From Pseudogemmatithrix spongiicola (lineage in GTDB: Bacteria > Gemmatimonadota > Gemmatimonadetes > Gemmatimonadales > Gemmatimonadaceae): DNA of 64,000 bases. The stretch lies in contig NZ_CP130613.1 of NCBI RefSeq assembly GCF_030623445.1, positions 186,001-250,000 of the forward strand. The letters run 5' to 3'. Position numbers and translations under genes: made by a program. Shown one piece after another: positions 1-64,000 of this stretch (position 1 is the first letter of the stretch; each line of letters begins with the position of its first letter). A model generated the notes under the pieces. That model searched no databases. It was not told the DNA's origin and saw nothing but the letters and a program-made list of their open reading frames with translations.

Positions 1-142
1 CATGCACCGCGACGGTCGGCTCTCGCTGGACGGACTCATCACGGATATCTCCCCCGCCGAACGCGCTGCCGATGCCTATCGCGCCGCGTTCGATGATCCG
101 CACTGCCTCAAGATGGTCCTCGACTGGAGCACACTATCGTGA
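1..142 (+). CDS. bchC: BchC C-terminus (partial): bacteriochlorophyllide a dehydrogenase
   Basis: Only the last 46 codons are present, in frame from base 2 and ending at TGA 140-142. BchC oxidises the 3-hydroxyethyl group of the bacteriochlorophyllide to 3-acetyl. Too little remains to show a catalytic motif, so the call rests on position: in purple-type photosynthesis clusters bchC directly precedes bchXYZ. The TGA overlaps the GTG of bchX by 4 nt, which fits a translationally coupled operon. Confidence 0.6.
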
Positions 143-1149
143 TTGACAACGGCACACCGACCGACGCGCTCGTCCAGCTGCACCGCGGCCTCCGCGACGA
201 AGCCGCCTCCACGCCCGAGCCGGTCAGCACCGGCGAGGTCAAGAAGGAAACGCAGATCATCGCGATCTACGGCAAGGGCGGCATCGGCAAGTCGTTCACG
301 CTGGCGAACCTCTCCTATATGATGGCGCAGCAGGGCAAGAAGGTCCTGCTGATCGGCTGCGACCCGAAGAGCGACACGACGTCGCTGCTCTTCGGCGGCC
401 GCGCGACGCCGACGATCATCGAGACGAGCTCCAAGAAGAAGCTGGCCGGCGAAGAAGTCACCATCTCCGATGTGTGCTTCAAGCGCGACGGCGTCTTCGC
501 GATGGAACTGGGCGGTCCGGAAGTCGGCCGCGGCTGCGGCGGACGCGGCATCATCCACGGCTTCGAACTCCTCGAGAAGCTGGGCTTCCATGAATGGGGC
601 TTCGACTACGTGCTGCTCGACTTCCTGGGCGACGTGGTCTGCGGCGGCTTCGGCCTGCCGATTGCCCGCGACATGTGCCAGAAGGTCATCGTCGTCGCCT
701 CCAACGACCTGCAATCGCTCTACGTCGCCAACAACGTCTGCTCGGCGGTCGAATACTTCCGCAAGCTGGGCGGCAACGTCGGCGTCGCGGGCATGGTGAT
801 CAACAAGGATGACGGCACGGGTGAGGCTGCGGCGTTCGCCGACATCGTCGGCATCCCGGTCTTAAGCGCGATCCCGGCGCACGAGGATATCCGCCGCAAG
901 AGCGCCAACTATGAGATCGTCGGCTTGCCCGGCGGTCAGTGGGGCTCGCTGTTCGAGACGCTGTCGACAAACGTCGCCGAAGCGCCGCCGGTACGTCCGA
1001 AGCCGCTCACGCAGGACCAGCTGCTCGGCCTGTTCGCCAGCGACGTGACGGGGCGCGACGTGGTGCTCGAGCCGGCGACGATGGTCGACATGGTCGGCCG
1101 CGCCGACATCTCGAAGCCGTCGCTCGAAGTCGTCTACGACACGGTCTGA
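139..1149 (+). CDS. bchX: Chlorophyllide a reductase iron protein, subunit X
   Basis: 336 residues, GTG start overlapping the upstream stop. BchX is the NifH-like ATP-dependent electron donor of chlorophyllide a reductase (COR), which reduces ring B on the way to bacteriochlorophyll a. The P-loop is [10 protein letters not shown], about residue 46, followed by GCDPKSD. The cysteines expected to bridge the 4Fe-4S cluster of the dimer lie in RGCGGRG and DVVCGGFG. Length and motifs are those of full BchX, and it is followed directly by bchY and bchZ, the catalytic subunits. Seen: motifs and order. Known: COR function of the family. Confidence 0.97.
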
Positions 1150-1153
1150 GCCG

Positions 1154-2680
1154 ATGACGTCGATTCCGCTTCCCATGGTCGAGAATCCCGACGCCCTCAA
1201 GGGCGACGGGATGGGCTGCCATTCGGGGAAGGAACAGCTGCAGGCGGCGGCCCGCGCGGCGGGGAAGAGCGAGACGCTCGACCAGTACGCCGCGGACTAT
1301 CCCAAGGGTCCGCACGACCAGCCGCAGAGCATGTGCCCGGCGTTCGGCTCACTGCGCGTGGGGCTGCGCATGCGGCGCACGGCGACGATCCTCTCCGGCT
1401 CGGCGTGCTGCGTCTACGGACTGACGTTCACTTCGCACTTCTACGGCGCGCGCCGCACAGTCGGTTACGTGCCGTTCAACTCCGAGTCGCTGGTCACGGG
1501 CAAGCTCTTCGAAGACATCCGTGACGCCGTGCACGCGACGGCGGATCCGGAGAAGTACGACGCGATCGTGATCACGAATCTCTGCGTGCCGACCGCTTCG
1601 GGCGTGCCGCTGCAGCTGCTGCCGAAGGAAATCAACGGCGTGCGCATCATCGGCATCGACGTGCCGGGCTTCGGCGTGCCGACGCATGCGGAAGCCAAGG
1701 ACGTGCTGGCCGGGGCGATGCTGAAGTACGCGCGCACGGAAGCCGAGTTGGGTCCGGTGGCGGCGCCGCGCGGTGGGAAGAGCGAGAAGCCGACGGTCAC
1801 GCTGTTGGGGGAGATGTTCCCGGCCGATCCGATGGGTATCGGCGCGATGCTTGAGCCCATGGGGCTCGCCGCAGGTCCGGTGGTGCCGACGCGCGAATGG
1901 CGCGAGCTGTACGCCGCGCTGGATTCACAGGTGATCGCGGCGATCCATCCGTTCTATACGGCGAGCATCCGCGAGTTCGAGGCGGCCGGCCGCACGATCG
2001 TCGGCTCCGCGCCCGTGGGTTACGACGGCACGGCGGCCTGGCTGGAGAACATCGGGAACGCGTACAACGTGGGCGCCGACAAGATCGAGCTGGCCAAGCA
2101 GAAGATGCTGCCGGCGATCAAGGGCGCGCTCGCGAAGATGCCGATCAACGGCCGCATCACGATGAGCGGCTACGAAGGCTCCGAGCTGTTGGTGGCGCGC
2201 CTGTTGATCGAGAGCGGCGCCGATGTGCGCTATGTGGGATCTGCGGCGCCGCGCACGAGGTGGAGCGATGCCGACCGCGAATGGCTGGAGGCGAAGGGTG
2301 TGCACGTGCAGTTCCGCGCCTCGCTGGAGCAGGATCTCGCGGCGATGCAGGAGTTCCAGCCGGACCTGGCGATCGGCACGACGCCAGTGGTGCAGAAGGC
2401 GAAGGAACTCACGATCCCGGCGCTGTACTTCACGAACCTGATCTCGGCGCGGCCGTTGATGGGGCCGGCGGGGGCGGGATCGCTGGCGCAGGTGGTGAAT
2501 GCGGCGATGGGGAACAAGCGCCGCTTCGATACGATGAAGGAATTCTTCGCTGGCGTCGGGGAAGGCTACGCCGCTGGCGTGTGGGAATCGGTGCCGGAGG
2601 ATCGGCCGGAGTTCCGGGAGCATTACAAGCGGCATCTGCAGAAGCTCGCTCGGCAGCGGAAAGCTGAGGAGATGATCTGA
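1154..2680 (+). CDS. bchY: Chlorophyllide a reductase subunit Y
   Basis: 508 residues, ATG 4 nt after bchX stops. BchY is the NifD-like half of the COR catalytic component and forms a heterotetramer with BchZ. Candidate cluster cysteines are visible in [18 protein letters not shown] and GSACCVYG. The rest shows the repeated Rossmann-type layout of nitrogenase-like proteins, for example [12 protein letters not shown] and [12 protein letters not shown]. It lies inside the bchCXYZ-puf run. A half-palindromic repeat separates it from bchZ. Confidence 0.97.
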
Positions 2681-2688
2681 TGACAACT

Positions 2689-2724
2689 ACAACAGCAGTT
2701 ATGGGTTGGGAGTTGGGAGTTATG
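2689..2724 (+). repeat. Half of a palindromic repeat (family B) between bchY and bchZ
   Basis: Tandem imperfect 7-bp units (GGGTTGG, GAGTTGG, GAGTTAT) preceded by ACAGCAGTT. It matches the left arm of the fuller palindrome just after bchZ (4192-4264) but has no right arm. It lies in the bchZ 5' leader, immediately before the GGAGGG Shine-Dalgarno sequence at 2725-2730. Confidence 0.6.
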
Positions 2725-2738
2725 GGAGGGCACTGCGC

Positions 2739-4193
2739 ATGCTAGTGCTCGATCATGATCGTGCGGGTGGGTACTGGGGGGCCGTGTATGTGTTCACGGC
2801 CATTAAGGGACTGCAGGTTGTCATTGACGGGCCGGTGGGCTGCGAGAATCTGCCGGTGACGTCGGTGCTGCATTACACGGATGGCTTGCCGCCGCATGAG
2901 TTGCCGATTGTCGTGACGGGGCTGTCGGAGCAGGAGCTCGGGCGCGACGGTACGGAAGGCGCGATGAAGCGCGCGCACTCGGTGATGGATCCCGAGTTGC
3001 CGGCTGTGGTGGTGACGGGGTCGATCGCCGAGATGATCGGCGGTGGCGTGACGCCGGAAGGGACGGGCATCAAGCGCTTCCTGCCGCGGACGATCGACGA
3101 AGACCAGTGGCAGAGCGCGAATCGCGCCATCTACTGGCTGTGGACCGAGTACGGCCTCAAGAAGGGCGTGAAGCCGAAGAAGGCGGAGCGTGCGCCTGGT
3201 GCGAAGCCGCGCGTGAACATCATCGGGCCGGCGTACGGGATGTTCAACACGGCCAGCGACCTGCACGAGATCCGTCGCCTGGTGGAAGGCATCGGTGCGG
3301 AGATCAACATGGTCTTCCCGCTGGGCTCGCACCTGCAGGACGTGCCGCGCTTGGTGGATGCGGACGTGAACGTCTGCATGTACCGCGAGTTCGGCCGCAT
3401 GCTCTGCGAGGCCTTGGACACGCCGTACCTGCAGGCGCCGATCGGGCTGCATTCGACGACGAAGTTCCTGCGCACGCTGGGCGAGCTCCTGGGGCTGGAC
3501 CCCGAGCCGTTCATCACGCGCGAGAAGCATACGACGATCAAGCCGGTGTGGGACCTGTGGCGTTCGGTGACGCAGGACTTCTTCGGTACGGCGAGCTTCG
3601 CCGTGGTGGCGAACGAGACCTATGCGCGCGGCGTCCGGCATTTCCTCGAGGAGGAGATGGGGCTGCCCTGCACGTTCTCGGTGAGCCGCCTGGTCGGCAA
3701 GAAGACCGACAACGACGAGATCCGCGGGCTGGTGAAGACGAAGCCGCCGCTGATCCTGTTCGGCAGCTACAACGAGCGGATGTACATGGCGGAAGCGGGA
3801 GGGCGCGGGATGTACATCCCGGCGTCGTTTCCGGGCGCGATCATCCGCCGGCACACGGGCACGCCGTTCATGGGCTACGCGGGTGCGACGTACCTGATCC
3901 AGGAAGTGTGCAACGCGCTGTTCGATGCGCTGTTCCACATCCTGCCGTTGGCGATCGAGATGGACAAGGTGGAGGCGACGCCGTCGCGACTGCACGAGGA
4001 GATGGCGTGGAGTGCGGAGGCGAAGGAGCTGTACGACGAGCTGGTGGAGCAGCAGCCGATCCTCATCCGGATTTCCGCGGCGAAGCGGTTGCGGGATGCG
4101 TGCGAGAAGGATGCGCGCGGGCTGGGGGATACGGTGGTCGAACGGGACCACGTGTTGGCGGGGAGGCGGGTGCTGACGGGGGCAGGGGTTTAA
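2739..4193 (+). CDS. bchZ: Chlorophyllide a reductase subunit Z
   Basis: 484 residues with the ATG at 2739. This start is preferred over an upstream in-frame TTG (2706) because a GGAGGG ribosome site precedes it at 8 nt, the upstream codons lie in repeat DNA, and it places a cysteine at residue 35 (GPVGCENLP), where BchZ is expected to supply a cluster ligand. NifK-like partner of BchY in COR. Other conserved features are [15 protein letters not shown] and the C-terminal region rich in acidic helices. Last bch gene before the puf genes. Confidence 0.96.
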
Positions 4194-4264
4194 CTGCAGT
4201 TACGAGTTGGGAGTGGGGAGTTGGAAGACTCACTACTCACAACTCACTACTACCAACTGCAGTT
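4192..4264. repeat. Palindromic repeat (family B) between bchZ and pufB
   Basis: Both ends are AACTGCAGTT (4192-4201 and 4255-4264), itself a palindrome. Between them an 18-bp left arm of 7-bp units (GAGTTGG, GAGTGGG) pairs with a right arm at 15 of 18 positions by hand count. The bchZ stop codon lies at its left edge. It may form a hairpin in the bchZ-pufB message and separate the bch and puf levels; that role is inference. Confidence 0.7.
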
Positions 4265-4340
4265 GTGGGGATAGCAGGACTGTAGGTGCAGCAAATGTTG
4301 TTGGATGCGACTCGAATGAGCGCATCTACCCGGACCGCGC

Positions 4341-4366
4341 GGGTATACGCGGGACACACTATACCC
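4341..4366. promoter_or_regulatory. Inverted repeat upstream of pufB
   Basis: GGGTATA (4341-4347) and TATACCC (4360-4366) form a perfect 7-bp inverted repeat with a 12-nt loop, directly before the pufB ribosome site GGAGGTG (4371-4377). It could be an operator or an mRNA hairpin that controls pufB translation. It does not match the PpsR/CrtJ pattern TGT-N12-ACA, which I did not see between bchZ and pufB. Confidence 0.4.
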
Positions 4367-4381
4367 ACGTGGAGGTGGCGT

Positions 4382-4513
4382 ATGAGTGACAAGGGCATGA
4401 CGGAAGAGGAAGCCCGAGCCTTTCACGGCTATTTCGTGATGGGGTTCATCGGCTTCACGGCAGTGGCCATCGTGGCACACTTCCTCGCCTGGTCGTGGCG
4501 TCCGTGGCTTTGA
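4382..4513 (+). CDS. pufB: Light-harvesting 1 beta polypeptide
   Basis: 43 residues, ATG at 4382 with GGAGGTG upstream. A short acidic N-terminus is followed by one membrane helix. His33 ([11 protein letters not shown]) is the expected bacteriochlorophyll ligand and His15 is the second conserved histidine of beta chains. Trp42 lies at His+9, the position that hydrogen-bonds the pigment in LH1 beta chains. First structural gene of the puf block. Only one beta gene is present, followed by two alpha genes. Confidence 0.95.
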
Positions 4514-4538
4514 GCCACACAACCTAGGGAGATAGATC

Positions 4539-4709
4539 ATGCACAAGATCTGGCAGGGCTCTGACCCGCAGGTGCTGCTCGCGGGACTGGGCTTCTTCCT
4601 CGGTAGCCTGGCGATGGTGATCCACATCTTCGCGTTCAGCGTCCTCGGGTATCCGAAGACGACGAAGGCGAAGTACAACCCGCCGGCGGTCGCCTCAGCA
4701 CTCCGCTGA
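4539..4709 (+). CDS. Light-harvesting alpha polypeptide, first copy (atypical)
   Basis: 56 residues, ATG at 4539 with AGGGAGA upstream. It has the alpha-chain pattern KIW...DP near the N-terminus, one membrane helix and the ligand His29 (MVIHIFAFS). Unlike the second alpha gene it has Lys at His+11 rather than Trp, ends in a short Lys-rich tail (TTKAKYNPP), and lacks the FDPRR motif. Loss of the +11 Trp would be expected to blue-shift the bound pigment. It is therefore a candidate for an outer-ring antenna alpha chain such as that of the double-ring complex known from Gemmatimonas phototrophica; this assignment is inference. Confidence 0.88.
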   Translation: MHKIWQGSDPQVLLAGLGFFLGSLAMVIHIFAFSVLGYPKTTKAKYNPPAVASALR

Positions 4710-4725
4710 GTCGCACCGAGAAGGA

Positions 4726-4743
4726 CTGACCCGTCGGGGTCGG
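4726..4743 (+). promoter_or_regulatory. Intercistronic hairpin between the two alpha genes
   Basis: CTGACCC (4726-4732) can pair with GGGTCGG (4737-4743) around a GTCG loop, 7 bp including one G-T pair. Small hairpins between antenna genes are known to stabilise upstream segments in other puf operons. No T-run follows, so it is probably not a terminator. Confidence 0.4.
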
Positions 4744-4810
4744 GTAAGGTGTCCCCACCGTATCCGCCCCACGGGCCCCAGTCCGGACCCAATTCCACAG
4801 AGGAATTCGT

Positions 4811-5026
4811 ATGCACCGCATTTGGTTGTCGTTCGACCCGCGGCGCGTGATGGTGGCCCTGACGGGCTTCCTCGCGGTGCTGGCACTTCTGATCCACTTC
4901 ATCCTGCTGAGCTCGAACCGGTTCTCCTGGATCGAGAATGGGACGCTTCCGGCCGCGCAAGCGCCGGTGGGTGCCTCGTCCCCGATGGCCGCCGCCGAGA
5001 TGGCGCCGCTGCCGGCGGGCCGGTAA
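4811..5026 (+). CDS. pufA: Light-harvesting 1 alpha polypeptide
   Basis: 71 residues, ATG at 4811 with AGAGGAA upstream. A classical LH1 alpha chain: [12 protein letters not shown] at the N-terminus, one membrane helix, ligand His29 ([10 protein letters not shown]) and Trp40 at His+11 (RFSWIENG), the residue that red-shifts LH1 pigments. The C-terminus has an Ala/Pro-rich tail of about 25 residues, longer than usual. It lies between the first alpha gene and pufL. Confidence 0.95.
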
Positions 5027-5040
5027 GCAGGCTTCGGGTT

Positions 5041-5090
5041 GGTGGCGCGGGGATGAGGACCAGCAGGACCTCATCCCCCCCACCGCCACC
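5041..5090 (+). promoter_or_regulatory. Long stem-loop between the antenna genes and pufL
   Basis: GGGGATGAGG (5049-5058) pairs perfectly with CCTCATCCCC (5069-5078) around a 10-nt loop. The outer arms GGTGGCG (5041-5047) and CGCCACC (5084-5090) extend the stem across a small internal loop. In Rhodobacter a stem-loop at this site protects the pufBA segment and sets the antenna to reaction-centre ratio. The same role is likely here by position and structure. Confidence 0.7.
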
Positions 5091-5170
5091 GAAGGACCCA
5101 GTTGTCTGCAGGGCCCGGTCGCGTCTGCCGGCGGTAGCAACCACAGGCGCCCTTATCGGAGAACTTCGCG

Positions 5171-5995
5171 ATGGCGATGCTCGACTTTGAAAAGAAGTAC
5201 CGTGTGCGCGGCGGGACGCTGCTGGGAGGGGACCTGTTCGACTTCTGGTTCGGCCCCTTCTATGTCGGCTTCTTCGGCGTGACGACGATCTTCTTCACGG
5301 CGCTCGGTACGCTCCTGATCATCTACGGAGCGGCGATCGGGCCGACCTGGAATATCTGGCAGATCAACATCGCGCCACCGGATCTCTCGTACGGCCTCGG
5401 CATGGCGCCGTTGGCCGAGGGCGGTCTCTGGCAGATCATCACCTTCTGCGCCGTCGGAGCATTCGTCTCCTGGGCGCTTCGGCAAGCGGAGATATCCCGC
5501 AAGCTCGGCATGGGCATGCACATTCCATGGGCATACTCCGTGGCCGTGCTCGCCTACGTCACGCTGGTCATCATCCGCCCGGTGCTGCTCGGGGCCTGGG
5601 GGCACGGCTTCCCCTACGGCATCTTCAGCCACCTCGATTGGGTGTCGAACGTCGGGTACCAGTACCTGCACTTCCACTACAATCCGGCGCACATGATCGC
5701 CATCACGTTCTTCTTCACGACGTGCCTGGCGCTGGCCATGCACGGCTCGCTGATCCTCTCGGTGACGAATCCGAAGAAGGGCGAGCCGGTGAAGACGAGC
5801 GAACACGAGAACGTGTTCTTCCGCGACTTCCTCGGCTACTCGATCGGCGCGATCGGCATCCACCGTCTCGGATTGTTCCTGGCGCTCAGCGCCGGCATCT
5901 GGTCGGCGATTTGCATCGTGATCAGCGGGCCCTTCTGGACGAAGGGCTGGCCCGAGTGGTGGGGCTGGTGGCTCAATCTTCCCATTTGGCGCTAA
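5171..5995 (+). CDS. pufL: Photosynthetic reaction centre L subunit
   Basis: 274 residues, ATG at 5171 after GGAG. PufL and PufM form the pseudo-symmetric membrane core of the type-2 reaction centre that binds bacteriochlorophylls, bacteriopheophytins and quinones. Five hydrophobic helices are visible. Histidines for the special pair and non-haem iron fall in the expected context, such as [18 protein letters not shown] and [10 protein letters not shown]. Length is that of purple-bacterial PufL. Confidence 0.97.
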
Positions 5996-6007
5996 CGGAG
6001 ATTCCTC

Positions 6008-7090
6008 ATGCTTGAATACCAGAATCTCTTCACGCGCGTCCAAGTCCGACACGCGCCCGACATGGGCCTTCCGGTGGACACGACCTTCGGCCAGCGCTAC
6101 GGCACGGGGTGGTTCTCCTACTGGATGGGCAAGCTCGGCGATGCGCAGATCGGCCCGATCTATCTCGGCCCCTGGGGCATCTGGTCGCTGTTCTTCGGCT
6201 TCGTGGCGATCGAGATCATCGGCCTGAACTTCTTCGTGCAGGTGGATTGGAGCCCGGTGGAGTTCATCCGCCAGCTGCCATGGCTCGCGCTGGAACCGCC
6301 GCCGCCGGAGTACGGGCTGCGCTTCCCGCCGCTGCGCCAGGGCGGATGGTACCTGATCGCCGGCTTCTTCCTGACGATCAGCATCTTCCTCTGGTGGGTT
6401 CGCACGTACCGCCGCGCCCGCGCGCTCGGCATGGGCACGCACCTCGCCTGGGCGTTCGGGTCGGCGATCTTCCTCTACCTGAGCTTCTTCTTCCAGCCGC
6501 TGTTCCTCGGCAGCTGGAGCGAGATGGTGCCGTTCGGGATCTTCGCGCACCTCGACTGGACGAGCGCGTTCTCGATCCGCTACGGCAACCTCTACTACAA
6601 TCCGTTCCACGCGCTGTCAATCGCCTTCCTGTATGGATCGGCGCTGCTCTTCGCGATGCACGGCGCGACGATCCTCGCGGTGAGCCGCCTGGGCGGCGAG
6701 CGCGAGATCGAGCAGATCACGGACCGCGGCACGGCGGCCGAGCGTTCGGCGATCTTCTGGCGCTGGACGATGGGCTGGAACGCGACGATGGAGTCGATCC
6801 ATCGCTGGGCCTGGTGGTTCGCGGTGCTGACGACCTTCACGGGCGGCATCGGCATCCTGCTCACGGGCACGGTGGTGGACAACTGGTATCTCTGGGCCGT
6901 GAAGCACGGCGTGGCGCCGCAGTATCCGGCGCAGAACACGCTGACGCCGGAGCAGCTCGAGAAGCTGCGCGGCCAGTACATGGGCCGCATGCAGAACGGC
7001 TATCCGACGTATGTCGTGCCGGCACCCGCCGCGCCGATGGATTCGATGGCGGCTCCCACGACCACCGCTCCGGCGGGAGGGACTCGATAA
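6008..7090 (+). CDS. pufM: Photosynthetic reaction centre M subunit, with C-terminal extension
   Basis: 360 residues, ATG at 6008, 12 nt after pufL. Partner of PufL in the reaction-centre core. The typical motifs [18 protein letters not shown] and [10 protein letters not shown] carry pigment and iron histidines. Family members are usually about 305-325 residues; here some 35 extra residues rich in Ala, Pro and Thr follow the last helix. An extra C-terminal part could contact pufC or antenna subunits; that is inference. Its TAA overlaps the pufC ATG by one base. Confidence 0.97.
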
Positions 7091-8133
7091 TGCGTACCCT
7101 CCGCTATGCAGGACTCGCGGCGCTGGTGTTGACGGCGTCGAGCTGCCAGTTCTTCAAGTCGAAGGACCGCGCGGTGGTGCAGCAGGGGTATCGCGGCACG
7201 GCGATGGAGATCAACTACGTGAACCGCGACGTGCAGGTCGCGATGGCCGACCTGCAGAAGCAGATCCCGGCGATGTTGCCGCCGGCGCCGGAGGGCGGTC
7301 CGGCCCCGGCGTGGCAGAACGTGCAGGTGCTGGGTGACATCTCGGTGAACGAGTTCAACCGCACGATGATCTCGATGGCGACGTGGGTGGCCGGCGGCGC
7401 GGGCAACTGCGGCTACTGCCACAACCTCGCGAACTTCGCGGCGGACACGTATCCCGACGGCGAGGCGATCTACACGAAGGCCGTGGCGCGCCGCATGATC
7501 GAGATGACGCGCAACATCAACGCGAACTGGGGCGACCACGTCGCGAACACGGGCGTGACCTGCTACACCTGCCACATGGGGAAGCCGCTGCCGAACGGGC
7601 TGTGGTTCTACACGGACGAGAACCAGGTGCTGCGGCACTATCTCGACAACGTGGCGGGACGCGTGGTGTCGCACACGGTCGGGCCGACGGAGGCCAACCG
7701 CTCGAGCGTGAAGCAGACGGAGTGGATCTGGGCGACGATGATCAACATGTCGCAGGGGCTCGGCGTGAACTGCACGTTCTGCCACAACTCGCGGCAGTTC
7801 GCGAGCTGGGAGCAGTCGCCGCCGCAGCGCGTGACGGCGTACGCGGGCCTGCAGATGATCCGTCAGTTGAACACCGAGTACCTGGCGCCGCTGGCGTCGG
7901 TGTATCACCCGTCGCGCCTCGGGCCGATGGGCGACGCGCCGAAGGCGCAGTGCTCGACCTGCCACAACGGGGTGTACAAGCCCCTGTACGGTCTCCCGAT
8001 GGCGCGGCACTATCCGGCGCTGTGGGGAGGCAAGACGGATTGGGATACGCCGCCGGGGCCGAAGTTCACGACGCCGGTGGCGGCGATGCCTGAGTCCGCG
8101 AGCACGGCCGGCAGCGGGATGCCGCAGCAATAG
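7090..8133 (+). CDS. pufC: Reaction-centre tetrahaem cytochrome c subunit
   Basis: 347 residues. The ATG overlaps the pufM stop (TAATG). Four CxxCH haem sites are visible in order: CGYCH, CYTCH, CTFCH and CSTCH. Methionines in the intervening helices (RRMIEMTR, GLQMIR) are the likely sixth ligands. The N-terminus is a signal peptide with a lipobox-like end (LTASSC), so the protein is probably a periplasmic lipoprotein that re-reduces the special pair. Last gene of the puf run. Confidence 0.96.
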   Translation: MRTLRYAGLAALVLTASSCQFFKSKDRAVVQQGYRGTAMEINYVNRDVQVAMADLQKQIPAMLPPAPEGGPAPAWQNVQVLGDISVNEFNRTMISMATWVAGGAGNCGYCHNLANFAADTYPDGEAIYTKAVARRMIEMTRNINANWGDHVANTGVTCYTCHMGKPLPNGLWFYTDENQVLRHYLDNVAGRVVSHTVGPTEANRSSVKQTEWIWATMINMSQGLGVNCTFCHNSRQFASWEQSPPQRVTAYAGLQMIRQLNTEYLAPLASVYHPSRLGPMGDAPKAQCSTCHNGVYKPLYGLPMARHYPALWGGKTDWDTPPGPKFTTPVAAMPESASTAGSGMPQQ

Positions 8134-8159
8134 CATTGCCACCTCCGAGCACGGGCTAC

Positions 8160-8187
8160 GGGCCTGGCGCACTCGTGCGCCGGGCCC
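8160..8187 (+). terminator. Likely terminator of the puf operon
   Basis: GGCGCA (8166-8171) and TGCGCC (8176-8181) pair around CTCG, extended by GGGCC/GGCCC outer arms (8160-8164, 8183-8187) with one T-G pair. This gives about a 12-bp stem 27 bp after the pufC stop. There is no T-run, as is common in high-GC genomes. Confidence 0.6.
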
Positions 8188-8211
8188 GTTGGCTATCGAC
8201 GGCAACTACAA

Positions 8212-8364
8212 TCACCACGAAGGCACGAAGACACGAAGGAGGTGGCTTTGCGAGGAAGCCGGAATGCTTTGGGGGTCCGCGCCGACGAATCGGTACGGAC
8301 CCCCTAGAGGCAAGCTGGTCTCGGTTGAATCGATGTCCTTCGTGCCTTCGTGTCTTCGTGGTGA
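8212..8364. repeat. Long palindromic repeat, family A, copy 1
   Basis: The left arm (8212-8240) is built of 8-bp units CACGAAGG, CACGAAGA, CACGAAGG. The right arm (8336-8364) is its reverse complement at 27 of 29 positions. Between them, GGGGGTCCG (8271-8279) and CGGACCCCC (8296-8304) form a strong inner hairpin with a nested CCGA/TCGG. The right arm ends 16 bp before the stop of the convergent gene at 8381. A second copy lies at 39572-39844. It probably acts as a two-way terminator or mobile palindrome; function unproven. Short reading frames through it are not considered coding. Confidence 0.85.
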
Positions 8365-8380
8365 ACGGCAGTTCCGCCGC

Positions 8381-8746
8381 TCAGCCCTCGTAGAGATCGC
8401 GCGCGAGGAGGAGCTGGATGTGCTCGGTGCTCTCGCTCTCGATGGCCTGCACGGAGAGCGGCAGCGTGCCATCGGGGCGGACCATGCCCTTCACCTCGTC
8501 GTAGAGCGCGGCGACGAAGTCGAGCACGTCGTCACGGTTGCCGGCGACGCGCATCTGGGTCTGGTACGCGGTGCGGATGGGCGGATTCGACAGCGAGATG
8601 TGCAGGCGCGCCGAGGGGCGCGGGGCGCGGGCGCGGATCTCCGCCTCGAGCTGGTCGAGCTTCTCGGCGCGGGTCATCGCCAGGGAACGCTGCTGGCGGT
8701 CGGCGGCACTCATCGAATCGGTCATCACGGCACTCATGGAATCCAT
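8381..8746 (-). CDS. Small conserved-looking protein of unknown function
   Basis: 121 residues if it begins at the ATG at 8746; a GTG at 8776 would add 10 residues. I do not recognise the family. The middle is rich in Arg and Ala (TRAEKLDQLEAEIRARAP), then a mixed alpha/beta-looking part ends in HIQLLLARDLYEG. No signal peptide or membrane segment. It is convergent with pufC across the palindromic repeat and divergent from the kinase at 8921. Codon use looks like that of real genes here. Confidence 0.55.
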   Translation of the reverse strand: MDSMSAVMTDSMSAADRQQRSLAMTRAEKLDQLEAEIRARAPRPSARLHISLSNPPIRTAYQTQMRVAGNRDDVLDFVAALYDEVKGMVRPDGTLPLSVQAIESESTEHIQLLLARDLYEG

Positions 8747-8820
8747 CGCGGATGGGGTGGCGCGAAGCGCGCTCACCCTCAGTGAGCGCCCAAGGGAAAG
8801 CTATGGTTCCCCGAGCGAAA

Positions 8821-8844
8821 AGCCCCCACCCGTGTGGGTGGGCT
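8821..8844. other. Hairpin in the divergent intergenic region before the kinase gene
   Basis: AGCCC..CACCC pairs with GGGTGGGCT with a 2-nt bulge, 9 bp in total. The surrounding 8747-8920 also has a TATCTT hexamer at 8878-8883 that may be the kinase -10 element. No other structure seen. Confidence 0.3.
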
Positions 8845-8920
8845 GTCACTCGCCGAGCGAGTTGGGCCGTGGCGTCGTATCTTGGGGCGCGCGTTTCGCC
8901 ACCCCCATCCGTCGCCGCTG

Positions 8921-11551
<2,631 letters not shown>

Positions 11552-11553
11552 CG

Positions 11554-13019
11554 ATGCCTGCGGCGCAATCTCGCGCTCGACGCATCGGCGCGGTCGCCGG
11601 CGTCACGCTGGCGATTCTCCTGCTCCTTGTCATTCCGGCCGCCGGGCCCAGTGTTCCGCCGATGCCGCCCGAGGGCAGTCCGTTCGTGTGGGGGAGCGAT
11701 TCGCTCTGGGCGGCGCTCGAAGCGCAATTCGCGGCGGAGCGCGCCAGCGGCTGTGCCGATTCCGCGTCGACGGCTGCGGAGATGCGCCGTTTCGAGACGG
11801 ACGTGCAGGTGCTGCGGCGCGCCGATGCCGCGACGCTCGACTCGCTGGGCCTGCGCTTCTTCGCGCTGGCGCCGCGTGTGGCGAGCTGTGCGGAACTGGT
11901 GCCGCGCTTCGTGCAGCTGCAGGCGACGTGGCGCAGCACGGCGAAACGGGTCTCCGTCGACTGGGATCCACGCGAGCGCACGACGCGGGATGCCTTGTAC
12001 CGCGCGCTCTACGGCGGTCGCGCCGCCGTCGAGGAAGTGATCCTACAGCAGCCGCGCATGGTGCCGGCGCTCGTGCAGGACGCAGAGGTGGCATCCGCAA
12101 CGCCGAGCGCGGTGGTGCAAGGTGTCCTGTTGCACTCCGGCGACATCCTGGTCTCGCGCGGCGGCTATCCGACTTCGGCGCTCATCGCACGGGGCAACGA
12201 CTACGCGGGCAACTTCTCGCACATCGCGCTGGTGCACATCGACCCGGCGACACGCGCGGTGTCGGTGATCGAGGCGCACATCGAACTCGGCGTGGCCGTC
12301 ACCACGGCCGAGGGATATCTCGCCGACAAGAAGCTGCGCGTGATGCTCCTGCGTCCGCGGCCCGATCTACCTGCGCTCATCGCCGATCCGCAGCTGCCCC
12401 ACAAGGCGGCGCAGGCGATGCTGGACCGCGCGCAGCGCGAGCACATTCCCTACGACTTCGCCATGGACTACCAGGATCCGGCGAAGTTGTTCTGCTCCGA
12501 AGTGGCGTCGCAGGGATATCGCTCGCAGGGGCTCACGCTCTGGATGGGCACGTCGACCATCTCACGCCCGGGACTGCGGCAGTGGCTGGCCTCATTCGGC
12601 GTGGAGCACTTCGAGACCCAAGAGCCGAGCGACCTCGAGTACGATCCACAACTCGCCGTCGTGGCGGAGTGGCGTGACCCGACGACGCTCTTCGAGGATC
12701 ACGTGGACAACGCCGTCGTCGACGCGATGCTCGAAGGCGCCGACCGCGGTGACCGGCTGGGGTATGCTTGGCACGAGCTTCCGGTTGCGCGCGTGCTGAA
12801 GGGCTGGAGCTGGCTGCGGGAACGCACGGGCGGTGTGGGCCCGATTCCCGAAGGCATGGCAGCGGCTGCGGCGCTGCGCAACCGCGGCTACAACGCGCGA
12901 CACGACGCACTCAGCGCGGAGGTCCTGCGCCGCGCCGAGGCGTGGCGCGCGGCGCAGGGATATCCGCCTCCGTACTGGGCGCTGGTGGCGTTGGCGCGCG
13001 AGGCGGTGGCTGCCTCGCG

Positions 13020-13023
<4 letters not shown>
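11554..13023 (+). CDS. Membrane-anchored permuted papain-like (YiiX/NlpC-P60 type) hydrolase
   Basis: 489 residues with an N-terminal membrane anchor (about residues 11-30). A central block matches the YiiX/YebB permuted papain fold: GDILVSRGG, then NFSHIALVH with the histidine, an acidic IEAHIELG, and [12 protein letters not shown] with the probable catalytic cysteine. Such enzymes may cut amide bonds in peptidoglycan or lipids; substrate not known here. It starts 2 nt after the kinase stop and is probably co-expressed. Its TAG overlaps the stop of the convergent thiolase gene within CTAG. Confidence 0.75.
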
Positions 13024-14192
<1,169 letters not shown>

Positions 14193-14214
14193 ATGATCTC
14201 CGTGTGAGCGCCGC

Positions 14215-16539
14215 TCAGTTGCGCAGCGGCTTGCCGGTGGTGAGGGTGTGCGCGATGCGGGCCTGCGTCTCCTTGGTGCCGAGGAGGCGGAGGAAGGCGT
14301 CGCGCTCGAGGTCGAGCAGGTCCTGCTCGGTGACCTCGCGCGGCGGTCCGTCGCCACCGGCGAGGATCACCGCGACCTCGTGGCCGATGCGGAGGTCGTG
14401 GTCGCTGGCCTGGCCTGCTTCCTTGAACGACCAGAGCGCGTAGTCGAGGTTGGCGACGGCGGCGCGACCCATCGACGTCATCTTGCGCATGGTCGGCGCC
14501 ACGTAGTCCGGCGCCAAGTCGAGCACGCGGGCCTTGGCATCGGCGATCAGCACGTCGCGGTTCATGGTGATGCGATCGGCGATCGGTCGCAGGAAGCCCA
14601 TGCTGCGCGCCTCGTGCGCGCTGGTGCTGGTCTGCGCGAGCGCGATGAGCTTGAAGGCGCGCTTGAGACCCTCGAACGCGTCGGCTTCCTCGTAGGGGGC
14701 GAGCGCGTTGGTGAAGCGGAAGGCGAGCTCCTTGGTGCCGCCGCCACCGGGGATCAACCCGACGCCGACTTCGACCAAGCCCATGTACAGCTCGGCGTGC
14801 GCCTGGATGCGATCGCAGTGCAGCGAGATCTCGCAGCCGCCACCCAGCGTGAGGCCGAACGGTGCGGCGACGACGGGAATCGGCGCGAAGCGGAAGGACA
14901 TCACGGTGTCCTGGAAGCGCTTGGTGAGCATTTCCAGCGACTTCCAGTCGCCCTTCTCGAGGAGCTGCCGCGGGCCGGCGAGGTTCGCGCCGGCGGTGAA
15001 GGTGCGCGGATCGTCGTTGCCGATGACGAGGCCGGCGAGTCCGTTCTTGACGCCGTAGTCCAGCGCCCACTCGGCGAGGTCCATGACGCCGACGCCCAGC
15101 GTGTTCATCTTGCCGCAGAACTCGAGGCAGGCGACGTCGTGGCCGAGATCGATGACGCGCGCCTCGGCGTTCTCGCGGACGACCTTGCCGGCGCGCCGCA
15201 GGTGGCCAAGCGCGATCTGGCCGGGAATGGCCGGCACGGCGACGCGGTTGTTTTCGCCGAGCGACGGGACGAGCGTGCTGCCGTTGACGTCGGCATAGAA
15301 CGCGTTGCCGGCGCGCGCGAGCAGGTCGGGGACGGACTTGCCCTGCTGCTGGATCGCCGAGCGCAGCCAATCGAGACCGAAGGCGTCCATCGCCTTGAAG
15401 GGGCCGAGCTCCCAGCCGTAGCCCCACTCCATCGCGCGGTCGATCGCGGCGAGGTCGAAGGCCAGCTCCGGGGCGAGCGTGCAGGCGTAGTGGCACTGCT
15501 CGACGAGCAGCTCGCGCAGGAAGTCGCCGTCCTTGCCCGGCAGGTCGCGGGCGGCGCGGAGGCGCTCGGTGAGCGGCTTCTTGAGTATCGCGTCGATGGC
15601 GTCGGTGGTGTAGCGGCCGACGTTCTGGTACTCGAGTGTCTTCCAGTCGAGGGCGAGGATGTCCTGCTTGTCCTTCTTGTAGAAGCCCTGTCTGGTCTTG
15701 TCGCCGAGGCGGCCCTGCTTGACCAGCTCATGCACGAAGGGCACGAGGGCGAGGTCTTCGCCGGTGGTCTGCGAGAGCCCGGCGGTGACGTGCACGAGCA
15801 CATCGAGGCCGGAGAGATCGCCGGTGCGGAAGGTGGCGGTCTTGGCACGGCCGATGAGGGCGCCCGTGAGCGTGTCGACCGCGGGGATCGAGAGCTCGTG
15901 CTTCACCATCAAGCGGCCGGCGACGACCATGCCATGCACGCCGAGTCGGTTGGCGACGAAACCGGGCACGTCCTTGGCGAGCACGATGCCCTTGCCGAGG
16001 ATGCGCTCTTGGAAGTGGCGGATGCTGCTGAGCACCTCGTCATGCGTCTCGGGCGTGGGGATCAGCTCGAGGAGGTGCATGTACCGCGGCGGATTGAAGT
16101 AGTGCGTGCCGAGGAAGCGTTCGCGGAAGCGCTTGCTGCGACCCTCGAGCAAGATCGCCATCGGGATCCCCGAGGTATTCGAGGTCACGATGGCGTCGGG
16201 GGCGAGCGATTCCAACTTCGCGAAGAGTTCCTGCTTGGGCGCGGGCTTCTCGATGATCGCTTCGCAGATCCAGGAGCAGTCGGCGAGCAGCGCGAGGTGG
16301 TCGGCGGTGTTGCCGGTGGTGATGCGAGACGCGGCGCTGGCGTCCATGAAGGCGGCAGGCTTCGCCTTGCGTACCCGATCGAGCCCCTCGCGGGCGGGCT
16401 TGGAGCGGTCGGGGTGTGTGGGGTCGTCGTGGCCCGGGATGTCGAGCAGGACGACGGGGAGTCCGGCGGAGGCCGCGAGGGCGGCGATCCCGGCTCCCAT
16501 GGCGCCGGCGCCGATGACGCCGACCTTGGTGATCCGCAT
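14215..16539 (-). CDS. fadN: 3-hydroxyacyl-CoA dehydrogenase / enoyl-CoA hydratase (FadN-like order)
   Basis: 774 residues, ATG at 16539 with AGGAG upstream. The NAD-binding dehydrogenase comes first ([18 protein letters not shown]), its C-terminal domains follow ([27 protein letters not shown]), and a crotonase-type hydratase domain comes last ([29 protein letters not shown]). This order is that of Bacillus FadN and the reverse of E. coli FadB. With the thiolase it supplies three beta-oxidation steps. First gene of a minus-strand operon. Confidence 0.93.
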
Positions 16540-16660
16540 TGCTGCTCCTACAGGAAAGGGTCTGCGGGGTGTGGCGCAGGGCGCCACGGCGGCCGTCGCA
16601 GGGCTCGGGCCGCCATACGGAATGTAGTAGTTGTCACTGGCTGGCGTTCGCGTCCGAGCC

Positions 16661-16666
16661 TACCTT
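16661..16666 (+). promoter_or_regulatory. TAnnTT -10 element placing the methylase GTG at +1
   Basis: TACCTT, then 6 nt, then the GTG at 16673. A -10 hexamer ends at about -7, so transcription would begin at the start codon (leaderless). One of ten such cases in the window. Confidence 0.5.
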
Positions 16667-16672
16667 GGGCGG

Positions 16673-17737
16673 GTGATCAAGTACCTCGGCTCCAAGCGGA
16701 AGCTCGTCCCGCGCATCGTGGGATTGGCGCAGGCGATTCCCGGGGCGCGGACGGCGTTGGACCTCTTCACGGGGACGACGCGCGTGGCGCAGGGACTCAA
16801 GCGCGCCGGCTTCATGGTGACCGCCAACGACCTCGCCAGCTACAGCGAGGTGTTGGCGCAGGCGTACATCGCGGCGGATGCGCGCGCGGTGGACGTGGCG
16901 GCCGTGGAGGCGATGTTGGCCGAGCTGAACGCGCTGCCGGGGGTGCGCGGGTACTTCACGCGCACGTTCTGCGAGGACGCGCGCTACGTGCAGCCGGCGA
17001 ACGGCATGCGCGTCGATGCCATCCGCGGGCGCATCGAGACGATCACGGCGGATGCGACGGAGCGCGCGATCCTGCTGGCGGCGCTGTTGGAGGCGACGGA
17101 CCGCGTGGATTCCACGACGGGCCTGCAGATGGCCTACCTGAAGCAGTGGTCGGCGCGGAGTCACCGGCCGCTGCGGCTGCGCCTGCCGATACTCCTGGAC
17201 GGAGCAGGGCGCGCGTTGCGGCTTGACGCCCGCGAGGCGGTGACCCTGCTCGGCCAGTACGACGTGGCGTACCTGGATCCGCCGTATAACCAGCATTCCT
17301 ACTATCGGAACTATCACGTGTGGGAAACCTTGGTGCGCGGGGATGCGCCGCCCGCTTACGGCGTGGCGCGCAAGCGCGAGGACTGCCGCACGACGCGCAG
17401 CGTGTTCAATGCACGGGCCGGCGCGGCGGAGCGCGCGCTCGGTGAGGTGCTCGCCGCGGTGCCGGCGCGGCATGTGATCCTCTCGTTCTCGGACGAAGGA
17501 TTCGTGTCGTTGGATGCGCTGCGCGCGATGCTGCAGGCGCGCTTCGGCGACGTGGCGGCGGTGCCGGTGCCGTCGAAGCGCTATGTGGGCGCGAAGATCG
17601 GCATCTACTCGACCGATGGAAGCCTGGTCGGGGCCCCCGGCCACTTGATGAACACGGAGTGGCTGTTCGTCGCGGGGCCCGATGCCGCGGGGATCTCGGC
17701 GCGTGCGGACGGCGTGGCGCTGGCGGAGGTCGCGTGA
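16673..17737 (+). CDS. DNA adenine methyltransferase, D12 class
   Basis: 354 residues from the GTG at 16673, which gives the usual N-terminus IKYLGSKRKLVP. A TTG 14 codons upstream is possible but a promoter-like hexamer lies between. Motif I is LDLFTGTTRVAQGLK and motif IV is YLDPPYNQHSYYRNYH, the DPPY of N6-adenine methylases of the Dam/FokI group. No restriction enzyme gene is adjacent, so it is probably an orphan methylase or one that marks DNA for regulation; recognition site unknown. Its TGA overlaps the next gene's GTG. Confidence 0.88.
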   Translation: MIKYLGSKRKLVPRIVGLAQAIPGARTALDLFTGTTRVAQGLKRAGFMVTANDLASYSEVLAQAYIAADARAVDVAAVEAMLAELNALPGVRGYFTRTFCEDARYVQPANGMRVDAIRGRIETITADATERAILLAALLEATDRVDSTTGLQMAYLKQWSARSHRPLRLRLPILLDGAGRALRLDAREAVTLLGQYDVAYLDPPYNQHSYYRNYHVWETLVRGDAPPAYGVARKREDCRTTRSVFNARAGAAERALGEVLAAVPARHVILSFSDEGFVSLDALRAMLQARFGDVAAVPVPSKRYVGAKIGIYSTDGSLVGAPGHLMNTEWLFVAGPDAAGISARADGVALAEVA

Positions 17738-18393
17738 ACGCGCCTGGGCATTCGGCGGTCGCGGCGGAGCACTGGTTGCCGGTGCACACGGCGTTGGTGC
17801 AGGGCTTGGTGCACGCCTGCAACAATCGCGTGGCCGCGCTCAGCGGCATCACGCAGCTCTACGAAGCGCAGCTCTCCACGAGCGAAGAGGGCATGCAGCA
17901 GTTGGGGGGCGAAGTGGAGCGGATGCGGCAGTTGATGGCGATGTTCCGCTTGGTGTCGGCGACGGGTGGCTCGCGTCGCGAGCCGGCGCGCATGGGCGAG
18001 GCGCTGCGGTCGGCGGCGGCGTTGCTGGCGTATCACCTGGAGGCGCGCCAGGCGCAGTTCACCGCGCCCGAGGATTCTCCGGACGTGGAGCCGGTGCTCC
18101 TGCTGACGGGCGATCCGCTGCGCTTCGCACTGCTCGCGTACTTGGCCGCCGCGGCCGGCGCGGGAAAGGGCGGTGGCGTGACGGCGTCGGTGGCGCGGGT
18201 GCTCGACGAAACGCTGGTGACGATCACGGCGCCGGGGCGCGAGGCGGACCTGCGTGCACGCGAGGAGTTCACGGCGTTGGCACAGGCGGCAGAGCGCGAA
18301 GGGGGAAGCCTCCGCAGCGCGCCGGGGCCCGACGGGTCTGTGCTGCTGCTGCTCGCGTTGCCCGGTCTGCAAAAGGCGACGGCGCGGGGTTAG
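17734..18393 (+). CDS. Histidine-kinase-like protein, degenerate
   Basis: 219 residues, GTG overlapping the methylase stop (GTGA). The segment LVHACNNRVAALSGITQLYE resembles the H-box of histidine kinase DHp domains, with a histidine followed by Asn-Asn. The second half (LLTGDPLRFALLAYLAAAA) resembles an N-box of an ATPase domain, but clear G-boxes are missing. It may be a phosphotransfer or scaffold protein rather than an active kinase. Coupling to a DNA methylase is unusual. Family assignment is tentative. Confidence 0.7.
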   Translation: MNAPGHSAVAAEHWLPVHTALVQGLVHACNNRVAALSGITQLYEAQLSTSEEGMQQLGGEVERMRQLMAMFRLVSATGGSRREPARMGEALRSAAALLAYHLEARQAQFTAPEDSPDVEPVLLLTGDPLRFALLAYLAAAAGAGKGGGVTASVARVLDETLVTITAPGREADLRAREEFTALAQAAEREGGSLRSAPGPDGSVLLLLALPGLQKATARG

Positions 18394-18403
18394 CCGCGCC
18401 GTC
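18378..18403 (+). terminator. Hairpin with the stop codon in its loop
   Basis: GACGGCGCGG (18378-18387) pairs perfectly with CCGCGCCGTC (18394-18403). The 6-nt loop holds the TAG stop of the upstream gene. Probably the terminator of the methylase pair. The same layout is seen at 63801-63834. Confidence 0.65.
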
Positions 18404-18439
18404 GGGTACTACCGCTGCGTGTCGCGCGGGGTGCTCGCG

Positions 18440-18871
18440 TTAGAACGCGCGCTCGGCGTCGATCCGCAGGTGCTGCTGCCAGTCGGTGCCGGCGGCGTCG
18501 GTGACGCGGACCCGGACCGGGATGGTGGCGCCGTTGGTGACGTCGCCCAAACCGATGGTGGCGGGCGTGGCGGTCCAGTTGCCGTTCTGGTCGAGCACCG
18601 TGACGCCTTCCGGGAGCTCGAGGGCGTCGAGCGTCCAGCGGACGTTGCCGCGCACCGTGTAGGTGGCGAGGTACTCGGTGAAGCCGTTGCCCTTATGGGT
18701 CTGGGTGAGGGCGACCGTTTCGGTGGCGCGGAGGTAGGCGGGGATCGTCAACCCGGCGGTGACGCGGACGGTGGCACGCGCCCCGTTCCCAACGGCCAGC
18801 GCAGTGGTCTGCGCGGCAACCGGCGCTGCGGTGATCAGCGCTGCGGCGAGGATGAGGGTCAGGGTGCGCAT
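18440..18871 (-). CDS. Secreted protein of unknown function under a sigma54-like promoter
   Basis: 143 residues, ATG at 18871 with CGGAG upstream. A clear signal peptide (about residues 1-21, ending AAPVAAQ). The mature part is Thr/Val-rich and beta-like (IPVRVRVTDAAGTDWQQHLRIDAERAF), with no cysteines or known motif; an Ig-like or pilus-associated fold is possible. Its upstream region has the same paired dyads and -24-like element as the sigma factor gene at 19745, so it is probably activated by the NtrC-type regulator nearby. Confidence 0.8.
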   Translation of the reverse strand: MRTLTLILAAALITAAPVAAQTTALAVGNGARATVRVTAGLTIPAYLRATETVALTQTHKGNGFTEYLATYTVRGNVRWTLDALELPEGVTVLDQNGNWTATPATIGLGDVTNGATIPVRVRVTDAAGTDWQQHLRIDAERAF

Positions 18872-18903
18872 ATCGAGCTCCGTTAGGTTCTGACCCCTTC
18901 TAT

Positions 18904-18920
18904 TTCACGTTCTGTGCCGC
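18904..18920 (-). promoter_or_regulatory. Sigma54-like promoter of the secreted protein
   Basis: On the minus strand GCGGCAC-N5-GTGAA. GGCAC matches the sigma54 -24 element exactly; the -12 part has GA where GC is usual, 10 nt after the GG. The predicted start near 18894 leaves a leader of about 23 nt. The same sequence pattern occurs before the sigma factor gene (19784-19800). Confidence 0.55.
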
Positions 18921-18987
18921 TCTTTGTATCCTCGTAAGTGATTGCTTTGTAATGACTTACTGAATTTCATCCTAGGGTTCACCACCC

Positions 18988-19017
18988 GGCAATTTTCGCC
19001 GAGTGGCAAGAGTTGCC
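18988..19017 (-). promoter_or_regulatory. Paired 13-bp dyads, likely activator sites
   Basis: Two copies of GGCRA-N3-TYGCC, at 18988-19000 and 19005-19017, centres 17 bp apart. Relative to the predicted start they lie at about -100 and -117, the normal place for NtrC-family enhancer sites. GGCAAGAGTTGCC is a perfect dyad. Confidence 0.65.
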
Positions 19018-19034
19018 GAGCAAGTTCTGTTGCG

Positions 19035-19745
19035 TCAGGCGACGCGCGGGTTTGTGAGGCGGAGCTTGAGTTGACGCAGGGCGCGGGCGCGGATGCGGCT
19101 GGCGCCCGATTCGGTGACGCCGAGTCGGGGGGCGATTTCGCGGAGCGGGCGGTCTTCGAAGAAGGAGAGGACGAGGACTTCGAGGGCGTCGCGGTCGAGC
19201 GAGTGCAGGGCCTCGCGCAGGCGTTCGCGTTCGCGCTCCCGATCGAGTTCGAGATCGAGGTCGGGGTCGACGGCGGGAATGCGATCTTCGCGGCGCGGGG
19301 TGTCGATGTGCGGCGGCGCCTGGCTGGCGTCGAGACTCAAGGGTGTGGCGTCGAGCGCCTCGCGTTCCCAGGCGAGCAGTCCGAGGAGGTCGGTGTCGAG
19401 CGCGTCGGCGAGTTCCTGGCTGTCGGGATTGCGGTGCAGCGACTGCGCGAGGGAATCGCGGGTGCGTTCGAGTCGGCGGGCGCGGGTTCGCGCGCCGCGC
19501 GTGAGCGGATCGACGCGACGGAGTTCGTCGAGCATGGCGCCGCGGATGCGCGTGGCGGCGTAGGTGGAGAACGCGAGTCCGCGGGAGGCGTCGAAGGCTT
19601 CGGCGGCGGCGAGGAGTCCCCCGAGGCCGGCGCTGACGAGCTCGTCGAGATCGGCGTCGTCGGCGAGCGTCGTGTGCAGCCGGCGGGCGAGATAGTGCAC
19701 CAGCCCGATGTGGCGCTGCACGAGTTCGTCGCGGTGGAAAGACAT
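19035..19745 (-). CDS. RNA polymerase sigma factor, FliA/WhiG type
   Basis: 236 residues, ATG at 19745. Region 2 is visible (LDELVSAGLGGLLAAAEAFD, FSTYAATRIRGAMLDELR) and region 4 ends in a helix-turn-helix (EIAPRLGVTESGASRIRARA). Region 3 is present, so this is a sigma28-like factor rather than ECF type. No flagellar genes are in the window. Its promoter resembles sigma54 sites with upstream dyads, suggesting a sigma54-to-sigma28 cascade driven by the adjacent response regulator. Confidence 0.9.
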   Translation of the reverse strand: MSFHRDELVQRHIGLVHYLARRLHTTLADDADLDELVSAGLGGLLAAAEAFDASRGLAFSTYAATRIRGAMLDELRRVDPLTRGARTRARRLERTRDSLAQSLHRNPDSQELADALDTDLLGLLAWEREALDATPLSLDASQAPPHIDTPRREDRIPAVDPDLDLELDRERERERLREALHSLDRDALEVLVLSFFEDRPLREIAPRLGVTESGASRIRARALRQLKLRLTNPRVA

Positions 19746-19783
19746 CCTGAGACTCCGAGGCGTGATGGTCCGCCGATAGGGAG

Positions 19784-19800
19784 TTCAGGAATCGTGCCGC
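19784..19800 (-). promoter_or_regulatory. Sigma54-like promoter of the FliA-type sigma gene
   Basis: On the minus strand GCGGCAC-N5-CTGAA, same arrangement as at 18904-18920. The predicted start is near 19774 with a 28-nt leader. Confidence 0.55.
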
Positions 19801-19865
19801 AGCGAAATTCTGCTAAACTACTTCAAATCAACGACTTACACTCAGCGGGCAACGCAAAATCGCCC

Positions 19866-19895
19866 GGCGAATCTCGCCGAGCGGCAGTTTTCGCC
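19866..19895 (-). promoter_or_regulatory. Paired 13-bp dyads upstream of the sigma gene
   Basis: GGCRA-N3-TYGCC dyads at 19866-19878 and 19883-19895, centres 17 bp apart, at about -98 and -115 from the predicted start. GGCGAATCTCGCC is a perfect dyad. Spacing and position match the pair at 18988-19017 almost exactly. Confidence 0.65.
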
Positions 19896-19907
19896 GAGTT
19901 GTAATGG

Positions 19908-21293
<1,386 letters not shown>

Positions 21294-21307
21294 CGCTCGG
21301 ACGAAGG

Positions 21308-21313
21308 TAACTT
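21308..21313 (+). promoter_or_regulatory. TAnnTT -10 element placing the AlkA-like ATG at +1
   Basis: TAACTT, 6 nt, then ATG 21320. On the opposite strand the same bases give TACCTT, 10 nt upstream of the regulator's ATG, so the divergent promoters may overlap. Confidence 0.5.
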
Positions 21314-21319
21314 CCGCGC

Positions 21320-21940
21320 ATGCCTCCACGCCACGCGAAGGCCATCGCGCACCTGAGCGCCGTCGATCCGATCCTCGGCCGCTGGATCGCGCAGGCCGGC
21401 CCCTGCTCGCTGACGCGCGAGCGCAGCGGGACCCATTTCGCCGCTGTCGCGCGTTCCATCATCTACCAGCAGTTGAGCGGCAAGGCGGCCGGGACCATCC
21501 ACGCGCGCTTCGAGGCGCTGTTCGACGGACGGTCGCCGGAGCCGCACGAGGTGCTGAAGGTCAAGCACACGGCGCTGCGCGGCATCGGGCTCTCGGAGCG
21601 CAAGGCCGAGTACGTGCGCGGCCTCGCGGAAGACGTGCATCGGGGGCGGATCCCGCTCGAGCGCGTGGACGCGATGCCAGACGCCGAGGTGATCGAGACG
21701 CTCACGCAGGTGCGCGGGGTGGGGGAGTGGACCGCGCAGATGTTCTTGATGTTCCGGCTGGGGCGGCTTGATGTGCTGCCGACGCTGGACCTCGGGATAC
21801 AGACCGCCATCAAGCGGCTTTATGGACTGCGCTCGCATCCCAAACCGGAGCGCGTGGCGAAACTCGGCGCCAAGTGGGCGCCTTACCGGACGGTGGCTTC
21901 GTGGTATCTGTGGAGAGTGGTGGACGATCCGCCGCAGTAG
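21320..21940 (+). CDS. DNA-3-methyladenine glycosylase II (AlkA-like, HhH-GPD)
   Basis: 206 residues. Removes alkylated purines from DNA in base excision repair. The helix-hairpin-helix is LTQVRGVGEWTAQMFLMF, followed by the catalytic aspartate in LPTLDLGIQTAIKRLYG. IIYQQLSGKAA matches the conserved segment near the N-terminus. Shorter than E. coli AlkA because the N-terminal TBP-like domain is absent, as in many bacterial homologues. Confidence 0.9.
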   Translation: MPPRHAKAIAHLSAVDPILGRWIAQAGPCSLTRERSGTHFAAVARSIIYQQLSGKAAGTIHARFEALFDGRSPEPHEVLKVKHTALRGIGLSERKAEYVRGLAEDVHRGRIPLERVDAMPDAEVIETLTQVRGVGEWTAQMFLMFRLGRLDVLPTLDLGIQTAIKRLYGLRSHPKPERVAKLGAKWAPYRTVASWYLWRVVDDPPQ

Positions 21941-23328
21941 CGGCGACTGGCTCGGCGTTGCCGCGCGGCACGGTGGTGCAGCGGCGCACCGAGATGCCGG
22001 TGAGCGCCGAGGCGCTGTTCGCCTGGCACGAGCGGCCGGGTGCGTTCGAGCGCTTGACCCCGGGGTTCATGCCGGCGCGCGTGCTCTCGCGCAGCGGCGG
22101 CATCACAGACGGCTCGCGCGTGACGCTGGGCATCCCCGTCGGGCCGGTGACGACGACCTGGGAAATGGAACACGTCGGCTACGTGCAGGGCCGCGAGTTC
22201 CGCGATGTGCAGCGCTCGGGCCCGTTCGCGCACTGGGAGCACATCCACCGGATGGAGCCGCTCGGCGACTCCACGAGTGTGCTCGATGACCGCATCACGT
22301 ATGCGCTGCCGTTGCCGCCCTTCGGCGACGTGGTCGCCGGCTGGTTCACGCGCGAGCGCCTCGAGCGCCTGCTGCAGTGGCGGCATGCACTGACCAAGCT
22401 CGACCTCGAGCGACACGCGCAGTTCGCCGCGCAGCCGCGGCTGCGCATCGCGGTCACGGGCGCCAGCGGATTCCTCGGCACATCGCTCTGCGCCTTTCTC
22501 ACGACGGGCGGGCACAGCGTACTGCGCATCGGGCGCGGGCGCGGCAACGACGTGCACTGGGATCCGGCGCGCGGGCAGCTCGATGCGAGCGCCCTGGAGG
22601 GCGTGGACGCCGTGATCCACCTCGCGGGGTCGAGCGTGGCCGAGCGCTGGACGTCGGAGCACAAGCGCAGCATCCGCGAGAGCCGCGTGCAGTCGACGCG
22701 GTTGATCGCGCAGGCCATCGCGAAGCTCACGCGCAAGCCGCGCGTGCTGCTGAGCGGCTCGGCGATCGGCATCTATGGGTCGCGCGCCGACGAGGTCCTG
22801 GACGAGTCGTCGACGCTCGGCGACGACTTCCTGGCCGACGTGGGGCGCGAGTGGGAAGCCGAGACGCGCGCGGCGGAAGACGCGGGCGTGCGGGTGGTGC
22901 ATCTGCGCACGGGCATCGTGCTCAACCCGGCGGGCGGCGCGCTGGCGAAGATGGTGACGCCGTTCCAGGCGGGCGTGGGCGGCAAGCTCGGCAGCGGTGC
23001 GCAGTGGATGAGTTGGATCAGCCGCGAGGATTGGATCGGCGCGGCGCATCACGCGCTGTTCACCGATACCGTGCGCGGTGCGGTGAATCTCGTGGGGCCG
23101 GAGCCGGTGACCGCCGCGACCTTCGCCGCGACCTTGGCGCGCGTGCTGGGGCGGCCGAACCTGTTTCCTGTGCCGGCGTTCGCGCTCAAGACGCTGTTCG
23201 GCGAGATGGCCGCGGGGACGATCCTCGCGAGCCAGCGCGTAATGCCGAAGGCGCTGCAGACGAGCGGATTCGCGTTCGCGCATCCGTCGCTGGCGACGGC
23301 GCTGCGGTTCGAACTGGGGCTGCTCTAG
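21910..23328 (+). CDS. SRPBCC-domain / TIGR01777-family NAD-dependent epimerase fusion
   Basis: About 472 residues from the GTG at 21910, overlapping the glycosylase 3' end; GTG 21874 or TTG 21958 are alternatives and the start is uncertain. Residues up to about 150 form an SRPBCC/START-like domain (RRTEMPVSAEALFAWHERPG). The rest is a Rossmann epimerase (IAVTGASGFLGTSLC, VIHLAGSSVAERW, YG..) of the YfcH/TIGR01777 group, sometimes annotated as a cell-division inhibitor; the true substrate is unknown. The TAG stop is part of the target duplication of the following IS481 element. Confidence 0.85.
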   Translation: MESGGRSAAVAATGSALPRGTVVQRRTEMPVSAEALFAWHERPGAFERLTPGFMPARVLSRSGGITDGSRVTLGIPVGPVTTTWEMEHVGYVQGREFRDVQRSGPFAHWEHIHRMEPLGDSTSVLDDRITYALPLPPFGDVVAGWFTRERLERLLQWRHALTKLDLERHAQFAAQPRLRIAVTGASGFLGTSLCAFLTTGGHSVLRIGRGRGNDVHWDPARGQLDASALEGVDAVIHLAGSSVAERWTSEHKRSIRESRVQSTRLIAQAIAKLTRKPRVLLSGSAIGIYGSRADEVLDESSTLGDDFLADVGREWEAETRAAEDAGVRVVHLRTGIVLNPAGGALAKMVTPFQAGVGGKLGSGAQWMSWISREDWIGAAHHALFTDTVRGAVNLVGPEPVTAATFAATLARVLGRPNLFPVPAFALKTLFGEMAAGTILASQRVMPKALQTSGFAFAHPSLATALRFELGLL

Positions 23329-23348
23329 GTGTCGGTTCTAAAGAGGTT

Positions 23349-23419
23349 GTTCACTGAGGCATAACTGAGGAAGCTGGAGGTGCGAGCCACCCAACCTTCA
23401 GCCAGAGGCCTCAGTGAAC
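23349..23419 (+). promoter_or_regulatory. Start-codon hairpin in IS copy A
   Basis: GTTCACTGAGGC (23349-23360) is perfectly complementary to GCCTCAGTGAAC (23408-23419), which contains the transposase GTG (23414). In IS copy B the outer half of each arm differs but pairing is kept. It probably blocks translation from read-through transcripts. Confidence 0.6.
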
Positions 23420-24350
23420 ATCCACAACAATGCGCGATTGACCGCCTGGGGGCGAGCCGAGCTCGTCCGCCGGGTGGTCCTCGACGGCGAGCCGGTGCGC
23501 GCCGTCGCCGCGGCCCTCCACATCAGCCCGAGCACGGCTTACAAGTGGCTGCGCCGCTTCGCGGCCGGGGGCTGGGCGGCGCTGGCCGACCGCTCCTCGC
23601 GCCCGCATCGCTCGCCGACCGCCACGCGGCCGGCGCTCATCGAGCGGATTCTCCGCCTGCGCGCGACGCGGCTCACCGGGCCGGAGATCGCGGAGCGGCT
23701 CGGGCTCGCGGTCTCGACCGTGGGCCGGGTCCTCACGCGCGCGGGCCAGGGCCGGCTGAAGGGCCCGGGGGCGACGGGCGGGCCGCGCTACCAGCGCGAG
23801 ACGCCCGGCGAGCTCGTGCATGTCGACACGAAGGCCCTCGATCGCTTCGTCACGGCGGGCCATCGCGCGCACGGCAACCGCTCGAAGGTCGGCCGCCGTC
23901 GGGGGCTCGGGCAGGACCATCTCCACGTCGCGGTCGACGACGCGGCTCGCGTACGCGGCGCTGCTGCCGACACAGGACGCGGCGGCGTGCACCCGCTTCC
24001 TCGAGGCGGCGCGCCGCTGGTTTGCGCAGCTGGGCATCGCCGTCACCGGTGTGATGACCGACAACGCCAAGGCGTACACGAGCCACGCGGTGCAGGCCGC
24101 GCTGGCCGCGCACGGGATCCGGCACCTGCGCACCAAGCCCTACCGCCCGCAGACGAACGGCAAGGCGGAGCGCTTCATCCAGACCGCGCTCCGCCGCTGG
24201 GCCTACAAGAAGCCATACCGGACCTCGGCGCACCGCAACGCGGCGCTGCCCGACTTCCTAGATTGCTACAACGTCGAACGGCCGCACCGGTCGCTCGGCC
24301 GCGTCCCGCCGCTGCTCCACTTCCTCATGCAGCGTGAACAACGTCCTTAG
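23414..24350 (+). pseudogene. IS481-family transposase, frameshifted
   Basis: The GTG-started frame gives an N-terminal helix-turn-helix (AVAAALHISPSTAYKWLRRF) and the first catalytic aspartate (ELVHVDTKALD). Near 23935-23945 the frame shifts and the rest continues in another frame with the second aspartate (VMTDNAKAYTS) and the glutamate (NGKAERFIQTALRRWAYKK). Compared with the intact copy at 48944, two bases are missing or one added. Either a decayed gene or, less likely, programmed frameshifting; IS481 normally uses one frame. Confidence 0.85.
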
Positions 24351-24373
24351 AACCGACATCTAGGCGGGCGGGC

Positions 24374-24787
24374 TCAGATGCTTGTGCGTCCGATGCGCTT
24401 GAGCCACTCCGAGTGTTCCTTCTCGCCCCAGTGCGCCACGCCGATGAAGTAGCCATCGGGATCGCGCAGGTAGATCTCGCCGCTCGGGCCGTGGTCGGGA
24501 TACTGGATCTCCGTGGGCTCGAGTCCCGCGTCCACCAGGCGCTGGCGATACGGCGGCAGGTCGTCGGCGTACATGTAGAACATGACGCCCTGCTTGTCGA
24601 TCTCGGGCGGGTGCTCGGCGCGCAGCAGCATCACGGCGCCGCCCTGGCAGTGGAGGCGGGCCCAGCCCAGCGGCTCGCAGCGGTCGGTGTCGATGAGTTC
24701 GAAGCCGAGGGTCTCGTAGAAGCGAATGGAGCGCGCGAGGTCCATCGCGTGCAGCATGGGCGTGAACCATCCGGCGGTGGCGGCCAT
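24374..24787 (-). CDS. VOC (glyoxalase/bleomycin-resistance) superfamily protein
   Basis: 137 residues, ATG at 24787. Two paired beta-alpha-beta-beta-beta units are recognisable (FTPMLHAMDLARSIRFYETL and GEIYLRDPDGYFIGVAHWGE, where the last part carries the usual metal-ligand Glu region). Likely a small metal-dependent lyase, dioxygenase or binding protein; substrate not predictable. Stands alone, with its 3' end facing the IS element. Confidence 0.85.
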   Translation of the reverse strand: MAATAGWFTPMLHAMDLARSIRFYETLGFELIDTDRCEPLGWARLHCQGGAVMLLRAEHPPEIDKQGVMFYMYADDLPPYRQRLVDAGLEPTEIQYPDHGPSGEIYLRDPDGYFIGVAHWGEKEHSEWLKRIGRTSI

Positions 24788-24819
24788 GACGGACTCGGGT
24801 GCGGGGTTGCCGGATATTG

Positions 24820-24825
24820 TAACTT
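24820..24825 (+). promoter_or_regulatory. TAnnTT -10 element placing the ATG 24832 at +1
   Basis: TAACTT, 6 nt, then ATG. Same arrangement as at 21308 and 41254. Confidence 0.5.
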
Positions 24826-24831
24826 TCGCCG

Positions 24832-25329
24832 ATGCCTCTCGTGCCTTTCGATAGCCTTCCCGACGACTCCCGCTGCTGGGTCTTCGGCGCGCGCGCGCCG
24901 ATCGACGAGGTGGACGAACCGCGCCTCATGGCGGCGGTGGATCGCTACCTCAAGCAGTGGAAGGCGCACGGGACGCCGCTGGTCTGCGGCCGCATCTTCC
25001 GCGACGAGCACTTCCTCGTGGTCGCCGTGGATGAGCGCGCGTCCGATGCGTCGGGCTGCTCGATCGACGGCCTCTTCCGGACGCTGCAGGAGATCGAGGC
25101 GGGCATCGGCACGTCGATGGTGGGCGGCGGCAACGTCTACTTCCGCGATGCCGGCGAGATGGTGCACTGCCTGCCGCTGCCGGAGTTCGAGCGCATGGTC
25201 GCCGAGGGCGACGCCAGCGGTGATACCGTGGTGTTCGATACCACCGTGACGACGCTTGGGGCGTACCGCGAGCGTTTCGAGGGCCCGGCCCGCGACAGCT
25301 GGCACCGCCAGCTGTTGAAGGAGTCTTAG
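24832..25329 (+). CDS. Conserved hypothetical protein
   Basis: 165 residues, soluble, no signal peptide. Features are SRCWVFGA near the N-terminus, ERASDASGCSIDGLFRTLQE in the middle, and a C-terminal helix. It resembles short proteins sometimes labelled ABC transporter ATPase in Bacteroidetes, but no Walker motifs are present, so that name is misleading. Function unknown. Its TAG overlaps the stop of the convergent gene by 3 nt. Confidence 0.75.
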   Translation: MPLVPFDSLPDDSRCWVFGARAPIDEVDEPRLMAAVDRYLKQWKAHGTPLVCGRIFRDEHFLVVAVDERASDASGCSIDGLFRTLQEIEAGIGTSMVGGGNVYFRDAGEMVHCLPLPEFERMVAEGDASGDTVVFDTTVTTLGAYRERFEGPARDSWHRQLLKES

Positions 25330-25763
25330 GCCCGGAGCCAGTCGGCCTGCCAGTCCTTGATGGCGGCCTTGATCTCCTTGCCCGACTTGAACTCGCCCTT
25401 GAGCGTGCGCTCGATGAGCGCGGGGAGTTCGGCGTCGGAGGCGAAGCGCAGCGCGATCAGCTGGCGCACCGTGAGCGCCTTGCTGCGCGCGAGGAGGTCG
25501 CCGCTCAGGAGCTCCTTGAGGCGCAGGCGCATCTCGAGGCGAATCACGCGGTTCTGGACCGTGAGTACCATGATGCGCGAGGCGAACACGCCGACGGCGA
25601 TCGCGGTCGCCCAGACCGCGTGGATGAGGTTCGCCTTGACCGGCTCACGAAACGCCAGGTTGATGGCGTACAGCATGTAGAGCATCGTGAGCGGCGAGGC
25701 GATGAAGTGGAACATGGGCTGCCAGGCCGTGTGGCTCTGGAACGACTGTGGGCGGGAGGACAT
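25326..25763 (-). CDS. DUF6526-like membrane protein
   Basis: 145 residues from the ATG at 25763; an in-frame start 11 codons upstream is also open. Begins with [20 protein letters not shown], then two membrane helices and a soluble C-terminus with [19 protein letters not shown] and WQADWLRA, typical of this small family. Function unknown. Convergent overlap with the gene before it and divergent from msrP. Confidence 0.75.
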
Positions 25764-25832
25764 GGGGATTGGCGAAGGTTGGACTGCGTTCGGCACCGGA
25801 CGAACGCGGGAACCCAGACAAGAGTTCTGCCC

Positions 25833-25838
25833 TACATT
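25833..25838 (+). promoter_or_regulatory. TAnnTT -10 element upstream of msrP
   Basis: TACATT, 5 nt, then ATG 25844, consistent with a leaderless or near-leaderless transcript. Confidence 0.45.
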
Positions 25839-25843
25839 CTAGT

Positions 25844-26788
25844 ATGCCCATTCCCAAGCTTCCGTCCAGCGAGCTCACGCCCGAGGCGTGGTACCTCGAC
25901 CGTCGCAGGTTCCTCGCGGCCGCCGGCGTGGCCGGCGCCGGCCTGCTCGGCGCCGCCCGCATCGCGCAGGCCGCGACGCAGGGTCAGCAAGACGCACCGC
26001 AGGCCCGCGGGACGCCGTACGGCCTGCAGCCCAACGACACGCCCACGCCGTGGGCCGACGTGACGGGCTACAACAACTTCTACGAGTTCGGGACGGGCAA
26101 GGAGGATCCGGCGCGCAACGCCGTGAACTTCGTGCCGCGGCCGTGGACCGTGAAGGTGGACGGGCTCTGCGACAATCCGGGCGACTTCCAGTTGGAAGAT
26201 TTCCTCAAGCCGTCGCGCGTCGAGGACCGCATCTACCGCATGCGCTGCGTGGAAGCGTGGTCGATGGTGATCCCGTGGCGCGGCATCCCGCTGAAGGACG
26301 TGATCGACCGGGCGCGCCCGCGCGCGTCGGCGAAGTTCGTGGAGTTCACGACGTTGATGGACGCGCGGCGCATGCCGGGGCAGCGTTTCCCGATCCTCGA
26401 CTGGCCGTACGTCGAGGGCCTGCGGCTCGATGAGGCGCGGCATCCGCTGACGCTGCTGGCGACGGGCGTCTACGGCCGCGACCTGCCGAACCAGAACGGC
26501 GCCCCGCTGCGGCTCGTGGTGCCGTGGAAGTACGGCTTCAAGGGCATCAAGAGCATCGTGCGGATCCGCTTCACGGAGCGGCAGCCGCTGAGCTCGTGGG
26601 AGAAGTCGGCGCCGCAGGAGTATGGCTTCTACGCCAACGTGAACCCGCAGGTGGACCATCCGCGCTGGAGCCAGGCGACGGAGCGGCGCATCGGGGAGTT
26701 CCGCCGCCGGCCGACGCTGCCGTTCAACGGGTATGCAGACCAGGTGGCGTCGCTGTATTCGGGGCTGGATCTCCGCCGGAACTACTGA
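25844..26788 (+). CDS. msrP: Periplasmic methionine sulfoxide reductase, molybdopterin subunit
   Basis: 314 residues. A Tat signal with the twin-arginine motif [12 protein letters not shown] is near residue 24, as expected for this cofactor-loaded exported enzyme. The molybdenum-binding cysteine is in [15 protein letters not shown]. Conserved segments include [14 protein letters not shown] and [14 protein letters not shown]. MsrP repairs oxidised methionines in the periplasm, fed with electrons by MsrQ, which follows directly. Sufficiently similar throughout to YedY to be confident. Confidence 0.95.
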
Positions 26789-27439
26789 GTGGCGGCGGCG
26801 AAGCCACTCGGCGGCATCGAGCGCCAGCCGCGGGGCTTCGGCGTCGTGCTGATCGTCGCGGCGACGGTACCGGCGCTGTGGTACGCGTGGGCGATCTACT
26901 CGGACTTCGCGCTCGGGTCGCGCTATCTCGGGTCCGATCCGATCAAGGCCGCCGAGCATGCGTACGGCGCGTGGACGCTGCGCGCGCTGCTGGCCACGCT
27001 TGCAATCACGCCACTGCGCCGCCTCACGGGCTGGAACTGGCTGGCGAAGCATCGGCGCGCGCTGGGGCTTTATGCGTTTTCGTACGGCGTGCTGCACCTC
27101 TTGGTGTGGGCGATCATCGACGTGCAGCTCATCATCGATGACCTCGTCGGCTGGGACGTCGTGCAGACGGACCTCTTGAAACGGCCGTTCATCACCATCG
27201 GCATGCTGGCGCTGCTGCTGATGTTGCCGTTGGCGGTCACCAGCACGAAGGGCATGATCAAGCGGCTTGGGAAATCGTGGGTGAAGCTGCACCGCTTGGT
27301 TTACGTCGTTGCGGTCCTTGGCTTGATCCACTTCTTCATGGCGGTGAAGCTCGATTGGCGTGAGCCGCTCGTGTACGCGCTGATCCTGACGGCGCTGCTC
27401 GGCTGGCGCGTCGTCGACGCACGCCGCCGCACGACATGA
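26789..27439 (+). CDS. msrQ: Haem-binding membrane subunit of the MsrPQ system
   Basis: 216 residues, GTG directly after the msrP stop. Six hydrophobic segments of the ferric-reductase-like domain. Histidines for haem are visible in GLYAFSYGVLHLLVW, WVKLHRLVYVV and GLIHFFM. Passes electrons from the quinone pool to MsrP. The TGA overlaps the next ATG (ATGA), so the methyltransferase gene may be co-expressed. Confidence 0.95.
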   Translation: MAAAKPLGGIERQPRGFGVVLIVAATVPALWYAWAIYSDFALGSRYLGSDPIKAAEHAYGAWTLRALLATLAITPLRRLTGWNWLAKHRRALGLYAFSYGVLHLLVWAIIDVQLIIDDLVGWDVVQTDLLKRPFITIGMLALLLMLPLAVTSTKGMIKRLGKSWVKLHRLVYVVAVLGLIHFFMAVKLDWREPLVYALILTALLGWRVVDARRRTT

Positions 27440-28608
27440 CCTACGACGCATGGGCCGTCGCGGCACCGGGCCTCGAGCCGCTGCTCGAAGCCGAACTGCG
27501 CACGTTGGGCTTCGCCGACGCGGCGGCCAGCACGGGCGGCGTGCGCTTCGCCTGTGATGCGAGCGGCCTGGCGCGCGCAAACCTCCAGTCGCGGCTCGCG
27601 AGCCGCGTCGTCGTACGACTCGCGACGTTCAAGGCGCTGGCGTTCCACGAGCTCGAGCGTGCCGCGCGGCGCGTGGAATGGACGCGCATGCTGGGTCCGA
27701 ACGCGAGCTACCGGCTGCGCGTCACAGCCAAGAAGTCGCGGCTCTACCATTCCGACGCCATCGCGCAGCGCGTGGCGGAGGCGATCGAACGGGCGGTGCC
27801 GGGTGCGCGGCGCGTGGACGGGCCGGCGAAGGATGAGGACGAGCCGCTCGACGACACGCCACATGCGCTCGGCGTGGCCGCCGATGCGGCGAGTGCGCAG
27901 CTGTTCGTGGTGCGGTTCGAGCATGACCGCTGCACGGTGAGCGCCGACAGTTCCGGGGCGTTGCTGCACCGCCGCGGATATCGGCAGGCGGTGGCGAAGG
28001 CGCCGATGCGCGAGACGCTCGCGGCGGCCATGCTGAGCGCCGCCCGCTACGACGTGCGGCAGCCGCTGGTGGATCCGTTCTGCGGGTCAGGGACGCTGTT
28101 GATCGAGGCGGCGATGATGGCGCGGCGTATCGCGCCGGGGTCGTGGCGCAGCTTTGCGGCCGAGCGGTGGCCCGAAGTGCCGGCTGAGGCGTGGGCACGG
28201 CAGCGCGCACAGGCCGCCGAGCAGGTACTGCCGAAGGCGCCGGCGGCGATCATCGGGGCCGACCGCGATGCCGGCGCCGTCGCGGCGGCGATTGCCAACG
28301 CCGAGCGCGCGGGCGTGCGCGCCGACCTCGAGGTGCTGCAGCGCCCGCTGGCGGCGACGCAGTTGCCGCCGGGCCCGGGGCTGCTCATCACGAATCCGCC
28401 CTACGGCGTGCGCGTGAGCGAACGCGGACCGCTGCGCGACCTGTACGCGACGCTGGGCCGTGTGCTGCGCGAGCAGGGGCGTGGCTGGCGCTTCGCGATG
28501 CTCAGTGCTGACCGTGCGCTCGATGGGCACACGGGGCTGCGGTTCACCGAGCGGTTGCGCACGAGCAACGGTGGGATTCCGGTGCGCGTGGTGGAAGCGC
28601 AGGGCTAG
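27436..28608 (+). CDS. THUMP-domain SAM-dependent RNA methyltransferase (RlmL-like)
   Basis: 390 residues. The N-terminal ferredoxin-like/THUMP part is seen up to about residue 170 (LEPLLEAELRTLGF, YRLRVTAKKSRLYH). The Rossmann domain has DPFCGSGTLLIEAAMMARRIAPG and the catalytic NPPYGVRVSE, the pattern of guanine-N2 methyltransferases such as the RlmL N-terminal half. Likely modifies 23S rRNA; the exact base is not predictable. Followed by a strong two-way hairpin. Confidence 0.88.
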   Translation: MTYDAWAVAAPGLEPLLEAELRTLGFADAAASTGGVRFACDASGLARANLQSRLASRVVVRLATFKALAFHELERAARRVEWTRMLGPNASYRLRVTAKKSRLYHSDAIAQRVAEAIERAVPGARRVDGPAKDEDEPLDDTPHALGVAADAASAQLFVVRFEHDRCTVSADSSGALLHRRGYRQAVAKAPMRETLAAAMLSAARYDVRQPLVDPFCGSGTLLIEAAMMARRIAPGSWRSFAAERWPEVPAEAWARQRAQAAEQVLPKAPAAIIGADRDAGAVAAAIANAERAGVRADLEVLQRPLAATQLPPGPGLLITNPPYGVRVSERGPLRDLYATLGRVLREQGRGWRFAMLSADRALDGHTGLRFTERLRTSNGGIPVRVVEAQG

Positions 28609-28635
28609 GCGGGCGTCGCATGCGCGACGCCCGCC
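28608..28635. terminator. Bidirectional terminator hairpin
   Basis: GGCGGGCGTCGC (28608-28619) pairs perfectly with GCGACGCCCGCC (28624-28635), loop ATGC. It lies between convergent genes, beginning at the last base of the upstream TAG and ending 6 nt before the stop at 28642. Confidence 0.8.
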
Positions 28636-28641
28636 CATGCC

Positions 28642-29904
28642 TCAGAACTGAAAGCCGACGGCGAGGTTGATGTGATGGGCCTTCTGCCGCGCCGCGTCGC
28701 GATACGCGGTCCGGATGCGGCGGTACTCAAGGCCGAAGAGCAACGGGCCTGTCGGTGTCCACTGCGCGTGCAGCGCATCCACGTCGTTGCGGATCCGCGC
28801 CGAGACCGCGGGCACGTCGTCGACGTTCGCGGCATCCACGCCGCTACCGATGCCAAGGACCCAGCGCGCGTTCGGACGCAGGTTGAGCTGGCCCCAGCCA
28901 CCGCGCGCGCGCACGGGACGCCCGTCGTCCGAGAACCCCTGGCCGATGCCACCGCCGCCGAGACCGCTGAGGAGCTGGCCATCGAAGGCCTCGCCGCGGA
29001 ACTCGAAGATGCCGAGGAAGGGCACGCTCGCGCTGACGGCAATCGCCTCACTGTGCCGTTCCACCGAGTCCGCCTGCGCCCTCGCGCGGCCGCGATGCAC
29101 GCCGATGCCGACCTCGGCGGCGGACTCCTCGCTGCCCCAGCGGGCGCTAAGTCGCGCCTGCAGCGACGGCATGCGCGAGCGTTCGGCGGCGTCGAAGCTG
29201 GTGTTGAAGGCGGTCTGTGCGGTGATCGGCGTGGGTGCGAGCACGGCGCCTTGGAAGGCGACGCGCACGGCGCCTGGTGATTCGACGGTCGCGCGGATCT
29301 GCGGCAACCACAGCCAGAGATTGCCCGCGGTCGTGAATCCTGGCGTGCCGACCGACGCGAGACTCACGGGATCGATGTCGGCGATCAATGGCGTCTCCTG
29401 CCCCGCCATGAGCGTGACGCGATTCCACGCCAGCGTGGCGCGTGCCGTCCGTAGGCGCAGCAACGGGAAGTGTCGGCCGCCCGTGCTCGCGACCTGGCCG
29501 CCGAAGAAGTCCACGTCGAGGTCGCCGGTGAAGTGCGCTCCGACGACGTCCGGGGCGGTGACGGCGAAGCCGAGCATCGTCTGGCGCATCGTGATCGTGC
29601 CGCCGCCCGGTCGTTGCTCCGGCAGTGTCGCGGCGGCGACGAGCGGGACATCCACGTTGTTGGTGCGGCCGCTCGTGAACAGGGAGTTCATGAGCACGCG
29701 CCCGCGCAGTTCCAGCGCCGCGCGCGAGCGGGTGCGCACCGCGGTGCCCGCTTCAGTGGCGAGCTGCTCGCGCAGCATCTCGATGGTGGCTTCGAGGTCC
29801 TCGAGGCGCTGCCGCAGGGAGTCGACGGCCGGTGGAGTCGGATCCTGCGCTTGCGCCGGTGTGACTGACGTCACGAGCGCGAACGCGAGGGCTGCGCCGC
29901 GCAT
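28642..29904 (-). CDS. Outer-membrane porin-like protein
   Basis: 420 residues, ATG at 29904. The signal peptide ends near TPAQAQ. A predicted coiled coil follows (DSLRQRLEDLEATIEMLREQLATEAG), then about 350 residues of amphipathic beta strands ending in a terminal phenylalanine (INLAVGFQF), a mark of outer-membrane barrels. The layout resembles DcaP-type trimeric porins. Transported solute unknown. Divergent from the cupredoxin gene with a 60-nt gap. Confidence 0.8.
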   Translation of the reverse strand: MRGAALAFALVTSVTPAQAQDPTPPAVDSLRQRLEDLEATIEMLREQLATEAGTAVRTRSRAALELRGRVLMNSLFTSGRTNNVDVPLVAAATLPEQRPGGGTITMRQTMLGFAVTAPDVVGAHFTGDLDVDFFGGQVASTGGRHFPLLRLRTARATLAWNRVTLMAGQETPLIADIDPVSLASVGTPGFTTAGNLWLWLPQIRATVESPGAVRVAFQGAVLAPTPITAQTAFNTSFDAAERSRMPSLQARLSARWGSEESAAEVGIGVHRGRARAQADSVERHSEAIAVSASVPFLGIFEFRGEAFDGQLLSGLGGGGIGQGFSDDGRPVRARGGWGQLNLRPNARWVLGIGSGVDAANVDDVPAVSARIRNDVDALHAQWTPTGPLLFGLEYRRIRTAYRDAARQKAHHINLAVGFQF

Positions 29905-29964
29905 TATGTTCTGGGCAGCGTGCGCCGAGCGCGCGCGGGCAGGTGTCGACCGGAGGGACGCGTG

Positions 29965-30684
29965 ATGCATCGAGACGGATCCACGAAAGGCGTGAAGGTG
30001 CGGCGACTGGCCCTGCTCTGCGGAGCGCTGCCGGCGCTCGTGGCGTGGGTATCGCGACCGGCGACGGCGCAGGGTGTCGTCGAGGGCCGCGTGAGCATCA
30101 CCGAGCGCGCGGGTGAGTCGACGGAGGACCTCGGCAACACCATTATCTACCTCGTGCGCAGCGGCAGTGCCACCGCGCGGCGTGGCGCGGCCGACGCCAC
30201 CATCGCGATGAACGGCCGCGCGTTCGTGCCGCGCGTGCGTGTGGTGCCGGTGGGCAGCAAGGTGAGCTTCCCCAACCAGGATCCGTTCAGCCACAACGTG
30301 TTCTCGACGTCGCCGTTGGCGCGCTTCGACCTCGGGCTGTATCCGTCGGGGCGCTCGCGCGACGTGACGTTCCGGCGGGCGGGCGTGGTGCCGATCTACT
30401 GCAACATCCATCCGCGCATGACCTCGTTCGTGCTGGCGGTGGATACGCCGTACTACACGCAGGTCGGCGAGGACGGGCGCTGGCGCATCCCGAACGTGCC
30501 GGCGGGCGAGTATACCGTGCACATCTGGCATGAGCGCGCGACGCCGGTCGAGCGGCCGCTGACGGTCGTGGCGAGCGGCAATCCGTCGTTCGACGTCACG
30601 CTCGACGCCCGCGGCTTCCGCTTCGTGCAGCACCGCAACAAGTTCGGTCGCGAGTACGACCGCAGCGGCCCCAACCGCTACTAG
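29965..30684 (+). CDS. Secreted cupredoxin (blue copper) domain protein
   Basis: 239 residues, ATG at 29965 after CGGAGGG. Signal peptide ends around RPATAQG. Type-1 copper ligands are visible: His in DPFSHNVFS, then Cys, His and Met in YCNIHPRM. The C-terminal part (DGRWRIPNVPAGEYTVHIWHE) is a carboxypeptidase-regulatory-like beta sandwich. A periplasmic electron carrier or copper binder is likely. Next to a porin gene and a sensor kinase. Confidence 0.85.
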   Translation: MHRDGSTKGVKVRRLALLCGALPALVAWVSRPATAQGVVEGRVSITERAGESTEDLGNTIIYLVRSGSATARRGAADATIAMNGRAFVPRVRVVPVGSKVSFPNQDPFSHNVFSTSPLARFDLGLYPSGRSRDVTFRRAGVVPIYCNIHPRMTSFVLAVDTPYYTQVGEDGRWRIPNVPAGEYTVHIWHERATPVERPLTVVASGNPSFDVTLDARGFRFVQHRNKFGREYDRSGPNRY

Positions 30685-30730
30685 CGCCTCCTCGCCGCTG
30701 CCCAGCGGTCCCCCTTTCGCCCTCTCCTCC

Positions 30731-32740
30731 GTGGCTTCGCGCGGCCTTTCGCTTTCGGTCAAGATCTTCATCGGCATCTCGGTGGTCGTGCTCGTCGTCC
30801 TCGGCGCGACGCTGGCGATCACGGCGCGCTCGGCGCGCACGGCGGCCGAGGCGAGCGTGGCGCGCGTGGGCGCCGCGGCGCAGCTCGCGCTGGACGCCCA
30901 GATCGGCGGTCGTTTCAAGGGGCTGATCGGTTCGGCCCGCACGTTCACGAACAACGGCGTGTTCCGGGACCAGGTGCGGCAGGGCATCGTCGCCGACCTG
31001 TTGGACCAGGCGAACGTCGCGGCCGACGCGGTGGGCGCGGATTGGGTGCAGATCACGGACGGGCAGGGTACGCGGCTGGCGAAGAGCGACGATCCCGACG
31101 CGCCGGCCGAGTCATTGGCGTCCTCGCCGTCCATCGGCGGCGCGCTCGAAGGCAACGAGATCGACGCGTTCGGCATCTGGGACGACACGCTGCTCTTCCA
31201 AGCCGCCGTGGTGCCGATCGAGGACAACGGCGTGGTGTATGGCGCGCTGATGGCGGTCAGCTACATCACCGACGAGTTCGCCCGTCAGGTGAAGCAGTCG
31301 GCGGCCGACGCCGTGGATGTGGTGTTCTATGCCCTCGATGACGCGGGCGTCCCGCACGTCAACGCGTCGACACTGGACCGGGCGGACCTGACGCCGGCGC
31401 TGCTCGAGAAGCTCCACGGCGTCGCCAGCGCCGAGGGCGATGTGATGCGCGCGGATGTCGACATCGCCGGCACGGACTACGTGGCGCTCGGTGGCATCCT
31501 CCAATCGGCCGGTGGCGCTCCGCTGGGTGGTTACGTGCTGCTGCGCAACCGCGATGCCGAGTTTGCGCTGTTCCGGCAGTTGGAGCGCACGATCCTCCTG
31601 AGCGGCGCGCTTGGCCTGCTGGCCGCGTTCCTGTTCTCGCTCTTGGTGGCGCGCTGGGTGACGCGGCCCGTCACGAAGCTCGCCGACGCCGCGATGCGCG
31701 CCTCGGACGGCGACTACAACGCCGAGATCACCGCGGCGTCAAAGGACGAGATCGGCGCGCTGGCCTCGGCGTTCCGCCGCCTGCTCGGCGACTTGAAGGA
31801 GAAGCAGCAGCTCGTGGAGTTCCTTTCGGGCGCCGGAGACGACGCCAAGACCGTGCAGCTCAACGCCGCTGCGCTGACCGGGACGCAGGCGAATCGCGCG
31901 GCGGCGGCGGGGCTCGTCCCCGGCAGCACCTTCGCCAACCGCTACGAGGTGAAGGAGATTCTCGGCCAGGGCGGCATGGGCACGGTGTTCAAGGCGGTGG
32001 ACCGCGAGCTCGGCGAGGCGATCGCCATCAAGACGCTCAAGCCGGACTTCCTCAAGGAGGATCCGACGGCGCTCGAGCGGTTCAAGAGCGAAATCCGCCT
32101 CGCGCGGAAGATCTCGCACCGCAACGTCGTGCGCACGCATGACATCGGCGAGCGCGACGGCCTGTACTTCATCACGATGGAGTACGTCGAGGGCACGTCG
32201 CTGAAGCAGCTGATCCGCTCGCGCGGCAAGTTGCCGATCGCCGTGGCGCTGAGCGTCGGCAAGCAGTTGGCGCGTGCGTTGGAGGTCGCGCACGAGCAGG
32301 GCATCATCCACCGCGACATCAAGCCGCAGAACATGGTGGTCGAGCCCGACGGCGTGCTGAAGGTCATGGACTTCGGCATCGCGCGACTGGCCTCGCGGCC
32401 GCAGGAGAGCGGCGTGACGCAGGCGGGGGCGATCATCGGCACGCCGGAGTACATGGCGCCCGAGCAGGTGACGGGCGAGCCGGTGGATCAGCGCGTGGAC
32501 ATCTACGCGATGGGCGCGGTGCTGTACGAGTGCGTGACCGGCCGCACGCCGCTCACGGCGGACACGCCGTATCAGATGATTGCGCGGCTGCTCGAGGACA
32601 CGCCGGACGCGCCGCGGGCGTACAACGCGGAGCTGCCGGCGGCCTTCGACGCGCTGATCGTGCAGATGCTGGCCAAGAAGGCGGATGCACGGCCGCAGAC
32701 GGCGCTCGAGGTGCACGACCGGCTGGCGGAAATCGGGTAG
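30731..32740 (+). CDS. Membrane sensor Ser/Thr kinase: extracytoplasmic sensor, HAMP, kinase
   Basis: 669 residues, GTG start. Order: membrane helix (about residues 8-33), an extracytoplasmic sensor of about 250 residues resembling a dCache-type domain, second helix (about 287-310), HAMP linker (TRPVTKLADAAMRASDGDY), then a PknB-type kinase from about residue 404 (ILGQGGMGTVFKAVDR, HRDIKPQNMVV, DFGIARLA, GTPEYMAPEQ). The input half looks like a chemoreceptor or histidine kinase but the output is a Ser/Thr kinase. Signal unknown. Confidence 0.9.
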   Translation: MASRGLSLSVKIFIGISVVVLVVLGATLAITARSARTAAEASVARVGAAAQLALDAQIGGRFKGLIGSARTFTNNGVFRDQVRQGIVADLLDQANVAADAVGADWVQITDGQGTRLAKSDDPDAPAESLASSPSIGGALEGNEIDAFGIWDDTLLFQAAVVPIEDNGVVYGALMAVSYITDEFARQVKQSAADAVDVVFYALDDAGVPHVNASTLDRADLTPALLEKLHGVASAEGDVMRADVDIAGTDYVALGGILQSAGGAPLGGYVLLRNRDAEFALFRQLERTILLSGALGLLAAFLFSLLVARWVTRPVTKLADAAMRASDGDYNAEITAASKDEIGALASAFRRLLGDLKEKQQLVEFLSGAGDDAKTVQLNAAALTGTQANRAAAAGLVPGSTFANRYEVKEILGQGGMGTVFKAVDRELGEAIAIKTLKPDFLKEDPTALERFKSEIRLARKISHRNVVRTHDIGERDGLYFITMEYVEGTSLKQLIRSRGKLPIAVALSVGKQLARALEVAHEQGIIHRDIKPQNMVVEPDGVLKVMDFGIARLASRPQESGVTQAGAIIGTPEYMAPEQVTGEPVDQRVDIYAMGAVLYECVTGRTPLTADTPYQMIARLLEDTPDAPRAYNAELPAAFDALIVQMLAKKADARPQTALEVHDRLAEIG

Positions 32741-32782
32741 CGATTCCGCCTCGGCCGGGCCGGATTCCGCGCGCGAAATCAT

Positions 32783-32788
32783 TAGATT
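32783..32788 (+). promoter_or_regulatory. TAnnTT -10 element placing the sucA ATG at +1
   Basis: TAGATT (extended TAGATTTG, close to the Bacteroidetes-type TAnnTTTG), 6 nt, ATG 32795. Confidence 0.55.
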
Positions 32789-32794
32789 TGGGGC

Positions 32795-35548
32795 ATGGCA
32801 CAGGACACGCCCCCCATCGCCAGCGTCTTCAACGACGCTTACGCCGCCGAGCAGTTCGAGCGCTACCGCCAGGACCCCGCGTCCGTGGAGGAATCGTGGC
32901 GCCAGTTCTTCCGCTTCGCCGAAGAAGCGATGGGCCGCGGCCCGTCGTCGGGCGGCGGTGACGACTACGCGCGCATCGTCGCGGGCGCGGCGCGCTACAC
33001 GACGGCCATCCGCTACTACGGCCACATGGCGGTGCAGCTGGATCCGCTCGGCAGTCCGCCGCCGGGTGCCGAGGAGCTGACGCCGGAGTTCCACGGCATC
33101 ACCGAGGCGGAACTCGAGCTGGTCTCGGGCGCCTCGCTGGGCTGGCCGCATCTCGCCACGGCGAAGGACGTGGCCGAGCGGCTGCGGAAGCGTTACATGC
33201 GCCACCTCGCCGTGGAAGTCGGGCACCTCGGCTCCGACGAGGAGCGCACGTGGTTCCGCCAGCTCTTCACGGAGGAGCAGCTGACGCGGCCGCTCACGGT
33301 GGAGGAGAAGCAGCAGGTGCTGCGTCGCCTCACGGAGGTGGACGGCTTCGAGCGCTTCCTCGGCCGCACCTTCGTGGGCTACAAGCGTTTCTCGATCGAG
33401 GGCACGGACGCGCTGGTGCCGATGCTCGACACGGCGATCAGCGAGAGCGCGGCGCATGGGGCGGAGCACGTGGCGATCTCGATGGCGCACCGCGGCCGCA
33501 TCTCCGTGCTCGGGCACGTGATGGGCAAGCCGCTGCCGCACATCCTCGGCGAGTTCCAGGGCAAGCACGGGCATCTCGCGGATGCGTCCACGGGCGACGT
33601 GAAGTACCACCTCGGCTTCGAGAACGTGCGCGAGGTCAACGGCAAGCGCGTGAAGCTCTCGCTGGTGCCGAACCCCAGCCACCTGGAGATCGTGAACCCG
33701 GTGCTGCAGGGCGCGGCGCGCGCATGGCAGCGTGACGCGCAGGACCGTGCGCAGCGTGACGAGAGCAAGGTGGTGCCGGTGTGCATCCACGGCGACGCGG
33801 CGTTCCCGGGCGAGGGCATCGTGCCGGAGACGTTCAACCTGTCGCGGCTGCGCGCGTACCGCGTCGGCGGCACGCTGCACATCATCGTGAACAACCAGAT
33901 CGGCTTCACCACGGATCCCATCGACTCGCGCTCGACGCACTATGCGTCGGACATCGCGAAGGGCTTCGAGATGCCGATCATCCACGTGAACGCCGACAAC
34001 GCCGAGGCCTGCGTCGTCGCGATGCGCATCGCGGTGGCGTACCGCGCGCGCTTCAAGAAGGACTTCTTGATCGACCTCGTGGGCTACCGCCGCTGGGGCC
34101 ACAACGAGGGCGACGAGCCGACGTACACGCAGCCGCAGCTCTACGAGAAGGTGAAGGCGCATCCGACGCCGCGGCAGGTGTTCGCCAAGCGCATGGTCAC
34201 CGAGGGCGTGGTGACGGAGGCGCAGGTGGAGGCGCTCGATAAGGACGTCGCGGCCGTGTTCCAGGCGGCGTACGAGGAGTCGAAGGCCCCCGACGCGCCG
34301 CATCACCCGCATCCGGTGGAGGCGACGTCGGCGTCGGCGCCGACGGCCGTCGCGGCGGACCGGCTCAAGGGCTGGAACGAGGCGCTGCTCACCTACCCGA
34401 GCGACTTCACGCCGCATCCGCGGCTCGCCAAGCAGCTCGAGCGTCGCCGTGAGGCACTGAGCGGCGAACCCGCGATCGATTGGGGGCATGCGGAGCAACT
34501 GGCCTTCGCGAGCATCCTCGCCGAAGGCACGCACATCCGCATGAGCGGCCAGGACGTGGAGCGCGGGACGTTCTCGCACCGCCACGCCGTGCTCAACGAC
34601 GTGAATACGGGCCGCAAGTACGCGCCCCTCGCGGCGCTGCCGAATGCAAAGGGCACGTTCGAGGCTTACAACTCGGCGCTGAGCGAACTCGCCGTCCTCG
34701 GCTTCGAGTACGGCTTCAGCGTCGCGGCCAAGGACACGCTCACGCTCTGGGAAGGCCAGTTCGGCGACTTCGCGAATATGGCGCAGCCGATGATCGACCA
34801 GTTCATCGTGAGCGACCGCGCGAAGTGGGCGCAGGACTCGGGGCTGGTCATGCTCCTCCCGCACGGCTACGAGGGCCAGGGGCCGGAGCATTCGAGCGCG
34901 CGGCTCGAGCGCTTCCTGCAGATGTGCGCCGAGAGCAACATGCGCGTGGCGTATCCGAGCTCGCCGGCGCAGTACTTCCACATCCTGCGTCGCCAGGTGA
35001 AGCTGGCGCGGAGACCATTGGTCCTCATGCAGCCGAAGTCGCTGCTGCGCCTCGCGCAGGCGTCGAGCACGGTGAAGGACCTGAGCGAAGGCGCGTTCCG
35101 TCCGGTGATCGACGACCCGAAGGGCGCCGAGAAGCGGCAGGCGGTGAAGCGCCTGATCTTCTGCACGGGCAAGGTCTACTACGACCTGCTCGCGGCGGGG
35201 ATCCCGGAGAGCGTGGCAGTGGTGCGGGTCGAGGAACTGTATCCGTGGCCGCACGAGGAGATCGCGCGCACGGTGGACCTGTACCCGCACATCGACGAAG
35301 TCGCCTGGGTGCAGGAAGAGCCGAAGAACATGGGCGCGTGGACCTTCGTGGCACCGCGCCTGCGCGTGTCGACGGGCAATGCGCTGGTGATCCGCTACTA
35401 CGGCCGTCCGGAGCGGGCGAGCCCGGCGGAGGGCTATCCGTCGGCGCACACGGAGGAGCAGACGCGCATCGTGACCGAGGCGCTGTCGGCGCCGGTGCGC
35501 CACACGGGAGCGCGTCGCGTGACCGCGATGTCGATGAAGGCTCCGTGA
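32795..35548 (+). CDS. sucA: 2-oxoglutarate dehydrogenase E1 component
   Basis: 917 residues. Thiamine-diphosphate decarboxylase of the citric-acid-cycle 2-oxoglutarate dehydrogenase complex. N-terminal FNDAYAAEQFERYRQDP matches the family start. Cofactor and active-site segments include ISMAHRGRISVLGHVMGK, HGDAAFPGEGIVPETFNL, NNQIGFTTDP and GYRRWGHNEGDEP. The C-terminal transketolase-like part (LPHGYEGQGPEHSSARLERF) is complete. E2/E3 genes are not in the window. Confidence 0.97.
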   Translation: MAQDTPPIASVFNDAYAAEQFERYRQDPASVEESWRQFFRFAEEAMGRGPSSGGGDDYARIVAGAARYTTAIRYYGHMAVQLDPLGSPPPGAEELTPEFHGITEAELELVSGASLGWPHLATAKDVAERLRKRYMRHLAVEVGHLGSDEERTWFRQLFTEEQLTRPLTVEEKQQVLRRLTEVDGFERFLGRTFVGYKRFSIEGTDALVPMLDTAISESAAHGAEHVAISMAHRGRISVLGHVMGKPLPHILGEFQGKHGHLADASTGDVKYHLGFENVREVNGKRVKLSLVPNPSHLEIVNPVLQGAARAWQRDAQDRAQRDESKVVPVCIHGDAAFPGEGIVPETFNLSRLRAYRVGGTLHIIVNNQIGFTTDPIDSRSTHYASDIAKGFEMPIIHVNADNAEACVVAMRIAVAYRARFKKDFLIDLVGYRRWGHNEGDEPTYTQPQLYEKVKAHPTPRQVFAKRMVTEGVVTEAQVEALDKDVAAVFQAAYEESKAPDAPHHPHPVEATSASAPTAVAADRLKGWNEALLTYPSDFTPHPRLAKQLERRREALSGEPAIDWGHAEQLAFASILAEGTHIRMSGQDVERGTFSHRHAVLNDVNTGRKYAPLAALPNAKGTFEAYNSALSELAVLGFEYGFSVAAKDTLTLWEGQFGDFANMAQPMIDQFIVSDRAKWAQDSGLVMLLPHGYEGQGPEHSSARLERFLQMCAESNMRVAYPSSPAQYFHILRRQVKLARRPLVLMQPKSLLRLAQASSTVKDLSEGAFRPVIDDPKGAEKRQAVKRLIFCTGKVYYDLLAAGIPESVAVVRVEELYPWPHEEIARTVDLYPHIDEVAWVQEEPKNMGAWTFVAPRLRVSTGNALVIRYYGRPERASPAEGYPSAHTEEQTRIVTEALSAPVRHTGARRVTAMSMKAP

Positions 35549-38208
35549 GCGTGCGGCGACTGCGGGCCGGCGCGCGGGCTGCGCTGGCCGGCTTCGCGCT
35601 CTCCATGCTGATCGCGCCGCGCCTTGCCTCCGGGCAAGAGCGCGGCGCGCCGGCGTTGGACCAGCTGCTCCGTGGCATCACGGTCACCGGGCGCGTGCTG
35701 ATGATCGCGGCGCATCCCGACGACGAAGACACAAACCTGCTCGCGACGCTGGCGCGCGGGCACCAGGTGCATGCGGCGTACCTCTCGCTCACGCGCGGCG
35801 ACGGCGGGCAGAACCTCATCGGCAACGAGTTGGGCGAGGCGCTTGGCGCGATCCGCACGGAAGAGCTGCTCGCGGCGCGTCGGGTGGACGGGGCGCAGCA
35901 GTACTTCGCGCGGGCGTATGACTTCGGCTTCTCGAAGAACGCCGAGGAGACCTTCGAGCAGTGGGATCGCGAGGCGCTGCTGGGCGACGTGGTGCGCGTG
36001 ATCCGCAGCTTCAAGCCGCACGTGGTGGTGAGCGTGTGGTCGGGGACGCGCGCGGATGGGCACGGGCATCACGAGGCGGCGGGCCTGCTGGCGCAGGAGG
36101 GCTTCGACGTGGCCGGGGACACGCTGCGTTTCCCCGTGGCATCGCACGGGACGCCGTGGACGCCGGCCAAGCTGTACTACGGCACGCGCACGCGGCCGGC
36201 GCCGCTGATGCTCGCGGCCGGCGCGTACGATCCCGTGCTGGGTCGCTCGCCGGCGGAGATCGCGGCGGAGAGTCGCTCGATGCATCGCTCGCAGGGCTTC
36301 GGTGCCGTGCAGCGGCGCGGGGCGGTGAATGTCGGCCTGCGTCGCCTGAAGACGCGCGTCAACGACAGCACGCCGGCGGAATCGGAGCGCACGCTGTTCG
36401 ACGGCGTCGATACCGCGTTCGCGCGGCTGGCACGTCTGGCCGGTGGCCGTGCGTCGGCGCTGGCCGGCATTCCGGCGCGCATGGATTCGCTGCGGCGCGT
36501 GGTGGACCTGCGCGAGCCGGGGCGCATTGCGCCCGGGTTGGCGCGGGTCGTCTCGACGCTGGAGTACCTGCGCACGGCGGTCCCGCAGTGTCCGCTCGTG
36601 CCGGCACCGGCAGCGACGACGACCTGTGATGCCGAGTTGATCGAACTCGACGCCGCGCTCGAGCGCAGCCTGCAGCGTGCGCGCGCGGCGCTGGCGCAGG
36701 CGGCCGGTGTGCTCGTCGAAGCGACGGCGCGGCAGGAACTCGTGGCGTTCGGCGATGCGGTGCAGATGGTGGTCACGGTCTATAACCGGGGGCGCGACAC
36801 GGTGGAGCTGCGGTCGATCGCCGCCTCGGGATTCCCGCCGCAGCGCTTTCCGCGCCCGGTGCCGATCGCACCGGGCCGCGACACGGTGCTCGCCGCGCCG
36901 GTCACGGGCCTCGTCGACCTCCGCCCTTGGTGGGTCGGTACGCGGCAGGGCACGGCGATGTTCCGCGACCAGGAATCGGCTGGCGATGGCCTCGCGCGCG
37001 TCACGATGGGGCCGGCCACGGCTTCGGTGCCCGCGGTGAGCGTGGCCGAAGACGTCCGACGCGTGACGGATGTCCGCGTGGGGGTGATGGTGGCGGGGAC
37101 GGAGACGATCGTCGATGCGGGCCCGGTGGTGTACCGCTTCGCCGATCCGGTGCTCGGCGAGCAGAATCGTCCGTTGGGCGGCGTGCCGCCGATCACGATC
37201 GCGCTGGACCGCACGCTGGAGTACGTGCGCGCCGGCGTACCGCTCGACCGCCGCCTCCGCGTGACGGTGCGCTCGCACACGGAGCGCCCGCGCATGCTGC
37301 GGTTCCGGACGCTGATTCCGCCCGGCGTGCGCGGCGAAGGGTTGCCCGATTCGCTGCTGCTCGAGCCCGGCGCGACCTCGGAGCTCTACATCACGCTCAA
37401 GGGCCAGCTCGCCGCGGGGCGGCACGAGTTCGGCGTCGGCGTGGAGAGCGAGGGGACGATCTTCGTCGAAGGGTTCGCGACCATCGAGTATCCGCATATC
37501 CGCCCGCAGCGGATGTACCGGCAGTCGGCGGCGTACCTGCAGGCGGTGCCCGTGAACATCCCGCGCGGCTTGCGCGTGGCCTACGTGCGGGGCGTGTCCG
37601 ACGCGAGCGCCCCCGTGCTCTCGCAGCTGGAGATCCCGCTGACGACGCTCGAGGCCGACCAGCTGCCGTTGCTCGACCTCACGCAGTACTCGACGGTGGT
37701 CATCGGGCCGCGGGCCTACGAGACCAGTGCCGAACTTCGCGCGGCCAATCCGCGTTTGTTCGAGTGGGTGCGCGGCGGCGGCACGTTGGTCGTGCAGTAC
37801 GGCCAGTTCGAGATGGCGCAGCCGGGCATGATGCCGCATCCGGTGGAGTTCTCGCGGCCGGCGGCGCGCGTCACGCGCGAGGACGCGCCCGTGCGGGTGC
37901 TGGATGCGCAGAGCAAGCTGCTGCGTTGGCCGAACCGCATCACTGACGCTGACTGGTCCGACTGGGTGCAGGAGCGCGCCCTCTATATGCCGAGCACGAT
38001 CGACGAACGCTATCGCACGCCGTTGGCGATGCAGGATCCCGAGGAGCCCGAGCAGAGCGGGGCGATCCTCGACCTGCCGATGGGCCGTGGGCGCTACGTC
38101 TACACCTCGCTGGCGCTGTTCCGGCAACTGCCCTCTGGCGTGCCGGGCGGTGCGCGGTTGTTCGTGAACCTGCTGTCGGCGGGACTTCCCGAGGGAGGGG
38201 CACGATGA
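35545..38208 (+). CDS. Secreted PIG-L family deacetylase, large
   Basis: 887 residues from the GTG that overlaps the sucA stop (a GTG at 35551 is equally possible). Signal peptide ends near PRLASGQ. The catalytic metal site is in MIAAHPDDEDTNLLATLARG and ADGHGHHEAAG, as in N-acetylglucosaminyl deacetylases of the PIG-L group. The remaining about 600 residues are beta-rich, with an Ig-like middle and a C-terminal ThuA/glutamine-amidotransferase-like region. Probably acts on sugars outside the cytoplasm; substrate unknown. Confidence 0.85.
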   Translation: MSVRRLRAGARAALAGFALSMLIAPRLASGQERGAPALDQLLRGITVTGRVLMIAAHPDDEDTNLLATLARGHQVHAAYLSLTRGDGGQNLIGNELGEALGAIRTEELLAARRVDGAQQYFARAYDFGFSKNAEETFEQWDREALLGDVVRVIRSFKPHVVVSVWSGTRADGHGHHEAAGLLAQEGFDVAGDTLRFPVASHGTPWTPAKLYYGTRTRPAPLMLAAGAYDPVLGRSPAEIAAESRSMHRSQGFGAVQRRGAVNVGLRRLKTRVNDSTPAESERTLFDGVDTAFARLARLAGGRASALAGIPARMDSLRRVVDLREPGRIAPGLARVVSTLEYLRTAVPQCPLVPAPAATTTCDAELIELDAALERSLQRARAALAQAAGVLVEATARQELVAFGDAVQMVVTVYNRGRDTVELRSIAASGFPPQRFPRPVPIAPGRDTVLAAPVTGLVDLRPWWVGTRQGTAMFRDQESAGDGLARVTMGPATASVPAVSVAEDVRRVTDVRVGVMVAGTETIVDAGPVVYRFADPVLGEQNRPLGGVPPITIALDRTLEYVRAGVPLDRRLRVTVRSHTERPRMLRFRTLIPPGVRGEGLPDSLLLEPGATSELYITLKGQLAAGRHEFGVGVESEGTIFVEGFATIEYPHIRPQRMYRQSAAYLQAVPVNIPRGLRVAYVRGVSDASAPVLSQLEIPLTTLEADQLPLLDLTQYSTVVIGPRAYETSAELRAANPRLFEWVRGGGTLVVQYGQFEMAQPGMMPHPVEFSRPAARVTREDAPVRVLDAQSKLLRWPNRITDADWSDWVQERALYMPSTIDERYRTPLAMQDPEEPEQSGAILDLPMGRGRYVYTSLALFRQLPSGVPGGARLFVNLLSAGLPEGGAR

Positions 38209-39560
38209 ACGCCGCGAAGCCGAAGGCGCGGGTCGTCATCATCGGCGGTGGGTTCGGCGGCCTCAACGCGGCGCGTGCGCTGGCGAAGCGCCGGGACGTC
38301 GAAGTGCTGCTGATCGACCGCACGAACCACCATCTGTTCCAGCCGTTGCTGTACCAGGTGGCGACGACGTCGTTGGCGCCGAGTGACATCACCGCGCCGA
38401 TCCGCTGGGTGCTGCGCGAGCAGAAGAACGTGACGACGCTGCTGGGCACGGTGGAGAAGATCGAACGCCGCAACCGCTCGATCCGCGTGGTGGGCGAGCC
38501 GGAGCCGGTGCACTACGACTATCTGATCGTGGCGCCGGGGACGCGGCACAGCTACTTCGGCAACGACGGCTGGGAGCGCTGGGCGCCGGGCCTGAAGAGC
38601 GTCGAGGACGCGCGGCGTATCCGCAAGCGCTTCCTGTTGGCCTTCGAGCGCGCGGAGTGGGAAGAAGACGAAGCCGCGCGCAAGGCGTTGTTGACCTTTG
38701 TGATCGTCGGCGGTGGTCCGACCGGCGTGGAGCTCGCCGGCGTGTTGCCGGAGATGTGCCGAGTCGCCTTCCGTCCGGATTTCCGGCGCATCGATACGTC
38801 GATGGTGAAGGTGATCTTGCTTGAAGGCGGTCCGCGCATCCTGCCGGCGTTCCCGGAGCGTCTCTCGCAGCGCGCCTGCCGCGACCTCGAGCGGCTCGGG
38901 GTCGAAGTGCGCGTGAACACGATGGTCACGGACATCACCGAGCAGGGCGTGCGCGTGGGTGAGGAGTTCATCCCGACGCAGTCGGTGTTCTGGGCGGCGG
39001 GCAACGCAGCGTCGCCGCTGGTGAAGACGCTCGACGTGCCGCTCGATCGCTCGGGGCGTGTGTTGGTCGAGCCGGATCTCTCGCTGCCGGGCGATGGTCG
39101 CGTGTTCGTGGTCGGCGACGTGGCGGCGGTGAAGCAGCCGGATGGTCGCTGGGTGCCGGGCGTGGCGCCGGCGGCGAATCAGATGGGCAAGTGGGCGGCA
39201 GGCAACATCCTGCGTCAGCTCGATGGCGAATCGTCGCGGCCGTTCCGCTACTTCAACAAGGGCGACCTCGCGACGATCGGCCGGCACAAGGCGGTGGCGA
39301 GCTTCTTCGACGGCAAGCTGCAGTTCCGCGGGTACATCGCGTGGTTCCTGTGGCTGTTCGTGCACATCGCGTATCTCGTGGGCTTCCGCAACCGCATCAG
39401 CGTGCTGCTGCAGTGGGCGTACAACTACATCTTCTTCGAGCGCGGCGTGCGGTTGATCACGGAGACGGAAGACGCGTCGATGTCGCGGCATCCGGCGACG
39501 CAGGGGCGCACGGGGGAATACCATGCGCGGGCTTCTGATTCCGTGGCGGGTGGAGGCTGA
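38205..39560 (+). CDS. ndh: Type II NADH dehydrogenase (NDH-2)
   Basis: 451 residues, ATGA overlap with the previous gene. FAD-binding GGGFGGLNAARAL, NADH-binding VGGGPTGVELAG and the FAD motif VFVVGDVAAV are in order. The quinone-site segment APAANQMGKWAAGNI is present. A hydrophobic C-terminal segment (WFLWLFVHIAYLVGF) anchors it to the membrane. Non-pumping NADH:quinone oxidoreductase. The last codons run up to the palindromic repeat. Confidence 0.95.
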   Translation: MNAAKPKARVVIIGGGFGGLNAARALAKRRDVEVLLIDRTNHHLFQPLLYQVATTSLAPSDITAPIRWVLREQKNVTTLLGTVEKIERRNRSIRVVGEPEPVHYDYLIVAPGTRHSYFGNDGWERWAPGLKSVEDARRIRKRFLLAFERAEWEEDEAARKALLTFVIVGGGPTGVELAGVLPEMCRVAFRPDFRRIDTSMVKVILLEGGPRILPAFPERLSQRACRDLERLGVEVRVNTMVTDITEQGVRVGEEFIPTQSVFWAAGNAASPLVKTLDVPLDRSGRVLVEPDLSLPGDGRVFVVGDVAAVKQPDGRWVPGVAPAANQMGKWAAGNILRQLDGESSRPFRYFNKGDLATIGRHKAVASFFDGKLQFRGYIAWFLWLFVHIAYLVGFRNRISVLLQWAYNYIFFERGVRLITETEDASMSRHPATQGRTGEYHARASDSVAGGG

Positions 39561-39571
39561 ACGGCAACTGA

Positions 39572-39844
39572 TGCCACGGAGGCACAGAGGCACGGAGGTT
39601 GCACGGAGGACTGCAACTGCTTTTCACCACGAAGGCACGAAGACACGAAGGACGTGTGGTGGGAGCTACTGCAGTGGCCGGGTAGTGCACGGCCAACAGC
39701 AACAGCGAACGACTTAGGGGGTCCGCACCGATGTTTCGGCGCGGACCCCCAAGTCGTTGTCGTGCTCTGTGCAACCTCCGAGTCTCCGTGCCTCTGTGGC
39801 AAAGCAGTTCGAAGTCCTTCGTGCCTTCGTGTCTTCGTGGTGAA
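39572..39844. repeat. Long palindromic repeat, family A, copy 2 with an extra arm pair
   Basis: Arm pair I: 39623-39653 with 39814-39844 (29 of 31 complementary; units CACGAAGG). Arm pair O: 39572-39604 with 39769-39801 (29 of 33; units CACGGAGG, CACAGAGG). The order is O, I, hairpin, O', I', so the pairs cross rather than nest. The central hairpin 39708-39758 has GGGGGTCCGC/GCGGACCCCC as in copy 1. The right arm ends 6 bp before the stop of the convergent MFS gene. The short reading frames here are not considered genes. Confidence 0.85.
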
Positions 39845-39850
39845 GCGCCG

Positions 39851-41071
39851 TTACGCCACGGAAGGCTTGTGATCGGGCAGGTGATGCTCGATGCCGAGCC
39901 CGAGGAAGATCGTGAATGCCGCCAGCGCCGCACCTGTGAAGAAGGGGACGCCCTTGCCGAGGTAGTCGAAGGCGAAGCCCGCCCAGAGCGGTCCCGCGAC
40001 GCGCGCGATGCCGCCGAAGGTCTGCTGCACGCCCATGTACAACCCGCGCTCATGGTTCGGGATCACCTGCGAGAGCATGCCCGTCACGCAGGGGAAGGTG
40101 AAGGCCGTGCCGAGCGGGATGAGCAGGATCGCCAGTGCCAGCGAGGCGTAGTTCGTGGTGAACGGCAGCGCGAGCATGCCGAGCATCAGGAACATGCCGC
40201 CGTAGCGCGAGAGCCGTGGCTCGCGATAGCGATCCACGAGCGGCCCGAGGAAGACTGCACGGGTCAGCACGCTGAGCACGCCGATGTACACGAAGACCCA
40301 GCCGATGCTCGTCTCGTCGATGCCGAACTGCGCGTTGAGGAACAGCGCGAGGATGGCGTTCATGCCATGGAACGCGCCCATGCCGATCGCGTAGATCCAG
40401 ATCAAGCGGCTCGCCGGCAATCCGGGATGCGTCGTCACGCGCAGCAGCGTCTCGCGCGAGCCGGAGACCTTGGGGCGGTCGGCCGTCTTCACGCCGGCGT
40501 GCTCGTTGCTCTCGGTGAGGTACTTCCACGCGAAGCCGACGTTCACCAGCGTGATGATCGCGGCGAAGAGCCCGGGCCATTCGGGGCCGATGCGCGCGGC
40601 GAACGAGCCGATGGCGGGACCGAGCGCGACGCCGGCGTTGGTCGCGGCGCTCAGCCAGCCGAGTGCCTTCGCGCGGTCCTTCGGCTCCGTTGCATCGGCG
40701 ACGTAGGCCTGGATGACGCCCACGGTGCCGCCGCCGGCGCCCTGCACGATGCGCGAGAGGAACAGCAGCTCGAGCGAGCCGGCGTAGGCGAACACCACGT
40801 AGGCGATGCCCGAGCTCGCGAGTCCGATCATCAGCGCGGGGCGCCGCCCGTAGCGGTCGGACACGCGGCCCCAGAGCGGGGCGCTCACCAGCTGTGCAAT
40901 CGCGAAGCTGGAGACGAGGATCGCGATGACGGTGCCTTCGCCCCCGAGGCCGACGGTATCGAGCGCCCGCCACAGCGGGCCTTGGCCGACGAAGCGCTGG
41001 GCGTAGAACGGGAGCAGTGGGAGCACCATGAGGAGCCCCACCATGTCCACGAACGCCGTGACCATCAGCAC
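39851..41071 (-). CDS. MFS transporter, TetA/Bcr-like
   Basis: About 406 residues from the GTG at 41071 (ATG 41065 also possible; an in-frame ATG at 41251 would add 60 residues without homology). Twelve hydrophobic segments. The MFS signature GRVSDRYGRRPALMIG follows helix 2, and GWLSAATNAGVALGPAIGS is the helix 5 motif of proton-driven antiporters, so drug or metabolite efflux is likely. A 17-codon upstream frame ends on its GTG. Confidence 0.88.
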   Translation of the reverse strand: MLMVTAFVDMVGLLMVLPLLPFYAQRFVGQGPLWRALDTVGLGGEGTVIAILVSSFAIAQLVSAPLWGRVSDRYGRRPALMIGLASSGIAYVVFAYAGSLELLFLSRIVQGAGGGTVGVIQAYVADATEPKDRAKALGWLSAATNAGVALGPAIGSFAARIGPEWPGLFAAIITLVNVGFAWKYLTESNEHAGVKTADRPKVSGSRETLLRVTTHPGLPASRLIWIYAIGMGAFHGMNAILALFLNAQFGIDETSIGWVFVYIGVLSVLTRAVFLGPLVDRYREPRLSRYGGMFLMLGMLALPFTTNYASLALAILLIPLGTAFTFPCVTGMLSQVIPNHERGLYMGVQQTFGGIARVAGPLWAGFAFDYLGKGVPFFTGAALAAFTIFLGLGIEHHLPDHKPSVA

Positions 41072-41124
41072 TACGAGCTTGCCCAGAACCCCGTCCTCAG
41101 CAGAAACCGGGGCGACAAGCCCAT
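41071..41124 (-). CDS. Possible 17-residue leader peptide before the MFS gene
   Basis: ATG at 41124, stop TAG at 41071-41073 overlapping the GTG of the MFS gene by one base (TAGTG). A TAGTTT hexamer at 41136-41141 could be the -10 element. Arg- and Phe-rich near its end. It could couple or attenuate translation of the transporter. No homologue is known to me, and it may be chance. Confidence 0.3.
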   Translation of the reverse strand: MGLSPRFLLRTGFWASS

Positions 41125-41253
41125 CGGCGACGGGTAAACTAACACGGCGAGGCCCGTGGCCGCGGCGGCGAGGTCGCGCGCCGGCAATTCGGTGCCCTTT
41201 CGGCCTGCTGGTTCGTCTTCTCCCGAGGTGCTGGCTCCCTCCACCAGCCACGG

Positions 41254-41259
41254 TAACTT
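41254..41259 (+). promoter_or_regulatory. TAnnTT -10 element placing the mlaE GTG at +1
   Basis: TAACTT, 6 nt, then GTG 41266. Supports the GTG start. Confidence 0.5.
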
Positions 41260-41265
41260 CCCAGC

Positions 41266-42042
41266 GTGTTCGAGACGGTAGGCAAAGGGCTCCGGATGGG
41301 GCTCGGGACGATCGGCACGGCGAGCCGCCTCACGGCGGAATCGGCGCGCGCGCTGCGTGACGTCCCGACCTGGCGACCGAACTTCGCGCAGCAGGCCAAG
41401 CAGCTCGGCGTGGACTCGCTGCCGATCGGCATGCTCATCGCCGGCTTCACGGGCATCGTGCTGGCGCTGCTCGCGAGCTACAGCTTCACGGGTGCGGTGC
41501 CGCGGTATCTCGTGGGCACGCTGGTACAGAAGACGATCATGATGGAGCTGGCGCCGGTGCTCACCGGCCTCGCGCTGGCGGGCCGGGTGGGGGCCAACAT
41601 CGCCGCCGAGATCGGGACGATGCGCGTGACGGAGCAGGTGGACGCGCTTGAGACCCTGGGCTACGACCCGGTGGCGTACCTCGTGGTGCCACGCGTGCTG
41701 GCCGGCGTGCTGATGTTCCCCGTGGTGGTCGGTGCGGCGATGGCCGTGGGCATGCTGGCCGGCTGGATGGCCTCGCTGCTGCTGCTGGGCCTGTCGACGC
41801 CGGAGTTCCTGAAGGGCGTCCGGTTGTTCTTCGACACCTTCGACGTGCGCTATGGCTTGGTGAAGGCGGCGAGCTTCGGCTTCGCGGTGACGATCCTGGC
41901 GAGCGCGGCGGGCCTGCGGACGCGCGGCGGGGCGCAGGGCGTGGGTGGCGCGGCGACGCGCGCGGTGGTGCAGTCTTGCGTGATGATCCTCGTCCTCGAC
42001 GCATTCTGGGCGATGGTGTGGCTACTCGGGAGAGCACGATGA
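41266..42042 (+). CDS. mlaE: MlaE-family ABC transporter permease
   Basis: 258 residues. Permease of an Mla/MCE lipid transporter that moves phospholipids between membranes. Five hydrophobic helices and the conserved motif LTGLALAGRVGANIAAEIGTM are present. Overlaps the mlaD-like gene by ATGA. The ATPase (MlaF) normally encoded next to it is absent here and must be elsewhere or upstream of another locus. Confidence 0.93.
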   Translation: MFETVGKGLRMGLGTIGTASRLTAESARALRDVPTWRPNFAQQAKQLGVDSLPIGMLIAGFTGIVLALLASYSFTGAVPRYLVGTLVQKTIMMELAPVLTGLALAGRVGANIAAEIGTMRVTEQVDALETLGYDPVAYLVVPRVLAGVLMFPVVVGAAMAVGMLAGWMASLLLLGLSTPEFLKGVRLFFDTFDVRYGLVKAASFGFAVTILASAAGLRTRGGAQGVGGAATRAVVQSCVMILVLDAFWAMVWLLGRAR

Positions 42043-43049
42043 GCAAGCGGCGGAACGACTGGCTCGTGGGCCTGACGGTGCTGAGCACGATGCTCGTGCT
42101 CATCGCGGGCACCATGTACCTCCAACAGGCGGATCTCGGAGCGCGACGCACGTCCATCAGCGCGCGCTTCCGCGACGTCGGCAACATGCAGGTCGGCAAC
42201 GGCGTGGTGATCCGCGGCGTCAACGCGGGTCGCATCGAACGCATTTCGCTGGCCGAGAAGGGCTGGGTGGTGGCGGAGATGAAGCTCAACGAGGGCATCA
42301 CGCTCCCCTCGGATCCCGTGGTGCTCATCCAGGCGGCGACGCTGTTCGGCGAATGGCAGGCGGTGATCACGGCGCGCAGCGCGGCGCCGGGCATCCGCGA
42401 AGTCGCGATGCAGCTCGAGGATACGGTGGGCGCTCCGGCCGCGACCCTGCCGGGCGGCGTGCTGCCGGACATCGCGCAGCTCACGTCCGTCGCGGGCGGC
42501 ATCGCCGGCAACGTGGCCTCCGTGGCCGAGCGCGTGCGCGTCGCCTTCGACGACAGCGCCGCCCGCGAGCTGCGCGGGACGATCCGCAACTTCAACGCGA
42601 TGTCCACGCAGCTCACGCGCACGGTTCGCGAGCAGTCGCGCAACCTCGACTCGGTGGCCGTCGACGTGCGAGTAGGGGCCAACGAACTGGCGCGCGGCAT
42701 GGGCAACTTCCAGCGCTCGATCGCCCGCCTCGACTCCGCCACCTCGCGCGGCGAGGTGGAACGCATCATCGGCGAGACCCAGCAGGCGGCCATCAACCTG
42801 CGGCAGGTGAGCGAACGGCTGGCGACGATGTCCGCGTCCCTCGAACGCAGCGAAGCCTCGTTGCGCGGTGCCCTCGGCAAGGCCGATACCATCCTTGGGC
42901 GCATCGAGCGCGGCGAGGGCTCGCTGGGTCTGATGGTCAACAACCCGTCCCTGTACAACAACTCGGACTCGCTGGTCATCGACCTGCGGTCCCTGATCGC
43001 GGATTTCCGCCGGAACCCCAAGCGCTACATCAATCTCAGTATCTTCTGA
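42039..43049 (+). CDS. mlaD: MCE-domain substrate-binding protein (MlaD-like)
   Basis: 336 residues, ATG at 42039. One N-terminal membrane helix (about residues 8-28), then the MCE domain with FRDVGNMQVGNGVVIRGVNAGRIE. About 180 residues of Ala/Arg-rich helical region follow, likely a coiled coil that forms a tube or tether, ending in NPSLYNNSDSLVIDLRSLI. Works with MlaE as the periplasmic ring. Followed after 2 nt by nadB, so the loci may be co-transcribed. Confidence 0.9.
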   Translation: MSKRRNDWLVGLTVLSTMLVLIAGTMYLQQADLGARRTSISARFRDVGNMQVGNGVVIRGVNAGRIERISLAEKGWVVAEMKLNEGITLPSDPVVLIQAATLFGEWQAVITARSAAPGIREVAMQLEDTVGAPAATLPGGVLPDIAQLTSVAGGIAGNVASVAERVRVAFDDSAARELRGTIRNFNAMSTQLTRTVREQSRNLDSVAVDVRVGANELARGMGNFQRSIARLDSATSRGEVERIIGETQQAAINLRQVSERLATMSASLERSEASLRGALGKADTILGRIERGEGSLGLMVNNPSLYNNSDSLVIDLRSLIADFRRNPKRYINLSIF

Positions 43050-43051
43050 GG

Positions 43052-44563
43052 ATGGCGCAGCGCATACGCACGCGGTTCGTGGTGATCGGGTCGGGGATCG
43101 CCGGCCTGCACACGGCCTGGCGCGCCTCGGACCAAGGCGACGTCGTCGTGCTGACCAAGCGCTCCTTGCGCGACTCGTCGACGGCGTGGGCACAGGGCGG
43201 CATCGCCGCCGCCCTCGGTGCCGGCGACTCGCCGGACCTGCACCGGCAGGACACGCTCGCCGCGGGCGCGGCGCTCTGCGACGCCGCGGCGGTCGAGGTG
43301 CTCGTGGCGGAAGGCCCGGCCCGCGTGCGCGAACTCGCCGACGCCGGCGCCCAGTTCGATGTCGACACCAGCGGCCGCTTCACGCTCGGCAAGGAAGCCG
43401 CGCACTCGCGCAAGCGCATCGTGCACGCCAAGGGCGACCAGACGGGCGCCGAGGTGGCGCGCGCGCTGATCCACCGCGTGCGGGAGCGCGCGAACATCAC
43501 CGTGCTCGAAACGGCGCGCGCGCTGGATCTCATCGTCGTGAACGGGCGTTGCTGCGGCGTACGGGCGAACGTGAACGGCAAGGCCGTCGAGATCGTCGCC
43601 GATGCGACCGTCATCGCCGCCGGCGGCTGCGGGCAGCTGTACCGCTACACGACCAATCCGCTCGTCGCGACCGGCGACGGCTACGCGATCGCCCATCGCG
43701 CCGGCGCCAAGCTCGCCGACATGGAGTTCGTGCAGTTCCATCCGACGGCGCTCGACACGCCGGAGAATCCGCTCGCGCTGATTTCCGAGGCGGTGCGCGG
43801 CGAGGGGGCGGTGTTGCTGAACGACCGCGGGGCGCGCTTCATGACGAAGGCGCACAAGCTCGCCGAGCTCGCGCCGCGTGACGTGGTCGCCCGCGAGATC
43901 TTCCACATGCAGCAGTCGGGCAGCCGCGTGTGGCTGGATGCCCGCAAGCTCTCGCGCACGTTCGCGCGGCGCTTCCCGGGCATCCTCGAGCTCTGCCTCA
44001 ACCGCGGCATCGACCCGCGCCGGGACCTCATCCCCGTGACGCCGGCGGCGCACTACATGATGGGCGGCATCGTCACCGACCTCGCGGGACGCTCGTCGCT
44101 CGAGCGGCTGTATGCCTGCGGTGAGGTCTCGCGCACGGGCGTGCACGGGGCGAACCGCCTCGCGTCGAACTCGCTGCTCGAGGGCCTGGTGTTCGCCGAG
44201 CGCGTGGCGCGGGACATGGTGAACCAGCCGCGCCTGCCGCGGGTGCCGCGCGCGACGGAGTGGGACGTGCCGCGGCTGCGGGACCGCGGCGCCGCGCAGG
44301 TGGCGGCCGACGAGATCCGCTCGGTCATGTGGGCCCACGCGAGCATCGACCGGAACGCCGCCGGGTTGCGCACGGCCAAGAAGGCGCTCGACGCCATCCG
44401 GGCGCGCCTTTCGGCGGGCGCGACCGAGGAGATCAACATGGTCGAGACGGCGCGGCTGATCGTCGATTCCGCCTTGATGCGCCGTGAGTCGCGCGGCGGG
44501 CACTACCGCAGCGACTTCCCCAAGCCCAAGAACAAGTGGCGGGGCCGGCATATCGAGTGGTGA
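43052..44563 (+). CDS. nadB: L-aspartate oxidase
   Basis: 503 residues, ATG at 43052 right after the mlaD stop. Flavoprotein that makes iminoaspartate for de novo NAD synthesis. FAD-binding VIGSGIAGLHTAWRA, active-site SSTAWAQGGIAAAL, and GVHGANRLASNSLLEGLVF are all present, as in NadB rather than succinate dehydrogenase. The product is used by NadA, encoded next. Confidence 0.96.
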   Translation: MAQRIRTRFVVIGSGIAGLHTAWRASDQGDVVVLTKRSLRDSSTAWAQGGIAAALGAGDSPDLHRQDTLAAGAALCDAAAVEVLVAEGPARVRELADAGAQFDVDTSGRFTLGKEAAHSRKRIVHAKGDQTGAEVARALIHRVRERANITVLETARALDLIVVNGRCCGVRANVNGKAVEIVADATVIAAGGCGQLYRYTTNPLVATGDGYAIAHRAGAKLADMEFVQFHPTALDTPENPLALISEAVRGEGAVLLNDRGARFMTKAHKLAELAPRDVVAREIFHMQQSGSRVWLDARKLSRTFARRFPGILELCLNRGIDPRRDLIPVTPAAHYMMGGIVTDLAGRSSLERLYACGEVSRTGVHGANRLASNSLLEGLVFAERVARDMVNQPRLPRVPRATEWDVPRLRDRGAAQVAADEIRSVMWAHASIDRNAAGLRTAKKALDAIRARLSAGATEEINMVETARLIVDSALMRRESRGGHYRSDFPKPKNKWRGRHIEW

Positions 44564-44582
44564 CGCCAAGACAGGGGCACGG

Positions 44583-44588
44583 TAGCTT
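44583..44588 (+). promoter_or_regulatory. TAnnTT -10 element upstream of nadA
   Basis: TAGCTT, 5 nt, then ATG 44594. Suggests an internal promoter within the nad cluster giving a leaderless nadA transcript. Confidence 0.45.
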
Positions 44589-44593
44589 TCGGC

Positions 44594-45607
44594 ATGTCCC
44601 AGTCCGTCCCTGACCGCGAGGTCGCGGAGCTCCAGCGCCGTATCAAGGCGCTCGCCAAGGAGCGCAACGCGGTGATCCTCGCGCACAATTACGAACGTCC
44701 GGAAGTCCAGGATGTCGCGCACTATGTAGGCGACTCCCTCGGCCTCTCACGCGAAGCGGCAAAGACCGACGCTGAGGTGATCGTCTTCTGCGGCGTGCAC
44801 TTCATGGCCGAGACCGCGGCGATCCTCTCGCCGGAGAAGACCGTGCTGCTACCGGATCTCGCGGCGGGCTGCTCGCTGGCCAGCACGATTGACGCCGAGC
44901 AGCTGCGCGCGTGGAAAGCCGAGCATCCGGGCGCCGTCGTCGTCGCCTACGTGAACACCACGGCCGAGGTGAAGGCGGAGAGCGATTACTGCTGCACGTC
45001 GGGCAACGCCGTCGAGGTGATCAACGCCATCCCCGCCGAGAAGGAGATCCTCTTCCTGCCGGACATGTTCCTCGGCGCGCACGTGCGTCGCGTGACGGGC
45101 CGGCAGAACATCCATGTGTGGATGGGCGAGTGCCACGTGCATGCGGGCATCGACCCCGAGAACATCCGGTTGCAGCGCAAGCTGCATCCGGAGGCGGAGT
45201 TCCTGATCCATCCCGAGTGCGGCTGCGCGACGAGCGTCGTCGAGGCGGTGAGCGCCGGCGACGTGGATCCGGAGGGCGTGCACATCCTCAGCACCGAGGG
45301 AATGATCAAGCGCCCGGGTGAGTCGAGCGCGAAGAGCTTCATCGTCGCGACGGAAGTCGGCATCCTGCACCGCTTGGAGCGGGCCTACCCCGGCAAGACG
45401 TTCTACGCGGCCAATGAGCGCGCCAGCTGCGCCTACATGAAGGTCACGACGCTGCCGAAGGTGCTGGGAGCGCTGGAGCGCTTGGAGCATCGCATCACGG
45501 TGGCGCCGGACATCGCGGCGAAGGCCAAGCTGGCGATCGAGCGGATGGTGAGCATCGGCGGGTCGCAGGTGACGCCACCGGGTCCGGGCGTCGACCCGGG
45601 CGAGTGA
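44594..45607 (+). CDS. nadA: Quinolinate synthase
   Basis: 337 residues. Condenses iminoaspartate with dihydroxyacetone phosphate using a 4Fe-4S cluster. Segments VILAHNYERPEVQDVAHYVGD and YVNTTAEVKAESDYCCTSGN are family signatures. Cluster cysteines are expected in FCGVHFMAETA, HPECGCATSVVEA and ERASCAYMK. Stop overlaps the nadC ATG. Confidence 0.97.
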   Translation: MSQSVPDREVAELQRRIKALAKERNAVILAHNYERPEVQDVAHYVGDSLGLSREAAKTDAEVIVFCGVHFMAETAAILSPEKTVLLPDLAAGCSLASTIDAEQLRAWKAEHPGAVVVAYVNTTAEVKAESDYCCTSGNAVEVINAIPAEKEILFLPDMFLGAHVRRVTGRQNIHVWMGECHVHAGIDPENIRLQRKLHPEAEFLIHPECGCATSVVEAVSAGDVDPEGVHILSTEGMIKRPGESSAKSFIVATEVGILHRLERAYPGKTFYAANERASCAYMKVTTLPKVLGALERLEHRITVAPDIAAKAKLAIERMVSIGGSQVTPPGPGVDPGE

Positions 45608-46470
45608 TGCCGAACGGCGCCGCGGCGGGCTTCCCGCTCCATGACGGCGCGTTGCTCGCGCTGGCGCGCGCGGCGCTCGAGGAGGACCGCGCGTTCGAGG
45701 ACGTCACGACGCTGGCGACCGTGACGCCGGGGCATCATGCGCGGGCGGATCTCGTGGCGCGGCGCGATGGCGTGGTCGCCGGCGTTCCGCTGGCGGTGAC
45801 GGCGTTCAAGCAGCTCGACCCACACGTCGAGATCCGCATCGATGTGCGCGACGGCACGCCGGTGAAGAAAGGCGACGTGGTGCTGCATCTCTCCGGTACG
45901 GCGCGCGGCCTGCTCTCGGCGGAGCGCGTGGCGTTGAACTTCGCGCAGCGACTCTCTGGTGTCGCCTCACTCACGGCGCAGTACGTGAAGGCGGTGGCCG
46001 GCACGTCGGCGAAGATCCTCGACACCCGCAAGACCACGCCCGGGTGGCGCATGCTGGAGAAGTACGCCGTCACCTGCGGTGGCGGCACGAACCATCGCGC
46101 CACGCTGGCCGATGCGGTGCTGATCAAGGACAATCACCTGGCCGCCTGTGGCGGCGACGTGGGCGTGGCCGTGCAACGCGCACGCGAGTACGCGCCAACG
46201 GGCATGCTGGTGCAGGTCGAGTGCGACACGGTGGCGCAGGTGCGCGCGGCACTGGCGGCGGGGGCCGAGGCCCTGCTGCTGGACAACATGCCGAACCACG
46301 CGCTGCGTGAATGCGTTGAGCTGGCGAGAGGCAAGGCATGGACCGAGGCATCCGGCGGCGTTTCGCTGGACACGGTCCGCGGCATCGCGGAGACCGGGGT
46401 GGACCGCATCTCGATCGGCGCGCTGACGCATAGTGCCCCGAGCCTCGATCTCGCCCTCGACTTCGAATAG
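45607..46470 (+). CDS. nadC: Nicotinate-nucleotide diphosphorylase (carboxylating)
   Basis: 287 residues from ATG 45607 (TGATG overlap; GTG 45604 is an alternative). Transfers phosphoribose to quinolinate with decarboxylation. Signature DTRKTTPGWRMLEKYAV, then CGGGTNHRATLADAVLIKDN and VECDTVAQVRAAL with phosphate- and substrate-binding residues. Completes the nadB-A-C route. 6 nt before cydA. Confidence 0.97.
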   Translation: MPNGAAAGFPLHDGALLALARAALEEDRAFEDVTTLATVTPGHHARADLVARRDGVVAGVPLAVTAFKQLDPHVEIRIDVRDGTPVKKGDVVLHLSGTARGLLSAERVALNFAQRLSGVASLTAQYVKAVAGTSAKILDTRKTTPGWRMLEKYAVTCGGGTNHRATLADAVLIKDNHLAACGGDVGVAVQRAREYAPTGMLVQVECDTVAQVRAALAAGAEALLLDNMPNHALRECVELARGKAWTEASGGVSLDTVRGIAETGVDRISIGALTHSAPSLDLALDFE

Positions 46471-46476
46471 GCCCCA

Positions 46477-47796
46477 ATGACGGATTTGCTTGCCGCCCGC
46501 ACTCAGATGGCCTTGAGTCTGGGCTTTCACATCATCTTCGCGGTGATTGGTATCGGCATGCCCGCGCTGATGGTGTTGGCGGAGCGGAAGTGGCTCAAGA
46601 CGGGCGATCCGGTGTGGCTGGACCTCGCCAAGCGCTGGAGCAAGGGCACGGCAATCCTCTTCGCCGTGGGTGCGGTGAGCGGCACGGTGCTCTCGTTCGA
46701 GCTGGGCTTGCTGTGGCCTACGTTCATGGAGTACGCGGGGCCGATCATCGGCATGCCGTTCTCGCTCGAAGGTTTCGCGTTCTTCACCGAGGCCATCTTC
46801 CTCGGCACCTATCTCTACGGCTGGACCAAGCTGTCGCCCAAGGCGCATTGGTGGGCGGGCGTGGCGGTGATGGTGAGCGGCACGGTGTCGGGGATCTTCG
46901 TCGTGTTCGCCAACGCGTGGATGAATGCGCCGGCGGGCTTCGAGATCGTGAACGGCCTCCCGACGAACATCGATCCGATCGCGGCGATGCTCAACCCGGC
47001 GTCATTCCACCAGACGTTGCACATGACCATCGCGGCCTTCGCGACGACTGGCATCGCGGTGGCGGGAATCCACGCCTGGATGCTGCGGAAGAACCCGCAC
47101 GACGTGTTCCATCGCAGCGCGTTGCACGTGGCACTGCTCGTGGCGATCCCCGCCTCGCTGCTGCAGCCGATCTCGGGCGACATCAGCGCGAAGTTCGTGG
47201 CGAAGTACCAGCCGGCCAAGCTCGCGGCCATGGAGGGCCAGTTCGCCACCGAGCGCGGCGCACCGCTGCGCATCGGCGGGATCCCGAACGAGGCGACGCG
47301 CGAGACGAAGTACGCGCTCGAGGTCCCGAAGGCGCTGAGCTTCCTGGCGTTCGCGGACTTCGACGCCGAGGTGAAGGGTCTCGAGGCGTTCCCGGAAGAG
47401 GACTGGCCGCCGGTCGCCATCACGCACTTCGCCTTTCAGATCATGGTCGGGCTGGGCACGCTGATGATGCTGGCGTCGCTGTGGGTGCTTGTGCTGTGGT
47501 GGCGGAAGCGTGAGGTCGCGGAGTCTCGGCCGTTGCTGACCTTCCTGGCCTTACTGACACCCGCGGGCTTCATTGCGGTGGAAGCGGGCTGGGTGGTGAC
47601 GGAGGTCGGGCGGCAGCCGTGGATCGTGTACGGCTTCATGCGCACGAAGGACGCGTTGACGCCGATGCCGGGCCTGGTGTATCCGCTCATCGGCATCACG
47701 CTGCTCTATTGCTTCCTCGGCGTCGTCGTGGCGTATCTGCTGTGGGCGCAGATCCTCAAGACGAAGCCGATGACGCAGGAGATGCGCGTCCCGTGA
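46477..47796 (+). CDS. cydA: Cytochrome bd-type quinol oxidase subunit I
   Basis: 439 residues, many membrane helices. The haem b595 ligand His18 is in LGFHIIFAV, a further histidine is in NPASFHQTLHM, and GRQPWIVYGFMRT is the family signature. The quinol (Q) loop is short, as in cyanide-insensitive CIO-type enzymes. High-affinity terminal oxidase for low oxygen. Lies 6 nt after nadC and overlaps cydB by GTGA. Confidence 0.95.
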   Translation: MTDLLAARTQMALSLGFHIIFAVIGIGMPALMVLAERKWLKTGDPVWLDLAKRWSKGTAILFAVGAVSGTVLSFELGLLWPTFMEYAGPIIGMPFSLEGFAFFTEAIFLGTYLYGWTKLSPKAHWWAGVAVMVSGTVSGIFVVFANAWMNAPAGFEIVNGLPTNIDPIAAMLNPASFHQTLHMTIAAFATTGIAVAGIHAWMLRKNPHDVFHRSALHVALLVAIPASLLQPISGDISAKFVAKYQPAKLAAMEGQFATERGAPLRIGGIPNEATRETKYALEVPKALSFLAFADFDAEVKGLEAFPEEDWPPVAITHFAFQIMVGLGTLMMLASLWVLVLWWRKREVAESRPLLTFLALLTPAGFIAVEAGWVVTEVGRQPWIVYGFMRTKDALTPMPGLVYPLIGITLLYCFLGVVVAYLLWAQILKTKPMTQEMRVP

Positions 47797-48845
47797 CCTT
47801 GGCCTATGTCCTCGCCGGCGTGACGATGCTCGCGCTGAACGCCTATGTGTTGCTGGGCGGCGCGGACTTCGGCGCGGGCGTGTGGGACCTGTTCGCGCGT
47901 GGGCCGCGTGCGGCGCGGCAGCGGGCGGCGATCGAAGAGGGCATCGGGCCGATCTGGGAAGCCAACCACGTGTGGGTGATCCTCGTGGTCGTGCTGCTCT
48001 TCACCTGCTTCCCGCCGGTCTACGCGCACCTTTCGGTGGCGCTGCACATCCCGATTTCCTTGCTGTTGGTGGGCATCGTGCTGCGCGGCTCGGCGTTCAC
48101 GTTCCGGGCGTACGACTCGACCAAGTCGCCCGTGCAGAAGTACTGGGGCCGCATCTTCTCCATCTCGAGCACGATCACGCCGGTGCTGCTCGGCGTGTGC
48201 GTGGGCGCGTTGGTGAGCGGCGCGCTCGCGCTGCCTGAGGGTGGGGACTTCCTCGCGACCTACGTGCGGCCGTGGCTGACGCCGTTCGCGTTCGCGATCG
48301 GGGGGCTCACGCTGTCCGTGTTCGCCTTCTTGGCCGCGGTGTATCTCTGCGTCGAGGTCCATGAGCACGAGCTGCAGGAAGACTTCCGGCGCATGGCGAT
48401 CGCGGCGGCGATCGCCGTTGGCGCGTTCGCGGGCATCGCCCTCGTATTGGGCAGCCGCGATCGACTCCCCGTCATGGGTTCGCTGCTCACGCAGCCATGG
48501 GCGCTGCCGTTCCAGCTGATCACGGGCGTGCTTGCCGTGGCGGCCATCGGCGCGCTGCTGACGCGGCGGTATCGCCTCGCACGCGCTGCGGCGGCCGCGC
48601 AGGTGAGCGCGCTGATGTGGGGTTGGGCGCTGGCGCAGGCGCCGTACCTGATTCCCGGTGTGCACACGATCGAGTCGGCGGCGGCGCCGGCGATCACGCT
48701 GCGGCTGGTCAGCTACGGCCTCGTTGGCGGCGCCTGCGTGCTCGTGCCGTCGTTGTGGTACCTGTTCCGCGTGTTCAAGTCGGATTCGATGTCGGCCTTC
48801 GAACGCGTGGACACCGCGGAATACCGACGCCCGCCCGAGCCCTGA
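47793..48845 (+). CDS. cydB: Cytochrome bd-type quinol oxidase subunit II
   Basis: 350 residues, GTG overlapping the cydA stop. N-terminal YVLLGGADFGAGVWDLFARG and GPIWEANHVWVILVVVLLFTC are conserved CydB segments. Eight or so membrane helices. Partner of CydA. No cydX-like small gene was seen between cydB and the IS element 8 bp downstream. Confidence 0.95.
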   Translation: MTLAYVLAGVTMLALNAYVLLGGADFGAGVWDLFARGPRAARQRAAIEEGIGPIWEANHVWVILVVVLLFTCFPPVYAHLSVALHIPISLLLVGIVLRGSAFTFRAYDSTKSPVQKYWGRIFSISSTITPVLLGVCVGALVSGALALPEGGDFLATYVRPWLTPFAFAIGGLTLSVFAFLAAVYLCVEVHEHELQEDFRRMAIAAAIAVGAFAGIALVLGSRDRLPVMGSLLTQPWALPFQLITGVLAVAAIGALLTRRYRLARAAAAAQVSALMWGWALAQAPYLIPGVHTIESAAAPAITLRLVSYGLVGGACVLVPSLWYLFRVFKSDSMSAFERVDTAEYRRPPEP

Positions 48846-48872
48846 GCGCTAGCTGTTGTTGGTGAGGAGGTT

Positions 48873-48949
48873 GTTCACAGGAGCGTAGCGGATGCAAGCT
48901 GGGGTTGCTGAGACGCTCAACCGGCACCCCGCCAGAGGCTCCTGTGAAC
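48873..48949 (+). promoter_or_regulatory. Start-codon hairpin in IS copy B
   Basis: GTTCACAGGAGC (48873-48884) pairs perfectly with GCTCCTGTGAAC (48938-48949) containing the GTG at 48944. The outer six bases of each arm differ from copy A (AGGAGC against TGAGGC) while pairing is preserved. GCCAGAGG before the right arm, the likely ribosome site, is identical in both copies. Confidence 0.6.
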
Positions 48950-49867
48950 ATCCACAAGAATGCACGTCTGACCGTCGCGGGGCGACTCGCCGTCGCGACC
49001 GCCGTTCTGGGCGGGCAGGATCCCGCCGCCGTCGCCCGGGGCGCGGCCTGTTCCGTCCGCACCGTCTGGAAGTGGGTCGCCCGCTTCCGCACCGGCGGCG
49101 CGGCGGCGCTCGCGGACCGCTCGTCGCGCCCGCATCGCCTCACCCAGCTCCCGCGGCCGCAGCGCCGCGCGATCCTTCGGGGCCGCACCCGGCGGCGCTG
49201 GAGCTCGACGCGCATCGCCCAGGAGACGGGCATCCCGCTCTCAACGGTGATCCACTTCCTGCGCCGCCACGGCCTGCAGCGGCTCCCTCGGCTCGAGCCG
49301 CCGCGCGCGGTGCGCCGCTACGAGATGCGGGCACCGGGCGAGCTGCTGCACGTCGACACGAAGAAGCTCGGGCGCATCGGCCGCGTGGGGCACCGCATCC
49401 ACGGCGACCGCCGGACCCGCGTGCGCGGGATCGGCTGGGAGGCGGTGCACGTCGCGGTGGACGCCTACTCGCGCGTGGCCTACGCCGAGGTCCTGCCCGA
49501 TGAGCGCGCGGCGACCACGGCGGCCTTCCTCGCACGGGCGATCGCGTGGTACGCGGCGCTCGGCGTGCGGGTGCGCGCCGTGCTCACCGACAACGGGAGC
49601 TGCTATCGCAGCCACGCGGTGCGCACGCTCCTCCGCTGCGACGGCATCACGCACAAGCGCACCATGCCCTACACGCCGCGCACGAACGGCAAGGTCGAGC
49701 GGCTGATCCAGACGCTCCTGCGGGAATGGGCGTACGCGCGCCCCTACCCCTCCTCGCGGGTGCGCACGGAGTGGCTCGCGCGCTACCTGCGGACGTACAA
49801 TGAGGCGCGCGGACACTCAGCCCTCAACTACCTCCCCCCCATGCTGCATCTCGCTGCGGCCCTGTGA
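48944..49867 (+). CDS. IS481-family transposase
   Basis: 307 residues, GTG at 48944, the same start context as in copy A (GTGAACATCCACAA). N-terminal helix-turn-helix (GAACSVRTVWKWVARF). DDE integrase core: first Asp in LLHVDTKKLG, second in AVLTDNGSCYRS, Glu in NGKVERLIQTLLREWAY. Complete and in one frame. Confidence 0.95.
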   Translation: MNIHKNARLTVAGRLAVATAVLGGQDPAAVARGAACSVRTVWKWVARFRTGGAAALADRSSRPHRLTQLPRPQRRAILRGRTRRRWSSTRIAQETGIPLSTVIHFLRRHGLQRLPRLEPPRAVRRYEMRAPGELLHVDTKKLGRIGRVGHRIHGDRRTRVRGIGWEAVHVAVDAYSRVAYAEVLPDERAATTAAFLARAIAWYAALGVRVRAVLTDNGSCYRSHAVRTLLRCDGITHKRTMPYTPRTNGKVERLIQTLLREWAYARPYPSSRVRTEWLARYLRTYNEARGHSALNYLPPMLHLAAAL

Positions 49868-49889
49868 ACAACGTCCTCACTAACAACAG

Positions 49890-50366
49890 CTAGCGGCCGA
49901 GTGTCCGCAGCTTCAGGTACAGCACGGCGAGCGCGATGACGACGGCGTAGATCTTGAGGTCGCGGATCGCCTTCGCGCGGATGACGGCCGGGTCGCGCCG
50001 ACGCTGCCGCTCGGCCTCTCGCTCCTCCGGCGACTGCTTGTTGAAGCCGTAGCGCGGCACGAGCACCGCGAGGGTGAGCAACGCCGTGACGCTCAATGCC
50101 GCGATGAAGGCAGCGGGCAGCAGGATCATGACCATGCCTAAGCCGCCCCAGCCGCTGAAGTTGCCGGCGCGCGCCTCCGTGATGAGGTAGATCGTGATGG
50201 GAAGGGAGACGAGGGCGGCGGCGCCCCAGAAGAGCAGGTACCAGGGCCGCAGCCGGTGCCGCACGGTGACCAGACCCCAGACCACGACGCCGAGGAGCAG
50301 GAAGATGCCCGCGAACTCGCGGATGCTGTTCCAGGGTTCCTGCATGGGCATGGGGAGTTCTGGCAC
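49890..50366 (-). CDS. Membrane protein of unknown function
   Basis: 158 residues. Four hydrophobic segments: FAGIFLLLGVVVWGLV, LLFWGAAALVSLPI, LGMVMILLPAAFIAALSVTA and IYAVVIALAVLYL. A basic cytoplasmic stretch (EEREAERQRRRDP) precedes the last one. No recognised family. Its TAG stop lies in the duplicated IS target, so insertion did not change the protein. Divergent from psd. Confidence 0.75.
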   Translation of the reverse strand: MPELPMPMQEPWNSIREFAGIFLLLGVVVWGLVTVRHRLRPWYLLFWGAAALVSLPITIYLITEARAGNFSGWGGLGMVMILLPAAFIAALSVTALLTLAVLVPRYGFNKQSPEEREAERQRRRDPAVIRAKAIRDLKIYAVVIALAVLYLKLRTLGR

Positions 50367-50490
50367 AGGTGAGTCACGGGACGGTCCGTCGGCTGGCGTA
50401 CAAGGACGGTGTCGAGCCGGCGCGCGTCACGCATGTACGGCCCGCACGTCCGGTTAACTTTCAGGGTCACTCCTTCCGTACTCCCCCCGC

Positions 50491-51348
50491 GTGACTACGC
50501 CCTTCGTCGTCCTCCAGCATCTCTTGCCGAAGCAGCTGCTTACGAGCGCTGCCGGCGCCTTCGCACGCGCGGAGCTCGGCGGTCTGACCACCGGGGCGAT
50601 TCGCTGGTTCGCGGGTCGCTATCGCGTGAACCTCGCGGAAGCGGAGCAGCCGGATCCCGCGAGCTACCGCAGCTTCAATGAGTTCTTCACGCGCCCGCTG
50701 CGCGCGGGAGCGCGGCCACTCGCGCAGGCCGATTTCATCTGCCCCGTGGATGGCGCCGTCAGCGTCGTCGGCGCACTCGACGGCGACCGCCTCGTGCAGG
50801 CCAAGGGCCACAGCTACACGACGACGGCGCTGCTTGGCGGCGATGCGGAGCGGGCGGCGCTGTTCGCCGGCGGCAGTTTCGCCACGATCTACCTGAGCCC
50901 GCGGGACTACCACCGCATCCATATGCCGGTGGCGGGACGACTGACGCGGATGGTGCACGTGCCGGGCGCGCTGTTCTCGGTGAACCCCGAGACGGTGCGT
51001 GGCGTACCGGGCCTGTTCGCGCGCAATGAACGAGTGGTCTGCCACTTCGAGACGGCATTCGGGCCGTTCGTCCTGGTGCTGGTCGGCGCGACGATCGTCG
51101 GCAGCATGGCGACGGTGTGGCATGGCGTGGTGAACCCGCCGCGACCCGGCCAGGTGCGCGCCTGGGATTATCCCGCGACCGGGGACGGAAGCGTGACGCT
51201 CGCGCAGGGCGCGGAGATGGGACGCTTTCTCCTCGGCTCGACCGTGGTGATGCTGTTTCCGAAGCCCGGCACACGATTCGGCAACGACTGGCTGCCGGGC
51301 CGCGCGACGCGCATGGGCGAGGCCATGGCGACCGCAGGGGAGGGCTGA
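50491..51348 (+). CDS. psd: Phosphatidylserine decarboxylase proenzyme
   Basis: 285 residues, GTG start. Makes phosphatidylethanolamine at the membrane. SYRSFNEFFTRPLRAGARP and YLSPRDYHRIHMPVAGRL are family signatures. LGST (in RFLLGSTVVMLF) is the self-cleavage site that makes the pyruvoyl group. A TAACTT hexamer lies 30 nt upstream of the start, suggesting a short 5' leader here. Confidence 0.94.
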   Translation: MTTPFVVLQHLLPKQLLTSAAGAFARAELGGLTTGAIRWFAGRYRVNLAEAEQPDPASYRSFNEFFTRPLRAGARPLAQADFICPVDGAVSVVGALDGDRLVQAKGHSYTTTALLGGDAERAALFAGGSFATIYLSPRDYHRIHMPVAGRLTRMVHVPGALFSVNPETVRGVPGLFARNERVVCHFETAFGPFVLVLVGATIVGSMATVWHGVVNPPRPGQVRAWDYPATGDGSVTLAQGAEMGRFLLGSTVVMLFPKPGTRFGNDWLPGRATRMGEAMATAGEG

Positions 51349-51352
51349 TCCG

Positions 51353-51496
51353 GTGGCGAAGTACGCAACCCAACCCGACGGACCGGCACAGGGCGAGACC
51401 TGCGACTATTGCGGCAGCCCCGCGCTGACGTGGCGGAAGTGCAAGCTGATCTGCGACGACTGCAAGCAGATCAACAAGTCCTGTGCGGACCTCTAA
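51353..51496 (+). CDS. Zinc-ribbon microprotein, 47 residues
   Basis: GTG at 51353, TAA at 51494-51496, 4 nt after psd. Cysteines are arranged as CDYC near residue 17, a lone Cys at 30 and CDDC near 34, plus one near the end, a rubredoxin-like zinc knuckle. Basic and small; possible nucleic-acid or protein adaptor. Function unknown. The run psd, this gene, then a glycosyltransferase is tightly packed. Confidence 0.75.
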   Translation: MAKYATQPDGPAQGETCDYCGSPALTWRKCKLICDDCKQINKSCADL

Positions 51497-51507
51497 CGAG
51501 CGATCCG

Positions 51508-53028
51508 ATGACGGATGCGGCCAAGACCGATGATGTGACGATGCTGCAGCGGCAGGCCGTGGCGATCACGATGATCGCGACGGCGCTGCGCATGGTGCTC
51601 GCCGCGCGGCTGCCGCTCGTCGCCGACGAAGCGTACTACTGGGAGTGGTCGCGGCACCTGGCGTTCGGGTACTTCGACCATCCGCCGGCGATCGCGTGGC
51701 TCATCGCATCCGGCACGGCGATCTTCGGCGATGTGCCGCTCGGGGTGCGGTTCTTCCCCGTGCTCTGCGGCGCGATGGCCGCCTTCGCGCTCGCGGAACT
51801 GACGGAGCGGCTGGCCGGTGTGCGCGCCTCGCGGTTCGCCGCGTTACTCCTCGCCGCCACTCCGTTCACCATCGGGTTCGTGCTCGCGACGCCGGACGCC
51901 CCACTGCTCGCGGCGCTCGCCATGACACTGATGCTGGTCGAGCGCGCCATCGATCCCACGGCGACCGCGCGGCAAGCGCTGCTCGCCTGGGCAGGTGCCG
52001 GTGTGGCAATCGGCATCGCGATGGCGTCGAAGTTCACGGCGGTGTTCGTGCCGATGGCGCTGCTGCTCGCCTGCGTGATCCATCCGGCCCTGCGCATCCA
52101 TTTGAAGCGCCCGGGTGCGTACGTGGCCGTCGCCGTGGCATCGCTGGTGATGCTGCCCGTGCTGCAGTGGAACGCCACGCACGAGTGGATCGCCTTCCGC
52201 TTCCAGCTGGGTCACGGGCTCAATGCCGTGGGCAACGGGAGTTGGTGGCAGCGTGAACTGGAATTGATCGGCGGTCAGCTCGGGCTCGTCACGCCGATCC
52301 TGTTCGTGCTGCTCGTGCGCGCCATCTGGCGGGACTACAACCCGAACGGGGAGCCGCGGCGCTTCGCGCTGGCGCAGGTCGCGCTGTTCTGCCTCGGGTT
52401 CTTCATCTACAGCGCCACGCGGCGCCGGGTGGAGGCCAACTGGCCGGCCATCGGCTGGCTGCCGGCGCTGGCGCTGCTCGCGGCGGCCACGCAGGAACTG
52501 CGCAGCGTGTGGGAGAGACGGGCGCTGTGGCTGGCAGGTGCGTTGACGGCGCTGGTCTTGGCGCACATCGCGTTCCCATTCCTCCCGATCGCGCCGCGAA
52601 AGGATCCGGGGGCGCGGCTGCGCGGTTGGGACGCGCTCGCCACGGCCGTGCGTGCAGACTCGACCACTGCGGCGCGCTTTGTCGCAGCGGCTCGCTACCA
52701 GGAAGCGGCGCTGATTGCCTGGCATGACCCCGCGCATCCTGCCGTGAGCGCCATCAACCTGCTCGGCCGGCGCAACCAATACGACCTGTGGCCGCGCTTC
52801 CAGGATGTCGCCATTCCGGGCGCGACGCTGGTGCTCGTCGTGCCCGACACGTCACAGCGGCCGGCCCTCGTCGACACGCTGCGTGCGCATTTCGGCAGCG
52901 CGACGCCGGGCGCGCTGGCTGCCGTGACCTACCGCGGCGATACGCTGACCCTGCGTCGCGTGTGGACGCTCGCCGACTGGCGCGGCACCTGGCCAGCGGA
53001 CCCCAACGATCCCCTCAAGAACCGATGA
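51508..53028 (+). CDS. GT39/ArnT-type membrane glycosyltransferase
   Basis: 506 residues, ATG at 51508. The first periplasmic loop has the signature VADEAYYWEWSRHLAFGYFD, with the catalytic acid Asp-Glu of polyprenol-phosphate-sugar transferases, then HPPAIAW. About ten membrane helices and a soluble C-terminal domain. Transfers a sugar from a lipid carrier to lipid or protein outside the inner membrane; acceptor unknown. Confidence 0.9.
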   Translation: MTDAAKTDDVTMLQRQAVAITMIATALRMVLAARLPLVADEAYYWEWSRHLAFGYFDHPPAIAWLIASGTAIFGDVPLGVRFFPVLCGAMAAFALAELTERLAGVRASRFAALLLAATPFTIGFVLATPDAPLLAALAMTLMLVERAIDPTATARQALLAWAGAGVAIGIAMASKFTAVFVPMALLLACVIHPALRIHLKRPGAYVAVAVASLVMLPVLQWNATHEWIAFRFQLGHGLNAVGNGSWWQRELELIGGQLGLVTPILFVLLVRAIWRDYNPNGEPRRFALAQVALFCLGFFIYSATRRRVEANWPAIGWLPALALLAAATQELRSVWERRALWLAGALTALVLAHIAFPFLPIAPRKDPGARLRGWDALATAVRADSTTAARFVAAARYQEAALIAWHDPAHPAVSAINLLGRRNQYDLWPRFQDVAIPGATLVLVVPDTSQRPALVDTLRAHFGSATPGALAAVTYRGDTLTLRRVWTLADWRGTWPADPNDPLKNR

Positions 53029-54419
53029 CGACCAAGACGACGATCGATCCGAAGCTCGCACAGTGGCTCGACGCCAACGATGCGCGAGTGCGCGACCAGC
53101 TCTTCGAGTTCCTGCGCATCCCGAGCGTGAGCGCGCGCTCCGAGCACAAGGGCGATGTGCGCGCGGCCGCGCAGTGGCTGCACGCGCAGTGCGCGCGCAT
53201 CGGCATGCAGGTCGAGACGCTCGAGACCGCCGGACACCCGATCGTCCTCGCCGAATGGCGCCAGGCACCGAAGGGCGCGCCGACGGTGCTCGTGTACGGG
53301 CACTACGACGTGCAGCCCGCGGAGCCGCTGGAGCTGTGGACCTCGCCGGCCTTCGAGCCGACGATCCGCGACGGCAAGATCTTCGCGCGCGGCAGCGTGG
53401 ACGACAAAGGTCAGCTGTGGCTGCACATCGCGGCGCTTGAGGCGCACCTCGCGACGCGCGGGACGCTGCCGGTGAATGTGATCGTGCTCGCCGAAGGCGA
53501 GGAGGAAGTCGGCAGCGAGCACCTGGCCGAGTTCGTGAAGGCGCATCGCGAGCGCCTGAAGTGCGACGCGGTGGTGATCAGCGACTCGACGATGTTCGCG
53601 CCGGGCATCCCGAGCATCCTCAGTTCGCTGCGCGGCCTCGCGTACCTGCAGGTCGATGTGACGGGCCCCAATTCAGACCTGCACTCGGGGATGTACGGCG
53701 GCGCGGTGGTGAATCCGGCGACGGCGTTGGCGCGCATCGTCGCGAGTTTCCACGATGCCGACGGTCGCATCGCCATCGAAGGCTTCCACGACAAGGTCCG
53801 CCCGTTCCCCGACGCCGTGCGGGCAGGGCTGCGTGAGCTGCCCTTCGATGAGCGCGAGTTCATGGAGCACCTCGACGTGCAGGCGCTGGGCGGCGAGCCG
53901 GGCTACAGCACGCTGGAAAGGCTCTGGCATCGCCCGACCTGCGAGGTGAACGGGATGCTCAGCGGCTACACTGGCGAGGGCGCGAAGACGGTGTTGCCTG
54001 GCCAGGCGATGCTGAAGGTGAGCTGTCGGCTCGTGCCGGATCAGGATCCGAAGGAGATCGCGAAGCTCGTCGAACGCCACGTGCTGAAGCACGCGCCGAA
54101 GGGTGTGACGGTGAAGGTCACGGAGCTGCACGGCGGGCATGCATGGCGGGCGGAGCTGGATGGGCCGCTGTACGACGCAGCATCACGCGCGCTGGAGGCG
54201 GCGTTCGGGCGGACGCCGGTGATTACGGGAGAGGGCGGGTCGATTCCCGTGGTGAACGACTTCGCGACGATTCTCGGGGCGCCGGTGCTGCTCGTGGGCT
54301 TCGGGTTGCCCGGCGAGAATGCGCATGCGCCGGATGAGTGGATCTCGGTCGAGAACTTGGAGAAGGGGATGAGGGCGATGGCGTGTTTGTGGGACGAGAT
54401 TTCCAAACAGCAGATGTGA
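53025..54419 (+). CDS. M20-family dipeptidase
   Basis: 464 residues, ATGA overlap with the glycosyltransferase gene. Two-zinc peptidase with YGHYDVQPAEP (His, Asp), GSVDDKGQLWLH (bridging Asp) and LAEGEEEVGSEHL (catalytic and ligand Glu), plus VNDFATILGAPVLLVGFG near the end. Similar to carnosinase-like (CNDP) peptidases. Its last 30 codons are repeated downstream of the next gene at 56941-57030. Confidence 0.92.
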   Translation: MTTKTTIDPKLAQWLDANDARVRDQLFEFLRIPSVSARSEHKGDVRAAAQWLHAQCARIGMQVETLETAGHPIVLAEWRQAPKGAPTVLVYGHYDVQPAEPLELWTSPAFEPTIRDGKIFARGSVDDKGQLWLHIAALEAHLATRGTLPVNVIVLAEGEEEVGSEHLAEFVKAHRERLKCDAVVISDSTMFAPGIPSILSSLRGLAYLQVDVTGPNSDLHSGMYGGAVVNPATALARIVASFHDADGRIAIEGFHDKVRPFPDAVRAGLRELPFDEREFMEHLDVQALGGEPGYSTLERLWHRPTCEVNGMLSGYTGEGAKTVLPGQAMLKVSCRLVPDQDPKEIAKLVERHVLKHAPKGVTVKVTELHGGHAWRAELDGPLYDAASRALEAAFGRTPVITGEGGSIPVVNDFATILGAPVLLVGFGLPGENAHAPDEWISVENLEKGMRAMACLWDEISKQQM

Positions 54420-54476
54420 GATGTAAGATGTGAGAGATAAGAGGGGGCTTCGCCAAAGCATCGGCGAGGCCCCCTC
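54406..54476. repeat. Palindromic repeat family C, left half plus hairpin
   Basis: Left arm of 7-bp units GATGTGA, GATGTAA, GATGTGA starting inside the dipeptidase stop region, then a GAGGGGGC...GCCCCCTC hairpin (about 54441-54476). The right arm found in the copy at 57017-57124 is missing here. Confidence 0.75.
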
Positions 54477-54515
54477 GCGGCGTCCGCCGCTCTGGTGGGG
54501 CTATCCTGCCGGTTG

Positions 54516-54521
54516 TAACGT
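54516..54521 (+). promoter_or_regulatory. TAnnnT -10-like element before the kinase ATG
   Basis: TAACGT, 6 nt, ATG 54528. Same geometry as the TAnnTT sites but with one base different. Confidence 0.4.
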
Positions 54522-54527
54522 CTGGCC

Positions 54528-56956
54528 ATGGATCAGCTCGGCGAGTCTCTCGCGCGCGCGCTTGCGGGTCGATACGCCATCGAGCGCGAGCTCGGGCGCG
54601 GGGGCATGGCGGTGGTGTTTCTCGCGCGCGACCTGCGGCATCCCCGGCATGTCGCCATCAAGGTCCTGCGACGCGATCCGAATGATTCATCGCTGACTGA
54701 CCGCTTCGCACGGGAAGTGGCGCTCCTCGCGAGCCTGGAGCATCCGCACATCGTCTCGCTAATTGATTCGGGCACGAGCGACGACGCGGTCTTCTTCGTG
54801 ATGCCATTCATCGAGGGCGAGACTCTCCGGGCGCGGCTGTCGCGGGAAGGTGCGATGCCGATCGATGATGCGGTCCGCATCGCCTGCGAAGTGGCCGATG
54901 CCCTCGAATACGCGCATAGCCGCGGCGTCATCCACCGCGACCTGAAGCCCGAGAACATCTTCCTGTCGTCGGGCCACGCCAAGCTGGGCGACTTCGGCGT
55001 CGCCCGAACGACCGATGGCGCGGAGACTCCGATTACCGCGACCGGCGTCGCGCTCGGCACGCCTCGCTACATGAGTCCCGAGCAGGCGCTCGGTAGCGCC
55101 CGGCTCGACGGTCGCGTCGACCAGTACGCGCTCGGCTGCGTGCTCTACGAAATGTTGACGGGGAGCCGCCATTCAATGCCCCGACCATGCAGGCGATGCT
55201 CGCCCGACACGTCACGGATCCCGTCCCGCCGATCCGCACGGTGCGACGGGTGCCGGCCGCGTTGGAGGAAGTCGCCTTGCGGGCGCTCGCGAAGACGCCG
55301 GCGGATCGCTGGCCGTCGGCGCGTGCGTTTGCCGATGCGCTCGAGCGCGCTGCGACCGCGGACGCGGAACGGCCGACGGTCGCGGCGGCGCCGTGGTGGC
55401 GCAGCCGTGTCGCCCAGGCGTCGGCGCTCGCGGCGCTCGTCCTCGTCGCCGTCTCGGTGGGGCAGCTGGTTTCCACGTCGGCTGGGCGCGCGCCACGCGC
55501 GATGTCGCTCGCCATCGTCCCGTTTTCGTTCGAAGGCACTCCGGAGAAGCTGGTCTACGCCGATGGGCTGGCCAACGACCTCGTGGTCGGGCTCGTGCGC
55601 GAGAACCTGCGCGTCTCAGATCCCGCCCGCATGGAGCAGTTCCGTGGTTCGTCGCTCGATCCCGTCATGATCGGCGATTCGCTCGGTGTGGATGCGATCC
55701 TCTCGGCGACGGTGCGTGTGGCAGGCAACGCGATCGGCGTCTTTGCCCGCCTCACGGACGTGAAGGACGGCGAGCTGCTCTGGGCCGAGCAGTTCGCCGG
55801 TGAACTCGAGACTGACGGCAAGCTCGCCGATCCGTCGACGATCGTCCGGGACCTGAACGAGCGCATCCTCATCTCCTTGCTGCCGCGGCTCGGGAATCGC
55901 GCTGGCCAGCCGCCGCGCGGCCTCGGGACCGACGACGCACGGGCGTATGAGGAGTATCAGCACGGCATCCGTGCCCTACGGGACGTCCGCTTGGGGGGCG
56001 CATCGCTCGCGCAGCGGCATTTCGAGCTCGCGCTGGCCCGCGATCCCGCCTTCGCCGACGCGTGGATCGGGTTGGCGACGGCGCTCGACCAGCTGCTGCA
56101 GCTCTCGTCGCAGGCGCCGACCAGCCTCATCAGTCGCCTGCAGGAGGCGCTCGCGCGGGCCTCGTCGCTCGACAGCCTGCATCCCGACCTCATCCTGCTC
56201 CGGGCGCGGACCCGCCTGATGTTCGACTTCGACCAAGCGGGATACGACCGCGAGATGATTCGCGGCATCCGCCGCTACGCGAACAACGCCTCGCTTCACT
56301 TCGGTTACGGCCAAGACCTGCATATCATCGGACTTCCCGACTCCGGCATCGCGGAAGTGCGACGGGCGGTAGCCCTCGAACCCAACCATCCCTTCCGCGT
56401 CGGCTACCTCGGCAGCGCCCTCGCCGCGACGGGACGGGCCGACGAGGCGCGCGTGTACATCGACCGCGCGCTGGCCATGGATTCGACCTTGTGGCTTTCG
56501 TGGCTCGACCGTGCCGTGCTCGCCTCGCACGCGGGGCGGCCGGACGAGGCGGAGCGATTCGCCGCACGCGCGCTCGACCTGCAGGCGAACAGTCCATGGA
56601 TGGTGGGCTGGTACCTGCAGTGCGCCGGCGCGGCGACGCCGGGCACCCGGCAGCGCATCTACGAGCAGCTCCTGCAGTCCGCCCAATCCGGCGCGACGTA
56701 CGTGCAGCGTGTGTTCCTCGCCCATTCCCACCTCGCGATGGGCCAGACCGCTCGCGCACTCGACGAACTCGAAGCGTCGCTGCGCGTCAGGGACCGCGAT
56801 CTGTTCGCGAGCCTGGGTTGGGGGGTCTTCGAGCAGCTGCGCGGCGAGCCGCGCTACGAGCGGGTCCTCGACGCCGTCGGACTCGGGCCCGCGATCCGGC
56901 GCAGTCGCGGCGGATCGGACACGCTGCAGCGTGGCATCTGCCGGACGAGTGGATGA
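54528..56956 (+). pseudogene. Ser/Thr kinase with TolB-like and TPR regions, frameshifted
   Basis: The kinase domain (GRGGMAVVFLARD, HRDLKPENIFL, DFGVARTTD, GTPRYMSPEQ) runs to about codon 211. At the GGGG of 55160-55163 one G seems lost: adding a G restores LTGEPPFNAPTMQAML and the frame used from there on. The rest has the end of the kinase, a membrane helix (ASALAALVLVAVSVGQLV), a TolB/FlgO-like domain (SLAIVPFSFEGTPEKLVYADGL) and TPR-like helices. The last codons run out of frame into a dipeptidase fragment. Real mutation or sequencing error cannot be told apart here. Confidence 0.85.
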
Positions 56957-57030
56957 GCGTGGAGGACGCGAAGAAGGGAATGAGGGCGATGGCGTGTTTG
57001 TGGGGTGAGACATCTAAACAGCAGATGTGA
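56941..57030 (+). pseudogene. Duplicated 3' end of the M20 dipeptidase gene
   Basis: Reads LPDEWMSVEDAKKGMRAM then a short tail ending SKQQM, closely matching the end of the dipeptidase. The homologous block (56941-57087 against 54330-54476) is 147 bp without gaps, with about 127 identical bases by hand count. No start or rest of the gene. Marks an insertion or recombination boundary. Confidence 0.8.
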
Positions 57031-57124
57031 AATGTAAGGTGTGAGATATGAGAGGGGGCTTCGCCAAAGCATCGGCGAGGCCCCCTCCCTTACATCTTAC
57101 AGCTTACATCTCACATCTGCTGTT
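57017..57124. repeat. Palindromic repeat family C, complete copy
   Basis: AACAGCAGATGTGA (57017-57030) pairs perfectly with 57111-57124; the next 22 bp pair at 17 positions. The centre is a GAGGGGGC...GCCCCCTC hairpin (57052-57087) around a TCGCC/GGCGA stem. The right arm ends 3 bp before the rho stop codon. Sits between convergent genes, so it may terminate in both directions. Confidence 0.8.
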
Positions 57125-57127
57125 GTA

Positions 57128-58858
<1,731 letters not shown>

Positions 58859-59067
58859 GCGAGGGGGTGTAGGACCACAGAATGGTCGTGGCGGAGCGAA
58901 TCCCGCGGGGGTCCAGCGATGTGAGAGCGGAGCGTCCTGACGTTTACCGTCCGGATCCCGGTGCATCTGACCGGGGGACGTCGCGCGATTCGTCGCGACG
59001 GGGGCTATGTCGGGGAGCGCGGCCGTCCGGGTGGGCAAAGGGCCTCACCGCGACGGGCGGTTGATTC

Positions 59068-59096
59068 AGTATGGGGTCACCGGGGGCATTTGGCAA
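59068..59096 (-). promoter_or_regulatory. Possible sigma70-type promoter of rho
   Basis: On the minus strand TTGCCA (59091-59096), 17 nt, CATACT (59068-59073). The leader of about 200 nt to the rho ATG (58859-59060) shows no gene; long rho leaders can serve autoregulation. 58859-59134 otherwise holds nothing else I can name. Confidence 0.4.
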
Positions 59097-59134
59097 GCCT
59101 AGGACAGCGCCACCCGTGTCGATTCACTGCGCGA

Positions 59135-59323
59135 TCAGAGGTCCTTCGGCACCTCCTCGCGGACAATCTGCACCAGCCGTCGCGTCAACTCGACGCAGCG
59201 CTCGACCGCGGCCCGATGCGCATCCGGCAGGTCCTCCATCTCGAGCAGCTGGAGCTCCGCCAGCAAGCCGGCGAGCGGGTTGTTCAAGGTGTGTTGGAGA
59301 GACTTCTTTGGCGAGCTGTCCAC
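59135..59323 (-). CDS. 62-residue protein resembling a lone histidine-kinase DHp hairpin
   Basis: GTG at 59323 with GGAG 6 nt upstream. SLQHTLNNPLAGLLAELQLLE closely resembles the H-box of histidine kinases (H-x-LNNPLAG), and the rest (AAVERCVELTRRLVQIVREEV) is a second helix. So it looks like a two-helix dimerisation and phosphoacceptor domain with no ATPase or sensor. Could be a phosphotransfer protein, a dominant modulator, or a relic of a larger kinase. Divergent from a helical-repeat protein gene. Confidence 0.7.
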   Translation of the reverse strand: MDSSPKKSLQHTLNNPLAGLLAELQLLEMEDLPDAHRAAVERCVELTRRLVQIVREEVPKDL

Positions 59324-59358
59324 GACCCACTCCGGTGCCGGGGGCGCCCTGCGCCCGA

Positions 59359-59364
59359 TAGCTT
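59359..59364 (+). promoter_or_regulatory. TAnnTT -10 element upstream of 59370
   Basis: TAGCTT, 5 nt, ATG 59370. Confidence 0.45.
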
Positions 59365-59369
59365 TCTGT

Positions 59370-59966
59370 ATGGTTCGATCCGCGCAAGACGCGCGCGCCG
59401 CCGTCGCGGCCTGCGTGAAAGCATATCGGCAGGACGGTGACATCGCCAAGCTCTTGGCGGCTCTCGATGCCGTCTGCGAGTCCACGCCTTCCACGGCGGA
59501 ACTCATCGCGGCTGTGGAGCCGTACCGGGAGCTGCATGAGGTCGCGGGCCCCGTCTACGAGCGCGTCGTCGAGCGCGAACCCGACAATGCCGCGGCGCTC
59601 GTCGCCTTGGCCAACGCCTACTGGCTCACCGGACGTGGGCCGGATGTGGTGGGCGAGATCGCCGGCCGCGCCCTCGCTGCGGACCCCGCGAACCGCGCTG
59701 CCTGGCACCTCTGGGCGCTGACCGAAAGCTCGCCGCGCGGCCGCATGAGCCGCTGGCAGCAGGTCACGACGCGCTTCCCCGAGGACAAGCTCGCCCACGC
59801 GGCGATGGCCGACAACGCCGCCAGCGTGGCCAGCGCGGAGAACGATCCCGTGGCGATGAAGCTCGCCATCGGCACCTACGAGATGCTGATGGCCACCGCC
59901 GGCGACGCGCGCGAGAAGGAAGCGCTGTCCGCCGCCCTCACGACGCTCAAGGCCTGGAAGCTCTAG
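59370..59966 (+). CDS. TPR-like helical repeat protein
   Basis: 198 residues, ATG at 59370. All-helical and Ala-rich, with TPR-like segments (NAAALVALANAYWLTGRGPDV, ADPANRAAWHLWALTESSP). No signal peptide, so cytoplasmic. Probably a protein-interaction adaptor; partner unknown. The 3' end overlaps the convergent deacetylase gene by 20 bp. Confidence 0.75.
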   Translation: MVRSAQDARAAVAACVKAYRQDGDIAKLLAALDAVCESTPSTAELIAAVEPYRELHEVAGPVYERVVEREPDNAAALVALANAYWLTGRGPDVVGEIAGRALAADPANRAAWHLWALTESSPRGRMSRWQQVTTRFPEDKLAHAAMADNAASVASAENDPVAMKLAIGTYEMLMATAGDAREKEALSAALTTLKAWKL

Positions 59967-60891
59967 TCCGCCGGCCGGCGCTGACGTAGCGCGTGTTGTT
60001 GCGGTCCAGTTGGTCGAGCGTGCGCTCGAGCTCATCGCCGAACACCTGCACGCGCGGGATGCGCAGCGGATCGAACTGCGGGTCCTTCGGGCTGCGCGAG
60101 GGACCGCCGGCGACCATCAGGATCGCATCGATCTCATAGCGTACCTCGCGTCCCGTGCGCGGGTCCGTCCAGCGGCCGCTGCGCAGGATGCTGCGGTCGG
60201 CGGGCCACTCGCCGAGCGGGAGGGCGAAGCTCGTCATGCGGTAGCCGCTCACCGCGGAGTCCACCGCCAGCTGTGCGCGGGCAATCTGCTCCGTGCCGAA
60301 CGCCGCCGACGACCGGGCGAGATTCACGTGGTAGAGCGTGTGGTTGCAGACCTCGTGGCCCTTCTCGACGAGCTCGCGCACCTTGCGATGCCGCCACTCG
60401 CTGCGCTGGCCCTGGATGCCCTTCTCGCCGAACAGGGCATGACCCTCGCTCGCCGCGGTCAGCACGCAGAACGTCCCGCCGCCCCTCCATTCCGGGTGCT
60501 TGGCGGCCATCGCGTCCCAGATGCCGACGGCGGACTGCGGATCGACGACGAGCTGGCCACTGCGCTCGATGTATCGAAACTGGCCAGGCGAGGCGTCGTC
60601 GAAGGTGATCACCACCGGCGAGAGCCCCGCGGGCAGGTCGATCTCGCCGCGTACGAGTTGCCGCACGGTGATTGGCCGATACCCACGGGCATGGAGCAGC
60701 TCGAGGTCGCGGGCGAAGCGCTGCCAGTTGCGCGACCACCGGGCCTCGCGCTCACCGATGAGGTGGTACTCGAGGACGGGAATGCGGCCGAGTTCATTCG
60801 GCGCGCGAGTGGGCGACGCTGCCGGAGTGGCCTGGGCCGCGGCAGCGCGACCTAGGACGAACAAGGCAAGGAAAATCGTGAGGCGCATCAC
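59947..60891 (-). CDS. Secreted polysaccharide deacetylase (NodB type)
   Basis: 314 residues from the GTG at 60891 (ATG 60888 is an alternative). Signal peptide ends near RAAAAQ. NodB features: VLEYHLIG, VVITFDDASPGQF with the catalytic Asp-Asp, and EVCNHTLYHVNLA with the metal histidines. Probably removes acetyl groups from cell-wall or exopolysaccharide. TACGTT lies exactly 6 nt before the GTG. Confidence 0.9.
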   Translation of the reverse strand: MMRLTIFLALFVLGRAAAAQATPAASPTRAPNELGRIPVLEYHLIGEREARWSRNWQRFARDLELLHARGYRPITVRQLVRGEIDLPAGLSPVVITFDDASPGQFRYIERSGQLVVDPQSAVGIWDAMAAKHPEWRGGGTFCVLTAASEGHALFGEKGIQGQRSEWRHRKVRELVEKGHEVCNHTLYHVNLARSSAAFGTEQIARAQLAVDSAVSGYRMTSFALPLGEWPADRSILRSGRWTDPRTGREVRYEIDAILMVAGGPSRSPKDPQFDPLRIPRVQVFGDELERTLDQLDRNNTRYVSAGRRTRASRP

Positions 60892-60897
60892 GCTTCA

Positions 60898-60903
60898 AAC
60901 GTA
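60898..60903 (-). promoter_or_regulatory. TAnnTT -10 element before the deacetylase GTG
   Basis: On the minus strand TACGTT (extended TACGTTTG), 6 nt, then GTG 60891. Supports the GTG over the ATG at 60888. 60904-61043 has no other structure seen. Confidence 0.45.
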
Positions 60904-61043
60904 TCAAGCGCGTCTCGATTGCCCAGTGGCCCTTCGCCGAGCGGCATCGTCATGAAATCTTCATCGCAGCGGTGGAACGCGCCGTGACGCTGCGGGTTCT
61001 TCAAGGGTAGTACACGCAACAGCCACAAGCGCAGGGAGCGACG

Positions 61044-61568
61044 ATGGACGTGATGGTGCAGATCCACGAGGGCAATGACGAGCGCGCGACGGTCGCGCGC
61101 GTCAACGCCGTGCATTCGCGGGAGACCCTCGAGGCCCCTACGCGCGAGATCGTCACGCTCTACGGCGAGCCGACGCCCGAATCCCTGGCCCTCGCGCTCG
61201 CGGCGACGGTCGAGGCGCGCAAGGCGTCGCGCGGCGAAGCGTTCACCACCGGTGAGATTCGCATCGTCGGCGACGAAGGCGCCGTCGGCGAGACCGCCTA
61301 CACCGACCGCAACACGGGCGAGATCATCAAGCGCGAGCTGAGCATCCCGCTCACCGTGCTCACCGAGACGGCGCAGGAGATCCTCCGCGAAGGCGGCCAA
61401 GGCATCCGGCGCCTGCTTGCGAACCTGCTCATGCCGGAGTGGCCGGAAGGCACGCGCCGCGCCCTGGGCTTCCAGTTCGCGTCCTCGGCGGCTCCGGTCA
61501 CGCGTCCGTCGGACCAGCTCGCCGCCATGCGCGAGGCCGACGCCCAGAACTTCGCGGACGACGAGTAG
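61044..61568 (+). CDS. Conserved hypothetical protein
   Basis: 174 residues, ATG with AGGGAG upstream. Acidic, soluble, no cysteine. Recognisable stretches are REIVTLYGEPTPESLALALA, YTDRNTGEIIKRELSIPLT and a C-terminal MREADAQNFADDE. I do not know the family. Single gene, closed by a strong terminator. Confidence 0.75.
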   Translation: MDVMVQIHEGNDERATVARVNAVHSRETLEAPTREIVTLYGEPTPESLALALAATVEARKASRGEAFTTGEIRIVGDEGAVGETAYTDRNTGEIIKRELSIPLTVLTETAQEILREGGQGIRRLLANLLMPEWPEGTRRALGFQFASSAAPVTRPSDQLAAMREADAQNFADDE

Positions 61569-61590
61569 GTCGCGGCCGCGCGGCAGCGTC

Positions 61591-61620
61591 ACGGGCGCCC
61601 CTCGGGGCGCCCGTTTGCGT
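61591..61620 (+). terminator. Intrinsic terminator
   Basis: ACGGGCGCCCC (61591-61601) pairs perfectly with GGGGCGCCCGT (61604-61614), followed by a short TTTGCGT. 22 bp after the stop of the upstream gene. Confidence 0.85.
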
Positions 61621-61733
61621 CTGGGGCAAACCCTCACAGGGGGGTCCTGAACCGCCCGATTGCCATCGGCGGCGCGCGGGGCCAACATCTACTCCCCAGA
61701 TGCGCCCGCCACCGGCGGGAGGAGGGTGTCCCG

Positions 61734-63821
61734 ATGCGGGAGTACGAGAGCGCGGCAATCCGGAACGTGGCGGTCGTCGGACATGGAGCGAGCGGGAAGA
61801 CCACACTGGTCGACGCGCTCGCTTTCGTTTCCGGGAGCTCCCGACGACACGGCGCGATCAAAGACGGCACCACGCTCACCGACACCTCGCCCGAGGAGAC
61901 GAGCCGCGGCTACTCGATCTCACTGGGCTGCGCCCACGCCGAGTGGCGGGACGCCAAGATCAACCTGCTCGACACCCCGGGCTACGCCGACTTTGCCGGC
62001 GATGCCATCGCCGGCCTCGTCGCCGCCGACGGCGCCCTCGTCACCATCGGCGCCAACTCCGGCGTCGAGGTCGGTACGGAGCGCATGTTCCGCGAGGCCG
62101 TGAAGCGGCAGGACCCCGTGCTGTTCGTGGTCTCGATGATGGACAAGGAGACCGCCGACTTCGACCAGGCCTACCGGTCCATCAAGGCCAAGCTCACGCC
62201 GAAGGTCGTGCCCGTGGAGATCCCCATCGGGTCGGGGGCGGGCTTCAAGGGCATCATCAACCTCTTCACGAAGAAGGCCCATCTCTTCAAGCCGGGCACC
62301 AAGGCGGGCGAGTACGAGGAAGGGCCGATCCCGGCCAGCGAACAATCGCGCTTCGAGCGCTACCACGCCGAGCTGGTCGAAGCCGTCGCCGCAACGGACG
62401 ATGCCCTGCTCGAACGTTTCTTCTCCGGCGAGGAGATTCCCGGCGACGAAGAGATGCGCGCCATGAAGGAGGCGATGAAGCGGGCCGAGCTGTTCCCGCT
62501 GCTCTGCTGCTCCTCGCAGCTCACCTACGGCGTCCGCACCGTGCTCGACTTCCTCGTGCAGCTCATGCCCAGCGCCTACGAGATGGAAGAGCAGCATGGC
62601 CTGAAGGGCGCCGAGGGCGACCACACGGTCGAGATCCACCCGCGCGACGACGCGCCGTTCACGGCATTGGTGTTCAAGACGACGACCGAGCCGCACGTCG
62701 GCGAGGTGAGCTACTTCCGGACCTTCTCCGGCACCGTCGCCAACGGCGCGGAGGTCTACAACGCCACCCGCAGCGTGCCCGAGAAGCTCTCGCATCTCGC
62801 CATCCCGCAGGGCAAGGAGCGCCTCGAGGTCGCGCGCCTCCACCCCGGCGACATCGGCTGCGTCGCCAAGCTGCGCAACACGCACACCAACGACACGCTC
62901 TCCACCAAGGAGCATCCGGTGCGCATGCCGCAGATCCCGTTTCCGGATGCGCTGGTGAGCTTCGCCATCGAAGCCGCCGCCCGCGCCGACGAGGAGAAGC
63001 TGCAGCTGGGCCTGCACCGCCTGCACGACGAAGATCCCACGATCCAGACGCACTACGAGTCCGAGACGCACGAGACCATCATCGAAGGGCTCGGCGAACG
63101 CCATCTCGAAGTCGCGCTCGCGCGGCTCGAGCGGCAGTACGGCGTGAAGGCCGTGCTCCGCGCCCCGCGCGTGCCGTATCGCGAGACGTTGCTCGGCAAG
63201 GCCGAAGGCCAGGGCCGGCACAAGAAGCAGACGGGCGGCAAGGGCCAGTTCGGTGACTGCTGGATCCGCATCAAGCCCGTCCCGCGCGGGTCAGGCTATC
63301 GCTTCGTCGACAACATCAGCGGCGGCGTGATCCCTCGGCAGTACATCCCCGCCGTGGACAAAGGCGTGCAGGAAGCCGCCGAGCGCGGCGTGCTGGCGGG
63401 CTATCCGGTGGTGGATTTCGAGGTCGAGGTCTTCGACGGCTCCTACCACTCGGTGGATTCCAACGAAGCCTCGTTCAAGATGGCCGGCATCCTCGCGTTC
63501 AAGACCATCGCGCCGAAGGCCAAGCCCGTGCTGCTGGAGCCGCTGATGCAGGTCGAGGTGCGCACGCCGGACGCGCACCTAGGCGACGTGATGGGCGATC
63601 TCTCCGGACGTCGCGGGCATATCCTCGGTACGGAGCCGCTCGAGGACGGCAACGGCACGGCGGTGAAGGCGATCGTGCCGATGGCCGAGCTGCATCTCTA
63701 CGCCACGCGCTTGCAGAGCCTGACGCATGGGTACGGCACGGTGCGCTACCGTATGCATGGGTTCGAGCAGGCGCCGGCGGAGGTGGTGCAGAAAGTGGTG
63801 AAGGCGCAGGCCGCGGAGTAG
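61734..63821 (+). CDS. EF-G-like translational GTPase (second EF-G type)
   Basis: 695 residues, ATG after GGAGGAGG. Full EF-G domain order. The G1 is GHGASGKTT instead of AHIDAGKTT, G3 is DTPGYADF, and the guanine-specificity motif NKMD is replaced by SMMDKE. Domain IV/V segments are intact (GVIPRQYIPAVDKGVQEAAE). Such FusA2-type proteins are not the main elongation factor; ribosome recycling, stress or a non-hydrolysing role have been proposed for relatives. Confidence 0.9.
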   Translation: MREYESAAIRNVAVVGHGASGKTTLVDALAFVSGSSRRHGAIKDGTTLTDTSPEETSRGYSISLGCAHAEWRDAKINLLDTPGYADFAGDAIAGLVAADGALVTIGANSGVEVGTERMFREAVKRQDPVLFVVSMMDKETADFDQAYRSIKAKLTPKVVPVEIPIGSGAGFKGIINLFTKKAHLFKPGTKAGEYEEGPIPASEQSRFERYHAELVEAVAATDDALLERFFSGEEIPGDEEMRAMKEAMKRAELFPLLCCSSQLTYGVRTVLDFLVQLMPSAYEMEEQHGLKGAEGDHTVEIHPRDDAPFTALVFKTTTEPHVGEVSYFRTFSGTVANGAEVYNATRSVPEKLSHLAIPQGKERLEVARLHPGDIGCVAKLRNTHTNDTLSTKEHPVRMPQIPFPDALVSFAIEAAARADEEKLQLGLHRLHDEDPTIQTHYESETHETIIEGLGERHLEVALARLERQYGVKAVLRAPRVPYRETLLGKAEGQGRHKKQTGGKGQFGDCWIRIKPVPRGSGYRFVDNISGGVIPRQYIPAVDKGVQEAAERGVLAGYPVVDFEVEVFDGSYHSVDSNEASFKMAGILAFKTIAPKAKPVLLEPLMQVEVRTPDAHLGDVMGDLSGRRGHILGTEPLEDGNGTAVKAIVPMAELHLYATRLQSLTHGYGTVRYRMHGFEQAPAEVVQKVVKAQAAE

Positions 63822-63834
63822 CGGCCTGCGCCTT
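63801..63834. terminator. Terminator hairpin with the stop codon at the loop
   Basis: AAGGCGCAGGCCGC (63801-63814) pairs perfectly with GCGGCCTGCGCCTT (63821-63834). The loop GGAGTA plus the first base of the right arm contains the TAG of the EF-G-like gene. Convergent with the next gene, so it may act both ways. Confidence 0.8.
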
Positions 63835-63857
63835 CGGATGCGTCCTGCCAGGGCGAC

Positions 63858-64000
63858 TTAGATCTTGTGGTACGCAATCCGCGCCGACTCGGCGCGGTCC
63901 GCCGCGGTGTAGACCTCGAAGTCATTGAAGAAGGCCGGCGCTTCCTTCTGGAGCACGCGCAGCACGGCCAGCGCCATGCGGCGGATCTCGAACTCCGCGC
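63858..64000 (-). CDS. thyX: Probable flavin-dependent thymidylate synthase, C-terminus (partial)
   Basis: 47 codons before TAA (63858-63860 on the minus strand); the rest is beyond the window. EFEIRRMALAVLRVLQKEAP followed by FFNDF resembles the ThyX C-terminal helix and the short acidic end. The catalytic part is not visible, so this is tentative. Confidence 0.5.
   Translation of the reverse strand, partial: AEFEIRRMALAVLRVLQKEAPAFFNDFEVYTAADRAESARIAYHKI

Follow-up and report, generated by a model that had tools for sequence, protein, structure and literature searches.

A putative sigma54–sigma28 regulatory circuit of flagellar descent in the non-flagellate bacterium Pseudogemmatithrix spongiicola

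The window analysed here, a 64,000-nucleotide stretch of the Pseudogemmatithrix spongiicola genome, contains two intergenic regions that we interpret, with a probability of about 80%, as sigma54 promoters carrying an FlbD-type paired enhancer and inherited from a flagellar cluster whose structural genes are gone. Comparison with related genomes suggests that a flagellar regulatory trio, consisting of a kinase-like protein, an NtrC-type activator and a FliA-type (sigma28) sigma factor, has outlived the flagellum, and the retained flagellar controls now probably serve a different purpose. A sigma54-to-sigma28 cascade had been proposed in the original prediction; the dyads, the conserved -24/-12 elements and the presence of rpoN support it, and its flagellar nature had been missed. 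When a machine is lost, its regulators should degenerate, and the FlbD homolog is missing from the one non-motile Desulfovibrio covered in PMC3333781; here the whole control layer is kept in at least eight genera with a largely intact promoter architecture.

Architecture of the two promoter regions

The genes for the FliA/WhiG-type sigma factor (positions 19035–19745, minus strand) and for a small secreted beta-rich protein (18440–18871, minus strand) are consecutive, and each is preceded by an AT-richer leader of about 163 bp. The elements are arranged alike in both leaders, with two dyads first, then an IHF-like site and finally a GGCAC-N6-TGAA motif. The paired dyads before the sigma gene (19866–19895; GGCGAATCTCGCC-GAGC-GGCAGTTTTCGCC) deviate by one mismatch from GGCRA-N3-TYGCC taken twice with a 4-bp gap, one half reading GGCAG, and those before the secreted-protein gene (18988–19017; GGCAATTTTCGCC-GAGT-GGCAAGAGTTGCC) match this pattern, including the 4-bp gap, without mismatch. 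Each pair comprises two candidate FlbD-type sites resembling GGCA-N5-TGCC, and the centres are exactly 17 bp apart at both promoters, as predicted. The two sets of dyads had also been described as identical, which holds for their layout and consensus and not for their spacer letters, which differ.

Allowing up to three mismatches, two dyad pairs were found in the window against 0.19 expected, a count reached by 3 of 100 shuffles, and both of these pairs carry at most one mismatch. A scan of the whole genome (3,257,781 bp, one contig) with up to two mismatches, which the original prediction had called for, returned the same two pairs and no other, and a reversed control pattern gave no match in the genome. 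Since no further pair occurs, the regulon looks local, in agreement with what had been anticipated.

The IHF-like site of the sigma leader (19826–19838, plus strand; AATCAACGACTTA) is an exact match to WATCAANNNNTTR, and that of the secreted-protein leader (18935–18947, minus strand; AAGCAATCACTTA) contains one mismatch. The distance from the pair centre to the -12 position is 95 bp for the sigma gene and 97 bp for the secreted-protein gene, which agrees with the predicted dyad positions of -98 and -117 if these are counted from the inferred start. The -24/-12-like elements are located at 19784–19798 (GGCACGATTCCTGAA; core GCGGCAC-GATTC-CTGAA) and at 18904–18918 (GGCACAGAACGTGAA; core GCGGCAC-AGAAC-GTGAA), both on the minus strand, and they conform to the GCGGCAC-N5-STGAA layout originally noticed before the two genes. 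At both promoters a GG at -24/-25 is followed at the exact 10-bp step by the -12 element, giving GG-N10-GA; the GC that characterizes sigma54 promoters at -12/-13 is replaced by GA in both.

This GA, acknowledged from the outset as a weak point, would weaken a classical sigma54 promoter, and it raises the question of whether the promoters are instead read by a different sigma factor (a housekeeping or ECF sigma, or sigma28 in autoregulation), their -24/-12 similarity being accidental. Consistent with such an accident, the -24/-12-like motif taken by itself is no more frequent in the window than chance predicts (10 found against 12.1 expected with one mismatch), so that the support for these elements comes from their conservation rather than from their single occurrence. 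That conservation, however, points to sigma54. The sigma promoter of a related species, G106, reads GGCGCGGTTCCTGC and has the canonical GC exactly at -12 (TGCAC there), and the homologous promoters of other genera and of flagellar clusters are of the GG-N10-GC type. GA at -12 may therefore have arisen in this genus alone, from an element that was originally canonical. Moreover, no sigma70-type promoter was found in a scan of 18300–20100, and the adjoining gene encodes a sigma54 activator with flagellar orthologs. Altogether, we regard transcription by another sigma factor as unlikely. The genome contains rpoN, on which the prediction depended, and its product has the HESTISRVT helix, as in E. 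coli, together with the ARRTVAKYR box; an altered RpoN specificity behind the GA was rejected because the -12 helix is normal.

Conservation and flagellar origin of the paired dyads

An alignment of the region upstream of the sigma gene was built from five species of the genus, namely P. spongiicola (G000), G100, G070, G106 and G023, whose sigma proteins are 86%, 70%, 60% and 58% identical, respectively, to that of P. spongiicola. Invariant columns account for 15 of the 30 dyad positions and 11 of the 16 promoter positions, against 14 of the other 107 intergenic positions. The dyad pair before the sigma gene occurs in all four relatives, the G023 copy being the weakest (three mismatches), and the pair before the secreted-protein gene, or at its place, is conserved in G100, G106 and G023. 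The sigma promoter block GGCACGATTCCTGA is identical in G000, G100, G070 and G023, and it reads GGCGCGGTTCCTGCA in G106. In the secreted-protein promoter, GGCAC-N6-TGAAATAG is common to P. spongiicola and G106 (whose ortholog of the whole element is GGCACGAATAGTGAA), and no clear match to this element was found in G023. The secreted protein itself is only 50% (G106) and 38% (G023) identical between orthologs. The conservation in relatives that had been proposed as a check was thus observed for both the dyads and the -24/-12 elements.

The window dyad GGCA-N5-TGCC matches the published motif of Caulobacter FlbD, CCCGGCAxxxxxTGCCGGG, and resembles that of D. vulgaris DVU1063, GGCAxxxxTGCC (PMC3333781). 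In the flagellar clusters of G030 and G055 (loci L121 and L122) a dyad pair lies between fliA and flgF. That of G094 (L120) has one pair before fliA and another between fliA and flgF, which is the twin layout of the window, and the pair at 18988–19017 occupies a place equivalent to the fliA–flgF site of L120 and L121. The flagellate congeners G099 and G087 carry a pair between fliH and fliI. Trained on 14 sites, a profile of the pair had no match reaching 14 bits in 2 Mb of random control sequence from a Markov model, but scored 22–23 bits at sites outside its training set, before fliI of G099 and G087 and, in G094, between fliA and flgF. Downstream of these three sites come GGCACGGCGGTTGCC, GGCACGGCAGTTGCC and AGGCACACGCCCTGCC, which place -12 at 120 bp; the three sites and the pairs of G030 and G055 all have GG-N10-GC elements (e.g. 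GGCACGGCGGTTGCC and TGGTATCCGTGTTGCC) 118–120 bp downstream. No strong pair was detected in the flagellar clusters of G022, G011, G029 and G003, so the site would have diverged or moved in those lineages. A family-wide pattern scan with two mismatches yields mostly noise in these GC-rich genomes, and only matches in a flagellar or module context were used; a dyad match in G042 (L123) was rejected as a chance match in a coding region.

In transcripts, the dyads can form hairpins directly after stop codons, and they could accordingly be transcription terminators of the upstream genes, formed past the activator and sigma stops, rather than activator sites. Both pairs start 13–18 nt past a stop codon and fold better than shuffled sequences (z of -3.25 and -2.55), and one of them is a terminator-like match. 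Nevertheless, the terminator scan found one match against 1.4 expected in shuffles, the second pair is not followed by a U-run, and the consensus of the dyad arms is kept across genera, as is the constant 4-bp gap separating the dyads. Furthermore, the sites found between fliH and fliI are internal to the flagellar operon, and the arms agree with the motif published for FlbD (PMC3333781). A terminator function in place of activator binding is therefore very improbable, and the dyads are better read as candidate activator sites.

The distance from the pair centre to -12 is 94–97 bp in the module of this genus, 118–120 bp in flagellar promoters and in G063, and 154, 165–166 or 177–178 bp in other genera. 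IHF-like sites of the form CAA-N4-TTR lie between dyads and promoter in many module and flagellar promoters. The five spacing classes (95, 119, 154, 166 and 178 bp) fit steps of about 11.7 bp, with a post hoc p of about 0.001 after scanning periods; when the weak G009 site is added, p becomes 0.12, and the step is only a lead.

Regulators retained in genomes without a flagellum

The activator gene (19908–21329, minus strand; true start likely an ATG near 21293) encodes an FlbD/FlrC-like protein with a receiver domain, an AAA+ domain containing GAFTGA and a Fis-type HTH, according to Pfam and motif searches; it is the complete sigma54 activator that had been noted beside the promoters. All the expected receiver residues are present (DDE, SDHQMPG, LTG and TKP). 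The protein scores 375.6 bits against the Caulobacter FlbD equivalog model NF050807, under the cut-off of 750, and higher (465) against AtoC, also under the AtoC cut-off. The sigma factor possesses Sigma70 regions 2 and 4 and is most similar to FliA/WhiG, with 156.6 bits against TIGR02479 (cut-off 189.6); no exact match to an E. coli-like sigma28 promoter, TAAA-N14/16-GCCGATA, was found in the genome. Convergent with these genes, an open reading frame at 17734–18393 (plus strand) encodes a histidine-kinase-like or ChpT-like protein. Its structural model (pLDDT 88.7) shows a DHp helix pair and a CA-like domain, with Foldseek matches to ZraS, HK853, DivL and ChpT, and a His and an Asn-Arg are invariant in the first helix of the family. 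As modelled, the protein would thus combine a DHp domain bearing a phospho-accepting His with a CA-like domain; the Pfam HATPase family was detected in none of 11 family members, and HisKA weakly in four. Elsewhere in the window (23380–24350), an apparently frameshift-split ORF resembling an IS-type transposase (HTH and integrase-like core, by eye) stands between an SDR-family gene and a glyoxalase-like gene.

In flagellate relatives, activator orthologs (63–69% identity) head the flagellar cluster before fliF–fliI, in the order activator, fliF, fliG, fliH, fliI, then flhB, flhA, fliA, flgF, flgG and flgH, with a convergent kinase-like gene where seen (G030, G048 and G023). In non-flagellates that keep these regulators, including P. 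spongiicola, the order is activator, sigma gene and convergent kinase-like gene. The flagellate order minus the structural block equals the non-flagellate order, and the three regulators keep their orientation: the sigma gene sits at the fliA position, and the secreted-protein gene takes the place of the flgF operon. The circuit in the window therefore appears, from gene order and sequence, to be flagellar by descent. The absence of flagellar genes nearby, remarked on in the original prediction, extends genome-wide as judged by two marker families, Flg_bbr_C and FlhA, neither of which is found in the complete P. spongiicola genome. Both are likewise absent from other non-flagellates and present in the tested flagellates; G100 (71% complete) has one Flg_bbr_C match and no FlhA match. 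A FlgM model gave no match in P. spongiicola, and the same model misses most flagellates.

Among 99 Gemmatimonadaceae genomes, 48 from flagellates and 51 from non-flagellates, an activator ortholog is present in 47 and 19, respectively. The sigma gene adjoins the activator in 15 of these 19 non-flagellates and is one gene away in two more; in the remaining two, one contig ends too early and the G010 match is probably a paralog. These genomes belong to eight genera, and many are incomplete MAGs, G000, G009, G013, G020, G021, G032 and G083 being 97–100% complete. In the two non-flagellates of genus g15, G083 and G095 (L208 and L211), the activator and the sigma gene are separated by a gene that by eye resembles acetamidase/formamidase, and two other non-flagellates, G020 and G046 (L199 and L203), contain a second, more distant activator copy (54–55% identity) with no sigma gene beside it.

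Such retention could mean that the trio is an idle remnant of a recent flagellum loss and is not being selected for any new function. What is missing is precisely the block of flagellar structural genes that lies between the regulators in flagellates, and the secreted protein evolves fast, with dN/dS near 1 and dN close to dS between G000 and G106 (a crude estimate in GC-rich sequence). Against this, the open frames are intact and the promoters are conserved in eight genera. The dN/dS of the activator is about 0.07–0.3 among congeners, and that of the sigma gene about 0.17–0.45 (both crude, GC-rich sequence), the former range indicating that the activator is under purifying selection. In both the activator and the sigma tree, copies from non-flagellates are intermingled with flagellar ones; a single origin is rejected for the activators of non-flagellates (p-AU 0.0002), so that they were retained either repeatedly or since long ago, and is not rejected for the sigma copies (p-AU 0.076). 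Furthermore, G023 keeps the locus alongside a full set of flagellar genes that includes an activator and a fliA of its own (L186/L187, G023:C2, the flagellum-free module being separate at L116, G023:C1). An idle remnant is consequently improbable, and we favour a trio still in use. The secreted protein evolves far faster than its regulators, and neither a PDB sequence search nor a fold search with its model (pLDDT 70) gave a convincing structural relative.

Proposed circuit and comparison with known systems

We propose that the kinase-like protein would control how far the activator is phosphorylated at its receiver domain. The activator would bind the two neighbouring GGCA-N5-TGCC dyads, which lie some 95 bp before the -12 element, and be brought to the sigma54 polymerase by an IHF-like bend. 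Opening of both promoters would yield the secreted protein as well as the FliA-type sigma factor, and the latter may then transcribe a further gene set, no longer flagellar. A lower affinity resulting from GA at -12 might, as a guess, make both promoters depend more on the activator. A wider proposal is in our judgement evenly balanced: that in Gemmatimonadaceae the trio repeatedly outlived the flagellum and came to serve a programme other than motility, in which the former fliA and flgF promoters found a new use and, in this genus, the -12 element was adjusted to GA. No earlier report of such a circuit in Gemmatimonadota was found in the literature searched, whose coverage was incomplete. The circuit makes testable the rewiring of a flagellar hierarchy, the role of sigma28 without flagella and the natural tolerance of GA at -12, and a cultured type strain exists, 318T, isolated from a freshwater sponge (PMC11271474).

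From its sequence, the circuit resembles the hierarchy leading from FlbD/FlrC and sigma54 to FliA and would belong there by descent; it departs from that class in controlling no flagellum, in its FlbD equivalog score and in lacking the atypical receiver of FlbD. Nor does the sigma factor qualify as a flagellar sigma, which by definition controls flagellar genes, since neither Flg_bbr_C nor FlhA is found in the genome. In Caulobacter, class III/IV flagellar genes need sigma54 and IHF (PMC3096577). The P. spongiicola circuit shares with the FlbD–ftr–IHF–sigma54 system of this organism and with DVU1063 an NtrC-type activator and a GGCA-N4/5-TGCC dyad (PMC3333781), and with FlbD promoters the distal upstream site combined with a -24/-12 layout. 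It differs from both systems in its two dyads at a fixed 17-bp step, in the GA at -12, in the canonical receiver residues, some of which FlbD and DVU1063 lack, and in its predicted targets, a sigma gene and a secreted protein in an organism with no flagellum. Like FlrBC, FleSR and FlgSR of polar flagellates, it would pair a kinase-like partner with an NtrC-type regulator acting with sigma54 and place a fliA-type sigma factor lower in the hierarchy (PMC7064773). Unlike in those systems, the assembly checkpoint (MS ring, C ring and export gate) is absent, and the kinase-like partner, which is small and soluble and of DHp-CA type, gives no Pfam ATPase match.

FliA-family sigma factors are also encountered in bacteria without flagella, as exemplified by WhiG of Streptomyces, and the sigma factor described here is comparable in this respect to WhiG and to sigma28 of Chlamydia. 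Chlamydia uses its FliA-family sigma28 without flagella and keeps sigma54 too (PMC10597470), a further point of likeness. In contrast to these organisms, the sigma gene of P. spongiicola is a conserved, adjoining predicted target of a sigma54 activator, within a flagellar gene order.
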